Origin: Chrysophaeum taylorii
Taxonomy: Eukaryota > Sar > Pelagophyceae > Pelagomonadales > Pelagomonadaceae
Direction of reading: 5' to 3'
DNA length: 64,000 nucleotides
Assembly: GCA_029834535.1 (NCBI GenBank)
Contig: JAQMWT010000339.1
Span: 36,693 to 100,692 of the forward strand
Below are positions 1 through 64,000 of this stretch, piece by piece. Each line of letters begins with the position of its first letter. Position 1 is the stretch's first letter. Under the pieces are notes generated by a model, which saw only the letters and a program-made list of their open reading frames with translations, had not been told where the DNA came from and did no database searches. Both the position numbers and the translations under genes were made by a program.

Positions 1-1
1 A

Positions 2-625
2 TCTACGTCGTTCATGGCTGTACCGCAGCTCGTCATCCAGACCACGGTCTACGTTCTCGGGACGATTCCGTTGAGCAGCCACCAGACGGACATCGTCGTG
101 TGTTCCATGTCGTTCTCGATTCTGAGTCTCCTGAGGTCGGCGGCGATGATCCTCGCGGGCTGGCACAAGATCGTCTTCACCTTCAAACGCGTCAACCGCA
201 CCCTCGACGAGACAACTTTTAACATCATCCTGCACGACGTAAGCGAGCTCGCCAAGAGCGGCGACTCCATTCGAATGCGCTTCGATCAGTCCGCCCCCCA
301 CAGCCTCAAAAACCTCCGCGAGCTCTCCTTGGAGCTTGCGGAACCTTCTCACCCCCACAATATTTGCTTCAAGCACGACGACCTAGAAGACCCCAAGAAT
401 AACAACAACTTTCTTGTCAGAACCGACGCGGACAATCCGAGCCGAGAGCCGCTCCCCTCTAAAGAAGACCCGCACCAAGACACTATCGAGTTGGGGGAAC
501 GCGCCGCCTCCGAAGACGCATCTCCGCGCGACGATCAGGAGGACGCAGCCCTTCAACTTTTCTCCGATTCCCGAAGCCACCCCGAAGATGCCGGCGATAA
601 CGACGACCCGCCGCCGCCCGGGTGA
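2..625 (+). CDS. C-terminal part of an unrecognised multi-pass membrane protein (5' partial)
   Basis: The frame is open to the left edge of the window, so this is the 3' end of a gene that starts outside; the first ATG at 14 is unlikely to be the true start. The visible N-terminal part is hydrophobic: 'PQLVIQTTVYVLG' and 'SILSLLRSAAMILAGW' are probable membrane segments, and the 'PQLVIQ' motif resembles the helix seen in several families of polytopic membrane proteins. From about residue 90 on the chain is hydrophilic, acidic and low in complexity (runs of N, D, P), a probable cytosolic tail. I do not recognise the family. The stop is TGA at 623-625. Coding potential is supported by the hydrophobic-then-acidic pattern and the absence of a competing frame. 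Confidence 0.5.
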   Translation, partial: STSFMAVPQLVIQTTVYVLGTIPLSSHQTDIVVCSMSFSILSLLRSAAMILAGWHKIVFTFKRVNRTLDETTFNIILHDVSELAKSGDSIRMRFDQSAPHSLKNLRELSLELAEPSHPHNICFKHDDLEDPKNNNNFLVRTDADNPSREPLPSKEDPHQDTIELGERAASEDASPRDDQEDAALQLFSDSRSHPEDAGDNDDPPPPG

Positions 626-626
626 G

Positions 627-1240
627 CGGCGTCGCCGCCTACGATGAGTACGTCGCCGGGCCCTTTCCTCGCCGAAGTGCCGGGCGACGCCGCGGACGAC
701 GATGATATTTTGGCGCTGTGATCGACCAACCTCGCGGGCAATTTTGACGTGCATATCGCCCCCTACCTCACAATCAAGCGCCTGGGCATTAATACCCCTA
801 AAATATAGTAGTAGAATCCCTTATCCACATGGACGCAACGGGGGGCGGTTGGATTCTGCGCCTCGCGAGGGTGGGTGTCAGCCCTCTCGACGGCGTCGGT
901 TGGCACCTGTTCGCCTGCAGTATGTAGGATTTTTTCCGGCGCGTGTTTTGCAGTGGGACGGCCGGGTGGCGCGGAAGAGCGTTGACGACGACAGTCGTCA
1001 ACTCGCGGACTCTACGCGTCGCACGGCGACAAGCCTCTGATGACAACCTTCCGCCGACTCAACTTTCGGCGCACATCGTCCGAACACCCTGTGGTTATGC
1101 TCCCGCGCGCTTCTACGTTGGGATTATCCTGCGCGCCCCATTAAAGCGCATGGCGCAAGAATGGAGGCCTAGGAGGAGGACGGGCTAGCCGCGGGGGTGC
1201 ATGCCATGTCATACGCACAAGCTCAACGGTCACTTCACTC
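627..1240. other. Intergenic, nothing recognised
   Basis: About 600 bases between the partial membrane-protein gene and the reductase-like gene. Only short overlapping ORFs in several frames are present and none shows a motif. The reductase-like promoter should lie here. Confidence 0.4.
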
Positions 1241-2056
1241 ATGCGCCGATTTAGACCATCGTGTTATTCGGTCGGTGGGACGACGCTGGACGCCTACAAC
1301 GCGAACCGGTGCGACGCGCGTACTGGTGAATGGGTACGGTACCGCGTGCAATCGTCGCGACGGACGGGAGACTCAAGAGTGATCACGTGCGAGATCCCCG
1401 ACGGTCGGAGCCTTGGAGCTTGTGTAATCGCTGGACTCAAGATCCGCGCCCTCGGCATGGACAAGTCCTACTCTCCCATCTCGCACCCCGAGCTGCGAGG
1501 TCGCTTCGACTTGCTCGTCAAACCGTACTCGCGGGGTCTAGGCGCGCACCTGTGCTCGCTCGACGTTGGGGACTGCGTCGAATGCAAACTCAAGCCCGCG
1601 AGAGATCCGCTCATCGCGCGCAACCGCTTCAGCCACGTCGGTATGGTCGCCAACGGCACGGGCGTCGCGCCATTCGTGAATGTGCTCGCCGCGCTCCTCG
1701 ATGACTCGTTCGACCACACGCGCCTTTCGCTAGTCGTCACCCACTCGTCCGAGGACCGGGGGCTGCTCGTCGACGACCTCGAGGAACTCGCCGCGAGGCA
1801 CGAAAGATTCAACCTGACCACTATCTACACCGAGTCGATGCCCAGGATCGATGCGGCCTTGCTACGCTCTACCATGCCACCCCCCGTCGATCATAACCTC
1901 GTCCTCGTGTGTGGCACCGACGCCTTCGTTGCCGCTGTCGCTGGCCCCATCACGCGGGTCCGAGATGATGATGGTCGCAAGCGCAAGCTGCAGGGACCCA
2001 CCCTCGGCTTTCTAGGTTCCCTCGGATACGAGCCCCGCCACGTCTTCAAACTCTAA
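1241..2056 (+). CDS. NADH-cytochrome b5 reductase-like FAD/NAD oxidoreductase
   Basis: A 271-residue protein with the layout of the ferredoxin-NADP reductase superfamily, closest to NADH-cytochrome b5 reductases, which pass electrons from NADH through FAD to a small haem protein. Visible signatures: 'KSYSPIS' (about residue 75) stands where the FAD-binding R-x-Y-S/T motif is expected; 'RFDLLVKPYSRGLGAHL' matches the following FAD-phosphate region; 'GMVANGTGVAPF' is the glycine-rich NAD site; 'LVCGTDAF' is the CG-x-x-x-F nicotinamide motif; and the chain ends 'LGYEPRHVFKL', like the aromatic C terminus of the family. The canonical Arg of RxYS is replaced by Lys. No membrane anchor is visible. 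The length is near the usual 270-300. The start is the ATG at 1241; the short Arg/Cys-rich N terminus could be an organellar presequence. Family placement is fairly sure, the partner is unknown. Confidence 0.8.
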   Translation: MRRFRPSCYSVGGTTLDAYNANRCDARTGEWVRYRVQSSRRTGDSRVITCEIPDGRSLGACVIAGLKIRALGMDKSYSPISHPELRGRFDLLVKPYSRGLGAHLCSLDVGDCVECKLKPARDPLIARNRFSHVGMVANGTGVAPFVNVLAALLDDSFDHTRLSLVVTHSSEDRGLLVDDLEELAARHERFNLTTIYTESMPRIDAALLRSTMPPPVDHNLVLVCGTDAFVAAVAGPITRVRDDDGRKRKLQGPTLGFLGSLGYEPRHVFKL

Positions 2057-2199
2057 TGCAACAAAATACCCTGTCGGTGGTGCACAACCTTACGGCACCA
2101 CCCGGTTTGCTTGCCGTCGAGTACGTCGTCGATGAGACGGTGGTCAGTGTTGGCTTTGCCGGCGTTCGCAATAGCGCAGAGAGGGAGAACAATTGTCAA

Positions 2200-4510
2200 T
2201 CGGCACGCATAGAGGCGCGGAGCCGCGCGCAACGACCGCTTCAACCTCGACCAACCGATGCGCCTTTCCCGTCCTCGCCATCACCTCGGAAGCAGCTAGC
2301 ACAGAAGGACAGGATCATCAACAATCTCAAGGTAGCCCAGGAGACGCGGCAGCGGCGCGCTGTCGTTACTGACCACGAGACGGAGATGTCCCACGCCGGC
2401 GCCTTCGGAGGCCTTGGCTACGGAGACGTGGGCGCGGATAGCTGCCGAAAGGAAACACTTGGACTAGGTCCGGGATGCCGCATGTCGGGAGGAGAGACTC
2501 CGGGTCCTGAACGAGCGCCACAATGTCGGGAGGTAGAAGCAACGCGAGCGCGACGTGGCAAAATTGTAAATCGCGATAGTCAAGTGAGATGCGGCGAAGG
2601 AAGATGCCTAGGCGGTGGCGGCTGACGTTGCGGAACGAATGAAGGAGTGTTGCGCGAAGCAGTGCGACCATCAAAAGCTCTGCCGACAAGAGGACCGCCA
2701 TGCTACTGTTAATCGCGATGCAACGCGAATGGCACTCGAACTCGCCGCTGCCAAAGGTCGCCTCGAGGCCAATGACGAGGAAATCGAGCGGGTCCCAGAG
2801 CGCGTTAAGAGTTTCGAGGTGGAACGCGCCGCAGTCTAACCTCTTCATCACGCTCGCCGCAAATGAGGTAATCGGCAACTTACTAGGCCGGAGAGTCATC
2901 CACGACAAGCCCATTATACCCTCCCGCTTCTTCGCCGCCTCCCACGACCTCGGCGACTGGTCCATCCTCGCAATGGCACAAAATCAACGAGCATGCGTGT
3001 TCGTTTTTCGAGACATGTCGGAACGAACCACAGATCGTGGCGACAGCGGAGTGCGAACCGTTCGAAATGTCCGCGGATGCCTACGCCAAGTTTCTTGCGC
3101 GGCGGGGGGCGTCGATCATCAGACTGTCGGTCGACGCTCGGACGAAGATCTTTGGCGTCTCGGTCGTTCTTGCACGGCTCTACGATGATGCTCGAGTTGA
3201 TGAGGACGACAATCCGGAAACAAAGACCATGCTCCAGGTAGTCGAAGCCTGGCTCCGGGCGTGAATCTACACCTTCGAGAACGGCCAGGCCATGCGCTAC
3301 ATCGACGACGACGACGAGATTGCCGCAACCAACAAGACAAAAGGGCTCGCGCCGTAACAAGAATTGGGTAGAGTGTGAGTTCGGCTCTCTCAAGTACTAC
3401 GCCGGGATGCTCTCCAACATGCATGTCGAAAGTGCATCCGGCGTCGTCTCGTGTCAGTTCGACGATGTCTTCGGTCGCGGTGCCGATACGTATGCTGTGA
3501 AACGCCAGAAGAGTGACGTTGGTCACACGACGGCGAAGAACCGAGCGGGACATTCTCGACGATCTCAGCGCCGACGTCGGGCTGGCAGTCATCGAGACAG
3601 CTCGTCTCGACCGCACAGAATACATGGCGCAGGCCGATGCGCGTCGGAAAGCCACAATTCGACTACCACCAGGCCAGAGATGCCGAGGCCGTCCAAAAGG
3701 TGCTGGAGCAGGAGATCGCCGACTCCGCCAAGGCTTGCGATGCCACGCATGTCAAACCTCTCATCGACGAGCCCGCGCTCGCGCAGGGCAACAGGACGAA
3801 GACTTCGATCGTCAACGCGCGCCTCAACATCGCCCTCGAACAGTTGTTACGTAGTGCGGATGAAGGAGCTCAAGCCGTACTTTGAATGGTACAGCATCAG
3901 AATGTGCATGGAGGACCTCAAGCCTAAGTCATACACATCCACGCAGGGACGGGACCATCGGCAAAGCCGGCAGCGCCAAGAACGTGACCTTTTTGACAGG
4001 GCACCTGAAGCACATTTACGGCGTCATTAAGTAGGAGCGCTGCGAGCTGGCGGTTGTGCCGAGGACGCAGACGACAACTGCCAATCCTGGCTACAGCGAC
4101 GAAGTAGCGCCTCGAACTCGAATCTCGGCGGCTCGCGAGCGAAGAGGAGCGCCGCGCCGAGGAGCAACGCGCGTCGAAGATGCGGAGGCAACGACCGAAT
4201 TGTCGCTCGCAACGTCCAACGATCGATTATGCGTTAGTTGGTACGCGGGTCGAGGTGCTCTGGGCGTTTGCTGCCCAGCCAGATGCCTCGGCGTCATTGA
4301 GACGATCTCGATCATGAATTTCAAAGACGGACGCCGGAAGATGGGGCTGGCTGAGCATTTTGTCAAGTATCATGACGGCTTTGCTGGATGTCTCAAGGCG
4401 GATCGTCCAATATTCTTCTTCAATGGTACCAAGCCCGGCGCCTAGCGCTTTTGAGTCGGCGGACAATGAATACGATGATAAGGACGACGAGGACGATGAG
4501 AGCGACGAGA
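2200..4510 (+). pseudogene. Decayed coding region: coiled coil, unrecognised core, SH3/Tudor-like tail
   Basis: Pieces of protein-like sequence follow each other on the plus strand but are broken by stops and frame changes. In order: 'QLAQKDRIINNLKVAQETR' (about 2297-2350); a long heptad-rich stretch with internal stops ending 'KGRLEANDEEIERVPERVK' (about 2480-2838); 'INEHACSFFETCRNEPQIV' running into 'SADAYAKFLARRGASIIRL' (about 2977-3264); 'YTFENGQAMRYIDDDDEIA' after a stop (3265 on); 'LDRTEYMAQADARRK' then 'FDYHQARDAEAVQKVLEQ' in another frame (about 3600-3880); 'NVTFLTGHLKHIYGVIK' up to a TAG at 4032-4034; and a tail with 'YALVGTRVEVLW', 'VIETISIMNFKDGRRKMG' and 'LDVSRRIVQYSSS' in alternating frames. 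This is what a dead gene or dead element ORF looks like; undetected introns would explain some frame changes but not the stops inside the coiled coil. Family not recognised. Confidence 0.5.
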
Positions 4511-5049
4511 ACGACGGGAGCAAGGACGGCGGACTCGCGGCTTTATAAATGGGTGGGTGGACAGATGACGACGCTGCTTGACGAGACGGCGACCGCGGAT
4601 ATCCCGCGGCCCGCTGTGGCGGAAACGTCCTTCCCTCCACTAACCAGTCCTCTTGCCTTGAACTTGGAGACGTCACCCTGCCATCTCCATCTGCATTCCC
4701 AGGAACCTCACCTGCTTGAGATTCCTATTCACCTGCCAATCTATTGATTCTTGCTTGAAATTCCCCTTTGAACATAGTTACGGCCAACCTTAATATGGCG
4801 CGCGTAGGTGCCATGGGCGGGCCTGTGGCGAGATCGCTCACTGGTCGGACATTTTGAAGGTCGCGTGTTGTGACCGCCGGTCCGGCCTAGGGGAGTGGGT
4901 GAACTGAATTTCCGCTACACTGAGCGATATCCCACGAACCTGCCTCACCAGTCCAATTGGTCTACTTTCGACGCAAGCGACATCACAATGACCTCTGCGG
5001 ACCAGAGGAACACCGTGGTGCTCCCCTTACCCCATTAGACCCCTGCTGC
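4511..5049. other. Non-coding, nothing recognised
   Basis: No ORF with coding character. The sequence becomes less GC-rich than the preceding decayed gene and leads into a dispersed repeat (copy at 5050). Confidence 0.35.
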
Positions 5050-5215
5050 GTGTGACGACCCCAACCCACACGCGGGCTATAGGACGTAAGCCCCCGACGG
5101 ACTTTCTCAATTTGGCGGCTAAGGAGTATTCATTTCGAGCCAGATCGGGGCCACTTGGGATTTATTTCTGGTCCTTAAAAAAAGATCCTTGGCGAGTTTT
5201 TGGCCCGGCACCAAA
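5050..5215 (+). repeat. Dispersed repeat R2, copy 1
   Basis: About 160 bases that align, with scattered substitutions and small indels, to 27440-27605. Shared landmarks in the same order are 'ACACGCGGGC', 'CGTAAG', 'CCCCCGACG', 'CTCAATTT' and a G/C-rich end 'TTTTGG...GGC'. It is probably a piece of an old transposable element. Confidence 0.6.
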
Positions 5216-5288
5216 CTATCTGTACTATACTACTGTACAAACAACGCACCTAAACCTTCAAGCACCCACATTGTGGGCCACAAGCAAC

Positions 5289-5320
5289 CCTCCCCCTCTT
5301 AGCAGTCGACCCTTCAAGAC
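5289..5320 (-). repeat. Short dispersed repeat R1 (core GTCGACTGCTAAGAGGG)
   Basis: The core 'AGCAGTCGAC' lies at 5301-5310, flanked by CTCTT on one side as in the other copies. Further copies in this window: about 10396-10480, 24069-24090, 27328-27358, 35880-35965, 35974-36000 and 62962-63020. Confidence 0.6.
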
Positions 5321-5581
5321 CCTACTGTACTTAGTAGTATCCACTCGTACATTCCATGGTAATGCACTTACCAAGCTCCTTGAGAGCACCAAAACTAACC
5401 AGCTGCCTGAGTGACTACGCTTAGCGACACTACGCTGGACTCACAGCATGCACAGTCGTCAAATAGACATATTTCCATCGAAAAACGATGAGTGTACATA
5501 GACACCGATAGACAAACCCCCGTAGAATGTCTAGACAGTCTCACCTGCGTGACTGAACCCACAGGTTCCCCGTCAACTGCT

Positions 5582-6282
5582 ATGGCAGAACACGCAGCAC
5601 GAGCCGCACCCAAGGCGATCACAGGTGCGGATATATTGAAGCTCGAAGCTCCTGTAGTTGAGTTTCTTAACGATGGAAATCGAATTCAGCTTCAGACTCG
5701 TAAGGTATCCTTGCAAATCAAGCACATTAAGCTTTCCCCCACTTGCCTGATGCAGAAGTAGCTCAAATAGCTACTGGCTGTTACGACTATGAAGTCAAGG
5801 CATTACGTCCTGAAATCAATGCCCGTTTCTTAGAAGAGGAACGAATCTTAAATCGCGCGCACCCGAAGGCACTAGCTTTCGACACCCGTGTTCGTGCCCC
5901 TGTTACCATGTTTTCGTTAACTGCTGCTGACTGGCACACTTATCAGAACACGTATGCTACATTCTTGCATACTTACTTCAATCTTGAAAGTGTTGGAAAA
6001 CCGGCACTTGCGGCCTGGCCCGCCATCAATGAGGTATACAACAAAAGTTATTTACCCAGCAAGGCTCGAGCTATTATGCTCATCGCCTTTAGTCACTACG
6101 AGTCTGTTACGACTACTGATGTGTCCTATTTGAAACAGCAATTTAACTCTGTTGTTTATAATCCTAACGGGTATGTCCATGTATTTATCGAAGCTGTTCT
6201 AGCATTTAGGCAAATCTCTTACCAACTTAACCAGGAAGAGACTGACCTTCAATTCGACTTTGTTAGGAAATGCAGAGGGTAA
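5582..6282 (+). pseudogene. Gag-like retroelement fragment with one frameshift
   Basis: An AT-richer island of coding-like sequence. It starts 'MAEHAARAAPKAITGADIL' at 5582 and reads to 'IKHIKLSP', where a run of five C at about 5737 shifts the frame by one. It continues 'PDAEVAQIATGCYDYEVKA' to 'LNQEETDLQFDFVRKC' and ends at a TAA at 6280-6282. The all-helical composition, the 'AADWHTYQNTYATFLHTYF' segment and the position in repeat-rich DNA suggest the capsid-like Gag of an LTR retrotransposon. No zinc knuckle, protease or polymerase follows; 54 bp later comes the RidA start codon. Composition and codon use differ from the adjoining GC-rich genes, as expected for an insertion relic. It could instead be an unrelated protein of unknown family. 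Confidence 0.45.
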
Positions 6283-6335
6283 GGGCAGGGGTTGAGGAGT
6301 AAACTCATCAACGGTCTAGACCAAGCGCAACGGTC

Positions 6336-6800
6336 ATGAAGATCGAGGCGCGGATCGCCGAGTTGGGGATTGAGCTTCCACCTCCCGGCTCGCCCAAAGG
6401 GTCGTACGCGCTGGCGAGTCGTTGTGGGAATTTGGTGCTGCTGTCGGGCCACCTCCCAGCTCGAGGTGGCGATCTCATCAAGGGCAAGGTTGGGAAGGAT
6501 ATCTCGGTGGAGGATGCGAAGGAGGCCGCGAGGCTTGTGGGGCTCAACTTGATCTCGACACTCAAGGCCGAACTTGGCGATCTCGACAAGGTGGCCAAGA
6601 TCCAGAAGCTTGACGCGTTTGTGAATTGCACGGACGACTTCGAATCGCACCCAGCTGTGGTCAACGGTTGTTCGGATTTAATGTTCGAGGTCTTCGGCGA
6701 GGCCGGCCGACACTCTCGCTCGGCCGTCGGTGCCAACTCCTTGCCATTAAATGTCCCAATCGAGATCGACGCCGTCGTCCAACTTAAAGAAGGTAGCTAG
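6336..6800 (+). CDS. RIDA: RidA/YjgF/UK114 family enamine-imine deaminase
   Basis: A 154-residue protein of the RidA family, trimeric enzymes that hydrolyse reactive 2-aminoacrylate and related imines from PLP-dependent reactions to keto acids plus ammonia. The start 'MKIEARIAELGIELPPPGSP' fits the longer YjgF-type subgroup in which residues 1-20 precede 'GSYALASRCGNLVLLSGHLP'. The C-terminal signature is clear: 'RSAVGANSLPLNVPIEIDAV' followed by VQL. The Arg preceding this block is where the catalytic Arg of the family sits. No signal or transit peptide is seen, so a cytosolic location is likely. It is followed 480 bp downstream, on the other strand, by a PLP-dependent aminotransferase, a functionally apt but not necessarily meaningful neighbour. 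Its 5' flank is a gag-like relic. Confidence 0.88.
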   Translation: MKIEARIAELGIELPPPGSPKGSYALASRCGNLVLLSGHLPARGGDLIKGKVGKDISVEDAKEAARLVGLNLISTLKAELGDLDKVAKIQKLDAFVNCTDDFESHPAVVNGCSDLMFEVFGEAGRHSRSAVGANSLPLNVPIEIDAVVQLKEGS

Positions 6801-7278
6801 TTTAGGACCCCGCCTTTAGTAATTGGTGCCGGACGCTGTCAGGAGAGAGAGAGAAGAAACAACAGCATCCTTGACGGGAAATGATATGTGCATGCGTGGG
6901 GGGAAGTGCGAATGTTCTGTGCGCCGAGGACGACGACCACGTCGGTGTGCATCACCACAGAGAGCTTTGAACGAACAGATGACTCAGTGAATACCAGGGA
7001 GACCGGCCCGCGGCTTCGAGAGAAAGAATGGACAAGGGGCAGCAACGGCAGCGGGAAGAAGGTATTACGAATAATAAAAAAAAAAAACCGCAGCAGCAGC
7101 GGCAGCAGAAACGTCGTCGCCTACAATAATAATTACCGACCGGCTGCTCGACCGGCTGCTCGAAGTAGAAAGAATCCTTCGCAGAGCCGTATGGGGGCGC
7201 TTGCTCGTTCGTTCGTTCATTCGTTCGTTCGTTCGAAAAGGAAGAAAAAGATGGTGTGAAGCGCGGGGAACTTTCTTT
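6801..7278. other. Intergenic between convergent RidA and aminotransferase genes
   Basis: Contains a purine-rich stretch, an A run at about 7076-7086, and a TTCG/TCGT tetranucleotide array at about 7204-7236. No gene seen. Confidence 0.4.
7204..7236. repeat. (TTCG)n microsatellite
   Basis: About eight imperfect units of TTCG, with one TTCA variant, just downstream of the aminotransferase stop codon. Confidence 0.85.
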
Positions 7279-8598
7279 TTAGGATGATTCTGCAGGAGAG
7301 TTGGTGATTTCGTGGATGGCCTGGGCGACGTAGTGGACGTTGGCGGAGGTGAGGCCGGCCACCTAGAGGGAGGCACACATAAAGAAGAGAGATGAAAGGT
7401 TACATACCGAGATGCGGCCGTCGAGGGTGCAGTAGATGTGGAAGCGTTGTCTGAGGGTGAGGACCTGGTCCTGGGTAAGTCCGGTAAAGGCAAACATGCC
7501 AATCTGCGCGGTGATGTGCGACCAGTCCTTTGTGGAGCCGAGGTCCTCGAGCGAGGACTTGAGGGCCAAGCGCATGCCCTGGATACGATCAGCCATCTGC
7601 TTGCACTCGTCGGCCCACCGAGCCTTGAGGTTAGGGTCGGCGAGGACGGTCGCGACGACTCTGGCTCCGTGGACGGGGGGATTCGAGTACATGGGTCGGA
7701 TAATCCTCTTGAGCTGGGACTCGAGGGCCTTGGCTTGTTGGGGGTCCTCGCAAACCGCGCTGAGAGCGCCGACCCGTTCGCCGTAGAGCCCGAAATTCTT
7801 CGCGTAACTCTGAGCTAGGAGAATATTGTGACCGTCTTCGACAAACTTTCGGATCGCCCAGGCGTCGTTCTCGGGGTCGCCCGACGCAAAGCCCTGGTAG
7901 GCGCAATCGAAGAACACCTGGACATCTTTCTGGGCGAGGGCGCGGCTGATCCGGGCCCACTGTTCGCGCGACGGGTCGACGCCCGTCGGGTTGTGCGCGC
8001 AGGCGTGCAACAAGATCGCCGACCCCGGCTCCACGGTGTGTTCCAAGTCCTCCATGAGCCCCTCGAAATCGAGGCTCGTCTTGGTTTTGTCGTCGAGGTA
8101 CCGGTATCGACGGACCTCGAGGCCCGCGTCCTTGGCGATGTTCGGGTGGTTCCCCCAGGTCGGGGACGGCACGTAGACGATCGGCTTGCCGCCGCCGCCG
8201 ACGGCGGGGAGGCGCTCCAGCATCGCCAGGCCCACCCGGCACGCGCCGGTCCCCGAGAGCGTCTGGACGCACGCGACCCTGTTCTCGACGACTGGCTTGC
8301 TGTCGGCGCCCAGCGCGAACGCGACCGACAATCTGCAAAAGTCGGCGAGACCTGAGATCGCGGCGTATTCGTGGTCCTGCAGGCTCGCGACGACCCGTTC
8401 CTCGGCCTTTTTCACCGACGGCAGCACCACGGGCTTGCCGTCGCCGTCTCGGTAGGCGCCCACGCCCAGCAGCACTTTTGTCGCCGCGGGATCGTCCTTG
8501 AAGGCCTGGGTCAGGCCGATGATCGGGTCGGCAGGCGCGAGCTCGACCCCCGTCCACGACGAGTACATCATTATCCGTCTCGCCCGTCGCAGCATCAT
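7279..8598 (-). CDS. Aspartate aminotransferase, two exons
   Basis: Spliced model complement(7279..7362, 7408..8598), 424 residues. The PLP-dependent class I enzyme exchanges the amino groups of aspartate and glutamate. Landmarks: 'HNPTG' (about residue 202), 'VFFDCAYQGFASGD' with the PLP-binding Asp 231, and 'AQSYAKNFGLYGERVG' with the Schiff-base Lys 267. A 45-nt intron (7363-7407, GT-AG) interrupts the C terminus after 'GRIS'. Splicing gives 'GRIS-VAGLTSANVHYVAQ', the conserved block with the substrate-binding Arg, then 'AIHEITNSPAESS' and TAA. Without splicing the frame runs into an unrelated tail, which is why the intron is trusted. The N terminus 'MMLRRARRIMMYSSW' is Arg-rich without acids, suggesting a mitochondrial presequence; an internal start at Met 10 or 11 would give a cytosolic form. 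It shares a 159-bp intergenic region with the divergent sulfotransferase gene. Confidence 0.92.
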
Positions 8599-8757
8599 CT
8601 TTCTTTCTTCCTTCTTCTTCTGTGTGTTCGGACCGCAAGCTCACTTTCCCATCAAAGTCTGTTGACGGACGGACGGACGGACGACCCGGGGAGGGGTAAT
8701 GAAAATGGTTTGGATTCTACTTTTTTTCTCGTGGCAATTGTAGACATAAATAAGTCA
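8599..8757. promoter_or_regulatory. Divergent intergenic region with (GGAC)n
   Basis: 159 bp between two divergent start codons, so promoters for both genes must lie here or overlap the coding ends. It has a pyrimidine-rich half on the aminotransferase side and a GGAC array at about 8664-8684. No TATA box is obvious. Confidence 0.45.
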
Positions 8758-10218
8758 ATGCTCCTCCTCGTCGTCGTCGTCTTGGTGGGTTTTGTGGCGG
8801 CCGCCGGCGTGTCGACGGGCGAGGAGCGACGCCCGCCCAAGCGGTTCCTCGTGGTCACGCAGCCGCGGAGCGGATCGACGTGGTTCGTGAAATATTCGGC
8901 AGAGTTCGCCAAGCTCGAGGGCGTCGTCACTTTGGGCGAGGTCATGCACCCCGAGATGGTCGAGAGAAAGTCACCCGAAATCCTCGGGCGGGTCATGCAG
9001 CCGACCAAGATCGATGACTACATGAAGTATTTGAGGGGAGTGTACCGGGAGCTCGCGCAAGGAATTGGCTGGCGCGGCGACGTCGGCGTCGACGTCGCGT
9101 CCGAGGACGCGGGCGCGTTTCCGCCACCGCGGGTCATCGGCTTCAAGCTCATGTACCACCAGCTTCCGTCGGCCTCGGGGAACGGGGTCCCCATAGCCCC
9201 GGGGGCGCGGGGGCTGGCCGGGAACATCACGCTCGACGCTCTCGTCGATTTCTGCGCTTCAAAAAACATTCTCGTCATCCACTTGCACCGCGCGAACCAA
9301 CTCGAGAGATTTATTACGCTGACGTCGATGCACAGGTACGACCTGGCCTACCACCAAAACGGCACGCCGACATCCTACTCGACGCTCAGCAACACGGACA
9401 AAAAAATCCGAAGGGTGAACATCTCCGACGCTGAAGCGTTCGCGTTCGCTCACGCCAACACTCGGGCAAACTACCTCTTCGACAAATATTTACGAGACCG
9501 CTGCCTCGCCTCGGGCGCGCGCTGCCTCTCGCTGCTCTACGAGCAGCTCACGGGCGACAACGCCAAAGATTTGTTCGGTTTGATCAGAAGGCACCTCGGC
9601 CTGAGGGACTTTGTCGTCGAGCAAGAAACTACCAGAAGATGGGTCTCCTGCAAAGATCGAGTCGAAAACTGGGACGAGATCTCCACCAGCAAACGCCTCC
9701 ACAAAACGGTCTGGCTAGCGATGTGTCGCAACGGCAACGCCGTCATACCGCCCAAGGACCTTTACGGCAACTACTCCGAGTTTGTGAGTAAGCGCGCGAT
9801 CAAAGCGATCGACGCAAACCTACGCGGGACTCCTTCCCACGACACGACCCTCGCCCGCCTCATACGCAAAATCACCAAGGGGGGCGACCACCCACCACCC
9901 CTCTCCGCGACCAAACAGTCACCCCGCAATCTCGTCGATCCCAACCGCTCGACCAACCCACCGCACGCCAAATACTCTTCCCCGACCTCACCGTCGCCCT
10001 CTTCTTCTTCTTCTTCTTCTTCGAGTGGACCCCTCGTCGCGCGCGACCGCCGCCGCACGCGGCGATGGCCCCCGGCGCCTCCAGACCAACCGACCAGACC
10101 CCTGCCCCAGCTCGAACCTGGTCGTTCGGTGGCATACTACAAGTTCCGGGAACAGCTCGCACGCAAGCGCGATGCGGCCTTCCAGGAACCGAGACCACCG
10201 ACGCGCTCCCGCTTGTAA
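8758..10218 (+). CDS. Secreted or Golgi sulfotransferase-like protein
   Basis: 486 residues from the ATG at 8758. The frame is open further upstream but the upstream part overlaps the divergent aminotransferase gene, and this Met is followed by a textbook signal peptide or signal anchor ('MLLLVVVVLVGFVAAAG'). The PAPS-dependent sulfotransferase signatures are present: the 5'-phosphosulfate loop 'PRSGSTWF' at about residue 36 and a 3'-phosphate region 'VIHLHRANQLERFITL' (R-x3-E-R-x2-S/T-like) at about 178. Such enzymes transfer sulfate from PAPS to carbohydrates in the Golgi lumen. The core ends by about residue 370. A long Pro/Ser/Arg-rich tail follows, with a poly-Ser run encoded by a TTC/TCT repeat at about 10003-10022, and is probably disordered. 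Substrate unknown. Confidence 0.8.
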   Translation: MLLLVVVVLVGFVAAAGVSTGEERRPPKRFLVVTQPRSGSTWFVKYSAEFAKLEGVVTLGEVMHPEMVERKSPEILGRVMQPTKIDDYMKYLRGVYRELAQGIGWRGDVGVDVASEDAGAFPPPRVIGFKLMYHQLPSASGNGVPIAPGARGLAGNITLDALVDFCASKNILVIHLHRANQLERFITLTSMHRYDLAYHQNGTPTSYSTLSNTDKKIRRVNISDAEAFAFAHANTRANYLFDKYLRDRCLASGARCLSLLYEQLTGDNAKDLFGLIRRHLGLRDFVVEQETTRRWVSCKDRVENWDEISTSKRLHKTVWLAMCRNGNAVIPPKDLYGNYSEFVSKRAIKAIDANLRGTPSHDTTLARLIRKITKGGDHPPPLSATKQSPRNLVDPNRSTNPPHAKYSSPTSPSPSSSSSSSSSGPLVARDRRRTRRWPPAPPDQPTRPLPQLEPGRSVAYYKFREQLARKRDAAFQEPRPPTRSRL

Positions 10219-10395
10219 AATGCCGCCAAATCGAACAAGTGGCAAATGGTGGATGCTATCGTATACAGTTGTTTATGGGTACTACAGTATCATCCGCATA
10301 GCCTAACGGTACTTAAGTTAGGTAGGTGGGATGTCCTCATATTTGGAAAGGATACAGCCTATATATACTGTATTACAGCCAGTGCCAGTGTCTGT
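10219..10395. other. Non-coding, AT-richer
   Basis: Nothing recognised between the sulfotransferase gene and the first helicase relic. Confidence 0.35.
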
Positions 10396-10480
10396 AAAGG
10401 TCGACTGCTAAGAGGGGGGGGGGTGCATGAAGGATGTGTGTGGTTTTGTGGGGCAGGAGGGGTGTACCTGACGGGCGTAG
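10396..10480 (+). repeat. Dispersed repeat R1, longer copy
   Basis: Starts with AAAGGTCGACTGCTAAG, has a run of ten G, then 'GCATGAAGGATGTGTGTGG' and ends near TGACGGGCG. Aligns over about 85 bases with 35880-35965. Both copies lie about 100-190 bp upstream of a Pif1-type helicase relic. Confidence 0.65.
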
Positions 10481-10588
10481 ATAGGTATGCGGGACCTAGG
10501 CGGGGTCATCGCCGAGTCCCTGTCTGTACGGCTGTATGTTGTTCGTCCGACGAATCGGGGTTGGGGTCAGGTAGGCGCGGGCCGGGCC

Positions 10589-10937
10589 ATGATCCAAGCG
10601 GTCTACGACGACCTCGCAGACAATTTCCACGACCCGCGCTGGCTCTTCCAGCGCGCCATTCTCACCCCCAGCCGAAAACGATGTTGTCGAGGCTGTCAAC
10701 GCGCGCATGACTGCGGCCTTTCCCGGAGACGAGGTGACGGAGTACTTTTCGGCCGACGAGGTTGGATCGGAAGACGACGCCTCGCTCTTTCCAGACGAGT
10801 TGGCGGCACCTTGCCACCCTGGCCAAGCCTCCCGCATGCTTCAACTTGCTGGCGCTGCTGAAGGGGCTGACACCGCAGCCAACTGGGTGACCAACTGGGA
10901 GACCGCATTTTCTGGCAGAAAGACCCCAGACATGTGA
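10589..10937 (+). pseudogene. Pif1/Helitron-type helicase fragment
   Basis: Reads 'DDLADNFHDPRWLFQRAIL' and then, after a one-base frame change at about 10670, 'NDVVEAVNARMTAAFPGDE', 'VTEYFSADEVGSEDDASLF' and 'PDELAAP'. In Helitron and Pif1-like helicases the corresponding region reads roughly R-A-I-L-x-P-x-N-x-x-V-x-x-I-N, then L-P-G-E, then Y-x-S-A-D-S, then Y-P-x-E-F/L. The match order is right, and the same block occurs at 36046-36220. After about 10830 the similarity is lost. It is a relic: no Walker motifs, no Rep domain and a broken frame. Confidence 0.65.
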
Positions 10938-12501
10938 TAGCCTGCATCTTTTCCCACCAGCCCCCGATTTTCCCTCCGGCACCCTTGAAACTCACTGGAC
11001 CATCGACGACGCCAACGCAGTGACTCCTCCAGCCTCACAGGATCGTCGAGGCCGAGTGGCCGAGTCTTCTCCAGCCCAAGGTCCGACAAAGGCTAGACCC
11101 TAAAACGTAGATCGTCGTGACGGAGCGCCGCCGCTTATCACCTTCTCTTCTGTTACTTCTTAACCCGCACTTTCGACACATCACCACGGGCTTGGCTCGC
11201 TCCGGACCGCTCCGAGGGGCGGGGCGGGCGGGCGGGCGGGGATGCGCAGTCGGGGTGGCGGCGCGCACGCGGGGGTTAAGGGACGTACTGGCCCACACTT
11301 TTACAATTCAATTTCATTTCTCGTAGACCTTGCGTCCGACGATCTTTGTGCGAGTTTGCAAGCGACGAGCTCGCGGAATACCTCCTTTGGAGACGTTCGA
11401 AGTGGCGTGGGTATGCACATCATGTAGGATCGAACCGCGGCACCATTTAATTTTACATAATCAACTCCGTGCCCTCTCAGTCGCACGCCAGCACTATTTC
11501 AGCCTTTCGCACGCCCCGTCGAGAACCGTAAAGCAACGGTCGCCAAAAATAACCAAACGCAAGCTGCGCAAAAGATCTGCGCCATGAATTTTGTCCGTAC
11601 ATACCTTCGTTTCCTTCCGCTCTCATCTTCTGCGCCAAGGACTCCAGCTCAGCTGCACCGAGCCAGACCCATCTCGCTTTTATGACTCTTCCGCCCCGAG
11701 GTGGCAGCGCCTCGTACTTCAAACGAGGCGATCCTCTACTGCAGATTGTCCAACAAGCAAACTTGACCTGAGTATCCCTCGCCAGGAACGTCCTCATTTT
11801 CGTCCCGCTTAATCTTCGCCTGACTTCGCTCGCAACGACAGTAAAATCGCGCGGTAGCCTTTCACGTCAGGGCGCGGGTGGCGCTGCTTTCGGAATTTTC
11901 TTTGACACTCGCCGTCGTTTGTTGTTGCCAGTTTTTTTTATCGAACACGCACCATGATGAACTAAAATCCATGGTTCGCGTGGAATCACTATCGAGCCAT
12001 TTTGTTGCGGAGGCTCAGCAACCTGCGCCTTTAACATATTCAGAAATTTCTCTTATTCAACCCAGTGTTACTGCTGGACGAATCGTCCTAAGCGCCGCTT
12101 GCAGTTGCCGTGAGTCTGTAGGCATCAGCTCCACAGTTTCCAGCGTGGTTCGAACCGCGACTCGCCCAGACTCAGCCACAGGCTCTATAGAATCGTAGAT
12201 TCTACTGTGCAGGACTTGAATACAGCCCGTTAGAATTTGCTCTGGCAAAATTTGCTCTGGCAATGATGCGTTTATCGCGTTGCTCGTAGGTTTGCTTGCC
12301 TGCAAATCCAAAGAATTTGATTGAGCGCGCCACCGGTCAGCATCACAATCAAGCGTTTCGTCGGTGAGCTGCGCGATCTGTCCACGATATCTAGCGACGC
12401 CGTCCTCGTCACGCTCGGTCCATCCACTCTAGCTCAAATTCAACACTATTAGCGCAACGACTGATACATATCACGAGGATGGACGGAGGAAGTCGCTCGA
12501 A
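10938..12501. other. No gene recognised
   Basis: Short ORFs only, in all frames and without motifs. A G/C-rich tract with GGGCGGG units lies at about 11215-11245. It may be old transposon sequence; I see no terminal repeats. Confidence 0.3.
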
Positions 12502-13088
12502 GTGTCAGCGTGCGCAGATGATGTGGCGTTCCCGTTACCCGATCGTCGTGCTGTGAATGAGGAGACACCCCGTCTCATCCGGCATTTTGCCGGATGGAAT
12601 ATGGAAGTCAACTCGGGTTAGCGCCAAGCAGGGAAAGAGTCGAAATCTGGGATAGTGATTGTCGCCAAGCCAGGCATTCTCTACTATGACCCGACAACCT
12701 ACGATGATGTCGACCTCTCCGACTTAAACGTAGGTGATGGCCGTCATATCCCCGTTGTGGCGAAATTCAATTCCTGGGCCCTGTACTCTTTCGCAACTCC
12801 AGTGACTCTGAGGACGATGACTCTCACCTGAAGAAGGCGGCAACGGCTTTCGGTGCGCTCCGTCACTACGCTTTTGCCTCGAGATACGTCTCTGCCAGAG
12901 CCAAGTGAACTGTCTACATCGGTCTCATCCTCACCATCCTCCTTCACGGCGCGGAATCATGGTGCCTAACCGATGTTGTCTACAGTCGCCTACGATGCTT
13001 TCGCGCACAGAGCGTACGCGCGATGTGCCGCGTTACACGTCACCGAAAACTTCACTGGGTAGGCCACGTGTCCCGCATCCCCTTGTAG
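12502..13088 (+). pseudogene. LINE-type reverse transcriptase relic
   Basis: Three consecutive blocks of a non-LTR reverse transcriptase can be read through stops and a frameshift. Block 1 is 'VSACADDVAFPLPDRRA' with the catalytic A-D-D (usually Y-A-D-D), ending at a TAG at 12618-12620. Block 2 is 'KSGIVIVAKPGILYYDP' leading into 'RHIPVVAKFN', where one base is lost or gained, then 'FLGPVLFRNSSDSEDDD' (the F-x-Y-L-G-x motif). Block 3 is 'KKAATAFGALRHYAFASRY', an in-frame TGA at 12906-12908, 'VYIGLILTILLHGAESWCL' and 'RAMCRVTRHRKLHWVGHVS', the thumb region of LINE RTs. At least two stops and one frameshift make it non-functional. No endonuclease or 3' tail was identified. Confidence 0.75.
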
Positions 13089-13724
13089 TATTGCCTCCCT
13101 AGGAAGATGCTCACCTCCTGGTGTGCCTCCAAACGTCCCCGCGGGTCCCCAGAGTTCACGTACGGCCGTGGTTTCAATAATGAATGGTCTCAACATTGAA
13201 TGACATTCCGCAAAGTCAACAATTTGACGACGGGTTTGTACTCCCTCTCTAAACCGTGGGGACCTCGTCCTCAATCCCTCTTTCTACCCTCCCCCCCCGT
13301 CTCATCGCCTAGTGACTCTGATCCCCGGGCCTCGGCGTTTTTTGATTGGCCTACGCCCCATGCTCTGGTTCGTATCTGGCCTCTAGACTAGAGTCAAGTT
13401 AATTAGGATGAGTCGACAGTACTTTCAGCTTTACATTTCAACAACTAACTAACTAACTTCGGACCTCTCCCGGGCATGGGAGCCAGGTTGGACCGGCAGG
13501 AGCCGGTCCAGGATCACAGAGCAAACTCACACAGTTGGGGTAGAGGCGAGGGATGAAAAGGCGTTGATGGCGGACCGCCACTGCACGCGGTCTTGTCACT
13601 AAGACTTGTGCGAGGTCGTGCCACGAGTTTACATTTCAATTCAATGTATTTTATACGTACATCTTTATTTTTCTGTTTGCGGGAGTTTCGCGGGCCTCCA
13701 CCACGGAAAGTCGGTCATTGAAAG
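13089..13724. other. Intergenic, nothing recognised
   Basis: Includes the run 'CAACTAACTAACTAACTTC' near 13440 and the 5' flank of the RCC1/IQ gene. No coding signal. Confidence 0.35.
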
Positions 13725-16664
13725 ATGCCGGCACGATCGGCTAAGGAAAACGAATCACGTGCCACGCTCGCGCGATTGCAAAAATCACTAGAGAGAGATT
13801 TGGACGGGGAGATGCGTGGGCGACGCGGGTCGCTAGGTGCGCACGGGAGCGGCGTCGCTGCAGTCCGTGCAGCGAACGAGTCAAGGCAACGACGGGGTCT
13901 GCAGCGCAGCGGGACCACCAAGCACAGCAGGAGCGGGCCGCTGCAGGTAGAACGATCGAGTGGCGAAACGAGCGCCGAGGGCCGAGCATCGGACGAAGAC
14001 GAGATGTCATTCGTGGCGGCGTGGGGCAACATCACCCATTTGGCCCAAGATGGACAAAGCGGGCCTTCGAAGCGCCAGGCTTCGCTGAAGAACCTGACGA
14101 CGGGAGTGCGCGACAACGCGGTCGCCGCGCCATTTTATTCCCACCGGAGTCTGTCGCCTGTAGTCGACGTCGCGTGCGGCGACGCGGCGACGGTCGTACT
14201 GGACGCTGACGGCGGGTGCGTAGCGTTCGTCGCTCACGGCGATCGTCGAGTGCGGCGTTTGATGAACACGCGGGTGTCGCAAGCCGCTGTTGGCGGAGAG
14301 TCGGCGTTGCTGGTTGCTTCGACGGGGGCCTTGTTGCAATTCGACGCGCGCACGTGGGAGAAACCGCGGGCGGTGCGGCTGCAATTTGAGGTGGCAGCGG
14401 TCGCATGCGGTGCGCGGCACTGTCTCGTGGCTACAAGGTGCGGCGCGCTTTTCAGCTGGGGCGAGGCGACGGCGGGCCAGCTGGGCATCAGCGACGACCC
14501 GGACCAGCTCAAGAAGCCGCGGACCGAGCCGTGCCGCGTCGCACTCAGAGCGCTCGCGTCGCAGGAGAGGGACGCGGTGGCGTGCGGTGCGCACCACTCG
14601 GCGGCAGTCACGACCAACGGCGATCTCTGGACCTGGGGCTGGTCGGAGCACGGCCGCCTCGGGCGCCCATCAGGCTCCGTCTGCCAGTCCGGATCGGTGG
14701 CGGAAGGCGAAGAAGACGAGGACGGGCGGCCATCAGGCCTACCGCAGCGCGTCGAGTTCGTCGAAGGCAGCAGCAACGTGTTCGTTCGCGCCGTCGCGTG
14801 TGGTTCGTGCCACACGCTCGCTTTGTCGACACGCGGTGAGGTCTACGGTTGCGGCTGGAACGAGTACGGCCAGGCTTGCGGTCGCGGGCCGGCCGCCGTC
14901 GCGACGCCGACGCGGGTTTGTTTGGAAAAGCGAAAGCGGAGCAACCAACAGCCGCAGCCGTCGTCGTTCAACGCTGTGCTGGTTGCAGCCGGATTCGCAC
15001 ACTCGTTGGCCGTCAATGCGAGCGGGGTTGCCTGCGCCTGGGGCTTTGGGGAGGATGGTCAGCTGGGCGGCGGCTCGGAGCAGTCGAGTTTCACCCCAGT
15101 CGAAGTCGCTACGGTCCGCAAGTTCGCGTTTGCCAGCATCGCGGCTGGCGGCACTCACAGCGTCGCCGTGGGAACGCCGTACGACATGGGCTCGCTCCGC
15201 GAAAAGATCGCGGAGCGCCGTCGGCAGTCGGAGGCGCGCACGACGGCGGCGACGCGCTTGCAGGCCCAGGCGAGACGCGCGGCCGTGGCGTTTCGAAAGC
15301 GACGAGACGAGGCTCTCGCATCGCGGCTCGAGGCGGCTACCCAGGATGCCGTGCGCTCGGAGGACCCAATGCTGGTCCAAAAAGAGCTCGCGACGTATAG
15401 AGCGCACGTCTGGCGGTGGGCAAAACCGGTGTTGGAGCGCGTTGCCGCCGAAGTCGCGAGACGGCTCGAGACACGGCGCGCGCTGGCCGCGGCCACCGAC
15501 GCGGGAGTCGACGCTTCGTTGCGGGCGCCCACGATCTCGCGGCGAATATCGGATCTGAGTGCTACAATCGTTTTCGTACGCACCGTTCTCGACAAGGACG
15601 TGGACGCGGAGGCCTCGCTGGGTTGGCAGGATCATCGATGGCGCGAGTCGTTTGCGCCTCTCAAACGCGCAGCGGCGGCGCGCGATGATCTCCAACGCCA
15701 AGTGGAGGCTTGCGCGGCGACAACAATCTCAAAGCGTGAGCGCGGGCGGCGGGCACGCGCAATCTCGCGTCCCAAGCTCGCAGCGGGCCGGCGTCTCACT
15801 GCCTTTGTGGCCGCCGTCAATGCCGTGCGGAGAGCGCGGCTCGAGTTTCGAGCGATGCAGGCGCGAGAGCGCGACCGACAAAAACGTCGGAACGAGGCCT
15901 CTTATCGCGTGACAAAATTCTTCCGACGCGTGGTCGCGCATCGACGCGTCGAGCGCAAGCGCGTCACACAATCACGACGGCGGGAGCTCGAGAGGCGCGC
16001 GAGAGGCGACGCGGCGGTGGTCCTCCAGAAGGCAGCAAGACGTCGCGCCGCGCTACGTGTCCGGCGAAGGCTCCAACGTCGGGCCGACGTGCACCGGAGA
16101 CGGGAGGAGGAAGAAGAAGCGCAGCGACGCTCGGAACAGTCTGCGAGACTGTGCAAGCTTCGCGAAGAGCGCGAACGTCGCAACTCGATCGACGCGCGTC
16201 ACGCCCGCGAGGCAGCTCGCGAGGCCGCGAGACACCTCAGAGACAGGGCAAAGAAGGACGCAGATGCTGCAGCACGCGCTGCATCTACGGCGGCCGAGGC
16301 GCTCCAGCGAGCAAAACGGGACCGAGACAGAGATCGTCGAGCGCGCGCCGCTGCCGAGCGCCGCCGCAGCCGCGACTCCCTCGACGAGCCGCCCGTGCCG
16401 CCCTCAGATGACAATCTGATGAGTGTCGACGGCGAGGTTGACACAGGGCCCGAGCTAGACGACTCTGATCCCTCCTCCGCCAACGAGGCGACCACGTTTC
16501 CGGAGTACGTCGAGATCCTCAAGGCCGTCCCACGGCGCCACTTGTTCGAGGAGACGGGCGAAGTCGACTACACCACACCGGTCGTGCCACAGCACCGCAA
16601 AAAGCCAAGGTTCAAAACTGTCGAAAAGTGGGGGGAGCTGCTACTGGCTAATAATGACGGGTAG
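13725..16664 (+). CDS. RCC1-repeat protein with IQ motifs and Arg/Glu-rich coiled coil
   Basis: 979 residues without introns, from ATG 13725 to TAG. Residues 1-90 are basic and Ser/Arg-rich. RCC1-type beta-propeller blades occupy about 95-485, recognisable by repeated 'VACGARHCLVATRCGALFSW', 'VACGAHHSAAVTTNGDLWTW', 'VACGSCHTLALSTRGEVYGC', 'VAAGFAHSLAVNASGVACAW' and 'IAAGGTHSVAV', each followed by G-x-x-x-x-G-Q-L-G-like turns. Then come IQ-like calmodulin-binding stretches ('TRLQAQARRAAVAFRKR' at about 510 and 'AAVVLQKAARRRAALRVRR' at about 755) and a long highly charged helical region. The last 100 residues are acidic. RCC1 blades plus IQ motifs are common in algal and ciliary or cytoskeletal proteins; the precise partner cannot be told. 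A second, differently built RCC1 protein lies at 41341-45216. Confidence 0.85.
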   Translation: MPARSAKENESRATLARLQKSLERDLDGEMRGRRGSLGAHGSGVAAVRAANESRQRRGLQRSGTTKHSRSGPLQVERSSGETSAEGRASDEDEMSFVAAWGNITHLAQDGQSGPSKRQASLKNLTTGVRDNAVAAPFYSHRSLSPVVDVACGDAATVVLDADGGCVAFVAHGDRRVRRLMNTRVSQAAVGGESALLVASTGALLQFDARTWEKPRAVRLQFEVAAVACGARHCLVATRCGALFSWGEATAGQLGISDDPDQLKKPRTEPCRVALRALASQERDAVACGAHHSAAVTTNGDLWTWGWSEHGRLGRPSGSVCQSGSVAEGEEDEDGRPSGLPQRVEFVEGSSNVFVRAVACGSCHTLALSTRGEVYGCGWNEYGQACGRGPAAVATPTRVCLEKRKRSNQQPQPSSFNAVLVAAGFAHSLAVNASGVACAWGFGEDGQLGGGSEQSSFTPVEVATVRKFAFASIAAGGTHSVAVGTPYDMGSLREKIAERRRQSEARTTAATRLQAQARRAAVAFRKRRDEALASRLEAATQDAVRSEDPMLVQKELATYRAHVWRWAKPVLERVAAEVARRLETRRALAAATDAGVDASLRAPTISRRISDLSATIVFVRTVLDKDVDAEASLGWQDHRWRESFAPLKRAAAARDDLQRQVEACAATTISKRERGRRARAISRPKLAAGRRLTAFVAAVNAVRRARLEFRAMQARERDRQKRRNEASYRVTKFFRRVVAHRRVERKRVTQSRRRELERRARGDAAVVLQKAARRRAALRVRRRLQRRADVHRRREEEEEAQRRSEQSARLCKLREERERRNSIDARHAREAAREAARHLRDRAKKDADAAARAASTAAEALQRAKRDRDRDRRARAAAERRRSRDSLDEPPVPPSDDNLMSVDGEVDTGPELDDSDPSSANEATTFPEYVEILKAVPRRHLFEETGEVDYTTPVVPQHRKKPRFKTVEKWGELLLANNDG

Positions 16665-19348
16665 CTCGCGCATAAAGGGAAAGGGGCGAATGCAGTCACC
16701 GTGGCGAGCATCCTCCAAGCGAAAATGAGGAAACACGTCCTGAACTTGCACTGCTTGTACGTGCCCACCGCGACTTGCTGAGCCGTACTTCCTGAGCTGT
16801 ATTACGGCCGAGCTGCGCCCTCGTCATAGTTAGGGTGGACGATGGACCAACCCTCTAGTCCCGAGAGAAGGGTGCCGACGCGGTCATTCTCTTCAGGGCG
16901 TGGGAGAGGCGACGCGGTTTGTGTTGCGCGCAGGGCTTGAAGCACCACGGACCAGCGCGATGGGAGAGCAACTGGGAAACTCTGCGACTCCCATCCAACT
17001 GCTTCGGTTTCATGACTTACGCTATATTCAGCCGTCTGTATCCCCCGCGCCCCACAAGCCCCTCAGGTCGGGGCCCTACCAAGCAGACTGTCGAAGCCCG
17101 GTTCCCTGCGTAGGCCGCGCCTTGTTCCGCGAATGATGGCTGAGATTGCCAGCCGAGCCCCGATCTGGTTTCTGCGTGGCCACCGCCAGGTCCGTGTCTA
17201 CGGACGCATGTGGAGCTGCTGTTGCCATCTACGATCCTGCCATCCCACGCTTCTACACTTTCGCTAAGCAGCTCACTCCCGTCCCCCCGGGAATCTCTCC
17301 GCGTGTCGCGCTGGTGTCGTGGGCATTTATATGCCCCACAAGCTACGCATTGCAATCTCCTCACTCGGTTGCCAGTTGAAGCTGCTTTTGGCAAAATGTG
17401 CGCTGTGCTCGCACATTCCAGAATTTCTCGCAGCGCCTGCGCCTGTTCCATCTGGTGATGTCTGGAATGATATTGCGCACTTTACTCTTGCGGCCCATGT
17501 AGGCTCATACGACCTCGCATGGGCGCGTGGTCACCCTGAATGCCGCACGCACCGTGATAAGTTCACCTTTAAAGAGTCCCTCCAGCATCTTGCCGATGGC
17601 CTTTCTGCATTTTTGGGCGGGCATTTCTGACGTGTCAGGCGCTGGTTTGTCCAGCAGCGTCGTTTTTTTGATGGGGTTTGCTCGACTTCTGCTCTCGCAG
17701 CTTGGGCTTACGCGTCGTCGTGCATGCGAGCCTGCAGTTGTTGACTCTTTGCCTTTGCTGGTGCGGAAATATCGTGGACGCACGAAAATTACGTCTTTCG
17801 TCGCACGCGCAAATGCAGCGCCATGCAGGTACAGATCCTCATGGCACAATTAGCCACCAGGCAGCGTTCTGCTTTCTGCTGCCAAGGGGTCTGTCGTGCC
17901 TGATCGCACGTGGCGAATTTGTCGCCACCCTGGTTCTTTTTTTCTGAGTCGCTTCACCAACTTGGACTTCACGCCCAAACTAAAGTTTGACGATGGCGCG
18001 ACAGAGTTATTCGGCTATTTCGCAGCTTCATTATCCGGTATTTGCGAGCACAACTTACCGGGACCGGCTGACTTTCTGTCTCTCTGCGCACCAGAATCCC
18101 CCCCTTGTTCTTGAGATGTACTTGACGCGCCCTTCTTCTACTTGCCCACTTGCCGATGGCATTATTCGCTGCTTAAAACTTCGGTCGGTTGCCGGCGGAG
18201 GTTCATGCCAACCTTATCGATTGTGTGGTCTTTGATGCAATGATGCGGATGACGTGCGGTAAACTTTCGTTCTCACGACACCCGACCGCCTCGCCTGGAA
18301 CAATTTGCGGCAGCTGGTTTGAGATCTATGGAAGCGTGTTGCGACCACCTCATTGCGTTCTCTTCCCGAGCGTCTCTTCGTACCGCAGCCTGCCACTGTC
18401 TCAGTGCTTCCTTTTTTTGTCGGCCTCCGTATGCTCCTTCATACTTCTGCTCGTTCGCAGACCTCCGTGCTCTTCTTGATTTATCCTTTCTGCTTCTTCC
18501 GCTCGCAACTTTTTCCTCTTCTTCTACTCCCTCTCTATTTGCTCCCTTCTTCTTCTTCTTCTTCTTCCATTTGTTTCCTTGCCTACTTCATTTTGTGCAA
18601 TCCTCGCACTTCCTTCTCTCCAATAATCTCCTACCTCCCATAAGCCCCCTACTTCTTTCTGCCCCCCCCCCTGTGCGCTGTGTTGCTTCTTTCACCGCGG
18701 TTCCCTGTGGTCTTTCTTCTTCCTGCCTATTCCTCTGCGATCAGGCATTCTGGCTCTGGAGCAAATTGCTCGCCACGATACGCCAAGTAAATGCGCTTTA
18801 GATGTGTCTCGCACTCTCGGATTGAGACAGCTCGGACTGGGACAGTTCGTCGATTCGGCTACCGATGAGTAACGGCTCTCTGGCACATACAATGTCATGG
18901 TATTGCTTCGACTGGCCAGCGGCCAGCGTTGCAGTATCGTTATTATGCGTCCTGCGTCGTGGTGGGTCACACCCAACTTTGTGACTGCAGAGACTGCCGC
19001 TGCGAGCCCTTGCGCCGATCTCGACCGATGTCAAAAAGAAAGGCCTGAATTACCTATAGCTTGCGCGCCCTCAACTCCGTCCTGTCACCCTCTCCGGCTT
19101 GTGTGCGCCTCTTTTCGTGCTTCGTCTCCCCTGACTGATCTTGCCTCCTCTGGACTCTTTGTGATTCTGTTCTTCTTCAGGTTTTTATCTTTCGCCGGTA
19201 TCGACCTCTACGCTTTTAGAATGTTTAGATGTGAATAATTGTGTGTAGAAACCGTGTCAACAACAGCAGCCGTTTCATTCAAAATGCCGTTAGTTTTCCG
19301 GAAGAAACAAGTACAACAAACATATTCATACCATAACATAGTAAAGAG
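16665..19348. other. 2.7 kb without a recognised gene
   Basis: Only short ORFs. 'KCALCSHIPEFLAAPAPVP' and following text at about 17380-17630 is the longest uninterrupted coding-like stretch, but it has no recognisable domain. About 18480-18680 is a strongly pyrimidine-rich tract (CTTCTTC and CCCTCC runs). The right end holds the promoter of the secreted-protein gene. Probably old repeat DNA. Confidence 0.3.
18480..18680. repeat. Polypyrimidine tract
   Basis: Dense C/T sequence on the plus strand including a (TTC)n run at about 18548-18570 and a run of C at about 18662-18671. Confidence 0.7.
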
Positions 19349-20713
19349 ATGATGAAGCAGGTCGTCGTAGTGTTGGCGGTTGCGTGCGCGGGCGCCGTGA
19401 GGGACGAGTCGTGGGAGGAGACGGGCGCCGTGGGGTTGATCGAGCGCGCGAAGCAGCACATGGTTGATGCTGTTGGCGGTCGAAAGCCACGACCGATACA
19501 AGATGTGAGCGCAACGTCTGTCGAGTACGACGAAGAGGCGTACGGCGAGGCCGCAAGGGCGTACCGGGCCGCGTGGGAGCAGTTTCCGTCGTGCTCGCTC
19601 GCGCTGGGGCCGTTGAGAGTGGCTCGCGAACAGTGGCGGTGGGTCCATTACTCGCGGCACCTCGACCTCGAGAAGCTGGCGATCGAGGCGACGATCGAGG
19701 GGTGCAAGCTGGTGCTGGAGGACGAGGATTGGGAGTTCTTAGACCCCGACGAGGACGCGCGGCTTGCGGTGGCGTGGGCGTACGCCATGATCGGCAATAA
19801 GTTGGTATCGCGCGGGGACTACGACGGGGCGCTCGAGGCGCTCGACTCCGGGGTCGCGTGGGCCGACGTCTGGCTGGGCGCTGTGTGGGCCAACATGGGT
19901 CACCTGACGGTCGAGAACATGCGGGGCGACGTGTGCGCGGGCTACGGGCGGCTCGCCGAGCACCTGCTCTCGCGTCGCAACGCGTTGGACCCGGCGAAGA
20001 GGGATGCGACGCGCGACTTTTTGCGGGCGATGGAAGTCGTGTACAAGGTGCGGCAGCTCCATTGTGGGGACGTCGACGTCGAGGCCCAGCACCTCAAGCT
20101 GCTCGTGGAGGCGCAGTGGTGGCTGGGCCTGTGGGACCGAGCGTTCGAGACGCACGACGTGATTCTCGAGTTTGCCGACGGCGAGCCCAACTTGCAACTA
20201 TGGACGACGCGGACCAAGGCGCGCCGCGAGGACGAGTACGATGCGTGGGACGCGGTGAAGCGCAAGGAGGTGGCCGCGGACCGTCAGCGGAGGGCCGCCG
20301 CGACGCGGGCGTTTCGACGCGTGGTGTCCGATGGTGTAAGAGACGGCGTGCACGCGCCGACCCAGACGTCGCCGTTCGAGACGCGCGAGGCTCCGTGCGC
20401 TGCCGCGACCGACATCTGCGACGATACCTGGGCGCGTCTCGTCTGCGACGAGCACCAGGTCACCCGCGTCTACGATGCCGACATCCAAAGCGACAAGGCC
20501 GCCCGGTGCGCCTCGATATGGGGCTTGCGCGAGCTCCTCTATGACGACGCGGGCAGCCTCGTAGCGGGCGACAAGAAGAAGCATAACATCGAAGTCCTCC
20601 TTCGGCTCCACGACCTCGCTCGTCTCCTCGACGACCAGCCGGCTATCTCCGATTTTGAGGCCCGCCTCCGAGATGCGGACCCACCACATCATACTCCCCG
20701 CGAAGACCTCTAA
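19349..20713 (+). CDS. Secreted helical (TPR-like) protein of unknown function
   Basis: 454 residues from ATG 19349, intronless. The N terminus 'MMKQVVVVLAVACAGAV' is a signal peptide with a probable cleavage after Ala-Gly-Ala. The mature part is helical with alternating small and large residues in a TPR-like manner, for example 'YGEAARAYRAAWEQFPSCS', 'RLAVAWAYAMIGNKLVSRG', 'YDGALEALDSGVAWADVW' and 'WWLGLWDRAFETHDVILEF'; I count perhaps three to five helical hairpins. Two Cys pairs (about residues 350-370) could form disulfides. It ends with a basic/acidic tail 'DADPPHHTPREDL'. I do not recognise the family. It converges with the homocysteine methyltransferase gene, only 77 bp between stop codons, and that gap is C/T-rich. 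Confidence 0.7.
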   Translation: MMKQVVVVLAVACAGAVRDESWEETGAVGLIERAKQHMVDAVGGRKPRPIQDVSATSVEYDEEAYGEAARAYRAAWEQFPSCSLALGPLRVAREQWRWVHYSRHLDLEKLAIEATIEGCKLVLEDEDWEFLDPDEDARLAVAWAYAMIGNKLVSRGDYDGALEALDSGVAWADVWLGAVWANMGHLTVENMRGDVCAGYGRLAEHLLSRRNALDPAKRDATRDFLRAMEVVYKVRQLHCGDVDVEAQHLKLLVEAQWWLGLWDRAFETHDVILEFADGEPNLQLWTTRTKARREDEYDAWDAVKRKEVAADRQRRAAATRAFRRVVSDGVRDGVHAPTQTSPFETREAPCAAATDICDDTWARLVCDEHQVTRVYDADIQSDKAARCASIWGLRELLYDDAGSLVAGDKKKHNIEVLLRLHDLARLLDDQPAISDFEARLRDADPPHHTPREDL

Positions 20714-20790
20714 GCGGGGCCGGGGAGCCAGTCTTTCGGGGGGGTGGGGGGTTCTTCCTCCCCTCCCCTCCCCTTCCCTTCTCTTCTCTT

Positions 20791-22311
20791 CTAGAAGACG
20801 GCTTCGAAGCCGACGACGAAGCCGGAGGGCGTGACGATGCCCACGCCGACAACCACGTTGTCGCCGGCGGCGCGTTCGAAGTAGAAGCCGCGGGACCAGT
20901 CCGGTGGTGGTATTGGGTCGTAGAGGGCTTGGAATACGCGGTCGAGGACGCCGACGGGGAGGCGCCTGGCGTGGCTCTTGGCCCCGAGGCGGTCGTGGCG
21001 CGCCATCGCGAGCGCGAGAACCTGGGCTTTCGTCGTCGTCGTCGTCGTCGGGAGAGGTTCGGGCCTTACGACGTCGAGGAACGCGGCGAACAAATCGGCG
21101 CAGGTATTGTGCACTACGAAGGCGGGGAGGCGGTTGGGCTCGTCGGTTGGGGTCGCAAAGAAGTCGTTGAATTTCGAGCGGTCGATCTCGTGAAACCACG
21201 AAGAAAATGTGCTGCCTTCCGGAAGGTGCAACAAGTGCTCGAGGGGCTCGCGCGGGTCGGCGAGCGCGCGATAGAGAACGCGCGGTACGACGAGTTCCTC
21301 GCCGTGCCTCCTCGCGAACCACATGTCGTGCGCAACGAGGTTTGCCGTGAGGGCCGCGACGGCGTCGAGAGCACCCTCGGGATCGCCTCGGGAAAATCTG
21401 CCAACCTCGCGCGCGACGGCCTTCATGTGATTCGGAGTTATGCCGCAGCAGCCGCCGACGACGGTCGCGCCCCTCCGCGCCCACCCGAGAGCCTCGCGGG
21501 CGTAGGACTCGACCGAGATGAGGTCGCCGTCGAAAACCGTTGTCTGGCGGAGGCTGGTAGCGCAGTCGGGCCGGCCCACCGTCTCGAGCCACTCGGAGGT
21601 GGTAGCGCGAAAGCCGTTCCCGTAGACGATCGCCTCCATATCTGCCTCGTACCTCGCGACGCCCACGAGCGTCGGGAGCGCCGCGTCGATCGCGTCGGGG
21701 GCGCAGCAGTTGATGCCGAGCCCCCGAAGCCTCGCGGGACTGCGGCGCGCGGCCTCGACCACCGCCCGCAGGGCGCTTCCGAGCGCCTCGCCGCCTCGCA
21801 GTCGACTCGTCGCGTCGTCGGCGAGCGTGAAGCACACCCACAAATCGGCGTCGACCGATTCGGCCGCGCGGACGGCTGCAAGGGCCTCCGCCGACGAAGA
21901 GAGCGTCTCCGCCAGCAACAAGCTCGCCCCTCCGCGGACCACGAGCGCCCGCGCGATCTCGACGTAGACTCGCGGATCCGCGACCGTCGGCGCGTAGCAC
22001 TCGCCCAGCGGCGGCAGGCACCCCGCGACGCGACCGCAGCCGCGCGCGCACATCGCCGCGCGGGTCGCGACCTCCCTGTAATCGAGCTCGCTCTTGTGCC
22101 TCGCCACGTGGTATGGCGTCGCGACGAACGAATTCGTCGTCGCGATTTTCTCGCCGCTCCATTCGCTCTCGATCGCCTCGGCGAAGGCGCGGTGCACCTC
22201 GGTCACGAGTTCTGGCTCTGAGATGCACGCGCGCGCCCCACCGAAAAAGTCTTCGTCCCCGTGCCGTCGCTTGAACTCGTGCCCGAACCCCCCATCCAGG
22301 ATCTTGATCAT
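20791..22311 (-). CDS. Homocysteine S-methyltransferase with unknown C-terminal half
   Basis: 506 residues from the ATG at 22311, chosen because 'MIKILDGGFGHEFKRRHG' is the usual N terminus of the family; the frame is open further upstream but without homology. Residues 1 to about 315 form the Hcy-binding barrel that transfers a methyl group to homocysteine through a zinc thiolate. Zinc ligands are visible as Cys 202 in 'GLGINCCAPDA' and Cys 288-289 in 'VVGGCCGITP'. Other typical pieces are 'EKIATTNSF', 'PPLGECYAP' and 'LLLAETLSS'. From about 320 on there is a second segment ('VPRVLYRALADPREPLEHL', 'VVHNTCADLFAAFLDVV', 'GVGIVTPSGFVVGFEAVF') that I do not recognise, so this looks like a fusion. 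Homologues usually stop at about 310-340 residues. Confidence 0.88.
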   Translation of the reverse strand: MIKILDGGFGHEFKRRHGDEDFFGGARACISEPELVTEVHRAFAEAIESEWSGEKIATTNSFVATPYHVARHKSELDYREVATRAAMCARGCGRVAGCLPPLGECYAPTVADPRVYVEIARALVVRGGASLLLAETLSSSAEALAAVRAAESVDADLWVCFTLADDATSRLRGGEALGSALRAVVEAARRSPARLRGLGINCCAPDAIDAALPTLVGVARYEADMEAIVYGNGFRATTSEWLETVGRPDCATSLRQTTVFDGDLISVESYAREALGWARRGATVVGGCCGITPNHMKAVAREVGRFSRGDPEGALDAVAALTANLVAHDMWFARRHGEELVVPRVLYRALADPREPLEHLLHLPEGSTFSSWFHEIDRSKFNDFFATPTDEPNRLPAFVVHNTCADLFAAFLDVVRPEPLPTTTTTTKAQVLALAMARHDRLGAKSHARRLPVGVLDRVFQALYDPIPPPDWSRGFYFERAAGDNVVVGVGIVTPSGFVVGFEAVF

Positions 22312-24068
22312 TCCTTTCGTGATGTATTTAGGTGTGTGGTGGCAGAAAGCGCTTTTGGATTGGGGTGGCGGTATTCGCTCCTGCGCCCATCTCAGCCCCG
22401 CCGCCTTCGTCGGCACGGTGGCCCAGGCCCTCCCACATCTCGTCGACTTCTGCAACCCGGCGGGCGCCGTCGTCGAGGTCCCTGGACACCTACCTACCTT
22501 TGGTCCCGACTCTTTTCGCGCAGGCAACGAGTTACGTCGTCGGCGCCACCTTCTTGTAATCGGTTACACCTGGTGCGAGCACGCGAGAATTCGTGGAATG
22601 GGCTTCGCGCTGATCTCCGTACGATTCTTGCTTCCCACGGCGGTGCTGGTGACCCTCCCAACTCGTAGCGAGTTTGTCTCCGCGGGCGTCCTCGTTGCCC
22701 CCACCATCTCGACGCCCCGAGCTGCTTCAAAGCGCTCTTACTTCACCGCGCGAAGCATCTCAGGCCACTGCACTCCGGTGTTTGGTGTCCACCCTTATGG
22801 GTGCTCCTCGTGTTGCAGCGTCCTCGTGAAATCGCTGCTTCATCAGCTCTCGTGGCCCAGGTCCTAACTTCCAATACCTGGGCCTACTCAATACTTTGGC
22901 TATCCTTCTCCGGCTTGCATGTGCCTCTTGGGTACCCGCATTCTGGGCATTGACGCCCTTCTCGACGCTCTCGGCTAGATCCTTCCCGCAATTCTCCACC
23001 TCTTCGACCGCGGACTAATAGCGCGGACCACCTGGCGTGGAGCGACGGACTCGGCCGCATCCTCAATTCCAGATAATTGAGTTCGGCCCCATCCTCAATT
23101 CCCTCCGCGAGGCTAGAGGCTTCCCGCCCTGTCCGAGGCCTTCGGCATCTTTGCCGACGTCGTCGCCCCTTTCGTCCGCTCGTGCCTCTTTCTCAGATAT
23201 CGAGGCAACCTCGCACGTCGCAACGTCGTGCCAGATATCCTCGTCGCGCTCGACATTGAGCAACTCAACGACGTCAAGACGCTCGCCTGGGGTGTCCTAT
23301 GCCCGCAGCGCCCTGCACCCCGCTCAAGCTTCCCCTCTAGATCGGCTCGCAGCGCGAGTCCACATCGCCTACATTCAACACTCTCGCACCATCGACGCCC
23401 CCATCTCCTCGCTTGGGCCCGCGCCCCCACCCGGTCTCCCCGGGCCCTCTCGAATAGCGGCTACGCAGCTACGGCACCGTCGCTGGCCTCGTCTTTGGCG
23501 CCTTTGGTGAGGCCAGTGCGGCACGCCACGAACTCGCCAATAATTTGCGCCGCGCGAATTCTCGCGGAGCGAACATGGGTAGAAAGTGACTGTGCCAACA
23601 TAATAACCGAGGCTCGCGCACTAGTCGCATCTACCGCGAGTGGGAGGTTGCGAATGCCTCGGGCCGGGCACGCTGCGCCCTCACCACCCTTAGCTTCGTC
23701 GCTAGTCGCCTCGGGCAGTCCCACCAGGCCGCCTTTGCCTACCAGGACGTCCCACTCCGCCGCACGCACGTCCGGCGGCAGAACGCGTACGACCTGCGGG
23801 CGAGGTTTCTCCTCTATTCGCCCGCCCGACGGCTCGACGAAAACCCCCACCCATGAGGCCATCTGCACGCCGTCGTCGACAGGGCTGGGATCGGGGTATT
23901 AAGATTTTCAAGCACGAAATCAATTTAATTTTTTTCTCGAAGTCGGCCGGTGAAAAATGGACTCCGCGTGAACTTGGAAAAATTGGCATATTGATCAAGA
24001 TTTTCTCTCCCGCAAAGCGGGCTACTTGCGCCTCGATTCCTGCACTGCCATTGTTCGTTCGCACCCCC
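22312..24068. other. Repeat-like decayed DNA, no intact gene
   Basis: The first 250 bp should hold the methyltransferase promoter. Beyond that only broken ORFs are found. The best coding-like piece, 23112-23870, is listed separately. Confidence 0.3.
23112..23870 (+). pseudogene. Possible decayed retroelement ORF
   Basis: Plus-strand text with protein character in shifting frames: 'VVAPFVRSCLFLRYRGNLA' with 'RRNVVPDILVALDIEQLND' (23155-23310), then 'YGTVAGLVFGAFGEASAAR' (about 23466), a TGA, and 'EWEVANASGRARCALTTLS'. The 'GLVFGAFGE-S' piece recalls late parts of some retroelement ORFs but I cannot assign it. At least two frame changes and one stop. Confidence 0.3.
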
Positions 24069-24090
24069 ACCCAAGCAGTCGACTTTCAAG
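24069..24090 (-). repeat. Dispersed repeat R1, short copy
   Basis: 'AGCAGTCGAC' at 24074-24083 followed by TTTCAAGA, preceded by C-rich sequence as in other minus-strand copies. Confidence 0.5.
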
Positions 24091-24180
24091 AATCACCTTA
24101 ATTAATTAATTGAGCCTTTACCTATTCACCACTCGCACATTCTCAAGTTCCTTGCGCGCACCACCGCGCTTCCTATTTTT

Positions 24181-24975
24181 CAGCGTTGGGAATTCACTAT
24201 GCCCACTTCAGCAGGTTCGCTGGACTTCACTTCATTTCACTTCACTTCACCAGAATTCTGAACATTCGTGTTCACATTTACACTCATTCGCCTTGGCTGA
24301 TGGCATGACCCTCGTCTGATGAGCAAAGTAGAGACGCGCTACCTAGAGGTGGAGGATTATGTTAATGATATGGAGGAAGAGGCGGAGCAGAATGAAGAGC
24401 ACAAGAACGAGCCGATTGCGACGTCGATGCTGACGTCGAACACGCACGGCAAAAATGGACGATCAGCCAGGTCCAATGTGTGGTGGGACTGCGTGCGCCG
24501 TCTGAAGGAAAATCATCCTGGCCGCGTCGGTGGGAAGGCATCGCGCGTGTGTGTCCTGTGCTCCCATTGTGGCGAGCTGGAGAAGTGGGCAAGCTCTACA
24601 AGAAAGGTCGAGAAAGGCCCCAAGTGCGGCGTCCACCCAAGCCTGCCAGATCTTCTTCACGCGGCTCGATCGGCACGCCTCTTGCCGAGTGCTTTTGCGA
24701 ACTAATCATCTCGGCCGGCAACATCGTTCTGACCGAGGGTGGGTAATTCGCTGCTTGGCGACGAATAATGCGACACGCTCGTCCTCTTGCGCATGAACCA
24801 CAAGTTCATGGAGTGGGCACGAGGCAAATATGGAAGATCGCCAACGTCGCCGACGAGACCACAATCCCCGCCGAAGAAAACCAAGAGAACGACACGGGCT
24901 CGCCGGAAGAGTTGACCGCTTGCGACAGTTTGCGAATGCCACGTTGTCTGTTCGGCGGATACGAAAAAGACTGCT
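24181..24975 (+). mobile_element. Internally deleted hAT-type element (3' end lost)
   Basis: The left end CAGCGTTGGGAATTCACT at 24181 matches the terminal inverted repeat of the hAT element at 32877-35752, followed by TTCACTTC-type subterminal repeats as there. From ATG 24319 it encodes the same N terminus as the larger copy ('KNEPIATSMLTSNTHGKNG', then a BED-type 'VWWDCVRRLKENHPGRVGG' with Cys-x2-Cys 'VCVLC'). At about 24680 it jumps to the C-terminal hAT dimerisation region ('ISAGNIVLTEG', 'DTLVLLRMNHKFMEWARG' after a frame change). About 2 kb of transposase is therefore missing. The right end with CCCAACGCTG is not found; similarity fades at about 24975. It is non-autonomous or simply decayed. 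Confidence 0.75.
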
Positions 24976-25127
24976 GGCCTGATTTAATATACTTTACTTT
25001 ACGTTCGACTCGATAACCTTGTGGCAACTTGACTTTTCTTTTGAACGTTACCCGCCTCAGAGTAAAAAGGCTTTTACTTTACCCTATGTTAGAGTAAAAG
25101 AAGTGCAGCGCTGAAAAAAACAACTTG

Positions 25128-25868
25128 ATGCTATCAGCCTTCGTGCTGGGGTTCGAGTCGCGGAGCCTTGCGCTCGCCTACTTCGCCGAGGGCAATGGCA
25201 CCCTTACGACCGGCGACTCGCTTTGCTGCCTCCGACCGGACCATCTCTTCTACAACGAGACGTTTGACGGGGAACGAGGGCTGCAAATTCGAATGGACGC
25301 TATAGACCCCGACTGCGCTCCCGGCGCGAACCTCAGCTCGGGACACCTCGCGAGCTACGATGGAGCCATGTTCGGCGACCTCTCAATGGTCGCGCGAATT
25401 TCGCACCGACCCGACGGCAAGCCCCCGCCGCCGAACACCAAGGCGTGCTTCTCGATGTACGCCCACGATCCCGTCCATAACGAGCTCGCTTTGTGCTGGA
25501 ACGCCGACGACAACTCGACCACCTTTGGCTACTGGATTGGCGGGGGCGAGCACAAACACTACTTGGACGTGCCGGACTGGTACCTTGGCTACGCCAACTA
25601 CACCATCCGGCGTCGCCCGAACTATTTTGCCGTCGACGTGGACGGCGACGAGCTCCTTCGCGTGGACGGTGCCGCGGTCGTCAACGGGTCGCTCCCCTGG
25701 CTCCCGCTCTCGATCAGAGTCATCCTCCGTCCCTTCAACGAGAAGACGAGCGACTACGAGGGCACTGCATTCTACAACCTCGTCAACATGTCCTTTACCC
25801 CTTACTATGCGCCGCCTGACTTGGAGGTAACAACCTCGTCGACCTCGGTGGTGGCGTCGTCGTCGTGA
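25128..25868 (+). CDS. Concanavalin A-like jelly-roll protein, possibly a non-catalytic GH16 relative
   Basis: 246 residues from the first ATG at 25128. The pattern resembles a GH16/lectin-type beta-sandwich: 'SSGHLASYDGAMFGDLSMVA' with aromatic strands, 'ARISHRPDGKPPPPNTKAC', 'YWIGGGEHKHYLDVPDW', 'YTIRRRPNYFAVDVDGDEL' (the typical H/Y-x-x-x-x-W-x-P-x-x-I-x-x-x-V-D-G block) and a final 'YNLVNMSFTPYYAPPD'. In GH16 enzymes the catalytic motif is E-I-D-x-x-E; here the aligned text is 'NELALC', so the second acids are missing and hydrolase activity is doubtful. A weak hydrophobic N terminus could be a signal peptide; several N-x-S/T sites would fit secretion. Its last 64 bases overlap the 3' end of the convergent pseudouridine synthase gene. 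Confidence 0.65.
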   Translation: MLSAFVLGFESRSLALAYFAEGNGTLTTGDSLCCLRPDHLFYNETFDGERGLQIRMDAIDPDCAPGANLSSGHLASYDGAMFGDLSMVARISHRPDGKPPPPNTKACFSMYAHDPVHNELALCWNADDNSTTFGYWIGGGEHKHYLDVPDWYLGYANYTIRRRPNYFAVDVDGDELLRVDGAAVVNGSLPWLPLSIRVILRPFNEKTSDYEGTAFYNLVNMSFTPYYAPPDLEVTTSSTSVVASSS

Positions 25869-26632
25869 CCAGACGCCCACCGCAGGATCGTATCGTCGCG
25901 AATAGGGACGAGGGCGCCCTCGGGTATGTCGGCGAGATGCACGGGTCCGAATCGGTCTCTCCGAAGAGTCACGACCGGGAGGCCCAAATTCGCAAGCATG
26001 CGCCGCACCATCCGGTGCTTACCCTCTGTCACGACGAGCCGTAGTCGCATGACACCATCCCCGCGTCGTTCGACCTCCAGCACCTCCGCGGTGTGGGTAC
26101 CTTCGGTGGTCTCCACCCCCTCTGCGAGTCTCCGGCGCACCGCGTCCTCCTCGCAGCACCCTCGCGCGTCTTCGCAGTCCGCGACGTATTCCTTCTCGAC
26201 GGCGTGCTTGGGGTGCAGGAGACGCTGCGTCAGGTCGCCCCTCGACGAAAAGAGCAGAAGCCCCGTCGTGTCGGCGTCCAGCCGCCCGACCGGATGAAAC
26301 TTCCCCCGCCACGACGCAGGCACGACTCTCGACAGGTCGGCCCGCCCGTGGTTGTCGCGCATCGTCGACACCACGTCGAGGGGCTTGTTGTAGGCCAACA
26401 GCACCGGCAACTCGGTTATCCCGTTGCCGTCCAACTCGACCCTGCTACTCGAAGGACTAATCTTCCGCGCCGCGGCGCGAACAACGGTCCCGTCGACGCG
26501 CACGCGCCCAGACCGCACGAGCCCCGCGCTCATGCTTCGCGACGCAACGCCCGCGTCGGCGAGAAACTTGTCCAGCCGCACGCTATGACTACTCATGGCC
26601 GCGACCACCTTGGTGATCAGGCACCACCGCAT
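25805..26632 (-). CDS. RsuA/RluB-type rRNA pseudouridine synthase
   Basis: 275 residues from ATG 26632 ('MRWCLITKVVAAMSSHSV'); a second Met at 26596 is possible, but the longer form gives a short basic/hydrophobic extension that could target an organelle. The enzyme isomerises a specific uridine in ribosomal RNA. An S4 RNA-binding domain comes first ('RLDKFLADAGVASRSMSAG'), then the catalytic domain with 'HPVGRLDADTTGLLLFSS' holding the active-site Asp, 'HAVEKEYVAD', and 'EGKHRMVRRMLANLGLPV'. It is a bacterial-type enzyme, so plastid or mitochondrial ribosomes are the probable substrate. The stop codon at 25805-25807 lies inside the coding end of the opposite gene. Only 43 bp separate its start from the divergent gene at 26676. 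Confidence 0.9.
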   Translation of the reverse strand: MRWCLITKVVAAMSSHSVRLDKFLADAGVASRSMSAGLVRSGRVRVDGTVVRAAARKISPSSSRVELDGNGITELPVLLAYNKPLDVVSTMRDNHGRADLSRVVPASWRGKFHPVGRLDADTTGLLLFSSRGDLTQRLLHPKHAVEKEYVADCEDARGCCEEDAVRRRLAEGVETTEGTHTAEVLEVERRGDGVMRLRLVVTEGKHRMVRRMLANLGLPVVTLRRDRFGPVHLADIPEGALVPIRDDTILRWASGHDDDATTEVDEVVTSKSGGA

Positions 26633-26675
26633 CGTCTTATCCCCAAAAAGAGGGTAAGGTTTGCCTAACCTTGTG

Positions 26676-27101
26676 ATGTGGCAGCGGCTCGTGCGATGGC
26701 ATCGCAACGGGACTCTCCTCTTCGCCACCGGGGGCATCGGCCTCGCCGCTTGCGGCGCGCTCTACTTGCGAGATAGGGAGTACGATAGGGACACGCGGTA
26801 CTACCAGCAGCTCAATATCGACCTCGAGCGCTTGCGACAAGATCAGGAGAAGCGGCTCAAAGAGCGACGAGAGAAAGCGACGTTTTCGGATGCGCGACCG
26901 CTCTTCGCAGCGACGGTCGAGCGGCGCGTCCACCCGTCTGTCGGCTTTGACGGCCCCGTGGCGCTTACAAACGTCCACGTCGGCGACACCGTCTGGATCA
27001 TCGAACAGGATGTCGGCCCGGAGTCGGCCTACCACATGTGCCGCAACGACTTCGGCGAAGGCCTCTACCCCAAGGCCTACCTCCTCCGCAAGGCGACCTA
27101 G
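26676..27101 (+). CDS. Small single-pass membrane protein with SH3-like C-terminal domain
   Basis: 141 residues. ATG 26676 is the first in frame. 'TLLFATGGIGLAACGALYL' (about residues 13-31) is a single membrane helix; a charged coiled coil follows ('YYQQLNIDLERLRQDQEKR'). The C-terminal 55 residues read like an SH3 fold: 'FDGPVALTNVHVGDTVWII' and 'GEGLYPKAYLLRK', where 'GLYPKAYL' resembles the G-x-x-P-x-x-Y-V/L end of SH3 domains. With the membrane anchor at the N terminus and no signal cleavage site, an organelle-membrane or ER protein is likely. Family not recognised. It shares a 43-bp divergent promoter region with the pseudouridine synthase. Confidence 0.7.
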   Translation: MWQRLVRWHRNGTLLFATGGIGLAACGALYLRDREYDRDTRYYQQLNIDLERLRQDQEKRLKERREKATFSDARPLFAATVERRVHPSVGFDGPVALTNVHVGDTVWIIEQDVGPESAYHMCRNDFGEGLYPKAYLLRKAT

Positions 27102-27327
27102 GTTTTAAACGCTTTTTGCGTGATGCTCCACGCCTAACGACGAACTGCACTACAAATTTGGGCTCACTTTGTGGGAGTCTGCTGTGTAGTCTGACGGGTT
27201 CGCCGCTGCGGCTTCGCGAACGAGTTTGTTTGAGCTCACATGAAGAGTTTGGTTTATGGATTTAGAGTCGCAGCTCGGACGACGGAACTTGAAGAGGGAG
27301 GATTATGGTCCCGGCGGTCGCCGCCAG

Positions 27328-27358
27328 CCTCCCCACCCTTATAGCAGTCGGCCTTTAA
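27328..27358 (-). repeat. Dispersed repeat R1, diverged copy
   Basis: 'AGCAGTCGGC' (27342-27351) followed by CTTTAAAT and preceded by CCTCCCCACCCTTAT, as in other minus-strand copies. Confidence 0.5.
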
Positions 27359-27439
27359 ATACCCACCTGCTACTAGTTACCAAAAATGCAGTGGTGGTTT
27401 TGAGGAATTACCGTCTGGATTCCTCTCTTTCATAGCTGC

Positions 27440-27605
27440 ACGTGACGTCCCCGACCTACACGCGGGCCATAATGCGTAAGCGACATGTATAAGCCCCCGA
27501 CGAACTTGCTCAATTTCGAAGGTACGGATATCAATTCTAGGCAAATCAGGGGCATTGGGGTGTATTTCATGGTCGTCCCCTTAAACACCGGCCAGTCATT
27601 GTTTT
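27440..27605 (+). repeat. Dispersed repeat R2, copy 2
   Basis: Aligns with 5050-5215; see that entry. Relative to copy 1 it has a 12-15 bp insertion after 'GCGTAAG'. Confidence 0.6.
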
Positions 27606-27989
27606 GGTCTGGCCCCGGCGGCGCGAGACCCCACGTATCTCGTCCAACCCTACCTACGGCTCCACTCACGATCTTCCGACTTCCTCCAGCTCCTTCATGA
27701 TAAAATCTTCGTCGGGGAGGTCGACCTGCGTGGAGAGAAGCTTCTCTTTCTCTGCATGGTTGTCAACTTTACTTTCCTCTTCACAATTCGCCAAAAATCA
27801 CGGTGCCTTTCCCTGCTCCTCGCTGTCAACGTCGTTTTCGAGACAACAGGAGATGTGTGCATGCGCGAGGCAGCTCGTTCAAAGGGCCCAGCGATACCAG
27901 ACCGACAGGCACCATCGGGTACATTTCCGACCTTTCGGCGCCGTCGTTTCTAGTGAACAACAAAAATGCGCACAACACTCTATTACTAT

Positions 27990-29037
27990 TCCTCAATTGG
28001 GGCACCCGTTGGCGCGCACCCACTCGACGACCTCGATTTTCCCAAGAGCGAGCAGCGCTCGCGCATGTGTGTGCGTTCCACGGACACCCGTTGGCGCGCA
28101 CCCATTTGAGGACCTCGAGATGGCCATAGCGAGCTGCCCGAGAGCAAGTCTCATCGTTCCGGTGAGTGCGCGCTCACGTGAGGACCTTGAGCTGGCCGGC
28201 TTGTGCGTCAACCTCGCATGCGCGAAAATAAAGATCCTTGTGTCGACAGAAGAGCAGCTCGATCCACTCGATGACGCCGAGGTTGACAAATTCCTTCAGC
28301 TGCTCATCAGTCCCCGTCGCACGTGGCCTCATACCACTCGTTAACCGGAGTCGTCGGTCTTCGAATTCGTGGAGCCATCGAGTGCAACATCATCTTCACG
28401 AGCTCGCGCACGTGCCGGGGCTGGTCGACGCCGGCCGACCCTGTCGAAAAGTCTCGATATTTCGGCGGGTCTGCGTTGTGATGCGTTTCCGAGCCAGCGC
28501 GTCGAGGGCGGCCTCCGCGATGATGCCGTCTTCGAGCAAACCATAGACCCACTCCTCGTTGGCGTGGACAATTTCGTACAGCAACTCGAGTTTCTTCTCC
28601 AGGTCGTCGTCAACGCCGTTGAGAAGCACGAGCGCGTCCATATCGATAAGCATGCGCAACACCACACGTCGGTTTGAGTCATTCTTTGTCTTGGCTCGCT
28701 TCGTTGGGTGCCGGTCATCATCGCCCGTACTCACACTTCGCGCGACTTTCCGCAACGGATTCTTAGAAGACTCTCCGAATGCACGCTGGTGGCGATTTAT
28801 CCGGCGTCGCGGTCCTCCAGCAGAGACTTCATCTCTTGCATCATAGTGGACTCGCCTGACTTCCGGCTGTCGTTCCTTCACTTTCGCCGACGCATAGCCT
28901 TCGCCTTTAACCGTGTGTGTGTGTGCACTCGCATTTTTTTTATCTTTCGCTAGGCCTCGCGCTGGGTGAGGGTATGGCTTGCGTAGCGACTTGCATCGAC
29001 AGTCGTCCGCGCCATCGCCACGAGCGGTTGACGACAT
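27990..29037 (-). pseudogene. Ankyrin-repeat protein pseudogene ('VRANGCPW' type)
   Basis: Starts at ATG 29037 and is open for 214 codons to 28396 (contains 'VLRMLIDMDALVLLNGVDD' and 'KKLELLYEIVHANEEW'). It then continues in other frames: 'TDEQLKEFVNLGVIEWIEL', a TGA, and two ankyrin units, 'TCSRAARYGHLEVLKWVRA' with 'NGCPWNAHTCASAARS', and 'GKIEVVEWVRANGCPN' in a shifted frame. Ankyrin repeats ending in 'LKWxRxNGCPW' form large families in algae, oomycetes and giant viruses. At least one stop and two frame changes make this copy non-functional unless introns are involved. Downstream (27670-27960) a further short stretch, 'TQVDLPDEDFIMKELEEVG', may be an older piece of the same gene. Confidence 0.6.
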
Positions 29038-29816
29038 GGAGTTGAGCGCAGTAGTACAAAATGCCGTTCGGTTGCCGCCGTGTTATTTGTTCGTAGAGCA
29101 CCAAGCGTGGACAAACGACCGAGCCACGAGGAGCGCGCGCGGATCGGAGACAGGTTCAATGTGCCCGCGATGACAGCGACAATAAGGAAACCATGCCTTA
29201 CAAACGAGGAGGACGGCCGCGGCACCACCATAGAAATTGACGATATTGACACAGCACCGACGACACACAACCACACAGATTGCGTGCCGGCAAAGACGCG
29301 CCCCGCGGAAACAAGGCCCGGGATGCGCAGCGAAAAAGGTCTAGGAGAGACACAGACAACCCGTGCGAGAAAGAGCGACGTTGAAACGAGCGTGACGGCG
29401 CGGGAGAGAGGGAGCAGCAGATTGGCACACCAATACTCTGTTGAAACAGAGAGTCAGAACAATGTCGACACGATGGCTTTTCGTGCTCATTGTCCGTTTT
29501 GATCTCCACTGTAACAAGGTGACCCACGCTATCATGACACGCGTTCAAGCCGCTGATTCATCCGCCATGCGTCAAGGCATCATTCGCAGCGAGGAACTCT
29601 GCTGCTGACCACGCTTGCCCTTGATCGGGCGTCACCTCCTTCCTTGTGGCAAGAAGCCCCCACTCTTTTTTTTTTAGAAGGAAGATCTTGACACCCGTCA
29701 GCGCCTTCAACTTAACCACTCACTCATTCTCAACCAATCCCAGTATCGATCAACCAGTGAGTGGTTCAGGTCGGGCGTCGTCGCCACGTCGTGGTGCCAC
29801 ATCGCTTCGGAAGAAT
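29038..29816. other. Intergenic, upstream of the kinase-LRR gene
   Basis: No gene recognised; short ORFs on both strands lack motifs. The kinase promoter and 5' UTR lie in the right part; the kinase frame is open back to about 29646 but without coding character. Confidence 0.35.
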
Positions 29817-31340
29817 ATGGAGAGCGCGCGGCTGCTCGCGAGCGTCATCGCCGTAGGTAAGAAGTTCGTTGACGACAAGGAGAAGGCCGACGAGAAGACC
29901 AGAGGATTGCATCTCCGCATGCGGAATCTCCAAGCCACGCTGGTCAGCCTGCAGGACCATGGGGACAACCTGAGCGTTCACGTCCTCGAGTCGACCAAGG
30001 TGACGCTCGAAAGCGTTATCGACACGTGCCACGCGTGGACTCGCAAGTCGAGCTTGAGCAAATATCGGGATGGCAGGAAGTACGCGGAGCACTTTAAGCA
30101 GCTCGAGACCGATCTCCGCGCGCGCGTCGAAGAACTCACGCTCGCGAACACGGCTGCAATAAGAGACAAGCAGGAATCTTTTCGGCGCCACCAGGATTCA
30201 ATGAGGCGTCACCAGGAATCGATGCGAAGATCAATCTGCGCGCGGCTCGAGGGCGGAAAGGAGATGTTTTATGAGTTCGACCCGCCGGACTCGGACAACA
30301 GGGAGAGGGCGTCGTTACTGGGTCAGGGCGCGTTCGGGCATACGCACCGCGTAAAGGAACGCGGAGGTGTGGGCCTGCGGCGTGCGATGAAGATCATCGA
30401 CATCGATCGCGCGCAACACTCCGGAGTCAATCTTGAAAAGCTGTACAACGAGGCCAAACTCTTGGCCGGCCTCAACCATCCGAACATCGTGGGCTACATC
30501 TCGAGCTTCGAGCACGGCGGCGAATTCTTCATCGTCATGGAGTACGTGGATGGCGGCCACCTCGGCGTCCAGATCGGCAAGTCGCACGACGTGAAGACGT
30601 TGCGTCGCTGGGGACTCCAGCTATTTCTGGCATTGGATTACATTCACGGTCGGCGCGTGCTCCACCGGGATCTCAAGCCGGAGAACGTCCTCCTCGTCAT
30701 CGGGGACTCGAGCGTCAAGCTCGCCGATTTTGGCCTCGCGGCTCAGATGTTGACGGCGGGCGTAAGTTCGCACGTCGGCACGTTCAACTACATGTCGCCT
30801 CAGAAAGCTACGAACAATCAGCGGTACGATGCCGCCGATGACATGTGGGGTTCTGGCTGCGTGCTCGGCGAGCTGCTCACGGGCACCCCGCTCCACGAGC
30901 GCTGCCCGCACACGCCGCTCTGCAACGACGCGCGGGCCATCAAGGACGTGTGTACCCAGAGCCGCGAGGCGGACGGGGTCCTCGGCGCCATCGTGCGCGA
31001 CCTCCTCGTGACCGTGCCTGCGCAACGTCCGTCCGCAGCCGAAGCCGCTGCCCGCCTCGAGGGAGGCGGAGGTGCGTCCAAGCGCTTGCCTCAAGTTTCC
31101 GAAGAACGAGACGAAGGGGACGACGAGGCTGCGGCCGAACGGAGTCGCCGAGAGCGGGTCGCGCGTGAAGTGGAGAAAAGGCTTCAACGCGAGGAGGCCG
31201 AGCGGAAGGCGGCGGCCGAGACCAAACGATCGCGCCGCGAGCAGATTGCACGCGACGATGAGCTCGCGCGCGAGCTGCACGAACAACAAGAACGCGAGAA
31301 GGCTGCGGGACGGGCTGCTGAAAAGAAACGACGCGAGTAG
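29817..31340 (+). CDS. Kinase part as actually encoded up to the TAG
   Basis: If TAG 31338 is used as a stop, a 507-residue protein results. It holds the helical N-terminal bundle, a complete kinase domain with all catalytic residues, and a C-terminal Arg/Glu-rich helix from about residue 430 ('RERVAREVEKRLQREEAER'). Such a protein would be an active kinase without the LRR sensor. The kinase is closest in style to NEK/CAMK-type eukaryotic kinases ('YDAADDMWGSGCVLGELLTG'); no membrane segment or signal peptide, so intracellular. The ATG at 29817 ('MESARLLASVIAVGKKF') is preferred over upstream in-frame codons because the upstream text is low in coding character. Confidence 0.75.
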   Translation: MESARLLASVIAVGKKFVDDKEKADEKTRGLHLRMRNLQATLVSLQDHGDNLSVHVLESTKVTLESVIDTCHAWTRKSSLSKYRDGRKYAEHFKQLETDLRARVEELTLANTAAIRDKQESFRRHQDSMRRHQESMRRSICARLEGGKEMFYEFDPPDSDNRERASLLGQGAFGHTHRVKERGGVGLRRAMKIIDIDRAQHSGVNLEKLYNEAKLLAGLNHPNIVGYISSFEHGGEFFIVMEYVDGGHLGVQIGKSHDVKTLRRWGLQLFLALDYIHGRRVLHRDLKPENVLLVIGDSSVKLADFGLAAQMLTAGVSSHVGTFNYMSPQKATNNQRYDAADDMWGSGCVLGELLTGTPLHERCPHTPLCNDARAIKDVCTQSREADGVLGAIVRDLLVTVPAQRPSAAEAAARLEGGGGASKRLPQVSEERDEGDDEAAAERSRRERVAREVEKRLQREEAERKAAAETKRSRREQIARDDELARELHEQQEREKAAGRAAEKKRRE

Positions 31341-31542
31341 GCCAAGCAGAAGTCGCTACCAAGTCACAGAGCGAGCGAGCGCTTCCTCAAAGAGTGCAAC
31401 ATGACTTGGCGTCGGGTCCTGGAGCGTCTCGAAACTGACGATCGCGATTTGAAGGAGCTCAATCTTTAGTGCGAACGCGGCGCATTATGACTTTTTTCCG
31501 TGCTGGTTTGGGTTTCGTGGATTGACTTTGGATTTTACACAG

Positions 31543-32359
31543 TTCTGGAACCATCGGCGATCCGGGGGCGGTCCGCCTCGCAAAGGCCCTCGAGAAGAAC
31601 ACGTCTCTCCAGTCGCTCGATCTCGGGTGCGTTTCCCCTGGGCGTTTTCGCGAGGACAGAACGAGTTTTTTTTTTTTTCTGAACTGATTCTTCTCCCTTG
31701 TTTTTGCCAACGAAGTTTCGCAGGTTCAACAGTATCTGGGCCGAGGGCGCGGTATGCCTCGCAGAGTCCCTCGAGAAGAACACGTCCCTCAAGGCGCTCA
31801 ATCTCGGGTGCGTTTCCCGTCGGCGTTTTCGCGAGGGCCGAACGAGTTATTTGCTTTCTGAGCTGAATTTTCCAAAACCCCCGATTTTACCGACGAAATT
31901 TCGCAGGGGCAACAGTATCGGCGCCGAGGGCGCGGCACGCCTCGCAGAGTCCCTCGAGATGAACACGACGCTCCAGACGCTCGATCTCGGGTGCGTTTCC
32001 CGTCGGCGTTTTTCGCGAGGGCCGAACGAGCTATTTGTTTTCTCAACTGACTTCTACACAACCCCCGATTTTACCGACGAAATTTCGCAGGTGGAACAGT
32101 ATCAGCGACCAGGGAGCAGCGCACCTGGCGGCGGCCCTCGAGAAGAACACGTCTCTCCAGATGCTCAAGCTTTGGTTCGTTCCCAGTCGGCGTTTTCGCT
32201 TTTCGGACCGAACGATATTTTTTCTTTTGAACTGATTTTTCCAAAACCCCCGATTTTACCAACGAAAGTTCGTAGGGACAACGATATCGGCACTGAGGGC
32301 GCGGCACGCCTCGCAGTGTCCCTTGAGAAGAACACGTCGCTCCAGACGCTCGATCTCAA
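31543..32359 (+). repeat. Array of five LRR exon-intron modules
   Basis: Five exons of exactly 84 nt (31543-31626, 31724-31807, 31907-31990, 32091-32174, 32276-32359), separated by introns of 97, 99, 100 and 101 nt. All introns are GT-AG, all split codons in the same phase (two bases before, one after) and resemble each other: most begin GTGCGTTTCCC and end in a block like CCGATTTTACCGACGAA then TTTCGCAG. Each exon encodes one LRR of the 28-residue ribonuclease-inhibitor type, for example 'NSIGAEGAARLAESLE' with 'TTLQTLDLG'. The module is about 180-185 bp and must have arisen by tandem duplication of exon plus intron. Confidence 0.85.
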
Positions 32360-32524
32360 GTGCGTTTCCCTTCGGCGTAGGGGGAAATTCGATTTTCCCA
32401 GAAAAAAATCGTTTCTCAATCCTACGACACCGGCGTGTGACGCAGGCATAACACTTTCGGCAAACGATCAATTCAACGCCTTCGTTCTGTCGCCAAGAAG
32501 ACTGGGAAGAAGATCTTACTCTAA

Positions 32525-32868
32525 GAATTCAGACCTCGAAGCGCCGGCGTGGTATCTAACAACGCATATACCTCTTTCCGACGTCCGCGTGTCGCCTTCA
32601 AAAGCGCCATTTTCCTCTGTTTCAAACAAGAGTAATAAATCCATACCGAAATTAGGTGATGGTGAGCTGTTTCGAAAAAATAAAAGCGGACCCCTTCTTA
32701 CGCTTTGGCCACGAAGTGTATTCGACCATAAATCCACTTTCAGTTTGCGCAAAAAAATTCGTTCCAACCCAAACCCGCGTGTCGCCCGGCCACACCCGCC
32801 GAAACGTCCCCTTGCGCAGTCCGTGAAGGTACAAGTGGTCTCGGGCGACCCGGCAGAGCGACGTGAGC
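32525..32868. other. 3' flank of the LRR gene, no gene recognised
   Basis: Frames are open on both strands but without motifs. On the minus strand 'SLCRVARDHLYLHGLRKGTF' is protein-like but isolated. The hAT insertion begins at the right edge, 352 bp after the LRR gene stop. Confidence 0.35.
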
Positions 32869-32876
32869 CCTCTTTT
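32869..32876 (+). repeat. hAT target-site duplication, left (CCTCTTTT)
   Basis: Perfect 8-bp direct repeat with 35753-35760, immediately outside the terminal inverted repeat. Eight bp is the hAT hallmark. Confidence 0.92.
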
Positions 32877-35752
32877 CAGCGTTTGGAACACACTGGGCTC
32901 ACTTCACTAGGTTCACTGAATTTGGTTCACTTCACTGCACTCCACCGCAAATTTTCGTCCGAAGTCCAATGTTCACTTCATATTCATTCACTTTGGCTGA
33001 CGGCCTGACCCTGACCCCGTCTGGTGAGCGAAGTCGGAGCCGCGCTACCTGGAGGTGGAGGATAATGTTGATGATGAGGATGAATACGCGGAACAGAAGG
33101 AGGAAGTTCACAAGAACGAGCCGATTGCGACGTCGATGCCGACGAGGGACACACCCGGCAAAAGTGGACGATCAACCAGGTCCAAGGTGTGGGACTGCCT
33201 GCGTCGACGGAAGGAACATCATCCTGACCGCGTCAGTGGGAAGGCGACGCATGTGTGTATCCTGTGCTGGGAGCGCCTGAAGGTGACGAGAGACTTCGAG
33301 AAGGCACGTGGCAGACGACCATGCCTCTTGCCCACTTCAAGGCTGCGCATCCAGAGGACGAGCTGGGACGTCAACAGCTCACCAAGAAAGAGAAGACGGA
33401 CCAAGAAGATGAGGGCGTTATGACGGCCGTGGGCGTTGTGGCAGCCTCGAAAGGTAAATCGGATATTACGAGATACTTCATGGCCATACCCAGCCAGGCA
33501 AAGCACTCTGTCCTGATGGCATTTTCGGCTCGGCCCCACGTGTACACGTCGCAGCGGATTTCCAAGCGCACCTTTGACGACGAAGATCATCGCAACGTTC
33601 TTGATGCGTATTACCACGGCGATGGCGGGAAAGGCAAATGACTCGAAAGGTGCTGTTTGAATGGGTGGATGCTGAATATTGTTGCTTTGTTCGAATCTTG
33701 AAGCAAGTCAGTAAGGAGTGGCATGAAGAGGCGGCCTTCGGCAATCCATTCGCCCAGGTGCTGCATGACGGCGGGACACTCAAGGATAAGATCAAGCGAC
33801 AGGCCATTGGCCTAGCCTTCATCTGGCCCGATTGGAGTGGCGTTGAGACGGTGTGCGTGGGCCTCGTTCCAGATGTCGACGGAACCAATTCCGGCACGGC
33901 TTCCCTGCTCCGTTCTGTGGTCGCGGAGCGTGCGGGAATCGATATCGATTTGGTGGCCGCAACCATTGTTCAAGACCGTGCTGCAATTGGCGTCGCCGAA
34001 GAATTTTTTGATGAGGTCGAAGCGTGTGACATGCATGATATCTCAAAAATCTCGGCAGCGGCATGTGGCGGCTTGACACGGTCCAGAGGCAAGCAGGTGA
34101 TCAATCCATCCCCGGCTGGCCAGGAGCTGCTGAGCAGTGCTCACGATGGAGCCAAGTACTTTTCTTACGGCACATGTTTGAAGGATCTGCACGCGCTTTT
34201 GCCATTACAGCCGGGGAAATCGCCGAAGCTCAAGCTCAAGCTCGACCTCTATGAGACGAGGTTCCGGGCGCGCTACCTACTTATTCGTTCCTTGCTGTGT
34301 ATGCACCGCGTGCTCAAACTGTACACGGCTACCCACATTGGACTCCCTTGGACAATCAGTAATGAGCAATGGTGGCGTTGGCTGAATTCGAGGCGATTTT
34401 TGCTATAACGGATGTGGCCGTCGTTTTCGTGCAACATGTACATTTATACCTGAGGGCGTGCGCCGCATTGATCAAGCACAACATGATCGAGTCTCTGCAA
34501 GCTGGGACGCTAGAAGTCATTGATCTCCCGAAGATAATTGCGAAATCCATTCTACGTAAGACTGTCGATGTTGACGACCTCAGCGAGACCGGCAAAATTT
34601 GTCTTGAACGGGCTATACTCGAATGTGAGCGTCGGTTTTGCGGGAGTAATATAAACTGCGCGCGTCACTTCAGCTACTAATTCAACGATCGCGAGCTGAT
34701 TGCCTTCCTTCTTGACTTTCGGACTATCAACTGCTGGCACCTGTCGTCCAATCAGAGAGCTCGGGCCAGGAAGTTGCTCGAGGAAGAATGTGTGATTTAC
34801 GCACGGACTGCATTCCACTACGAAAAGGCAAAGACTTCCTCCGATCCTGCGCCGCCCTCCGAGCCTGCGCCTGCCCGCAATCTCTCGGCGGCACTCGATA
34901 CACCCGACGCTTGGGACGACATTAGTGGCGACGTGCCTTCTTTTGCTATGCCTGAGAACCAGATGCCCGATTTCAATGTGGAGTTTGAACAGGTCTTCAC
35001 TCAATGGATCAGGCTCTCGAGATCGCTCAACTTGAAAGAGCATTATCCTGAGCTTGAGAAGAAGGATGAAGTCGGCTTCTCAAATCTGGCTGTGCTCGAC
35101 GTTGGGAAGCTGTATCGACCGCTCACCAAGGAGCAGTATGGGTTCCTTCCGGGCATGGCGAGAGCCTCTAAGGATTCAATTGGTACACATTGGATGCAGA
35201 GCTACTGTGGGCGCTGCCTGAGCATTGGAAATCTTGTCCTGACCGAGGGAAACACGTTGCTCGGCGCGGACGAGACGGACAAAGTTACCCTACTGCGCAT
35301 GAACAAGAGTTTCATTGCGGCGACCCGGATTAAGTACAGGGACCTCGCCGGGACCGACTTAAAAAACGCCGGGAGCACCATCCCCGAAAGCTCTATGGAG
35401 ATGGAGGTTGACGAGGAAGAATCAGACGAAGACAACGAAGTCGTTCGCATCACCTAAAGCAAGAAACACTGAGCGCCATCCACGTTGACTCCTCCTTCGC
35501 CCCGAAACGCGAGTGAAACTAAGAGCACCAGACCTACAGACCTAGGCAATAGCGCGCGGGGGGCACGGAACTTACGGGGCGCGACAGGGACCGGCGCTGG
35601 CGTCAAAAAAATAAAAGTGGCGTTCACTTCACCAAGGTTCACGATAGGCACGTAGGGTGACGTGTTCACTTCAAATCACTTCACCAAAATTGCGTGGCTG
35701 GTGAAGTGGTTCAAGTTCACTTGCCACTTGCTGAAGTGAACTCCCAACGCTG
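32877..35752 (+). mobile_element. hAT-superfamily DNA transposon, full length, decayed
   Basis: 2876 bp. Left end CAGCGTTTGGA (32877 on), right end TCCCAACGCTG (to 35752), i.e. inverted repeats matching at 10 of 11 positions, flanked by the perfect 8-bp duplication CCTCTTTT. Subterminal regions at both ends are full of TTCACTTC / GAAGTGAA motifs in both orientations, typical of hAT transposase-binding arrays. The only ORF block is the broken transposase (33024-35457). A shorter relative with the same left end is at 24181-24975. Confidence 0.92.
33024..35457 (+). pseudogene. hAT transposase (BED zinc finger to dimerisation domain), broken
   Basis: The start codon of the relative at 24319 is GTG here (33024), and one base is added just after. 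The order is: acidic N terminus; BED zinc finger 'KVWDCLRRRKEHHPDRVSG', Cys-x2-Cys in 'HVCILC', His pair in 'LAHFKAAH' (frame changes between Cys and His pairs); 'SDITRYFMAIPSQAKHSVL'; a frameshift at 33640; RNase H-like core with 'AFIWPDWSGVETVCVGLVP' and 'FFDEVEACDMHDISKIS'; a frameshift at about 34370; 'VVFVQHVHLYLRACAALIK'; a TAA at 34678-34680 in an otherwise open frame; and the C-terminal hAT dimerisation domain 'LPGMARASKDSIGTHWMQS' / 'LSIGNLVLTEGNTLLGADE' / 'TLLRMNKSF'. An acidic tail ends at TAA 35455-35457. At least three frameshifts, one nonsense and a lost start. Confidence 0.88.
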
Positions 35753-35760
35753 CCTCTTTT
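35753..35760 (+). repeat. hAT target-site duplication, right (CCTCTTTT)
   Basis: Identical to 32869-32876. Confidence 0.92.
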
Positions 35761-35798
35761 ACAATTTACAACTAGACTACATTGTAATTGGGAAATGT

Positions 35799-35804
35799 TT
35801 GTCC

Positions 35805-35872
<68 letters not shown>

Positions 35873-35873
35873 T
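35799..35873. repeat. (TGTC)n microsatellite
   Basis: About 18 units of TGTC just downstream of the hAT element. The same tetranucleotide occurs at 38918-38941 (inside an intron) and at 48779-48803. Confidence 0.95.
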
Positions 35874-35879
35874 GTCTTT

Positions 35880-36000
35880 AAAAGGTCGACTGCTAGGAGG
35901 GGTGTGTGTGTTTCGTGCATGAAGGGTGTGCGTGGTTTTGTGGGGTAGTAGCGTGACGGGCGTTTTTCTTTGAAAGGTCGACTGCTAACAGCGGCCCATA
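35880..36000 (+). repeat. Two adjacent copies of dispersed repeat R1
   Basis: First copy AAAGGTCGACTGCTAGG at 35881, continuing 'GCATGAAGGGTGTGCGTGG' as in 10396-10480; second core GTCGACTGCT at 35978-35987, continuing differently. They lie 50-160 bp upstream of a helicase relic. Confidence 0.65.
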
Positions 36001-36045
36001 TTGAGGGTTTAAGCTCAGGTCGAGCCAGACATCGATCCTCCAAGC

Positions 36046-36543
36046 TACGGCGATCTCGCAGACGATTTCCACGACCCGAGGTGGCTCTTCCAGCGCGCCA
36101 TTGTCTCGCGCCCCGCCGAAACGTTGTTGTCGATGCTGTCGACGCGCACATGACCTCAGCCTTCCCAGAGACGAGGCGTCGGAGTTCTCGCTCTTTCCAG
36201 TCGAGTTGCTCAACTTGACAATCGACGGCATGCCGACTTTGAGCGCGAGCGTAAAGTCTTCGCAATCTCGGCCCGTCGCACGGCCACTGCAACGGCACCC
36301 GATACATCATCGATGGTATCGAGTCGCCGAGGCTCCTCCCACCAATTTCCCTGAAGGTCCGGCTTCGCCAAGACGACAAACAAGAGCCAGGGCCAGACGC
36401 CCCACAAGGTCGGCGCCCTCTTGCCCAAGCCCGTCTTCAGCCACGGCCAGCTCTACGTGGCTCTCGGCCGAGTCGGCAAGCCCGAGGACATCGTCTTCTG
36501 GGTCGGCAACTCTACCCTACTCCACGTTGCGCAACATCGATAA
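36046..36543 (+). pseudogene. C-terminal part of a Pif1/Helitron-type helicase
   Basis: Reads in several frames 'DDFHDPRWLFQRAIVS', 'NVVVDAVDAHMTSAFPE', 'DEASEFSLFPVELLNL', 'TIDGMPTL', then 'GHCNGTRYIIDGIESPRLL', '[11 protein letters not shown]', and finally '[18 protein letters not shown]' with '[20 protein letters not shown]'. The last block is the signature of Helitron/Pif1 superfamily-1 helicase motifs V and VI (T-x-N-K-S-Q-G-Q-T and [14 protein letters not shown]). The chain ends at TAA 36541-36543. Three or more frame changes show decay. No Rep domain or Helitron 3' hairpin was identified, so it may come from a Helitron or another mobile Pif1 gene. Confidence 0.82.
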
Positions 36544-36655
36544 GCCCCCCCCCCGGCGTCTACACGCGCAGTGTCGTCTACTGCGACGTCCTCGGGTAGC
36601 GGTAGCCGCCCTCTCTCCCGCAGCAGAGGCTTCGAGCGCGGAGCCCAGCAGGCCG

Positions 36656-36985
36656 CGCACCGACTCATGCGTGTTGAACAGAGAACGAAGAAGTGGAGCA
36701 CGTTTAGAAGGACGAGTGTTTGCCAGGGACCGGGTCGAATTGAGCGGAGCACGAAAGTGCGTGGGGTTTGAGAATTGGGACCGAGTGAACGTACTGCCTT
36801 GCACTTGCCTATGGCCGCAGCACCGACTCATTCGTTTTGAACAAAGAACGAAGACGTGGGGCGACCGTAGAAGGACGACTGTTTGCGATGGACCGACGCG
36901 CAGCACGGGTTATTTGGGACCAAGTGAATGTGCGGTTTGATATTAAATTTTGGGACCTGGTGAACTTACTGGCCTGCACTTGTTT
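36656..36985 (+). repeat. Imperfect tandem duplication, unit about 165-176 bp
   Basis: 'GCACCGACTCATGCGTGTTG' near 36656 recurs as 'GCACCGACTCATTCGTTTTG' near 36822, and 'GGGACCGAGTGAACGTACTG' near 36777 recurs as 'GGGACCTGGTGAACTTACTG' near 36953, in the same order. No coding meaning found. Confidence 0.6.
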
Positions 36986-37319
36986 GTTGTATACTTTCAA
37001 CCAAAGGCCCTGCCGCGCCGCGCCGGCCAATACCGTCGTTGGCCGAGCCGATCTAATCTGGTTTGATCAAAAACAAAATTAAGATAAAGGCCAGTTTGAA
37101 TTTTGTTGGATCTTTCGATACAAATCTTCGCAGGCAGGTGGTTGGGTTGGATTATCATCTTGACGCGACGCGTCTCCCGGTTGGTTTGTTTTGATTCATT
37201 TTTTCGCCGACGTACGCTTTTTTGGTTGGTTTGGTTTGATTCATTCTCTTAGCCGACACACGCCTATTTTCTATATACATACTCTTTTTTGAGTCTTCGC
37301 CGACGCATTCCTGAACCAC
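36986..37319. other. Intergenic, T/G-rich, no gene
   Basis: Contains a short duplication of GGTTTGxTTTGATTCATT with GCCGAC-ACGC (near 37180 and 37235) upstream of the 37320 ORF; possibly its promoter region. Confidence 0.35.
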
Positions 37320-37751
37320 ATGGACGAGACAGCTCGAGCTGCGCGCCCGGCGGAGTTGAAGGATTCGAAGGACCTGTTCGACGAGAAGTTGCAGACCCAG
37401 GAGATGTACGACGCTGCCGTCGAGGAAATCCTTAAGAAATACGCAGCAGAGCCTGCGCCGCCGCAAGCGCCAGCATCGGCAACGGCAACGGCACCAGCCC
37501 CGGTACCAGCGACGACAACGGTGTCGGCGGCTCCGGCTGAAGCCGCTGCACCGTTTACAACGAAGCGACACGCAAAACCGTCGATTGAGTCTTTCTTTGT
37601 TGGTCCCAGGGCGGGTGTTAGAGCGCCGGCCGTCGCCATGCCGTGGTACGAATGGGAGGAGAGCAACTCGGAACGTGCTCGTCATCTCCATGCCAAGGTT
37701 TTTGGCCAGAATGATGCGTGTTGCTCTGAAGGAACGGCGCACGTGTCTTGA
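37320..37751 (+). CDS. Hypothetical protein with Ala/Pro-rich linker
   Basis: 143 residues from ATG 37320. An N-terminal helix ('AAELKDSKDLFDEKLQ'-like, ending 'MYDAAVEEILKKYAAE') is followed by a long A/P/T linker and a basic motif 'KRHAKPSIESFFVGP', in which I-x-x-F-F resembles a degenerate PCNA-interacting (PIP) box lacking the Gln. The C-terminal part has no recognisable fold. The nearby DNA is repeat-rich, so this could be a fragment of a mobile element gene rather than a host gene. No homologue recognised. Confidence 0.4.
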   Translation: MDETARAARPAELKDSKDLFDEKLQTQEMYDAAVEEILKKYAAEPAPPQAPASATATAPAPVPATTTVSAAPAEAAAPFTTKRHAKPSIESFFVGPRAGVRAPAVAMPWYEWEESNSERARHLHAKVFGQNDACCSEGTAHVS

Positions 37752-37967
37752 GGGCCCCAGAAGACGACGCGACCGAGAACGGTGGATGTTGGCTTTGGTT
37801 TGTTTGGCGGTTGGTTTGGTTGGATTGCTCAGGTTGATTGCGTTCGGCCGGTTGGTTGGGTTAGATTTTCTGGGATCTTAATTTCTCGGGACGCGTTGCA
37901 CCTGTCTCGGCCAATGACGGTAATTGAAGCCGTTGCTGTTGGTTCAAATCTCGGCGGTTAGAAGAAG

Positions 37968-39284
37968 ATGAGGACGACGACGAGCGTGCTGGGGGACTTA
38001 ACAAACGGGCGGCTGCCCGCGACTAAAAAGAAACTCGCGCTCCTTAGCCCGGACATCGAGGTGTTCGAAGAACCGCGGCGGAGCCGCGCGTCGTGGAAGG
38101 CGAAGCAGAGCGATCACCCTTCATCGTACGATGAGAGCTGCCTGGCGAAGCTGGCGTGCCAGGAGGCCGAGCTCGAGCAGTTGCGCGCCCTCGTCGAGCA
38201 ACAGAAGGCCGAAAAGGCCGCGTTGACGATGCTCGGGCGGGGGTTCTTCGCCGTGCGGATTCAGCGCGTCGCGAGGGGCCGGGCGGCGCGCTTTTGGTTC
38301 GAAAGCGCGCGACCGTTACTAGTCCGCCTGCAGTCGGCGGGGCGCGGGTGGGGGGCGCGTAAATCGTACGGCCGAGCGCGGGCGGCCTGCGTTCGACTCC
38401 AGACGACGGCGCGCCGTCGCAGCGCCCGCGGCGCGTTCCGGATCGCGGTCGCGGCTGCCGTCGCCGCGCAGACGGTCGTTCGAACGCGCGGCGCGCGCCG
38501 CCGCTTCGCGGACGTTCGCAGCGCCACGATTGTTGCGCAGACGACTGTGCGCGCGAGGATCGCGCGCGCGGGGCGTCGCAAGGCGCTCAAGGCGACAACG
38601 GATCTCGCGCGCGTTTTCCGGGGCCACGCGGTTCGCAGAGTCGACCCGGCGCACGCGGCGCGACGCTACGTCGCTTCCGCCATCGCGCACCGGACGCTCC
38701 GAACTTTGTTGAGCCCGCCGCCCGGCACCGTCGTGGTGACCCCCAGGCTCGAGAACACGCACGCTCTCGTCGAGGCGAAACTCGTGCCAGACGGTCAGCC
38801 GTTCGCCTTGGCCTTCAAGCTCGACCCCTACACGGGGGACCTCGGGGTGTGGTTCGTCGCCAACCCGACGGGCGACCTCCGCCAAATCATCGTACGTTCC
38901 CACGAAAACCCTTCTCATGTCTGTCTGTCTGTCTGTCTGTCCTAGGCGCCGTGGACGATTCGCGGTCAAGTCGTCGTCACGGTTCTCAACATGTCAAAAC
39001 CCGGGAAAGACGCCAAGTTTAAGATCGACGACATCCTCGACCTGACCACCTATGGCAACCTCATCACGCGCCGCCTCTCCCCCGCCATCGGGGTTCCCTG
39101 CCTCATTCCTCGCGACACCCTCGACAACTTCTTCTTCGACGTGGACGAACGCGCGCTCGTCGTCACCGTGTGCAACAACACCCGCGATCTCCCCCGACGC
39201 ACCACCGACGACATTGTCGACGGCAAACCCGCCCTCGTTTGTCCGACCAACACTCATGCGCGCATCCTCGGCGGCACTGTCTAG
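37968..39284 (+). CDS. IQ-motif protein, two exons
   Basis: Model join(37968..38891, 38946..39284), 420 residues. The 54-nt intron (GTACGT...CTAG) contains the (TGTC)n array as its pyrimidine tract; splicing joins 'GDLRQII' to 'APWTIRGQVVVTVLNMSK' in frame. The N terminus carries a short disordered segment and a coiled coil ('CQEAELEQLRALVEQQKAE'). Residues about 95-235 are a chain of IQ-like calmodulin-binding motifs in myosin-neck style ('AVRIQRVARGRAARFWF', 'LVRLQSAGRGWGARKSY', 'CVRLQTTARRRSARGAF', 'AAQTVVRTRGARRRF', 'VAQTTVRARIARAGRR'). The C-terminal half forms a beta-rich domain that I do not recognise ('FALAFKLDPYTGDLGVWFV', 'ALVVTVCNNTRDLPRRTTDD', 'ALVCPTNTHARILGGTV'). Probably a cytoskeletal calmodulin-binding protein. 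Confidence 0.75.
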
Positions 39285-39354
39285 GTGAATTTTTTTCCGA
39301 CACCACCACCACCACCGCGAGAGTAGGGTTGATTTTGTCCGTTTTTGATTCGAA

Positions 39355-39386
<32 letters not shown>

Positions 39387-39479
39387 GAGGCTTGCTAAAG
39401 AATTCATAGAAGGTTTTCACTACCAAATCCATGTATGTTTGGAAACGCCGCCGCTGGAGGTCTCGTAGTTACATGCTAC

Positions 39480-40742
39480 TCAACTTGGGGAATCGTCCGT
39501 GGAGGACGATCCCGAATCCTCTTCGCGGGTTAAAAAAGGTCCCACCGCTGGCGCGTCGGGATGGCGGAGTATGAACTGGAGGACGACGGAGTCGTCGGAC
39601 AAGGAAACGTCGAGTTCGAGGGTGTCGCCGGCTTGAACATAAAGTGGAGTTGGCGGACGGGTCGCGGCGGCGAGGGGATCGTCGAGCTCGGCGAGGTTCG
39701 CGGCCTGGACATCCTCGAGGAGCTGGAGGCCCTGGCCCCACTGCATGTCGCGGGCGAAGTTTGACTTGGTGAGGGCGGGGTCGGTGGACATGGCGAGGGG
39801 TCGGTCGGGACATTCCCAGGCGTCGGGGGGCGAGCCGTCGAGGCGGGGGGCCCCGATCGCGACTTCCCAGTAGACGAGGACGCAATGCGCGGTGCCGGTT
39901 TGGGTTGCTTCCAAGTAGCGGGTCAGGGTCGGTCCCGCGAAGCCCGGTGAATCTCTGGAAAAATCAACCTCGAAGACAACCGCCGGAGGTGCGAGCTGCC
40001 TGGATTTGACGGAGGAGAAGCGGAAGCCGTATTGCTTCGTGAAGACGACCGAGGCGGTATCCTGCAGCAGGTTGACTTCGGCCAAGCTGAAGCCGTCCCA
40101 GGGGCGGGCCGAGGTGATGGCGGCGATGTCCTCGCACTCGACGATAGCCGCATACTGCACGCCCCGCGGCGGGACGACGCGAGCGCCGGGAGCCGCGAGG
40201 CGTCGTCGCGCGTCGTCGAGGTAGTCGAGCGCCGACTCGCCTAGGAGCAACGTCCCGAAGAGTTCAGAGACGACCACGTCGGGCAGCCGTCCGGCCGCCT
40301 CCACCACCTCCTCCGGCGTCACATCGGTCGAGAGCCGCGATATCACGACGACCTTGCGATCGAGGCCGTTGGAGACGAGGTTCCGGCGCGCGAGCTCGGC
40401 GAGACTCCGGGACGCCTCGATCGCCACGACGTGCTGCGCCCCTAACCTCGCCGCGAGCATCGCGAGGAGCCCCGAGCCCGTTCCGATTTCCAACACCACC
40501 GACCTCCCGGGCTCGATGGCGCGCCGCAGGCACTCGCGGTAAAAGTCGTTTCGCGGGTGATCGTTCATCATCGCGTAGTGGAAGTCGTTCACGGCCTCGA
40601 TCAGATCGGCGGGCTTGTCGGCGAGCCGCCGCGGCACCAAGAAGTGCGGGTCGAAGTCGCGCCCGAACGCCTTCGACGACGACCCCGCGCGGGCCCCGGG
40701 TGGCACGAAGTACTCGCGATTCTCTTCCTCATCCTCACTCAT
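39480..40742 (-). CDS. Protein arginine N-methyltransferase-like protein (PRMT7/9-like)
   Basis: 420 residues from ATG 40742 (the frame is open three codons further, without ATG). SAM-dependent class I fold: 'VVLEIGTGSGLLAMLAARLG' (motif I, about residue 85), the acidic ribose ligand in 'VVAIEAS', and the PRMT double-E loop 'VSELFGTLLLGESALDYL' with both glutamates in the S-E-x8-E spacing. The N-terminal 'DFHYAMMNDHPRNDFYREC' corresponds to the Y-x-x-M-L-x-D-x-x-R-x-x-x-Y helix; here M-N-D-H-P-R-N-x-x-Y, as in PRMT7/PRMT9. The THW loop is not obvious. Residues from about 190 form the beta-barrel. Probably methylates arginines, monomethyl if PRMT7-like. It shares a 126-bp divergent region with the plastid bTHX gene. 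Confidence 0.85.
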   Translation of the reverse strand: MSEDEEENREYFVPPGARAGSSSKAFGRDFDPHFLVPRRLADKPADLIEAVNDFHYAMMNDHPRNDFYRECLRRAIEPGRSVVLEIGTGSGLLAMLAARLGAQHVVAIEASRSLAELARRNLVSNGLDRKVVVISRLSTDVTPEEVVEAAGRLPDVVVSELFGTLLLGESALDYLDDARRRLAAPGARVVPPRGVQYAAIVECEDIAAITSARPWDGFSLAEVNLLQDTASVVFTKQYGFRFSSVKSRQLAPPAVVFEVDFSRDSPGFAGPTLTRYLEATQTGTAHCVLVYWEVAIGAPRLDGSPPDAWECPDRPLAMSTDPALTKSNFARDMQWGQGLQLLEDVQAANLAELDDPLAAATRPPTPLYVQAGDTLELDVSLSDDSVVLQFILRHPDAPAVGPFLTREEDSGSSSTDDSPS

Positions 40743-40868
40743 AACCACCACTCCGAACCAAACTTGCTAACCCTCTCTCATCGATCGATGATGATACTCT
40801 TCCTTTAAAAATAATAACCCTTGTTGAAGGGCGCCTCGTAGGTACTTTTGGACGAACGCGCGCTGGCG

Positions 40869-41213
40869 ATGATGATGATGCATCGGTCCCTCCTCGCTCT
40901 TCTGGCCTTGGCCGTCCTCGGGACGCAGGCCTTCGTCCCCCAATGCACCAGGGGACACACTGGCACGGTTGCCTTCGGCAAGGGCGACAAACGGACACGC
41001 AAGGGAAAAATTATTAACGGCTCCTCGGGCAAAGCGCGACCAAAGCTCAAGAAACGCAAGGGCCCCGTCGACCCATACTTCACGCTCCGCGAGTGGGGCA
41101 AGCTCCAAGATCCCCCCATGACCGTCGAAGAGGTCATCGACATGAAGATCAAGCAGCGGATCAAGAAGACCCTCACCCCCGAGGAGCTCCTCCAGACCGT
41201 CACTCCTTTCTGA
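40869..41213 (+). CDS. Plastid small-subunit ribosomal protein bTHX (PSRP4-like), nuclear-encoded
   Basis: 114 residues from the first of four consecutive ATGs. 'HRSLLALLALAVLGTQAFVP' is a signal peptide ending A-F, the A-x-A-F-type motif that marks plastid import in algae with secondary red plastids; the basic, hydroxylated stretch after it would act as transit peptide. The mature domain 'GKGDKRTRKGKIINGSSGKA' is the bTHX signature (G-K-G-D-K-x-T-x-x-G-K-I-x-x-G-S-x-G), a tiny protein of the bacterial-type 30S head. Unlike bacterial Thx, which ends about here, this one has a further 45 residues ('VDPYFTLREWGKLQDPPM' to the end). The product acts in the plastid ribosome. This gene is the best taxonomic marker in the window. 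Confidence 0.88.
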   Translation: MMMMHRSLLALLALAVLGTQAFVPQCTRGHTGTVAFGKGDKRTRKGKIINGSSGKARPKLKKRKGPVDPYFTLREWGKLQDPPMTVEEVIDMKIKQRIKKTLTPEELLQTVTPF

Positions 41214-41280
41214 GTAAAAAAATAATAATCTAGCCCGTCGTGACGCCGAAACAGGATCATAACGTAGATTGTACTCTAGA

Positions 41281-41318
41281 CACCACCACCACCACCACCA
41301 CCACCACCACCACCACCG
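41281..41318. repeat. (CCA)n microsatellite
   Basis: Twelve to thirteen CAC/CCA triplets between the convergent bTHX and RCC1-WW genes. Confidence 0.95.
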
Positions 41319-41340
41319 TGCCTTGAGACGACGACGGCGA

Positions 41341-44300
41341 TTACGTCGTCGTCGTCGGCGCTTGATCGGACCAGGACCCGTCGGCATTCTGGTACCACTG
41401 CTGCGTCGTCTGCGGTTGTTGGGCGTGCCACGTCCCATCCGCGCTTTGTTGGATCCATCCTTGTTGCTCGGTCGCGTTGTACCACCACCGCGTGCCGTCG
41501 GCGCTCTGGAACCAAGCGTCTCGCGCGGCGGACCCCGTACTCCACGGGTACCAGCTGCTTTCCCCCGTCGCTTCGCAGTAGTAATACCGGTTGCCAGCGT
41601 CGTCGACGAGCGCGGTCCAATGGTTCCCTCGGGCGTCGGCGTACACGGGCTGGGCCGCCGCCCCAAAGTCCGCCTCCGCTGATTCTTCGGGAGTATAGTC
41701 TCGCGGTTCTTCCTCGTACAAAAGCGGCGGCGGCGAGTTCGGGTCGACGACCGATTGCTCACTCGGCATGCGTGATGGCGACGGGGCGTCCGCCGCGAGG
41801 AGGCCGCGGGCATCATCGCTCGACGCCGCGTCGCGCTCCTCGTCGCGGTGGTCGAGGAGCCACTCTCGCCGCCCTGCCTTCGCCGCGATCATCTCGACGA
41901 GACGGGACTGTTCTTCCCAGTCCTCCCTCGAAAGATCGAGGCGGGCGGCCTCGACATATTCCGAGGGCCGAGTGCCGGCGCCGTCGTCGGTGTTCGAAAA
42001 AGTGAGAGCGCGCTCGCGCACCTCGATGGTGCTGTTGTGTTTCTTGATCACCTGGAAGGGCCGGTACTTTGTCGGAGCTGCCTGTTGGTCCCTCATGAAT
42101 CTGCCGTAGCGGTCCCAAAGACGCTTGGCCTCGGCGAGACGTTCGGGCGCCGCGACAGATCTCGAGCGTCTGGAAGTATACGCGAAGGGATCGCGACGCG
42201 TCGGCGCCGGAACAAAGAGCTTGCCCGGGAGCTGGCTCGACTGCGCCAGCGCCCGGCAGATTGGTCGAGCCAAGGCCGAGCCGTCCTCCCGGGCAGCCTC
42301 GGCCGCCTCGAGCGCCGCGGCGACGCGCGCCGCGCGCGTTTGGTCGAGCGAGGCCGCCACGCCCGCTCTGTAGTTTCGCGTCATTTCGGCATCGCGCCGG
42401 TCCTCGGCTGATTCGGCGGCCGACCGGCGATGGCGAAAACGGTGGATCGGCGGTAGTTGCTCGGCCTCGCGTCGTCGTTCGTCGACCGACGACTCGTCCT
42501 CGCGCGCCTCGAGATGGAGCGAGCGGCGGCGGCGCGAGCAGAGCCGCCTCGTTTGGGCATACCTCAGCCACCGCACGCGAGCATACAAGCGCTCGGGCGC
42601 CGCGACCGAAGCTCGGCGTCGGAGTCGGCGGGCCGCCTCCGGATCGGCGTCGCCGAGCGACGCGGCGCGAGCTCGCAACGCGAGGAGACACAAGTCTGGA
42701 TCGGGAACTAGGCCGAGGTCGGTGCGGTGGTCGTCGACCGACGAGAGGCCGTGTCTTTCTGCCCAGCGCCGGAGCTCGGCGGGCGAGAGTCTCGTCGAGC
42801 GCTCGTGGCGCCTGTGCCACTGACGCAGCGCGCGAACCGACCGAAACCGCGCGTCGAGCCCGGCAGACGCGGGATGCGGGTCGGGGGCTCCGCTTCGGGA
42901 ACACAGATGTCGCAAGACCTTGATCTGCGCCTCGATCGCCTGAAGCGCGACCTGCAGTTTCAAGAAGCGACGGCTCGCGAACGACTCCGAGTCGGCGTTT
43001 GCCATCCTTTCGCGTTCGAGGCGCTCGATTCTACGTTCGCGAAACTCGCGCGCCGAGTCCCACACCGCGCCGAGGACGGCCGCGTGCCACGTGGTGACCA
43101 CTGCGAGTCGCCTTGAATCACGAAACGCTGTTCTTCGATGGTCGAGTTCGCGTTCCGCCGCGCACTTTCTCGCCCAGCGCTGAAGACGCCCAAGAACTGT
43201 CGTCGTCGTCGTCGACGGGTCTCGCGATTCTGACGGAGGCGGGAGACGTCGACACGTCGGCAAGAGCCCGCAGTCGCACAACTGCGGACAAACGTTGTCT
43301 TCTTCTTCACCATCTCCTGATGATAATAATAACGAGGCGCGAAGATCGTGCCCGGCGTGGCACGCGCGCGCGCACCACGCGCACACGTTCGCCGCGCCGC
43401 ACGTGGCGCAGAACGCGCGCGGTCGTCGTCGCTCGCGACGTCTACGGTGCTCGGCCGGCACGGGCCACGACCGCACGCACTCCCATCCCAGCTTCGTCAC
43501 CGCGGCCGAAGGCTGCTGCCGCCCAATATCATCCCCAAGACACTCGCTTCGAAGGGAATCGATCTCGGCTTTCTCGACGTCGCGTTTGCTCTTGGCCCGA
43601 TGGCGCAGAGCGACGGCGACCGTGTGCGCGTCGCCGCCCGACACCCTAAGGACCTGGGCCTTGAGGAGCAGACCTTCGACGCGACATGGCGCGATCCGGA
43701 GTCGGGTGTCGCCGTGGCCAAGTTCGCCGCACCAGCCCTTCCCCCACGAGTAGAGGTCGCCGCGTACCGTGACGGCGAGCGAGTGGTTCCGTCCCGCGGC
43801 GATCGAGGCGACGACTTCCCACTTGGGGATCTTTACGAGCTGCGGCGTGGCGCAATTGTCGAGTCGGTCGGTGCCGAGCGCCCCGTGTACCCCGCAGCCC
43901 CAGGCGTAAACGCGCCGTCGCAACCCCCAGGGATTGACGAGGCCGGGCGGCGCGGGCTCCTCGGCGAGCGCGAGCGAGTGAGCGCCGCCGAGCGCGACCT
44001 CGACGACCCGCGAGTTGGCGAACGACGACGGCCACAGCTCGACACGGTGAGGTCGACGCTTGTTGAGGTGTCGGCCGAGGCCGAGTCGCCCGTGGGCCCC
44101 GCGTCCCCACGTGTAGACGCCTGCCACCTCGGGCGACGCGTCGTCGACGACGGCCGTCGAATGCGCGCCGCCGGCCGCGACGAGGCGTACCCGTCGTCGC
44201 GAGAAAAACGCCACGACGGTCGGCTCGTCGCGGTCCGCGTAGTCGTCGTGGCCAAGTCTACCGCCGCTCCCTCTTCCCCAACTATAAAGCACGGTCTCGT

Positions 44301-45216
44301 TGTAGTCGTCGACGCCGAGCGCGAGCACGTGGTGCCTCCCCGCGGCGAGCGTCGAGACGCGACCTTTTAATAATCCGAGTCGAGGCACCGGCGCGGGCGT
44401 CGCTCTGTGTCGGTGCTCTGGCCCCAACCCGAGCGCGACGCCGTCCCCCCACGCGACCACCCGGCCCCTAAAAGTGCGACGAAGCTCGAATCGTTCTTGC
44501 GCGATCGCCGCCCTCAATCTCGCGACCGTTTCCGCAAAGCCGCCGAGATGCGTTTCGAGAGCGCGCAGACGTTCGAGCAGGTCACCGAGACCGCGCCGCG
44601 CGATCGCCTCCTCGCCCGAGACTTCGCGCGCCAACGACGCCGACAGCGTCGCAACGACTTGGCTCGCGCGGATCCCCAACGGAAACGTCGGCGTCGGGTA
44701 CCGGAGGATCTGGCGCCCGCCGCTCGCTAGCCACTCCGACAGTCCCGTCGGCTCGCGCTTCTTTCTACGAGGCGGGGCCACCAGCACTTTTCCCAGCTCG
44801 AGTCGTTTCGCCACCTCGGCGCCGTCTTTAGCCTGGAGGAGAGACTCCTCCTCCTCTTCTCGCGAAACGTCGCGCCGCCTCGGCTTGGAGCCGAGCTGGC
44901 CGTTGGCGCCCTCGCCAAACGCGTAGGCAATGCCGTCGCGCGTGACTACCACCGTATGTCGCGGTGCCGCGGCGACATCAAGGACCGTCAAATGGCTCGA
45001 CCGCGCCACTTCTCGGGGGGAGAACTCCGTTGACGTCGCGCCGGTCCCAAGCCGTCCGCTCCCACCGTTGCCCCAGGACAGCAGAACGTAGTCCTTGATC
45101 CCGTCGCCCTCGACGTAGGCCTGCCTTTTCTCCAAGGCGCGGCGGAACAATCTTCTTCTTCTGCGCATCGGCTTGGGGGGCGCTAAATCTGCCGGCCATA
45201 TTTCGTCGGCGTCCAT
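41341..45216 (-). CDS. Large RCC1-repeat protein with UBR-like zinc finger and WW domain
   Basis: 1291 residues, intronless, ATG 45216. RCC1 blades lie at about 44-110 and 250-540, e.g. 'LLSWGNGGSGRLGTG', 'YSWGRGSGGRLGHDD', 'YTWGRGAHGRLGLGR', 'YAWGCGVHGALGTD' and 'YSWGKGWCGELGHGD'; a charged helical insert separates blade one from the rest. A Cys/His cluster follows at about 603-650: 'FCATCGAANVCAWCARACHA' with G-H, then 'CPQLCDCG'. The spacing and the C-x-C-G end recall the UBR-box or related substrate-binding zinc fingers. The middle is Arg-rich and helical with IQ-like pieces. Near the C terminus a WW-type motif 'WTALVDDAGNRYYYCEATG' with 'ESSWYPW' is followed by W/Q-rich half-repeats ('WFQSADGTRWWYNATE', 'WIQQSADGTWHAQ', 'WYQNADGSWSDQ'). 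Possibly a ubiquitin-pathway scaffold or cytoskeletal protein; not further assignable. Confidence 0.82.
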   Translation of the reverse strand: MDADEIWPADLAPPKPMRRRRRLFRRALEKRQAYVEGDGIKDYVLLSWGNGGSGRLGTGATSTEFSPREVARSSHLTVLDVAAAPRHTVVVTRDGIAYAFGEGANGQLGSKPRRRDVSREEEEESLLQAKDGAEVAKRLELGKVLVAPPRRKKREPTGLSEWLASGGRQILRYPTPTFPLGIRASQVVATLSASLAREVSGEEAIARRGLGDLLERLRALETHLGGFAETVARLRAAIAQERFELRRTFRGRVVAWGDGVALGLGPEHRHRATPAPVPRLGLLKGRVSTLAAGRHHVLALGVDDYNETVLYSWGRGSGGRLGHDDYADRDEPTVVAFFSRRRVRLVAAGGAHSTAVVDDASPEVAGVYTWGRGAHGRLGLGRHLNKRRPHRVELWPSSFANSRVVEVALGGAHSLALAEEPAPPGLVNPWGLRRRVYAWGCGVHGALGTDRLDNCATPQLVKIPKWEVVASIAAGRNHSLAVTVRGDLYSWGKGWCGELGHGDTRLRIAPCRVEGLLLKAQVLRVSGGDAHTVAVALRHRAKSKRDVEKAEIDSLRSECLGDDIGRQQPSAAVTKLGWECVRSWPVPAEHRRRRERRRPRAFCATCGAANVCAWCARACHAGHDLRASLLLSSGDGEEEDNVCPQLCDCGLLPTCRRLPPPSESRDPSTTTTTVLGRLQRWARKCAAERELDHRRTAFRDSRRLAVVTTWHAAVLGAVWDSAREFRERRIERLERERMANADSESFASRRFLKLQVALQAIEAQIKVLRHLCSRSGAPDPHPASAGLDARFRSVRALRQWHRRHERSTRLSPAELRRWAERHGLSSVDDHRTDLGLVPDPDLCLLALRARAASLGDADPEAARRLRRRASVAAPERLYARVRWLRYAQTRRLCSRRRRSLHLEAREDESSVDERRREAEQLPPIHRFRHRRSAAESAEDRRDAEMTRNYRAGVAASLDQTRAARVAAALEAAEAAREDGSALARPICRALAQSSQLPGKLFVPAPTRRDPFAYTSRRSRSVAAPERLAEAKRLWDRYGRFMRDQQAAPTKYRPFQVIKKHNSTIEVRERALTFSNTDDGAGTRPSEYVEAARLDLSREDWEEQSRLVEMIAAKAGRREWLLDHRDEERDAASSDDARGLLAADAPSPSRMPSEQSVVDPNSPPPLLYEEEPRDYTPEESAEADFGAAAQPVYADARGNHWTALVDDAGNRYYYCEATGESSWYPWSTGSAARDAWFQSADGTRWWYNATEQQGWIQQSADGTWHAQQPQTTQQWYQNADGSWSDQAPTTTT

Positions 45217-45290
45217 TTTCGGCCGGCGGGGGGGGAGGGAGCTAGCTAAAAAAAACGAAAGAAAGAAACCGTTGGAGTTGGGGGGTTATT

Positions 45291-45617
45291 ATGGATCTCC
45301 TCGGCGGCGCATACTCCGACAGTGAGGAGGAGGAGGAGGAGGAGGAGAAGACCGTCCCAACGGAACTGCCTTCAGCCGCCGCGCTCCTCGGCGCCTCGCC
45401 GACGAAGCGACCAGCCTGCAACGGCGATCGCGAGGCCAGCAAGTGGCGACGAACGGGCGATACCTCTGACAAAAAGTCGCGTTCCAAGTCGTCGTCGCCT
45501 CTCTCGCTCCTGCCGCCACAAATGAAGCGTCCCAACACCGTCACCGAAAATACCGGCGACTGGAACACCACCGAAAAACGACGAAGACCCGACAAACCGC
45601 CGCCGCCGCCAAGATAA
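45291..45617 (+). CDS. Small acidic/basic nuclear-type protein of unknown function
   Basis: 108 residues from ATG 45291 to TAA. It starts 'MDLLGGAYSDSEEEEEEEEK', has Lys/Arg-rich segments ('KWRRTGDTSDKKSRSKSSS') and a conserved-looking patch 'LSLLPPQMKRPNTVTENTG'; the L-L-P-P-Q-x-x-R-P-N-x-V-T-E-x pattern recurs, from memory, in small eukaryotic proteins of unknown role. The end is Pro-rich. It has the look of a nuclear, partly disordered protein. Divergent from the RCC1-WW gene with 74 bp between start codons; convergent with the gene at 45642, 24 bp between stop codons. Confidence 0.55.
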   Translation: MDLLGGAYSDSEEEEEEEEKTVPTELPSAAALLGASPTKRPACNGDREASKWRRTGDTSDKKSRSKSSSPLSLLPPQMKRPNTVTENTGDWNTTEKRRRPDKPPPPPR

Positions 45618-45641
45618 GAAGAAGAAGAAGAAGAAGATAAG

Positions 45642-47060
45642 CTACGAGTTGCCGGGCACGAGGGGTGGCAGGAAGCGGAGGCGTCTGCCGCGCATCCTCG
45701 ATCGCACGAAGATTTTGGTGGAGTCCGCCGGATCGAGGAGCCTCCGCGAGAGGTTTCGGACGCGAGACGCGTTATTGAGCTTGCGGTAGCGTCGAGGATT
45801 GGGCCTACCGGGGAGCCTCGCGGCCCGCGGCGGGTGCGGCACGCGGGCCGCGACGCCCCAGTCGGGAGCTCGGACGAGGCGGAGATTCTCGTCGTCGTTG
45901 TTGTCGTTAACGGGGGTGCTCGGCGGCTCGGGCTTCCTCGCGCCGGCGAGCCTGTCGACGACGCCCGGGACCGTCTCGAAAGTGACCTCGCTCATCGCGT
46001 CGGACGCGACGGTTTGAACAGCCTCCTCGCGACCGACGCTGGGGGTCGAGTCGAGGGACTCTCTCCCCGTTCTTTCATCCGCCGCCGCCGCCGCCGCCGA
46101 AATGGTCGCGCTCGCTGCATCGAGATACTCTTTCCTCGAGACGTGGACCGGGTCTTTCCCCCGCTCGGGTCCGGTTCGAATCGAGTTGCCCTCGCGGGCC
46201 CGGACGCCGGCGGCGAGCGTCATCACCTTGAAGCCCGTCAGGGACGCGTTCTCGTCGAAGGCCGTGAAGCACGACGCGACGTCCTCGGGCGCTTTATTAT
46301 TATTCTGGAACAACCGGGACGACGACGACGCCGCCGCCGCCGCCGTCGTCTCGCGACGACGCGGCGGGCTCCGCACGGCGAAGGAAGTCGTGGCCTTGGG
46401 CAGCTTCTCGGCCGTCTGTCGCGAGATGACGATCACCTTGCCTCGTTCGTCGAAGGTGTAGTCTCGGCCACGAAGCGACTCCCGAAGCTCGGCGAAGCGG
46501 CGGGCGTCGTCGATCTGCTCTGCCGCGCGCACGGCGAGCTGCGCCTTCTTGCGCGAGTATCTCGTCTCGGCGATAGAAAGTCGGGCCTTGAGCCTCTTGA
46601 AGTCGGCGCTCTCGCCCCGATGTTCGGCCGAGTCGGGCCGTGCGATGGTGATCGTCTCCTCGTGGTTACGGCGCCGCGACGACGAGTTCCCGCTGACGAC
46701 GCTCTCGCTGCTGCGACTGCTCTTTTGTTCGTGCTTGAGGAACGTGGAAACGATGTCTCCTCCTCCTCCGAAGAAGAAGAAGAAGCGGTTCGGTGGTCTC
46801 ACCTGGACGTGCGAGCTTGCCCACCCGTCGATGTCCCCGCAGCACTCGGGCTCCGCCTCCCCACACCCGACGACTGGGGCGAGCTCCGGCGACGACCAGC
46901 CGGCCACCAAGACGGCCCTCGCTCCGCACAGCAGCGCCTCCACGGCGAACAGCTCTACGCGCCGTGCTGCAGCCGCATTCTTGACGCACTGCGCCGTGCG
47001 TTCCAGGACCTCCTCGATGGCCTCGACGACGACGTCGTCGTCAGCAATCATCATCATCAT
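45642..47060 (-). CDS. Unrecognised protein with 'DYTFDERGKVIVI' motif
   Basis: 472 residues from the first of four ATGs at 47060; the frame is open upstream but would then overlap the SNW1 start. The N-terminal 90 residues contain 'EAIEEVLERTAQCVKNAAA', with a hydrophobic 'LLCGARAVLVAGW' helix, followed by a Phe/Gly run and Ser-rich disorder. The central part is helical ('RLKARLSIAETRYSRKKAQ') and includes 'GRDYTFDERGKVIVISRQ' plus 'TAEKLPKATTSFAV'; a D-Y-T-x-D-x-x-G-K-x-I/V motif followed by L-P occurs, as I recall, in several uncharacterised protist proteins, often ciliary. The C terminus is basic. Function unknown. 61 bp separate its start from the divergent SNW1 gene. Confidence 0.6.
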   Translation of the reverse strand: MMMMIADDDVVVEAIEEVLERTAQCVKNAAAARRVELFAVEALLCGARAVLVAGWSSPELAPVVGCGEAEPECCGDIDGWASSHVQVRPPNRFFFFFGGGGDIVSTFLKHEQKSSRSSESVVSGNSSSRRRNHEETITIARPDSAEHRGESADFKRLKARLSIAETRYSRKKAQLAVRAAEQIDDARRFAELRESLRGRDYTFDERGKVIVISRQTAEKLPKATTSFAVRSPPRRRETTAAAAASSSSRLFQNNNKAPEDVASCFTAFDENASLTGFKVMTLAAGVRAREGNSIRTGPERGKDPVHVSRKEYLDAASATISAAAAAADERTGRESLDSTPSVGREEAVQTVASDAMSEVTFETVPGVVDRLAGARKPEPPSTPVNDNNDDENLRLVRAPDWGVAARVPHPPRAARLPGRPNPRRYRKLNNASRVRNLSRRLLDPADSTKIFVRSRMRGRRLRFLPPLVPGNS

Positions 47061-47121
47061 ACAAAAAGGATACGTACTAGGGTTATTGTTCACAAGAAGA
47101 GGGACAGGGAAGGAACGCACG

Positions 47122-48726
47122 ATGGCGACGGCGAGGCTCTTAACTCTGCCGGCGCCGACGCGGGAGTACGTGTGGAAGGAGAAGGCGGGTCCTGTTCAAC
47201 AAAAGCTGCAGCAAGAAGATGTCGCACTCCCGCCGCCGTCCTACGGGGAGCGGGTGGGATGGAAACCGAAAAAATTGTCGGACTACGGTGATGGCGGGGC
47301 GTACCCTGAGGTGCACATCGCGCAACATCCGCTCGGGATGGGTAAAAAGGAGACGACGGCCGTGGTCCCTTTGGAAGTAGACGCCCAAACGGGCCAGGTC
47401 AAGTACGACGCGATCGTAAAGCAAGGCGCGAATCGCGATCGCAAGGTGTACTCGTCGCTCGACGATATTCGCGAGAAGGAGGGCGACTCGCTCGCGCTCC
47501 CTTCGGCGGAAAAAGAGGCCGAGACAGCGGCACGCACCCAAGCGGCGCTCGGCGCGATCATCGAAGGCAAAATCAACAGCGCGAAACCGACGCACGTGCC
47601 CGAGGCGTGCGCGCGCCGCGCGGCGACGTTTGTTAGGTACACGCCAAATCCAACGGCACCCGGGTACACCGAGGCCGCCAAGCAGCGGATCGTGAAGATG
47701 GTCGAGCAGCAGGTCGACCCGATGGAGCCGCCCAAGCATAAGCACTCGAAAATTCCGCGGGGGCCCCCGAGCCCCCCCGTGCCGGTGTTGCACTCGCCGC
47801 CCCGCAAGGTCACCGTCGCCGACCAGCAGTCCTGGAAGATCCCGCCGTGCGTCTCCAACTGGAAGAACGCGCGGGGGTACACGATTCCCCTCGACAAGCG
47901 CCTCGCCGCCGACGGTCGCGGGTTGCAGGAGCAGACGGTCAACAACAATTTCGCGACGCTCGCCGAGGCGCTCTACATCGCCGAGCGGTCGGCGAGGGAC
48001 GAGGTCCGCGCGCGGGCGCAGATCCGTCAGCAAAACGCGCTCCAGGAGAAGGAGGCGCAGGAGGCACGCCTCCGGGAGCTCGCCGCCGAGGCGCGCCGGG
48101 AGCGCAGCGCCGTGGCCGAGCGGGCGGCAAATACGACTACCCGACGCTACGAAGACGACGATTCCGCCGAGGAGGCTCATCAGGGCCGCGTCGAGCGCGA
48201 GGAGGCGCGCATCCAGCGAAAACGCGAGCGCGAGCGCCAGATGCGCCTCGACAACGCCAAGGGCGACCTCAAGCGGTCGCGCCTCGAGCGAGAGCGCGAT
48301 AGGGACGTCTCGGAGAAGATCGCGCTCGGACTCCTCAAGGGCACCGCCAAGCTCGAGGGCGAGGCCCAGTTCGACAAGCGCCTCTTCAACCAGTCGGCCG
48401 GCCTTGACTCGGGGTTGGGCGCTGACGACGACTACAACGTCTACAGTAAGCCCCTGCTCGACCGCGAGGACGCGAACGCGATTTACCGCCCGCGCCTTAC
48501 CCAAGACTCTAAGTACGGAGACCCCGACGACCAGTACAACAAGCTCAAGACCACCTCCAAGTTTGCCCCGCCCGACCAGGCCTTCGCCGGGACCGAGGGC
48601 GCCAAAGCGCGACAGCGCGACGGCCCCGTCCAGTTTGAGCGCAACAGAGAGCCACCCGCTGCCGACGAACAAGACCCTTTCGGCCTCGACCAGTTCCTCT
48701 CAGACGTCAAGAACAAGCGCCCTTGA
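47122..48726 (+). CDS. SNW1: SNW domain protein (SKIP/Prp45), spliceosome component
   Basis: 534 residues from ATG 47122 ('MATARLLTLPAPTREY'). SNW1/SKIP/Prp45 is a core factor of the activated spliceosome and a transcription co-regulator in the nucleus. The name-giving motif is intact: 'CVSNWKNARGYTIPLDKRLA' followed by 'ADGRG'. The whole order of the family is present: N-terminal 'PPSYGERVGWKPKKLSDYGD', 'AYPEVHIAQHPLGMG', 'VKYDAIVKQG', 'YTPNPTAPGYTEAAKQRIVK' with 'MVEQQVDPMEPPKHKHSKIP', then the helical 'NNNFATLAEALYIAERSARD' and long charged helices, then 'YNVYSKPLL' and a C-terminal 'GPVQFERNR' with 'DPFGLDQFL'. Length matches the family (about 500-540). Intronless. The start is fixed by the strong family match immediately after this Met. 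Confidence 0.97.
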   Translation: MATARLLTLPAPTREYVWKEKAGPVQQKLQQEDVALPPPSYGERVGWKPKKLSDYGDGGAYPEVHIAQHPLGMGKKETTAVVPLEVDAQTGQVKYDAIVKQGANRDRKVYSSLDDIREKEGDSLALPSAEKEAETAARTQAALGAIIEGKINSAKPTHVPEACARRAATFVRYTPNPTAPGYTEAAKQRIVKMVEQQVDPMEPPKHKHSKIPRGPPSPPVPVLHSPPRKVTVADQQSWKIPPCVSNWKNARGYTIPLDKRLAADGRGLQEQTVNNNFATLAEALYIAERSARDEVRARAQIRQQNALQEKEAQEARLRELAAEARRERSAVAERAANTTTRRYEDDDSAEEAHQGRVEREEARIQRKRERERQMRLDNAKGDLKRSRLERERDRDVSEKIALGLLKGTAKLEGEAQFDKRLFNQSAGLDSGLGADDDYNVYSKPLLDREDANAIYRPRLTQDSKYGDPDDQYNKLKTTSKFAPPDQAFAGTEGAKARQRDGPVQFERNREPPAADEQDPFGLDQFLSDVKNKRP

Positions 48727-49185
48727 TGATGATGATCATCGTCGCTTCTGGTTGTTTTCTTCCCCTTCTTCTTTTAAAGTGTCTGTCTGTCTGTCTGTCT
48801 GTCCGTCCATGGGGTGTGTCTCGCATTCCCCCGTGAGAAAGCGACGACAAAGGGAGGAAGGGCACTCTCCTCCTGGTGGTGGTGGTGTGTGTCCAAAACG
48901 CGGAGGGATTATTATCTCGGTGTGTGGAGTAGAGCTGGTCCTCACTTACAATTTGTCCGGTCGCAAGATCCTTAACACGCGATGGCCGCCCGCCCACACC
49001 GCGCGCCCGCCACCTTCTCGTTCGGGTACGTACCTTCGAAGTACCGCGCAGTCAAAAATCGCAATTCTCGCCTCTAGGGATCGTTCTCCCCTCCTCCACC
49101 CTTTGAGTTTTCTCCCTAAGTTTTCACCGTAAAACTGCCTCTTCTCCCTAAAAAAATACATCACTTTCTTTCTGACGAGTTGAGG
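48727..49185. other. Intergenic between SNW1 and the ion-channel gene
   Basis: Contains a (TGTC)n array at 48779-48803. No gene seen. Confidence 0.4.
48779..48803. repeat. (TGTC)n microsatellite
   Basis: About six units, followed by TCCGTCC. Confidence 0.9.
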
Positions 49186-50682
49186 ATGGCACCGCAGCGA
49201 TCCAGCAGCAGCGAACGCCTCGCTTTGGGCGAAAGCTTTGACAAGATCGATGGCGAGACTCTCGACGCAAGCAGTGGATACAAGCGCGAGTTCCGCGTGG
49301 CCAAATTCTGGGCGGCCCTGACCACCAAGGTCGAGAGCATCGATTTTGGCGAAGAACGCGCTTTCGTTCAAGTCGAATCAAAATGGTTCTGGAGGGACAA
49401 CGACTTCCCCCGAAAACTTGAATCCAGGGAAATTGAGCTCGCCGGCGTCTCCGAGACAGACAGGTCGACGAAGATCTCGAAAATCAAGGGTGGCGAACGG
49501 GTGTACGGCTGTTTCCCGACTGGCGATCTTCGCGCTTTTCCCGTCAACCCCGAGCGGATGTTTGAAAATCAGGTCGGCGCGATGGAGCGGGTTCCGATGA
49601 GTTGTTGGACGCGTTTCAACGAGGCGGATGGGGATGCCGTCGTCTCCGTGCAACACGTCTTTCGCGTCACCGTCTCGATATTCTCCACACTCAAAGACTA
49701 TCCGGCGGACGCGGTCGTGATACCCTTGAAACTGAGCATCCGTCAGTCCAGGGACAAGACCCGCGAGCTCACGTGGTTTCTGGACTCGTCGCTCCTACAG
49801 ACTCTTCAGCGAAAGGACAAGACTGGCGCTAAGGTTCACGACGTCTACAAGGAAGACGCGTACCCGATCAACGTTCGTCCGACGCGGCTCGGCGATCTCT
49901 TGTTTTGCCAGGCGCAGGTCGCGTACCGCAAGTTTGATAACAAACCCTCTCGGCCCGTCGCGTGCGTAGTCTACGAGCGCGACTTGGAACCGTTCACGCA
50001 GAAGGTTGTCTTCCCTCTCTGGGTGATCGTCGAGGCGTGCCTCTGCGCCGTCCTCGCGGTGCCGAGGGTCCAGGCATCGCGGCTCAGCAACCTCATTACA
50101 GGCATGCTCGCCGTTTGCGCGTACAAGACCGCGATCGCCGACAATCTTCCAAGCACGCCGCGCGTCACCAAGGCTGACTGGTACATCAATTCGTGTTTCG
50201 GCCTGCTTCTCGTGACTGTTCTTGAGACGCTTGTCGTCGCCCTGTTCTCGGTCAAGCGTGTTACCGACACCGCCTTGTGCGCAGTCCTCGCCGGTGGCTG
50301 GTTCATTGGCACGCTGATTTGGCGCTATTGTTACTTGACGATTCCTCATGATTGGGAAGACTATCTCACCAAGATGCTCGAAGAGAGCCAAAGCGGGATC
50401 GAGCTTGGTTGCGAGATACAACAAGAAGAGCTCCCTTCCAGCACAAGGTGGTCTGCGGTCAGTGAGTCAGGCAGTCGTGCACGGAACGATGGCATCCCAT
50501 CCGCCTCGTTGCGCGTGCAACAACGTCATCGGACCCGTCCATCGGAAGTGATTGTAGTGCAATCTTGCCACCACCTGCCCGTTTCGAAGAAAAGTAGAAG
50601 CATCGAAGTCGGCCGATTGAAGATGAAGAACAGCAACAACAAGATCGTTACTTCCCCCCGGGCAGTGCTGCTGCCAAAATAG
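49186..50682 (+). CDS. Pentameric ligand-gated ion channel (Cys-loop superfamily) subunit
   Basis: 498 residues from ATG 49186. The N-terminal about 265 residues are beta-rich and end 'RPVACVVYERDLEPFTQKVV', leading directly into four membrane helices at about 276-293, 300-318, 333-354 and 362-382. Between the second and third is 'DNLPSTPRVTKADWYINSCF', the M2-M3 loop and M3 start typical of the family (L-P-x-x-x-x-x-T-x-x-D-x-x-x-x-x-x-F). The loop that gives the superfamily its name reads 'FSTLKDYPADAVVIPLKL' and lacks the two cysteines, as in bacterial members. No signal peptide is visible, so either the first exon is missed or insertion uses the internal helices. After M4 comes a 115-residue Ser/Arg/Lys-rich tail, unusual for the family. 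Ligand and ion selectivity cannot be read. Confidence 0.78.
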   Translation: MAPQRSSSSERLALGESFDKIDGETLDASSGYKREFRVAKFWAALTTKVESIDFGEERAFVQVESKWFWRDNDFPRKLESREIELAGVSETDRSTKISKIKGGERVYGCFPTGDLRAFPVNPERMFENQVGAMERVPMSCWTRFNEADGDAVVSVQHVFRVTVSIFSTLKDYPADAVVIPLKLSIRQSRDKTRELTWFLDSSLLQTLQRKDKTGAKVHDVYKEDAYPINVRPTRLGDLLFCQAQVAYRKFDNKPSRPVACVVYERDLEPFTQKVVFPLWVIVEACLCAVLAVPRVQASRLSNLITGMLAVCAYKTAIADNLPSTPRVTKADWYINSCFGLLLVTVLETLVVALFSVKRVTDTALCAVLAGGWFIGTLIWRYCYLTIPHDWEDYLTKMLEESQSGIELGCEIQQEELPSSTRWSAVSESGSRARNDGIPSASLRVQQRHRTRPSEVIVVQSCHHLPVSKKSRSIEVGRLKMKNSNNKIVTSPRAVLLPK

Positions 50683-51840
50683 GGAGGTGCATTGGCTGCT
50701 CTTGTGATAGATTGGGCTCCTCCCCGACCGCTTGGGTGGTGCTTCTTCCTTCCCTCCTTTCTTTCTTTCTTTCTTTAATAATGACGCCTTTCATGTTGAG
50801 GGCACTGCAGCGCGAAATTGGGGAGCTCGAGACCGACGGTTTTCAAGAACCCCTCCGAACCCTGAACTCCCGTGCTCCTGCCCCCCGGAAGTCTTAGCAG
50901 TCACTACCACTAGCACTCGAGTTTACTAGACCACGGGGTCCTGCCACGTGACCAGACCTAAAAAAACGGTCGCAGCACCTTGCCTGCCTTCTTTTTTTCT
51001 TCAGCAGATGGACCGCAGCAGCAGCTGCGTTTCAAGACACTTCTCGGCATGACTTCCTCCCCGACGTTTCGTCGACAAAGCAGCAGAATGGCTGTCTCTC
51101 GCATCCTACGACGTGGGAACCGGCACGTAGTCGAGCGGGCGGCCGCGTTGCAGCGATAAGGACTTCGCTTCATTTTGGGACTTAATTTCTGAGGTGCCCA
51201 AGCGGCAGCTTGGTCTTTCGCCGACATAATGATTCGCAAGTCTCCGTCGTCGCCAGGTCGCGAGGTGCACTCCACCGAGCGCTTGGCAACCCCCAGGTGT
51301 GACGCCGCACAGACGCTGGCAGTTCGCCACAGGCCTGCTTGTGCCGCCGCCCAGACCTGACAAATACTAGTCATAAACCCCGCCCGCTCTATCAGTCGAA
51401 AGCCGCCGTAGCGAAACAGGTGTATAATACCGTAGTGCGTCACCAGACGCAACACCCCTAGGAACGAACGAACGCTTGAGATCTCTTAAAATAAAGACAG
51501 GCTCCCTACGGGATTTTGTCTGAGGTTTCTAAGCATGTGTCGAAGGGCGGGCCTACGTTGTTAGCAGTGACGTAGCTAACCAACAGCGAAGATGATGTAG
51601 GCGCCCGAGTATGATGCATGACGTCTTTTGACGAGATCAAGAGCCGGGGTAGGTTTTTTTCTTTCTTTGAAAAAATCGAGGGCCCATCGCTGGCGGGCTC
51701 CTCTACAATAGAGCAGCAGGCCTTCGTTCCATATGGAGAAAGAAGAGTCTCCGCGCGTAGCATCCATCGTCAAAAGCAACATTTGGACAACCGCAGACCA
51801 AGCATGACATGCGAGTTCTCCTCCGACACACGATTAATAG
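50683..51840. other. 1.2 kb without a recognised gene
   Basis: Holds a (TTTC)n run at about 50757-50777. Short ORFs on both strands lack motifs. Confidence 0.35.
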
Positions 51841-53134
51841 TTATGCCGTGCGGTGGCCTGCTCTGCGCCGATCGCAGCAGCGCGGACACTTCTTCGACGT
51901 GCGGACTTCTTCCCTGAACTCGATACCGCCGCCAGCAACGAGGAGATGATCGTAAAATAAGCGAATTGTGGTGAGCGCCCGGACGACCGCGTCGTGGCCG
52001 CACAAGCGCGCCATGTCGAGAGCCGTTCCGCCGTCGAAGACAAGACGATTGCCGTCGGCGCCGAACCCAATCAACAACTTGACTACTTCGACGTGACCGT
52101 AGAAGCACGCGGCGGCGAGCGGCGTCACGCCGTACAACCCGAGGTTCGCGGCCTGATCGACGTCGGCACCTTTCGAAAGTAGTAGTCGAGCAACGGCAAC
52201 GTGACCCTCTTGGCTGGCTACGTGAAGCGGCGACACGTTGTCGCGCGTAGCCAGGTTGACGCGAGCCGAGATTTTTAGGAGGAAATCGACGAGGTCCAAG
52301 TGACCGTGATGAGAAGCGATGCAGAGCGGCGCAAAGCCGTCGGCGTCGACCTTGTTGACATCATTTCCTCGCGAAAGCAAGAGTTGGGCCATCGCAAGAT
52401 TCCCCGTCTCGCACGCGACGTGCAGCAGAGAGTCCGAAGAAGTTAGGCTCGCGCCGTGATCGAGGAGTAATTCTACGAGGTCCAACCGACCTACCGTCGT
52501 CGCGATGCGAAGCGGCATCTCGGTTTGGTCGACATGAGCTGTTGAGAGGAGGAGACGGGCGATGGCGACATGACCTTTCCGACTCGAACCGCACAAAGCG
52601 GTCGAGCCGTCGCTCGCTTTAACGTTGACGTCGGCGCTTGTCTCGAGCAAAAGACGTACGATATCGACGTGGCCGTTGTCGCTGGCGGTGTAAAGCGCCG
52701 TCGCGCCCTCGTCCGTTCTCTGGTTCATGTCAGCGCCTCGAGACGGCAACAATTTCGCGATTGCGAGATGGCCGTGCCGGCACGATGCGAAAAGCGATGA
52801 CGCGCCGCTCGCAGTTCGTTGGTTGACCTCAGCGCCATTCTCGAGCAGCACTTTCGCTACGGAAACGTGACCTTCGTGGCTGGCAACGAAGAGCGAGGAC
52901 TCGCCCTTGATCGATACTTTGTGAACGTCGGCACCGCTCGAAATCAACAGTCTTAGGATGTCGGGGTAACCGGAACAGCATGCCGCATCGAGTGTCGGGG
53001 TAACCGGAACAGCATGCCGCATCGAGTGCCGACAGCCCGCGATCATCGACCTCGTTCACGTCATCACCGCGCGCGATTAACCGCCTCACACCATCTACGT
53101 CGCCGCTATAGCTCGCACGACCAAGGAGGCTCAT
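51841..53134 (-). pseudogene. Ankyrin-repeat protein gene broken by a 34-bp tandem duplication
   Basis: From ATG 53134 the protein starts 'MSLLGRASYSGDVDGVRRLI' and enters the first ankyrin repeat 'DRGLSALDAACCSGYPD'. There a perfect 34-bp duplication (52960-52993 and 52994-53027) shifts the frame by one. After it the other frame holds about ten clean ankyrin repeats, for example 'GESSLFVASHEGHVSVAKVL', 'GATALYTASDNGHVDIVRLL', 'NVSPLHVASQEGHVAVARLL' and 'GVTPLAAACFYGHVEVVKLL', and ends at 51841-51843 with a Cys-rich tail. Without one copy of the repeat the two frames join exactly, so the lesion is single and recent-looking. Translation from an internal ATG (53046 frame) would still give a 401-residue ankyrin protein. 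Partner unknown. Confidence 0.85.
52960..53027. repeat. Perfect 34-bp tandem duplication
   Basis: Two identical units beginning GTCGGGGTAACCGGAACAGC and ending CATCGAGT, at 52960-52993 and 52994-53027. 34 is not a multiple of three. Confidence 0.95.
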
Positions 53135-53272
53135 CTTCTTTATAGGGTTTAGGCTTTGTCGTCGTGATGGTTTGAATTAAAATAAAAGGATTCAAAAAAA
53201 GGGGGTGCATCGCACAATCCTGGATTCCTGCGTTCAAAAAATCCAGTGTACGTAGCACCAACTTGCGTTCTT

Positions 53273-53605
53273 GTGGTTTTCTCAGATACCCGCCCCTCCT
53301 GGCCGGACCAGGGGCCTCAACAACCCTTTCTCCCAACCCGAACCGCGGGTGAAACCACCACACGCCCGATCTCAGCGTAATACCTCACGCCACCACGAAA
53401 TCGGACAATCAAATGAGGGTAATATCAAGAAGACAGCAAGAAAACAATACAAATGCCCGGTACATTGGGTCCAGTGGAAGCGCAGGTGAGGGTGTCAATA
53501 TGACACCCCGCCCCATAAGTGCAAGGTCAATCAATACCAGAGCAACAATCAGGGTAAGTCAGGTGGTAGGCAGGCAAGTGGGGGGAATGGGCGTTACTGC
53601 CACAG
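53273..53605 (-). repeat. 3' LTR of the gypsy element
   Basis: In element orientation it starts TGTGGCAGTAACGCCC and ends in GAAAACCAC. A purine-rich PPT-like tract (AGTAGGGGGCTCC in element orientation) lies immediately upstream, at about 53605-53617. Confidence 0.9.
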
Positions 53606-53748
53606 GAGCCCCCTACTTGAGATGAAGTCGCCCTCGACTTCAAGGGTAACGAAGGTCACGCTCACGAATGGTACGATAAGCTCGTTCAGCTACATCAGCA
53701 GGAACTTTGTTGCTGTGGAGACCGAAGTTAGTGACGAGAACATCGATT
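53606..53748. other. Internal 3' non-coding end of the gypsy element
   Basis: Between the integrase stop and the 3' LTR; holds the polypurine tract. Confidence 0.6.
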
Positions 53749-55689
53749 TCACCCGGGCGAAAAATCAGTCATACAGGGTTCACAGCCCTCCATGTTTGGT
53801 CGTAGGCGTGTGAAGCTACCTCCGTCAGGATCTTTGTATTCTGGTCTTAAGCGTCGCTCAGCCAGAGGCTTAGTAGGATCAAAGACGCGAGGATCATCGC
53901 GCGGACCCAAATCGGTATAGTAGTGAAGCGCAACTGTATCATTGTCGTGGTCAAATTCATCGTAGACTTCGGCAACATAGATACGCTTCTTCCACGCGTT
54001 GGATCGTCCTTTCACCCTGAAAATCACGAACTTACCATGTTTGAACCGGTCGGGGTCCGAAGGTAAATGCAGAGGGGCTGAAGAAGTGTCGATGGTTGGC
54101 ACTTTCAAAGGCACAATCTGTTGTACAGATACTACAACCGATTCAGCATCATCATCGTTGACGTCTTGAATTTCGTCAACGACGGGAGAGATATTTCTAG
54201 TAACCATGTAAGGTCCGCGCCAAATGGGCCGTAGCTTGTGGCGTGTCTTAGGCACGAAACGCAGAACATAATCACCTGGGGAAAACTGGATGTCAATTTG
54301 ATGGGCATCATAGTTGAGTTTTTGACTCTCCTGTGCTTTCTGGTGAGCTCGTGTAACGAGTCGACTATAAAATTCAATCTTGTTCTTAAAGTCCACCAAA
54401 ATCTGATGACGTGATTGCGGTAGATCACGCTGTTCACTCAAAAGATTGTAATCGGGTGGTAACAGGGGTTGCTTGCCAGTACGCATCATGAAAGGTGAAA
54501 TCTTCGTTCCCGGAATGTACATCCTATTGTACATGAATGACACATATGGGAGGAAATTCGACCAATCTGGCTGACGCTGTTCATCGATCGCAGCTCGCAA
54601 GAAGGCTTTGATGAATCGATTGACACGCTCAGTATGATTACTCTGAGGGTGATACGGAAGGGTAGTATGATAACGTACGTTGAATTGACGAACAAACGTG
54701 CGAAATAACCTGTTCGCGAACTCATTTCCATTACCCGTGACTATGCACCGTGGGAGACATCCCTCAAGTAAAATCTTGTCCACAAACGCGTTCAAAATCG
54801 AATAGTCAGGTTTTGTGTTGATCAGAGCTAATTTCAAGAAATGCGATGCTGCATCGTACATTGCGAGGATGTACGTGTACAGGTCAGCGCCTCGCAGAGG
54901 TCCAATCAAATTCATACCTAGGACATAGCAATCTCCGACGCGATTCGGTTGACAGAGCAAGCCATGACGACTAGGCATGGTGGATCGAACCTTCTGGCAA
55001 ATAATGCAGGCATTGACGAACTCATTAACTGATGATGAGACGTTTGGCCACCAATACCGTTCTAAGATTTGGTTCGCTGTGGAGTCTCGTCCTACATGGC
55101 CTCCGAACAATCCTCGGTGATGCATGGCGATCACACGCTTTTGCATAGACTGAGGGACCACAATAAGACGTTGAGAAACTGAATCGTCGACCTTATACAA
55201 CACGTTGTCATCAACCTCATATGGTACGGATGACTGCTCGTCTTGATCTTTCTGTTCAGAGTCGAGATTTCGTCTGATGCGCTTGCATATTTCATCCTCA
55301 GCTTGTTCTTTCGCTATCTCATCGAGAGTGATCTCATCCTCCGCTCGATCCGCAAAAGGGAGACGTTCGACGGAGTCAACTGGCTCAGACTCGTACGAGA
55401 ATTGAGGCGGTTGTACGTTCTGTCGCGTACTAACTGCTACCATAGCTGCGGTGGGTCCGATGTCCATCAGCATAGGCATCGTCACCGAAGAGAAGGTGAA
55501 ACAAGCTGTGTCAGGTACATCGGTGGGGATTTCTTGGAAAATCAAAAAAGCTTCATTGATCGGTTCTCCGTCTTCGTCTTTCTCGATCAATTTGTCGATA
55601 GGGCTGCGCGACAGACAATCCGGAATACGCATGCCAGGGGAGCTTCCAGGCTTGTATCCGAGCTCCCGGTCGAACGCAGCAAGCCGCAT
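53749..55689 (-). pseudogene. gypsy integrase and C-terminal domain, active site altered
   Basis: The 646-codon frame is the continuation of the RNase H frame after the TGA at 55693-55695. Zinc-binding H-H-C-C: 'HHRGLFGGHVG' and 'CIICQK'. The catalytic core shows 'MNLIGPLRGADLYTYILAM', where the first D-x-x-G-P-L Asp is Asn, and 'IVTGNGNEFANRLF', where the second Asp (usually D-N-G-x-E-F) is Gly; the Glu in 'QSNHTERVNRF' remains. Two of the three DDE acids are thus lost and the enzyme should be dead. Beyond the usual GPY-like region ('LRPIWRGPYMVTRNIS') there are about 150 further residues with 'HGKFVIFRVKGRSNAWKKR' and 'YVAEVYDEFDHDNDTVALHY', an SH3/BAH/chromo-like beta barrel that might have served targeting. 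Confidence 0.85.
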
Positions 55690-55692
55690 AGC

Positions 55693-56634
55693 TCATCGTG
55701 CTAACTGTCCAGACGTATGATTCGAATCCCGCAGAAACGTTAAATTACGATGATCCGTCTCTAACTTCGTCTGATGACCTTCGATATAAAATCGGAAATT
55801 TTCGAGAGCAGAGAGTACTGCGAGGAGTTCCAAGCGCCGAGGATCGTACTTCCTCATCGATTTAGCCACGGTTCGACTCCAGTACTCGATAACTCTCTCT
55901 TCGATTCTTTCTCTTCCATCGTCGTCAACGAATGGTACCTTTTGAAATAGGTAAGCACCCAACCCATGCGCAGAAGCATCGGTTCGAATGTAAAAAGGTA
56001 ACGAGTAATCAGGATGATAGACGCCCTTCGAAGTGACAATAGCCTCGATGATGGCATCCCAAGCTTCCTGACACTCTTTCGTCCACTTGAATTTCACGTC
56101 CGGCAAAGTCAGTTGTCTTAATGGCTCTGCAACTTTCGCAAAATTCCTTACATACCACCGGCAAAAACTCTCCATTCCAAGGAAAGATCGCACTTGCTTT
56201 TTAGGGTCAGCATCCGACAAAGTGCAAGGAATTGGCATGTGTCTGATGGCTTCTAAAGACCTTGGTGATGGAAGAAGTCCGTTCGGGGTAGATAAATGAC
56301 CCCAAAACTCAATGACTTCTTGCATAAAGTGAATCTTCTTGATCTTGGCGCTGTACCCCTTCAAGGCAAGATGGGGAATAACTTGCACAAGGCACTGCAA
56401 GTGGTTCTTTGTATCTGCGTGACCGGCGAGAATATCGTCGATATATGCCACGAGATCACGATATAGCCATGTCGACAAGTCAGTGTTCAACTGCTTGCAA
56501 AATAAACTTCCGGCTGGTTTGACTCCCAAAGGTAGACGCATGTAGCTGTACGCTCCCAGAGGGCTAGTGAAGGTGACCACATCTTGTGCATCTAGCGACA
56601 ATCGTAAATTGTGACAGCCCCAACGAATATCCAA
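55693..56634 (-). pseudogene. gypsy reverse transcriptase (part) and RNase H
   Basis: The frame picks up the RT after a one-base shift at about 56630 and reads 'SLDIRWGCHNLRLSLDAQD', 'LGAYSYMRLPLGVKPAGSLF', and the catalytic 'LVAYIDDILAGHADTKNH'. Connection and RNase H follow: 'VRSFLGMESFCRWYVRNFA', 'FYIRTDASAHGLGAYLF' and 'YDPRRLELLAVLSALENFR' with 'YIEGHQTKLETDHRNLTFL'. It ends 'SNHTSGQLAR' at a TGA (55693-55695) where the family has a Trp (TGG to TGA). The frame goes on without interruption into the integrase. Confidence 0.9.
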
Positions 56635-59600
56635 ACTTTGAACGACAAAACTTGTCGATGAGAAACATCAATGCGTCAGCCATGCTCACAATCGGCCAGC
56701 TATCATCCTTGAGCAATGCATTGAGGCGCCGTAGGTCGACAGCTGCTCTGCAAGCATTGGAAGTGCCAGGCTCAGCACCTTTCTTAGGCAACATCAAAAT
56801 AGGGAAGCCCCGCGGAGAATTCGCGGGACGAATAACTCCGTCTCGGGTCCACGCTTCAATCTGCATCCGCAAACATTCAATCCTTTCTTTCGACAACCGA
56901 TATGGCGAGAGTTTGACGGGAGTCGGGTTCTCTTCTTTGAACCGGAGCGTCACTTCAGGTGAATCCACAGGTCTCATCACATCATCGAAAAATGCCCACG
57001 AATACGAGACTAAATGCTTCATCATCAGCTTCTCGTCATCATCTAAAGCAGGATGCTCTGTGATACCCAATTCAGTCATCACCTCTTCGACCTGCGCGAC
57101 GGTCGGAGGGATGACCTGCATGCTCTCCTGACCCGCTAAATGAGGAGGCATCACCGGTAAAGGTTGACCATGTTCGTCGTGAGGCGCGTCCGCCCACGGA
57201 ACGTCGTACTTATTGAAATACGCTGGTCGCTCTTTCGCGGTGCCTTCTTCTTCAGCAGTTGCGGAGGGCTGGTTGTCGACTTGGTTGCTCTGCGTAACAG
57301 CAGTGGCGACGGTGCTCCCTGCAAAAGATGAAGCCGTCCCAGGCGACGTAACTGAAGGTGGTGGCGGGGTGGTGGGGGCAGCAGCTGATGGTGCAGGACT
57401 CGCAAGAGAATAGAGTTCATCGGGCGCAATCCATGACACACTTCGAGTGGCAGGGTCGAGCGTTGGAATGCGCGACTCTACAGCAAAAGGTGAAAACCGT
57501 AGAATATGGTGATCATGTTGGGCTAGCTTAGTCGTCGCAATATTCCGCAATTTACCCAAATTGCGAAGTGAAGGGTCAAACGAATTGTGCACTGCCAGCG
57601 CAATCCGCGTCATAGTCGCTGGTGGCACCATACTGCCAAGCATCTTCATAGCTGCTGTCTCTGAAACTGCCTCACCCCATTGCCACGTAGCAGGAACGGT
57701 CATAATGTCCTGGTGCATCTGCAACGTGAGTGGACGGGTGTTCGAGAAATGATGTTCTAGGTGGAGCTTATTGCGCGTCACTGTGAAGGCAGGGCCGATA
57801 GCCGGGCGCGTAGATGAGAAACTCTTCACTATAATGAGCGGGTGACCACCTGTAAATCCCAACGCTGGCCCAAAACGGCCCCTTAAATTCGGTGGTACAC
57901 GCGATAATAAAGGCAGGTTCAAGCGAACATTGCACGCAAGTAGGCGTGTGCGCGAGCACAGCAACTCTAGTGTGATACTATAGAAATCGACAATACGCTG
58001 CACATAAAATTGGTGATGCACAAAAGGGATCACTGATGGTTCCTGCTCGAGCGTCCATCGTCCAATCACATAAGGTGCGTTGCGGAAATGACGCAGGACC
58101 CAAGAGGTAATAGTAGCGCCCTTGCGTGCGTCCCTGTAGTGCAAATTGGCAGTCGACCCATAGATACACGGCGGACTGGCGTGAAAATAAGAATGCTTCC
58201 AAAAATCTGAATGTGAATACGACAACACGAAGTCGTATGTACGACGATGAGATGTCCCCAGCTCATGCAAAACATAGGGAATCTTCGGAAAATTGAGCTC
58301 AAAGGTGGCTCGGGCTTGAGGACAAGCATCCAAAGCCAGGACAATGCGAAATGAACTGCCAGAAAACTCATTGCATCGTCGGATACCCAACGTTGATCCT
58401 AAAGCGCCAGCAAAGTAGACGACGACAAAGGTGTAGGTGATGGGTATCCAAACCAAGGAGGCGGGCTTAGATAGCAGCTCCTTAGCGGTCGCCTCCATCT
58501 CAATTTCTGGTGTTTTTTTCACTTCTTCATCTGGAGGTGGCTGAGGAGGAGGTCTGTCACTGAAGACATCCTCCTCGACTTCATCGTCGTCAACAGCAGC
58601 CGTAAGAGTTGCACGACACACGTCAGCAGTGGCTTCTAGCTGCATGTTGACACATCCTTCATGCGGCATGATCTCGCCTTCGACCACCGGGACTTCGGGG
58701 TCGATACCAATGGGTTCGTCACCAATGTACTCTACAGCCACATGAACTTCGTTGGGCTCGTCAGCGCAATACGATGAATAGGAATCAGGTACAAGGCGGA
58801 GATCTGGGAGGAGTAACCGACGAGGTCGGAATACGTGACCCTTCTCCAGCGGCACATCGCACTCCATCTCCAAGAAGTACGGTTGGCTTGGAAGAAGAAA
58901 TCGAGTACTCGTCACGTACGCGAAATGAGGGATGATATCTTCCTCGTCTGCAGGGCATTTAAGTTGGTCTTCCGCTTTTTCAGCAGTCTGATCACCGGGA
59001 AGAACGTGATGGTGACTCGCTCTGATACGAATAGAGCGCAGTAGACTGTCATAACTCCACGGTTTACCAACTGGCGTCCAAGTTTGGATATTTCCGTATT
59101 GCACAGCAAGCTTAGCTGTCGGGAACATCTGCACTACCTGCGGAGTCGCATTGAATGCATCATTGTAAAGGACAATTCCATGCTGGTCTTGTAGCGAGGC
59201 GGAAGTCCGATTCTTGAGAACTCCAATGGTCACTTCAGAACGCCGAAAAATAGCTCTCTCTGTCGCATAATCCAAAATCGTACCCAAAAGTCGCAATTCT
59301 CGTGCTCCTAATAGTAACTGTCCATTCGTTTGACCAACGAAGAACACGAGCAGCAGGGATGTCGTTGGCACCAAGGAGATCCGGAGAATGACCCATTCTC
59401 GAATAGCAGCTCCCGAACCTCCTGGCCCATTTTGAGTACGAATCGTAGGGAGTGGCTGACGATGGATGATTTTGCCATCACGATCAAGTTTGCGATACAA
59501 GCGGTGATCGATGTAGGGGGAATCAGCCATGCCATCCAAACCGGCAGCGATGATGGAATATTTCGAACCATCTAGCGAAGAGATAGCCACAAGCACATAC

Positions 59601-59737
59601 GTCAAAGAGGCGGATCTCGTACCATCGTACCTTACGGCTTTATTTTCACGATGGTCGGGATCCTGAGTGGTGTTCAACGCAGTCTGAGGGCAGAAACTCT
59701 CTCTCGAAATCCGAAGAAATGGAAGGGTGAGCGGCAT
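56564..59737 (-). pseudogene. gypsy pol N-terminal part: protease, methyltransferase-like domain, start of RT
   Basis: 1057 codons from ATG 59737, overlapping the gag end by 92 nt in the +1 frame. Residues about 50-165 are the retropepsin-like protease: 'AAGLDGMADSPYIDHRLYRK' in place of the usual L-D-T-G-A-D-S-x-Y-I, and 'QLLLGARELRLLGTILDYAT'. The D-T-G triad is thus D-G-M and activity is doubtful. Residues about 200-420 form an acidic linker region. Residues about 430-716 read as a C5-cytosine methyltransferase (separate entry). A Pro/Thr/Ser-rich spacer (about 775-835) precedes the RT N terminus at about 925 ('VTLRFKEENPTPVKLSPYRL', 'WTRDGVIRPANSPRGFPIL', 'CRAAVDLRRLNALL'). The RT frame breaks at about 56630. 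Confidence 0.85.
57590..58450 (-). other. C5-cytosine DNA methyltransferase-like domain inside pol
   Basis: Residues about 430-716 of the pol frame. Motif I: 'VVVYFAGALGSTLGI' (F-A-G, the AdoMet loop). Motif II/III: 'IVLALDACPQARATFELNFP' with the acidic ribose ligand D470. Motif IV: 'FHASPPCIYGSTANLHYRDA', P-P-C with the catalytic Cys 524. Motif VI: 'WTLEQEPSVIPF', in which E564 stands where E-N-V is expected. Motif VIII: a poorly conserved 'ACNVRLNLPLLSRVPP'. Motif X: 'AAMKMLGSMVPPATMTRIA', matching G-N-x-V-P-P. Order and spacing fit a compact phage-type Dcm/DNMT fold; the target-recognition part is short. The domain is uninterrupted by stops or frameshifts, unlike the RT further on. Motif VI and VIII deviations leave activity open. 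Confidence 0.75.
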
Positions 59738-62207
59738 AACGCTCGGCGCTGTCGTCCCTCGGTGGCACTATATCCATAGCAACCAAGGTATCTTGTCCCA
59801 TACGAACAATCGTATACCCCAATTCGTCACGATTATCTTCGTCTTCCGAGAGAACTCTAGATGCAACTCCAGTCACTTCGGTACTTTGCTCCTGCTCCTC
59901 CACCCATGCATCTTCAGTGATGACCAAAAAGGAAGGAGGTTCCATGGGGCCACCAGGGGAATAGCCTTCTGCAGAGAAGCTATCATCATCGCCCCCAACA
60001 TCGTCATCGTCATACACGCTGCCCTCCATGAGCTCAGAATACTGCACAGTGCAGTAGTCCGCTCGCTTAGTGTCATCCTGATCTTCGCCAAGCACTTCAA
60101 GCCACTGAGCAGCGACACCATCATTGCGCCGGCTAGGGTTCGCTCTCCGAGACTGTTGCCCTCTACCCGGTGGAGCCGTCTGCTGTGCCTGACGAATCAA
60201 GTTCATCGTGTTGAGAGCCGTAGTCAGATCCTCCAGGCGCACCGAGGTCTGAGCGGTCCGCTGCACTGCGGGCTGCCTTCGGACCACCTGTTGTTGAGAG
60301 CCTGCAACCAAACGGTGTTGAGTGCCTGCAACCAGCTGCTGTTGACCTGCACCCGGCACCTGTGCTGCTGTGTAGACCACCTGCGGCTGTTGCACAACGC
60401 GCGGCGCTAGCTGAGTCACTGAAGCCTGTCCTGCAGCAGCTAAAAGCGTCCGTCGGTATTGCTCCTGTCCCTCTGGCGTTGCTGGAAAACCCGCGTTCGT
60501 CAACGTCTGAGCAGCACGCCTCTTCCTCGAGGGATTGTCCGGCACAGGACACACACCATTGTCGTGGTTAAAACTACCATGCCGGCCGCAACTGAGGCAC
60601 GTCGTAATTGCTTGACGCGTGTGGTTATCTATCCCTTGTGGTAGCCAAGTTCCAAATCCCGAGTCAGTAACATAACCAACCCGCTGGACTGGCTGCAACT
60701 GCTGCCTCTGCTGCTGTTGCTCTCTCCTCATCCGTGGTGCGCGCTCCTTTCCCTTCTCCTTCTTAATCGCCTCTTCGATGTTGGCAGTAGGGTTGGCTTC
60801 CAGAATCTTGGAAATCTGGATGGTCAATTGAATGACATCGTTGAGGGTGAGAGTAGATGCTTTCATATGCGGTGAGGCCTGAGCAAGTTCGACGCTCGTC
60901 CGCAAGCGCTCAGAATTGTGTCCAGCAATGAAGTGCGAACGGAACGCAGCAGGATCAGTATCACGACCTGACATTGCTCGCCACTGGCCGAATTTCTGCA
61001 CCCATCGCGCAATATACTTATTCAATGACAAATTCCCATGCCGTAAATTGAGCCATTCACGTTCAAGCTCATCAACCGTAGCCCGAGGTGGACAAGGAAG
61101 CTTCGTCGCCTCTTGCATAGCATCCAGACAGTCCTCATCATGCTGGCGCAACTCTTTCAGTGTGATGGTCCCATCCTTGTATTGTTTCCACATCTGCGGC
61201 CGTTCAGCTTCCCATTTGCGATAAGCTTCCATAGGGGCGAGTTGATACTCGCCTCCAATCACGTCCATCGCTATTGAAGGCTTACCAATCTTGCCTTCCA
61301 TCATACGCCGCAATTGCATCCACCACGCTTCCACCTCATCACGGTCCTTAGTAATTTGCCCAGTGAGATTCGAAAACGTGATACGTGTCATACCAGCAGC
61401 TCCCTTCTTGACATGAAGTATCTCTTCTTCGTCACGAGGACGCGCCGAACCGGGGTCAGTATGATGGTGCGGGGTAGGCTCCGGTCGACTTCGCGGTGGC
61501 TGATCATCGGTCAGTGCCTATACAGCGACATCATTGTCGGGCGTAACACGAGTAGCATCCGGAGAGGTTGGCCGTGCCTCTCGAGCATGCGCCCGCATGG
61601 ATTCCTCCACCATTCGTCGAAGTCGATCGTTGTCGGTCCGCTGCCGCTCTACTTCTGAGCGTTGTTGTTGAGCGTCGCGGCGGGTGCTCTCAAGTTCACG
61701 TATGACTTGCTCGATCTGCGACTGGTACATCTCGAATCGTTCGGCTATGGTCTGCAGAACCTCGGGGTCGACACCCACGCGAAAATCTGTCGCTCTCGTA
61801 TTCGCAGATGGTGGCCTAGGAGGTGCACTCTCCTCTGGTCCACGCATCGCCGTAAACGGTCCGGGTTCCGCTCGAGATGACTCCGTAGCATTCATCGCAC
61901 GTTCGTAGGGTCGTGCGTACGGGAACGTCGGCTCACCCGGTTTTGAAGTTGCGTCTGCCGCAACCGTAGCCCCCCCTTCGCCGGCGCGTGGATCCGGAAG
62001 GATGACCACGCTTGGGGGGCTGTTGAGGCTATCAGATGATCTTGCTTCTCTTCCGATGCCACTTTCCTCGGCTTCCGGCCGTTGAAAGGGCGTACTGAAT
62101 GGTGTTCTCCCAATAGACGCAAATGGAGTCCCTGCACTGATTCGTTGCAGACGCTCCTGTGCGTACCGAAACCACTGCGGTCGTTCTGTCATTGGCCTCT
62201 CTGCCAT
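59646..62207 (-). pseudogene. gypsy gag with one in-frame TAG
   Basis: From ATG 62207 the first 229 codons (Pro/Arg-rich, then a coiled coil 'ERFEMYQSQIEQVIRELES') end at TAG 61518-61520. The same frame continues 'ALTDDQPPRSRPEPT' through an ATG at 61391 to 59646. The main part is a Retrotrans_gag-like helical capsid ('VEAWWMQLRRMMEGKIG', 'LEREWLNLRHGNLSLNKYIA', 'RWVQKFGQWRAMSGRDTDPA', 'FRSHFIAGHNSERLRTSVEL'), followed by a Q-rich basic stretch and a zinc-knuckle-like 'CLSCGRHGSFNHDNGVC' (C-x2-C-x5-H...C spacing is irregular). The C-terminal part is acidic. The TAG could be a nonsense mutation or, less likely, a readthrough site. Confidence 0.85.
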
Positions 62208-62664
62208 GACCGCGATTTGCCCGGATAATAGGCTTAATTCGAACGCTCACAACTCGTTTGTTGCACTCTTTTTCCGTCAGACGACAATTGCCGGCAGCCG
62301 TCTGACTGCGCGCTGTACCGGTGCGCTGGACTTACGGAAGTATTTGCCTTGCGCGTGAAGACTATGGACGGCCTTCCCGGTGCTGTCGCTCGCCGTCAGG
62401 GAGGTGGTCTGCCTCGCGCGAGCTAAGTTAGGTCTTACTCTGTCTTTGCCTGGTTAGGTCTTACGATGCTTTGCCTGAGTCGTAGTGACTCCGCTCCCGG
62501 TTCGATCCGAATCACGCAAAATGAACCCTGCAGTAGTACCCGTGATTCCCTGGATCTTCACCCACAAATGCGTTGGCTTCGCACTCACTCGACCGTTACG
62601 AACCGACTCGCCGCCGAAAAACAGGAGATCGATAGTCCGGGAGTTGGACTATCGATTCCCGTTT

Positions 62665-62673
62665 CTGAGACCA
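62665..62673 (-). promoter_or_regulatory. Candidate primer-binding site
   Basis: In element orientation TGGTCTCAG directly after the 5' LTR, followed by AAACGGGA. It resembles the TGGTATCAGAG primer site for initiator-Met tRNA at the first ten bases with one mismatch. Not certain. Confidence 0.4.
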
Positions 62674-62678
62674 CTGTA

Positions 62679-63068
62679 GTGGTTTTCTCAGACACCCGCC
62701 CCTCCTGGCCGGGCCAGGGGCCTCAACAACCCTTTCTCCCAACCCGAACCGCTTGTGAAACCACCACACGCCCGATCTCAGCGTAATACCTCACACCATC
62801 ACGAAATCGGACAATTAAATGAGGGCAATATCAAGAAGACAACAAGAAAACAATACAAATGCCCGGTACATTGGGTCCAGCGGAAGCGCAGCTGAGGGTG
62901 TCAAGATGACACCCCCCCCTCCATAAGTTCAAGGTCAATACCAGAGCTACAATCAGGGTAACCCACCCACATCCTTCATGCTCCCCACACACACCGCCCT
63001 CTTAGCAGTCGACATTTAAAGTCAGGTGGCAGGCAGGCAAGTGGGGGGAATGGGCGTTACTGCCACAG
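62679..63068 (-). repeat. 5' LTR of the gypsy element, with a 59-bp insertion
   Basis: Aligns over its full length with 53273-53605 except for a 59-bp extra block at 62962-63020. Confidence 0.9.
62962..63020 (-). repeat. Dispersed repeat R1 inserted into the 5' LTR
   Basis: A 59-bp block absent from the sister LTR: the 3' LTR reads GGGTAAGTCAGG without interruption at the same site. The block holds the R1 core (AGCAGTCGAC at 63004-63013) and the C-rich 'CATCCTTCATG' found in other copies. The sister LTR gives the empty site, so R1 behaves as an insertion unit. Confidence 0.85.
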
Positions 63069-64000
63069 CGTCATCAAACGAACCGATTACGGACGGCTCT
63101 AGGCCGCCCCCTGCAAACTTGCGCCCTCCCCACCCTGCTCTGCTCTCGCCTCACTCAACGCTCTGATAATAAACCTGCCGCTCTCTGAAATCTGCCCTTA
63201 TATCCTTGGGGCGACGCGTGGCGCCAAAGAAGCCGCGCCCCCTAGGGGTCCCCAAGTCGGAGGCGCGGGAGAGGCGTCGAAGGACCCGTCAACCCAAAAA
63301 GCAACGGTCCTTCGACAAGACCACGCCGGATGCAGCTGCTGAACCAAAGAAGCTCCTTTTAAGCAGCAGACGCAGCAACAGACTTTTGCGGCAGCGGCGG
63401 AGGCCCTGCAAGAAAGTACTGCCGTGAGGAAAGCGAAGAAGTGCTTGTCGAACCTCCCTGAGTAGAAGGAATATTGTTTCCCGTGGCGGCACCAACAGCT
63501 CGATGATCGGCTCTCTAACTAAAGGGAAAGTGTCCTTCGACGAGGACCTCGAGCTGTGAGAACTAATCATTGGTGGAGTGGGCGATTGCGAATAACCAGG
63601 GCGACCGCGCGGCGAGCTGGGCATGAAGGTGCGCCACATATCTCGCTGGCTCGGAGCCGCAAGTTCGAGCCCTTCAAAAACCGTCCTGCCTACGAGATTA
63701 TGTGATTTCCCTGCGGCAAGATGCCCTCGCATCAGAATCAGTATGCTTACCACCGTGCTGTCTATGTGTCGTTAGAGACAGGGCGCTGTTATATGGCAGC
63801 ACTACCACTGCCGTCTTCTCTACCAGAGGCACAGTGTTTTACTTCCCTCTTGGTTATTGGCCCAACCGGTACTGGTAGAGAGAACGTCCCTCCGATCGAT
63901 ATCGAACTTAAGATCGACGTCTCGGACAAAGACTTGGATTCCCAGAGCCCGCCTCTGACGTTCGACAGGATCCCCAGTTGAGACAAGTCTCTCCAACGAT
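63069..64000. other. Right flank: coding-like fragments, no intact gene
   Basis: Plus-strand pieces with protein character: 'TFAAAAEALQESTAVRKAKK' at about 63387 followed by 'CLSNLPE' and a stop, and an ORF 63721-63981 starting 'MPSHQNQYAYHRAVYVSLET' that contains 'SLLVIGPTGTGRENVPPIDI'. No family recognised; it may be an edge of another element or gene continuing beyond the window. Confidence 0.3.

Follow-up and report, generated by a model that had tools for sequence, protein, structure and literature searches.

What does a domain resembling a C5-cytosine methyltransferase (MTase) do inside the polyprotein of a retrotransposon, and is it kept there by selection? The question is raised by one locus in the window, i.e. 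the whole stretch of 64,000 nucleotides that was analysed, for which a sequence-only reading had proposed that the pol frame of a Ty3/gypsy element, in a stramenopile-type host, contains such a domain. Element, domain and host are as proposed. Beyond the single copy first noted, the larger finding is a family of such elements, together with a second MTase in Ty1/copia elements of the same genome.

The element lies on the reverse strand (-), to which all its coordinates refer, between a 5' LTR (62679..63068) and a 3' LTR (53273..53605). BLAST paired the two LTRs with 266/287 identities plus a second piece of 49/50, a divergence of about 5%, with 57 nt extra in the 5' LTR between the matched pieces; on the element strand both start with TGTGGCAG, and no target-site duplication was seen at the LTRs. 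A 501-nt query covering most of the 3' LTR and adjoining inner sequence matched at least 42 places in the genome (70.8 Mb in 697 contigs for all own-genome searches), 40 of them at 93-100% over the whole query. Just inside the 5' LTR, a 21-nt primer-binding site (62653..62673) is the complement of the tRNA-Gly(GCC) 3' terminus and its CCA. Its 18-nt core occurs at 104 genome places. Five of these places were retrieved with their surroundings: in L070, two tRNA-Gly(gcc) genes end in the core, and in the four others (L071-L074) ARAGORN found no tRNA. The list of open reading frames then gives the upstream part of a gag-like region (61518..62246), which is interrupted here and whose counterpart in L042 shares a frame with the MTase, and the gag-like region itself (59646..61517), which is named by position, has no meaningful Pfam match and, in L042 and L039, shares its frame with the MTase. 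The C-terminal part of the reverse transcriptase (RT) with RNase H (55693..56667; Pfam RVT_1 3e-9 over profile positions 70-203, RT_RNaseH_2 4.2e-24, RT_RNaseH 1e-22) differs in frame from the MTase in the window copy, and is followed by an integrase region (53749..55692; Integrase_H2C2 6e-18, and rve 3.3e-5, under its curated cut-off). With the domain order MTase-RT-RNase H-integrase, direct LTRs and a tRNA primer site, the element is a Ty3/gypsy LTR retrotransposon. An ankyrin-repeat ORF (51844-53055) adjoins the 3' LTR at 53273.

The domain had been placed between protease and RT. Its position upstream of the RT stood, whereas the protease is a call by reading, with no Pfam protease match: a protease-like segment with approximate limits 59240..59605, in which ...LLLGARELRLLGTILDY resembles a retropepsin C terminus, and whose active site reads D-G-M where D-S/T-G is expected. 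By reading of the window copy and L045, D-G-M-A in place of the retropepsin D-S/T-G-A is common to both gypsy families described below. The window copy is old, broken and a member of a large family, with gag, pol and integrase in different, interrupted frames; the pol frame nevertheless is open, as had been claimed for the domain within a broken element.

This pol frame (56564-59767, open in the ORF list) has PF00145 as its sole Pfam match at E<=1 (2.4e-6, 27.7 bits against a cut-off of 22), and the domain query by itself (57458-58450) raises the match to 32.4 bits (8.6e-8), in agreement with the family assignment first made by eye. The C5-cytosine methyltransferase-like domain extends over 57581..58450, based on PF00145, on residues invariant in alignment A3 and on profile-profile comparison. 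Its motifs are, in order, I (FAGALG), II (LALDAC), IV (SPPC), VI (LEQEP), VIII (RTR), IX-like (RPLTLQMHQDIMTVPATW) and X (GSMVPP); motifs I, II, IV, VI and X are thus present in the order initially described, with VIII and the IX-like motif in addition. The catalytic PPC of motif IV is located at 58166..58174 (domain residues 93-95) and motif VI, with E-Q-E replacing the usual E-N-V, at 58040..58048 (domain residues 135-137), both invariant in 6/6 A3 rows.

Searching the genome for other copies, as had been suggested, revealed a large family and a sister family. The window MTase family, here called gypsy I, has at least 131 places at 60-100% identity, the window copy included (121 of 888 candidates scored). 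Thirty loci (L009-L038) were fetched, the window copy being one of them; the matched domain is free of stops in 22. In a further locus, L039, the gag-like part, the MTase and the RT share a single frame of 2,070 aa. Over 3,990 sites, the two most similar of the 30 loci agree at 99.4%, which suggests recent gypsy I movement, with the caveat that the pair may be separate insertions or duplicated contigs. The RT as query led to sister elements (gypsy II), with an RT identity of 62-64%, that were absent from the MTase matches; 9/10 loci sampled, some only partly covered, have an MTase in the same place before the RT, 34-37% identical to that of the window copy. The domain of L045, a gypsy II element, has at least 119 places at 78-100% identity (119 of 1,057 candidates scored), and by hand count 95 of the 119 listed are without stop. 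As single domains, L044 (23.4 bits) and L045 (25.3 bits) are above the PF00145 cut-off of 22, the whole L045 frame falls just short of it (21.0 bits), and the domain of L043 is without any Pfam match. L046 (gypsy II, G000:C105:118001-120600) is without the protease-like and MTase parts and has an RT match without stop; its gag-like frame runs directly into the MTase-RT linker, and it is possibly a non-autonomous derivative. All these match counts include fragments and differ from copy numbers, and they are inflated by contig pairs with the same matches at near-identical positions (G000:C6/C268 and C10/C297), which are probably haplotigs or assembly duplicates.

For conservation within gypsy I we used alignment A1, whose rows are the window copy, L039 and 20 further loci of the 30 fetched that are free of stops; the one remaining stop-free locus (L037) and the 8 with stops were left out. 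All 22 rows match PF00145 (E<=1; best 1.7e-10). The catalytic Cys, the motif VI Glu and both Arg of R-x-R are invariant in A1, with deviations nearby in L038 (PSC), L032 (EHE) and L028 (EEE). A3, whose 6 rows include some that are no more than 34-37% identical to the window copy, retains the invariant core F.G..G...G, D, PPC, EQE, R.R, a P and a W in the IX-like motif, and PP; the window copy is without one Gly in motif I, with a Leu at a site where 21/21 other A1 rows have Gly. The Asn-Val that follows Glu in motif VI is replaced by Gln-Glu in the gypsy domain, whereas E-N-V is invariant in 11 aligned C5-MTases (Dcm, eight phage enzymes, and the host genes L001 and L040).

Selection was estimated from pairs of copies. 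Between L039 and L042 (gypsy I, one pair) the MTase has a dN of 0.095, a dS of 1.62 and a dN/dS of 0.059, while the ratio is 0.086 in the protease-like segment, 0.22 and 0.30 in the linkers, and gag has a dN of 0.475 with saturated dS; the MTase ratio is thus below that of its flanking linkers and its dN far under that of gag. For gypsy II the MTase dN/dS is 0.065-0.067 in diverged copies (dS ~1.7) and 0.23-0.34 in near-identical ones, and for the copia MTase introduced below it is 0.09-0.16 and 0.27-0.33, respectively, the higher ratios in near-identical copies being as expected from drift after insertion. All three MTase sets are under purifying selection, with ratios that are rough since synonymous sites of the diverged pairs are near saturation. 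Selection appears to have retained the gypsy MTase from before gypsy I and gypsy II split.

A profile search of the genome with PF00145 gave at least 57 places (123 of 474 candidates scored): one DNMT2-like (L001), one DNMT5-like (L040) and 55 others. The 53 gypsy I places compared show no overlap with any of these 57, which indicates how highly divergent the gypsy domain is. The 55 others lead to a different element. The locus L041 (G000:C314:150501-158500) is a copia element with PF00145 at residues 355-492 (5e-7) and RVT_2 at residues 1686-1848 (9.5e-28), and an integrase placed between them by reading, with no Pfam call. Its MTase has at least 112 places at 56-100% identity (108 of 589 candidates scored). 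Of the 55, 42 coincide with copia-MTase matches or are no more than 900 nt away from one, L003 is copia by reading, and each of the other 12 matches the copia MTase with 69-93% identity. In seven aligned copies of this family (loci L041, L003-L008 and L075-L086) the motifs read GGLHQEG, LPCQHLS, ENV (ENA in one) and R-Y-L-A-V, and the profile-profile comparison with the 11 C5-MTases gives 96.6 (E 5e-10). The gypsy and copia profiles, both shallow, do not match each other (0.2), and as each matches known C5-MTases, it is suggestive of the two MTases having no common origin.

Which methylation machinery does the host itself have? L040 is DNMT5-like, with PF00145 and SNF2 called by Pfam and a cysteine-rich, RING-like segment by reading; its long open frame (L040:2967-7499) has acidic low-complexity runs and, by reading, stands beside a MORN-repeat-like ORF. 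L001 is DNMT2-like by reading. Both are cellular genes of the same Pfam family as the element domain, each found once in the genome, and differ from the gypsy domain in having ENV rather than EQE at motif VI. No DNMT1 or DNMT3 was seen among the matches listed from the six-frame genome search, an absence that is provisional since intron-split genes can escape such a search. The host toolkit looks small, the DNMT5-like and DNMT2-like genes being the only other PF00145 genes found. As regards the host, L063 and L065, two tested of 8 LOV loci, encode proteins with bZIP and PAS/LOV domains by Pfam. These products are aureochrome-like, and with aureochromes being known from photosynthetic stramenopiles, the host is one of these; it is consistent with a non-diatom ochrophyte. 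The L001 stretch also holds a light-harvesting protein with best PDB matches to VCP/PCP/FCP-type antenna proteins. We also observed an apparent cluster of large LOV proteins, with four LOV-motif matches within 7 kb (L069 and G000:C524:548233-555152), and more large LOV proteins at L067 and L068.

The sequence signs of CG methylation at the elements appear mixed. CpG at codon boundaries is 0.88-1.17 in five element ORFs against 1.23-1.42 in six host ORFs, and TpG/CpA is higher in most of the five element ORFs than in host ORFs; element age, codon bias or host DNMT5 could each suffice to explain the lower element value. Among private changes, C-to-T is hardly more frequent at CG (82/12,899, 0.0064) than elsewhere (214/36,595, 0.0058), and T-to-C and C-to-T occur about equally often (159 and 149). 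At 1.03, the CpG observed/expected ratio of the 30 element loci is low only by comparison with the CpG-rich host.

Against this background several readings of the domain have to be weighed. That the resemblance is due to chance, or that another class I methyltransferase was mistaken for a C5-MTase, we hold to be extremely unlikely. It could draw on the PDB, where a search by sequence gave no hit for the window domain or A1 and the profile hits for A3 were weak (E 0.17 and 0.61), on a mean pLDDT of 31.5 for AlphaFold2 with the window domain as single sequence, and on the dcm model TIGR00675, which matches the gypsy domain under its cut-off. It is opposed by the PF00145 match of every aligned copy, by PHROG methyltransferase profiles that agree with the C5-MTase-like call, and by a profile-profile match of the gypsy MTases to the 11 C5-MTases (probability 94.1, E 1.2e-7, 82 columns from motif I to IV) where an RT control of two sequences stayed unmatched (0.2); moreover, the invariance of core residues in A3 despite 34-37% identity makes chance unlikely. 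A domain that has lost catalysis and serves Pol as a DNA-binding or structural spacer would be compatible with E-Q-E instead of E-N-V, with an L043 domain that Pfam does not recognise, and with L046, in which the protease-like and MTase parts were lost and the RT match is nonetheless stop-free. We regard it as distinctly improbable, given that PPC, Glu and R-x-R are invariant in A3 and that the domain evolves at a lower dN/dS than both its linkers and at a dN far below that of gag.

The domain might also be an active C5-MTase with RNA as its substrate, either the genomic RNA of the element or its tRNA primer. The stretch CFT..Y..Y..GTGS of L001, a DNMT2 signature, is not seen in the element domain, in which a target-recognition region and motif IX are present by reading. 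In favour of RNA, DNMT2 methylates tRNA (PMC9998398, in excerpt), a tRNA-Gly primer site is part of the element, and there is little sign of CG methylation in the private changes; on the other hand, other retrotransposon DNMTs methylate DNA (PMC5890265, in excerpt), and in sum an RNA substrate seems quite unlikely. We consider it improbable, too, that the domain manipulates the host by competing with its DNMT5 system or misdirecting it, which would let the element evade silencing without marking itself. The presence of an MTase in two unrelated LTR superfamilies of one genome hints at host pressure, and in a diatom that has lost DNMT5a, methylation is lost as well and young TEs are overexpressed (PMC9998398, in excerpt); yet the catalytic residues are kept, and a decoy would not need them.

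The best-supported reading is that the gypsy domain would be a catalytically competent C5-MTase methylating the element's own DNA. What we observe is a family match, conserved catalytic residues, purifying selection and many copies, some near-identical. As a whole, it is reasonably probable that a captured C5-MTase was kept by selection in a Ty3/gypsy Pol, that a second, unrelated-looking one resides in Ty1/copia, and that element DNA is methylated by the captured domain. The argument builds on the PF00145 score above cut-off, the single frame of L039, the invariant Cys, Glu and R-x-R, the low dN/dS and the many matches, as well as on the DNMT5-like host gene, the lower element CpG and the CG activity of retrotransposon DNMTs, which can methylate CGs de novo (PMC5890265, in excerpt). 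Counted against it were the hardly raised C-to-T changes at CG, the CpG ratio near one, a motif VI without Asn, the L043 domain without Pfam match, the whole L045 frame just short of the cut-off, TIGR00675 under its cut-off, the higher dN/dS of near-identical copies, the low pLDDT of the single-sequence model, the weak PDB hits and L046 without the domain. In mechanistic terms, the MTase domain would be made as part of Gag-Pol and would methylate cytosines, most likely CG, in the new cDNA or the integrated copy of the element. The host DNMT5-like enzyme could then maintain the mark, and the marked element may be quiet enough to be tolerated, or may be protected in transit.

A wider role, unlikely in our estimation, is that the retrotransposons supply the genome with its de novo cytosine methylation, placing marks on new copies and neighbouring DNA that DNMT5 would propagate. 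It is prompted by a host that seems to keep only DNMT5 and DNMT2 and by two LTR superfamilies that supply many C5-MTases; in Cryptococcus, DNMT5 is involved in maintenance (PMC9998398, in excerpt). A host with an apparent repertoire of DNMT5 and DNMT2 lends itself well to testing, and if this repertoire holds, the idea that mobile elements provide the de novo side of a DNMT5 methylome becomes directly testable. A third lineage of capture, involving two LTR superfamilies and MTases to which the searched collections offered no relative, would mean a recurrent strategy rather than an oddity.

Outside this genome we searched collections that include few or no eukaryotes and may omit records of this genome or a near one. 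In protein databases neither the domain nor either polyprotein had a relative at E<=0.001, among 1,464, 3,827 and 8,000 word-sharing candidates, the cut-out domain query being unable to reach full-length polyproteins. No relative was found in viral contigs, bacterial and archaeal genome contigs or, by tblastn, phages. The initial label of a phage-type MTase was therefore dropped, no phage or viral relative having been found. We likewise abandoned a recent retrocopy of a host gene, as the copia and L045 MTases have no tblastn match to the DNMT2-like or DNMT5-like host gene at E<=0.01.

How does this compare with known systems? The excerpts of PMC5890265 describe capture of C5-MTases by retrotransposons in two lineages, dinoflagellates and Klebsormidium, so that the precedents first named, in dinoflagellates and a charophyte, proved right, the charophyte one being itself a Gypsy element. 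As for the claim of an unreported case, our searches of open-licence literature, which excludes most subscription papers, found no description of a C5-MTase retrotransposon in a stramenopile, and to this extent it stands; it is weakened by one sentence of a review, seen in excerpt, that lists stramenopiles among groups with DAM/DCM retrotransposons, with no element named (PMC6338049). Known MTase retrotransposons are written as LTR Copia and DIRS in an excerpt of PMC12344493. In Ectocarpus, gypsy elements carry accessory Tudor and NADAR domains and are likewise stramenopile gypsy elements with extra domains, and a Sola1 DNA transposon has a predicted methyltransferase of another class (N4C/N6A); the excerpts of that report (PMC12477816) describe no C5-MTase in a retrotransposon.

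The closest parallel is KnitGypsy-Dnmt3 of Klebsormidium nitens, likewise a Gypsy Pol with a C5-MTase that is expanded in number and under purifying selection (Ka/Ks < 0.2); its MTase is Dnmt3-related, its repeats have a DIRS-like arrangement and its host is a charophyte (PMC5890265, in excerpt), whereas the gypsy element here has ordinary direct LTRs, EQE at motif VI and a stramenopile host. In Symbiodinium, SymbioLINE-Dnmt and SymbioDIRS-Dnmt3 account for hundreds of retrotransposon-borne DNMTs under purifying selection, and one class is an orphan lineage (PMC5890265, in excerpt). Several DNMT element families in one genome are common to that dinoflagellate and our host; there they are LINE and DIRS-like, here they are the LTR superfamilies Ty3/gypsy and Ty1/copia. 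What marks a retrotransposon-captured DNMT (de Mendoza et al. 2018) is found here as well, with an MTase in the element's own coding frame, in many copies and under purifying selection. Altogether, the kind of element is known, and what is new is the stramenopile host, the two LTR superfamilies in one genome and the EQE of motif VI.
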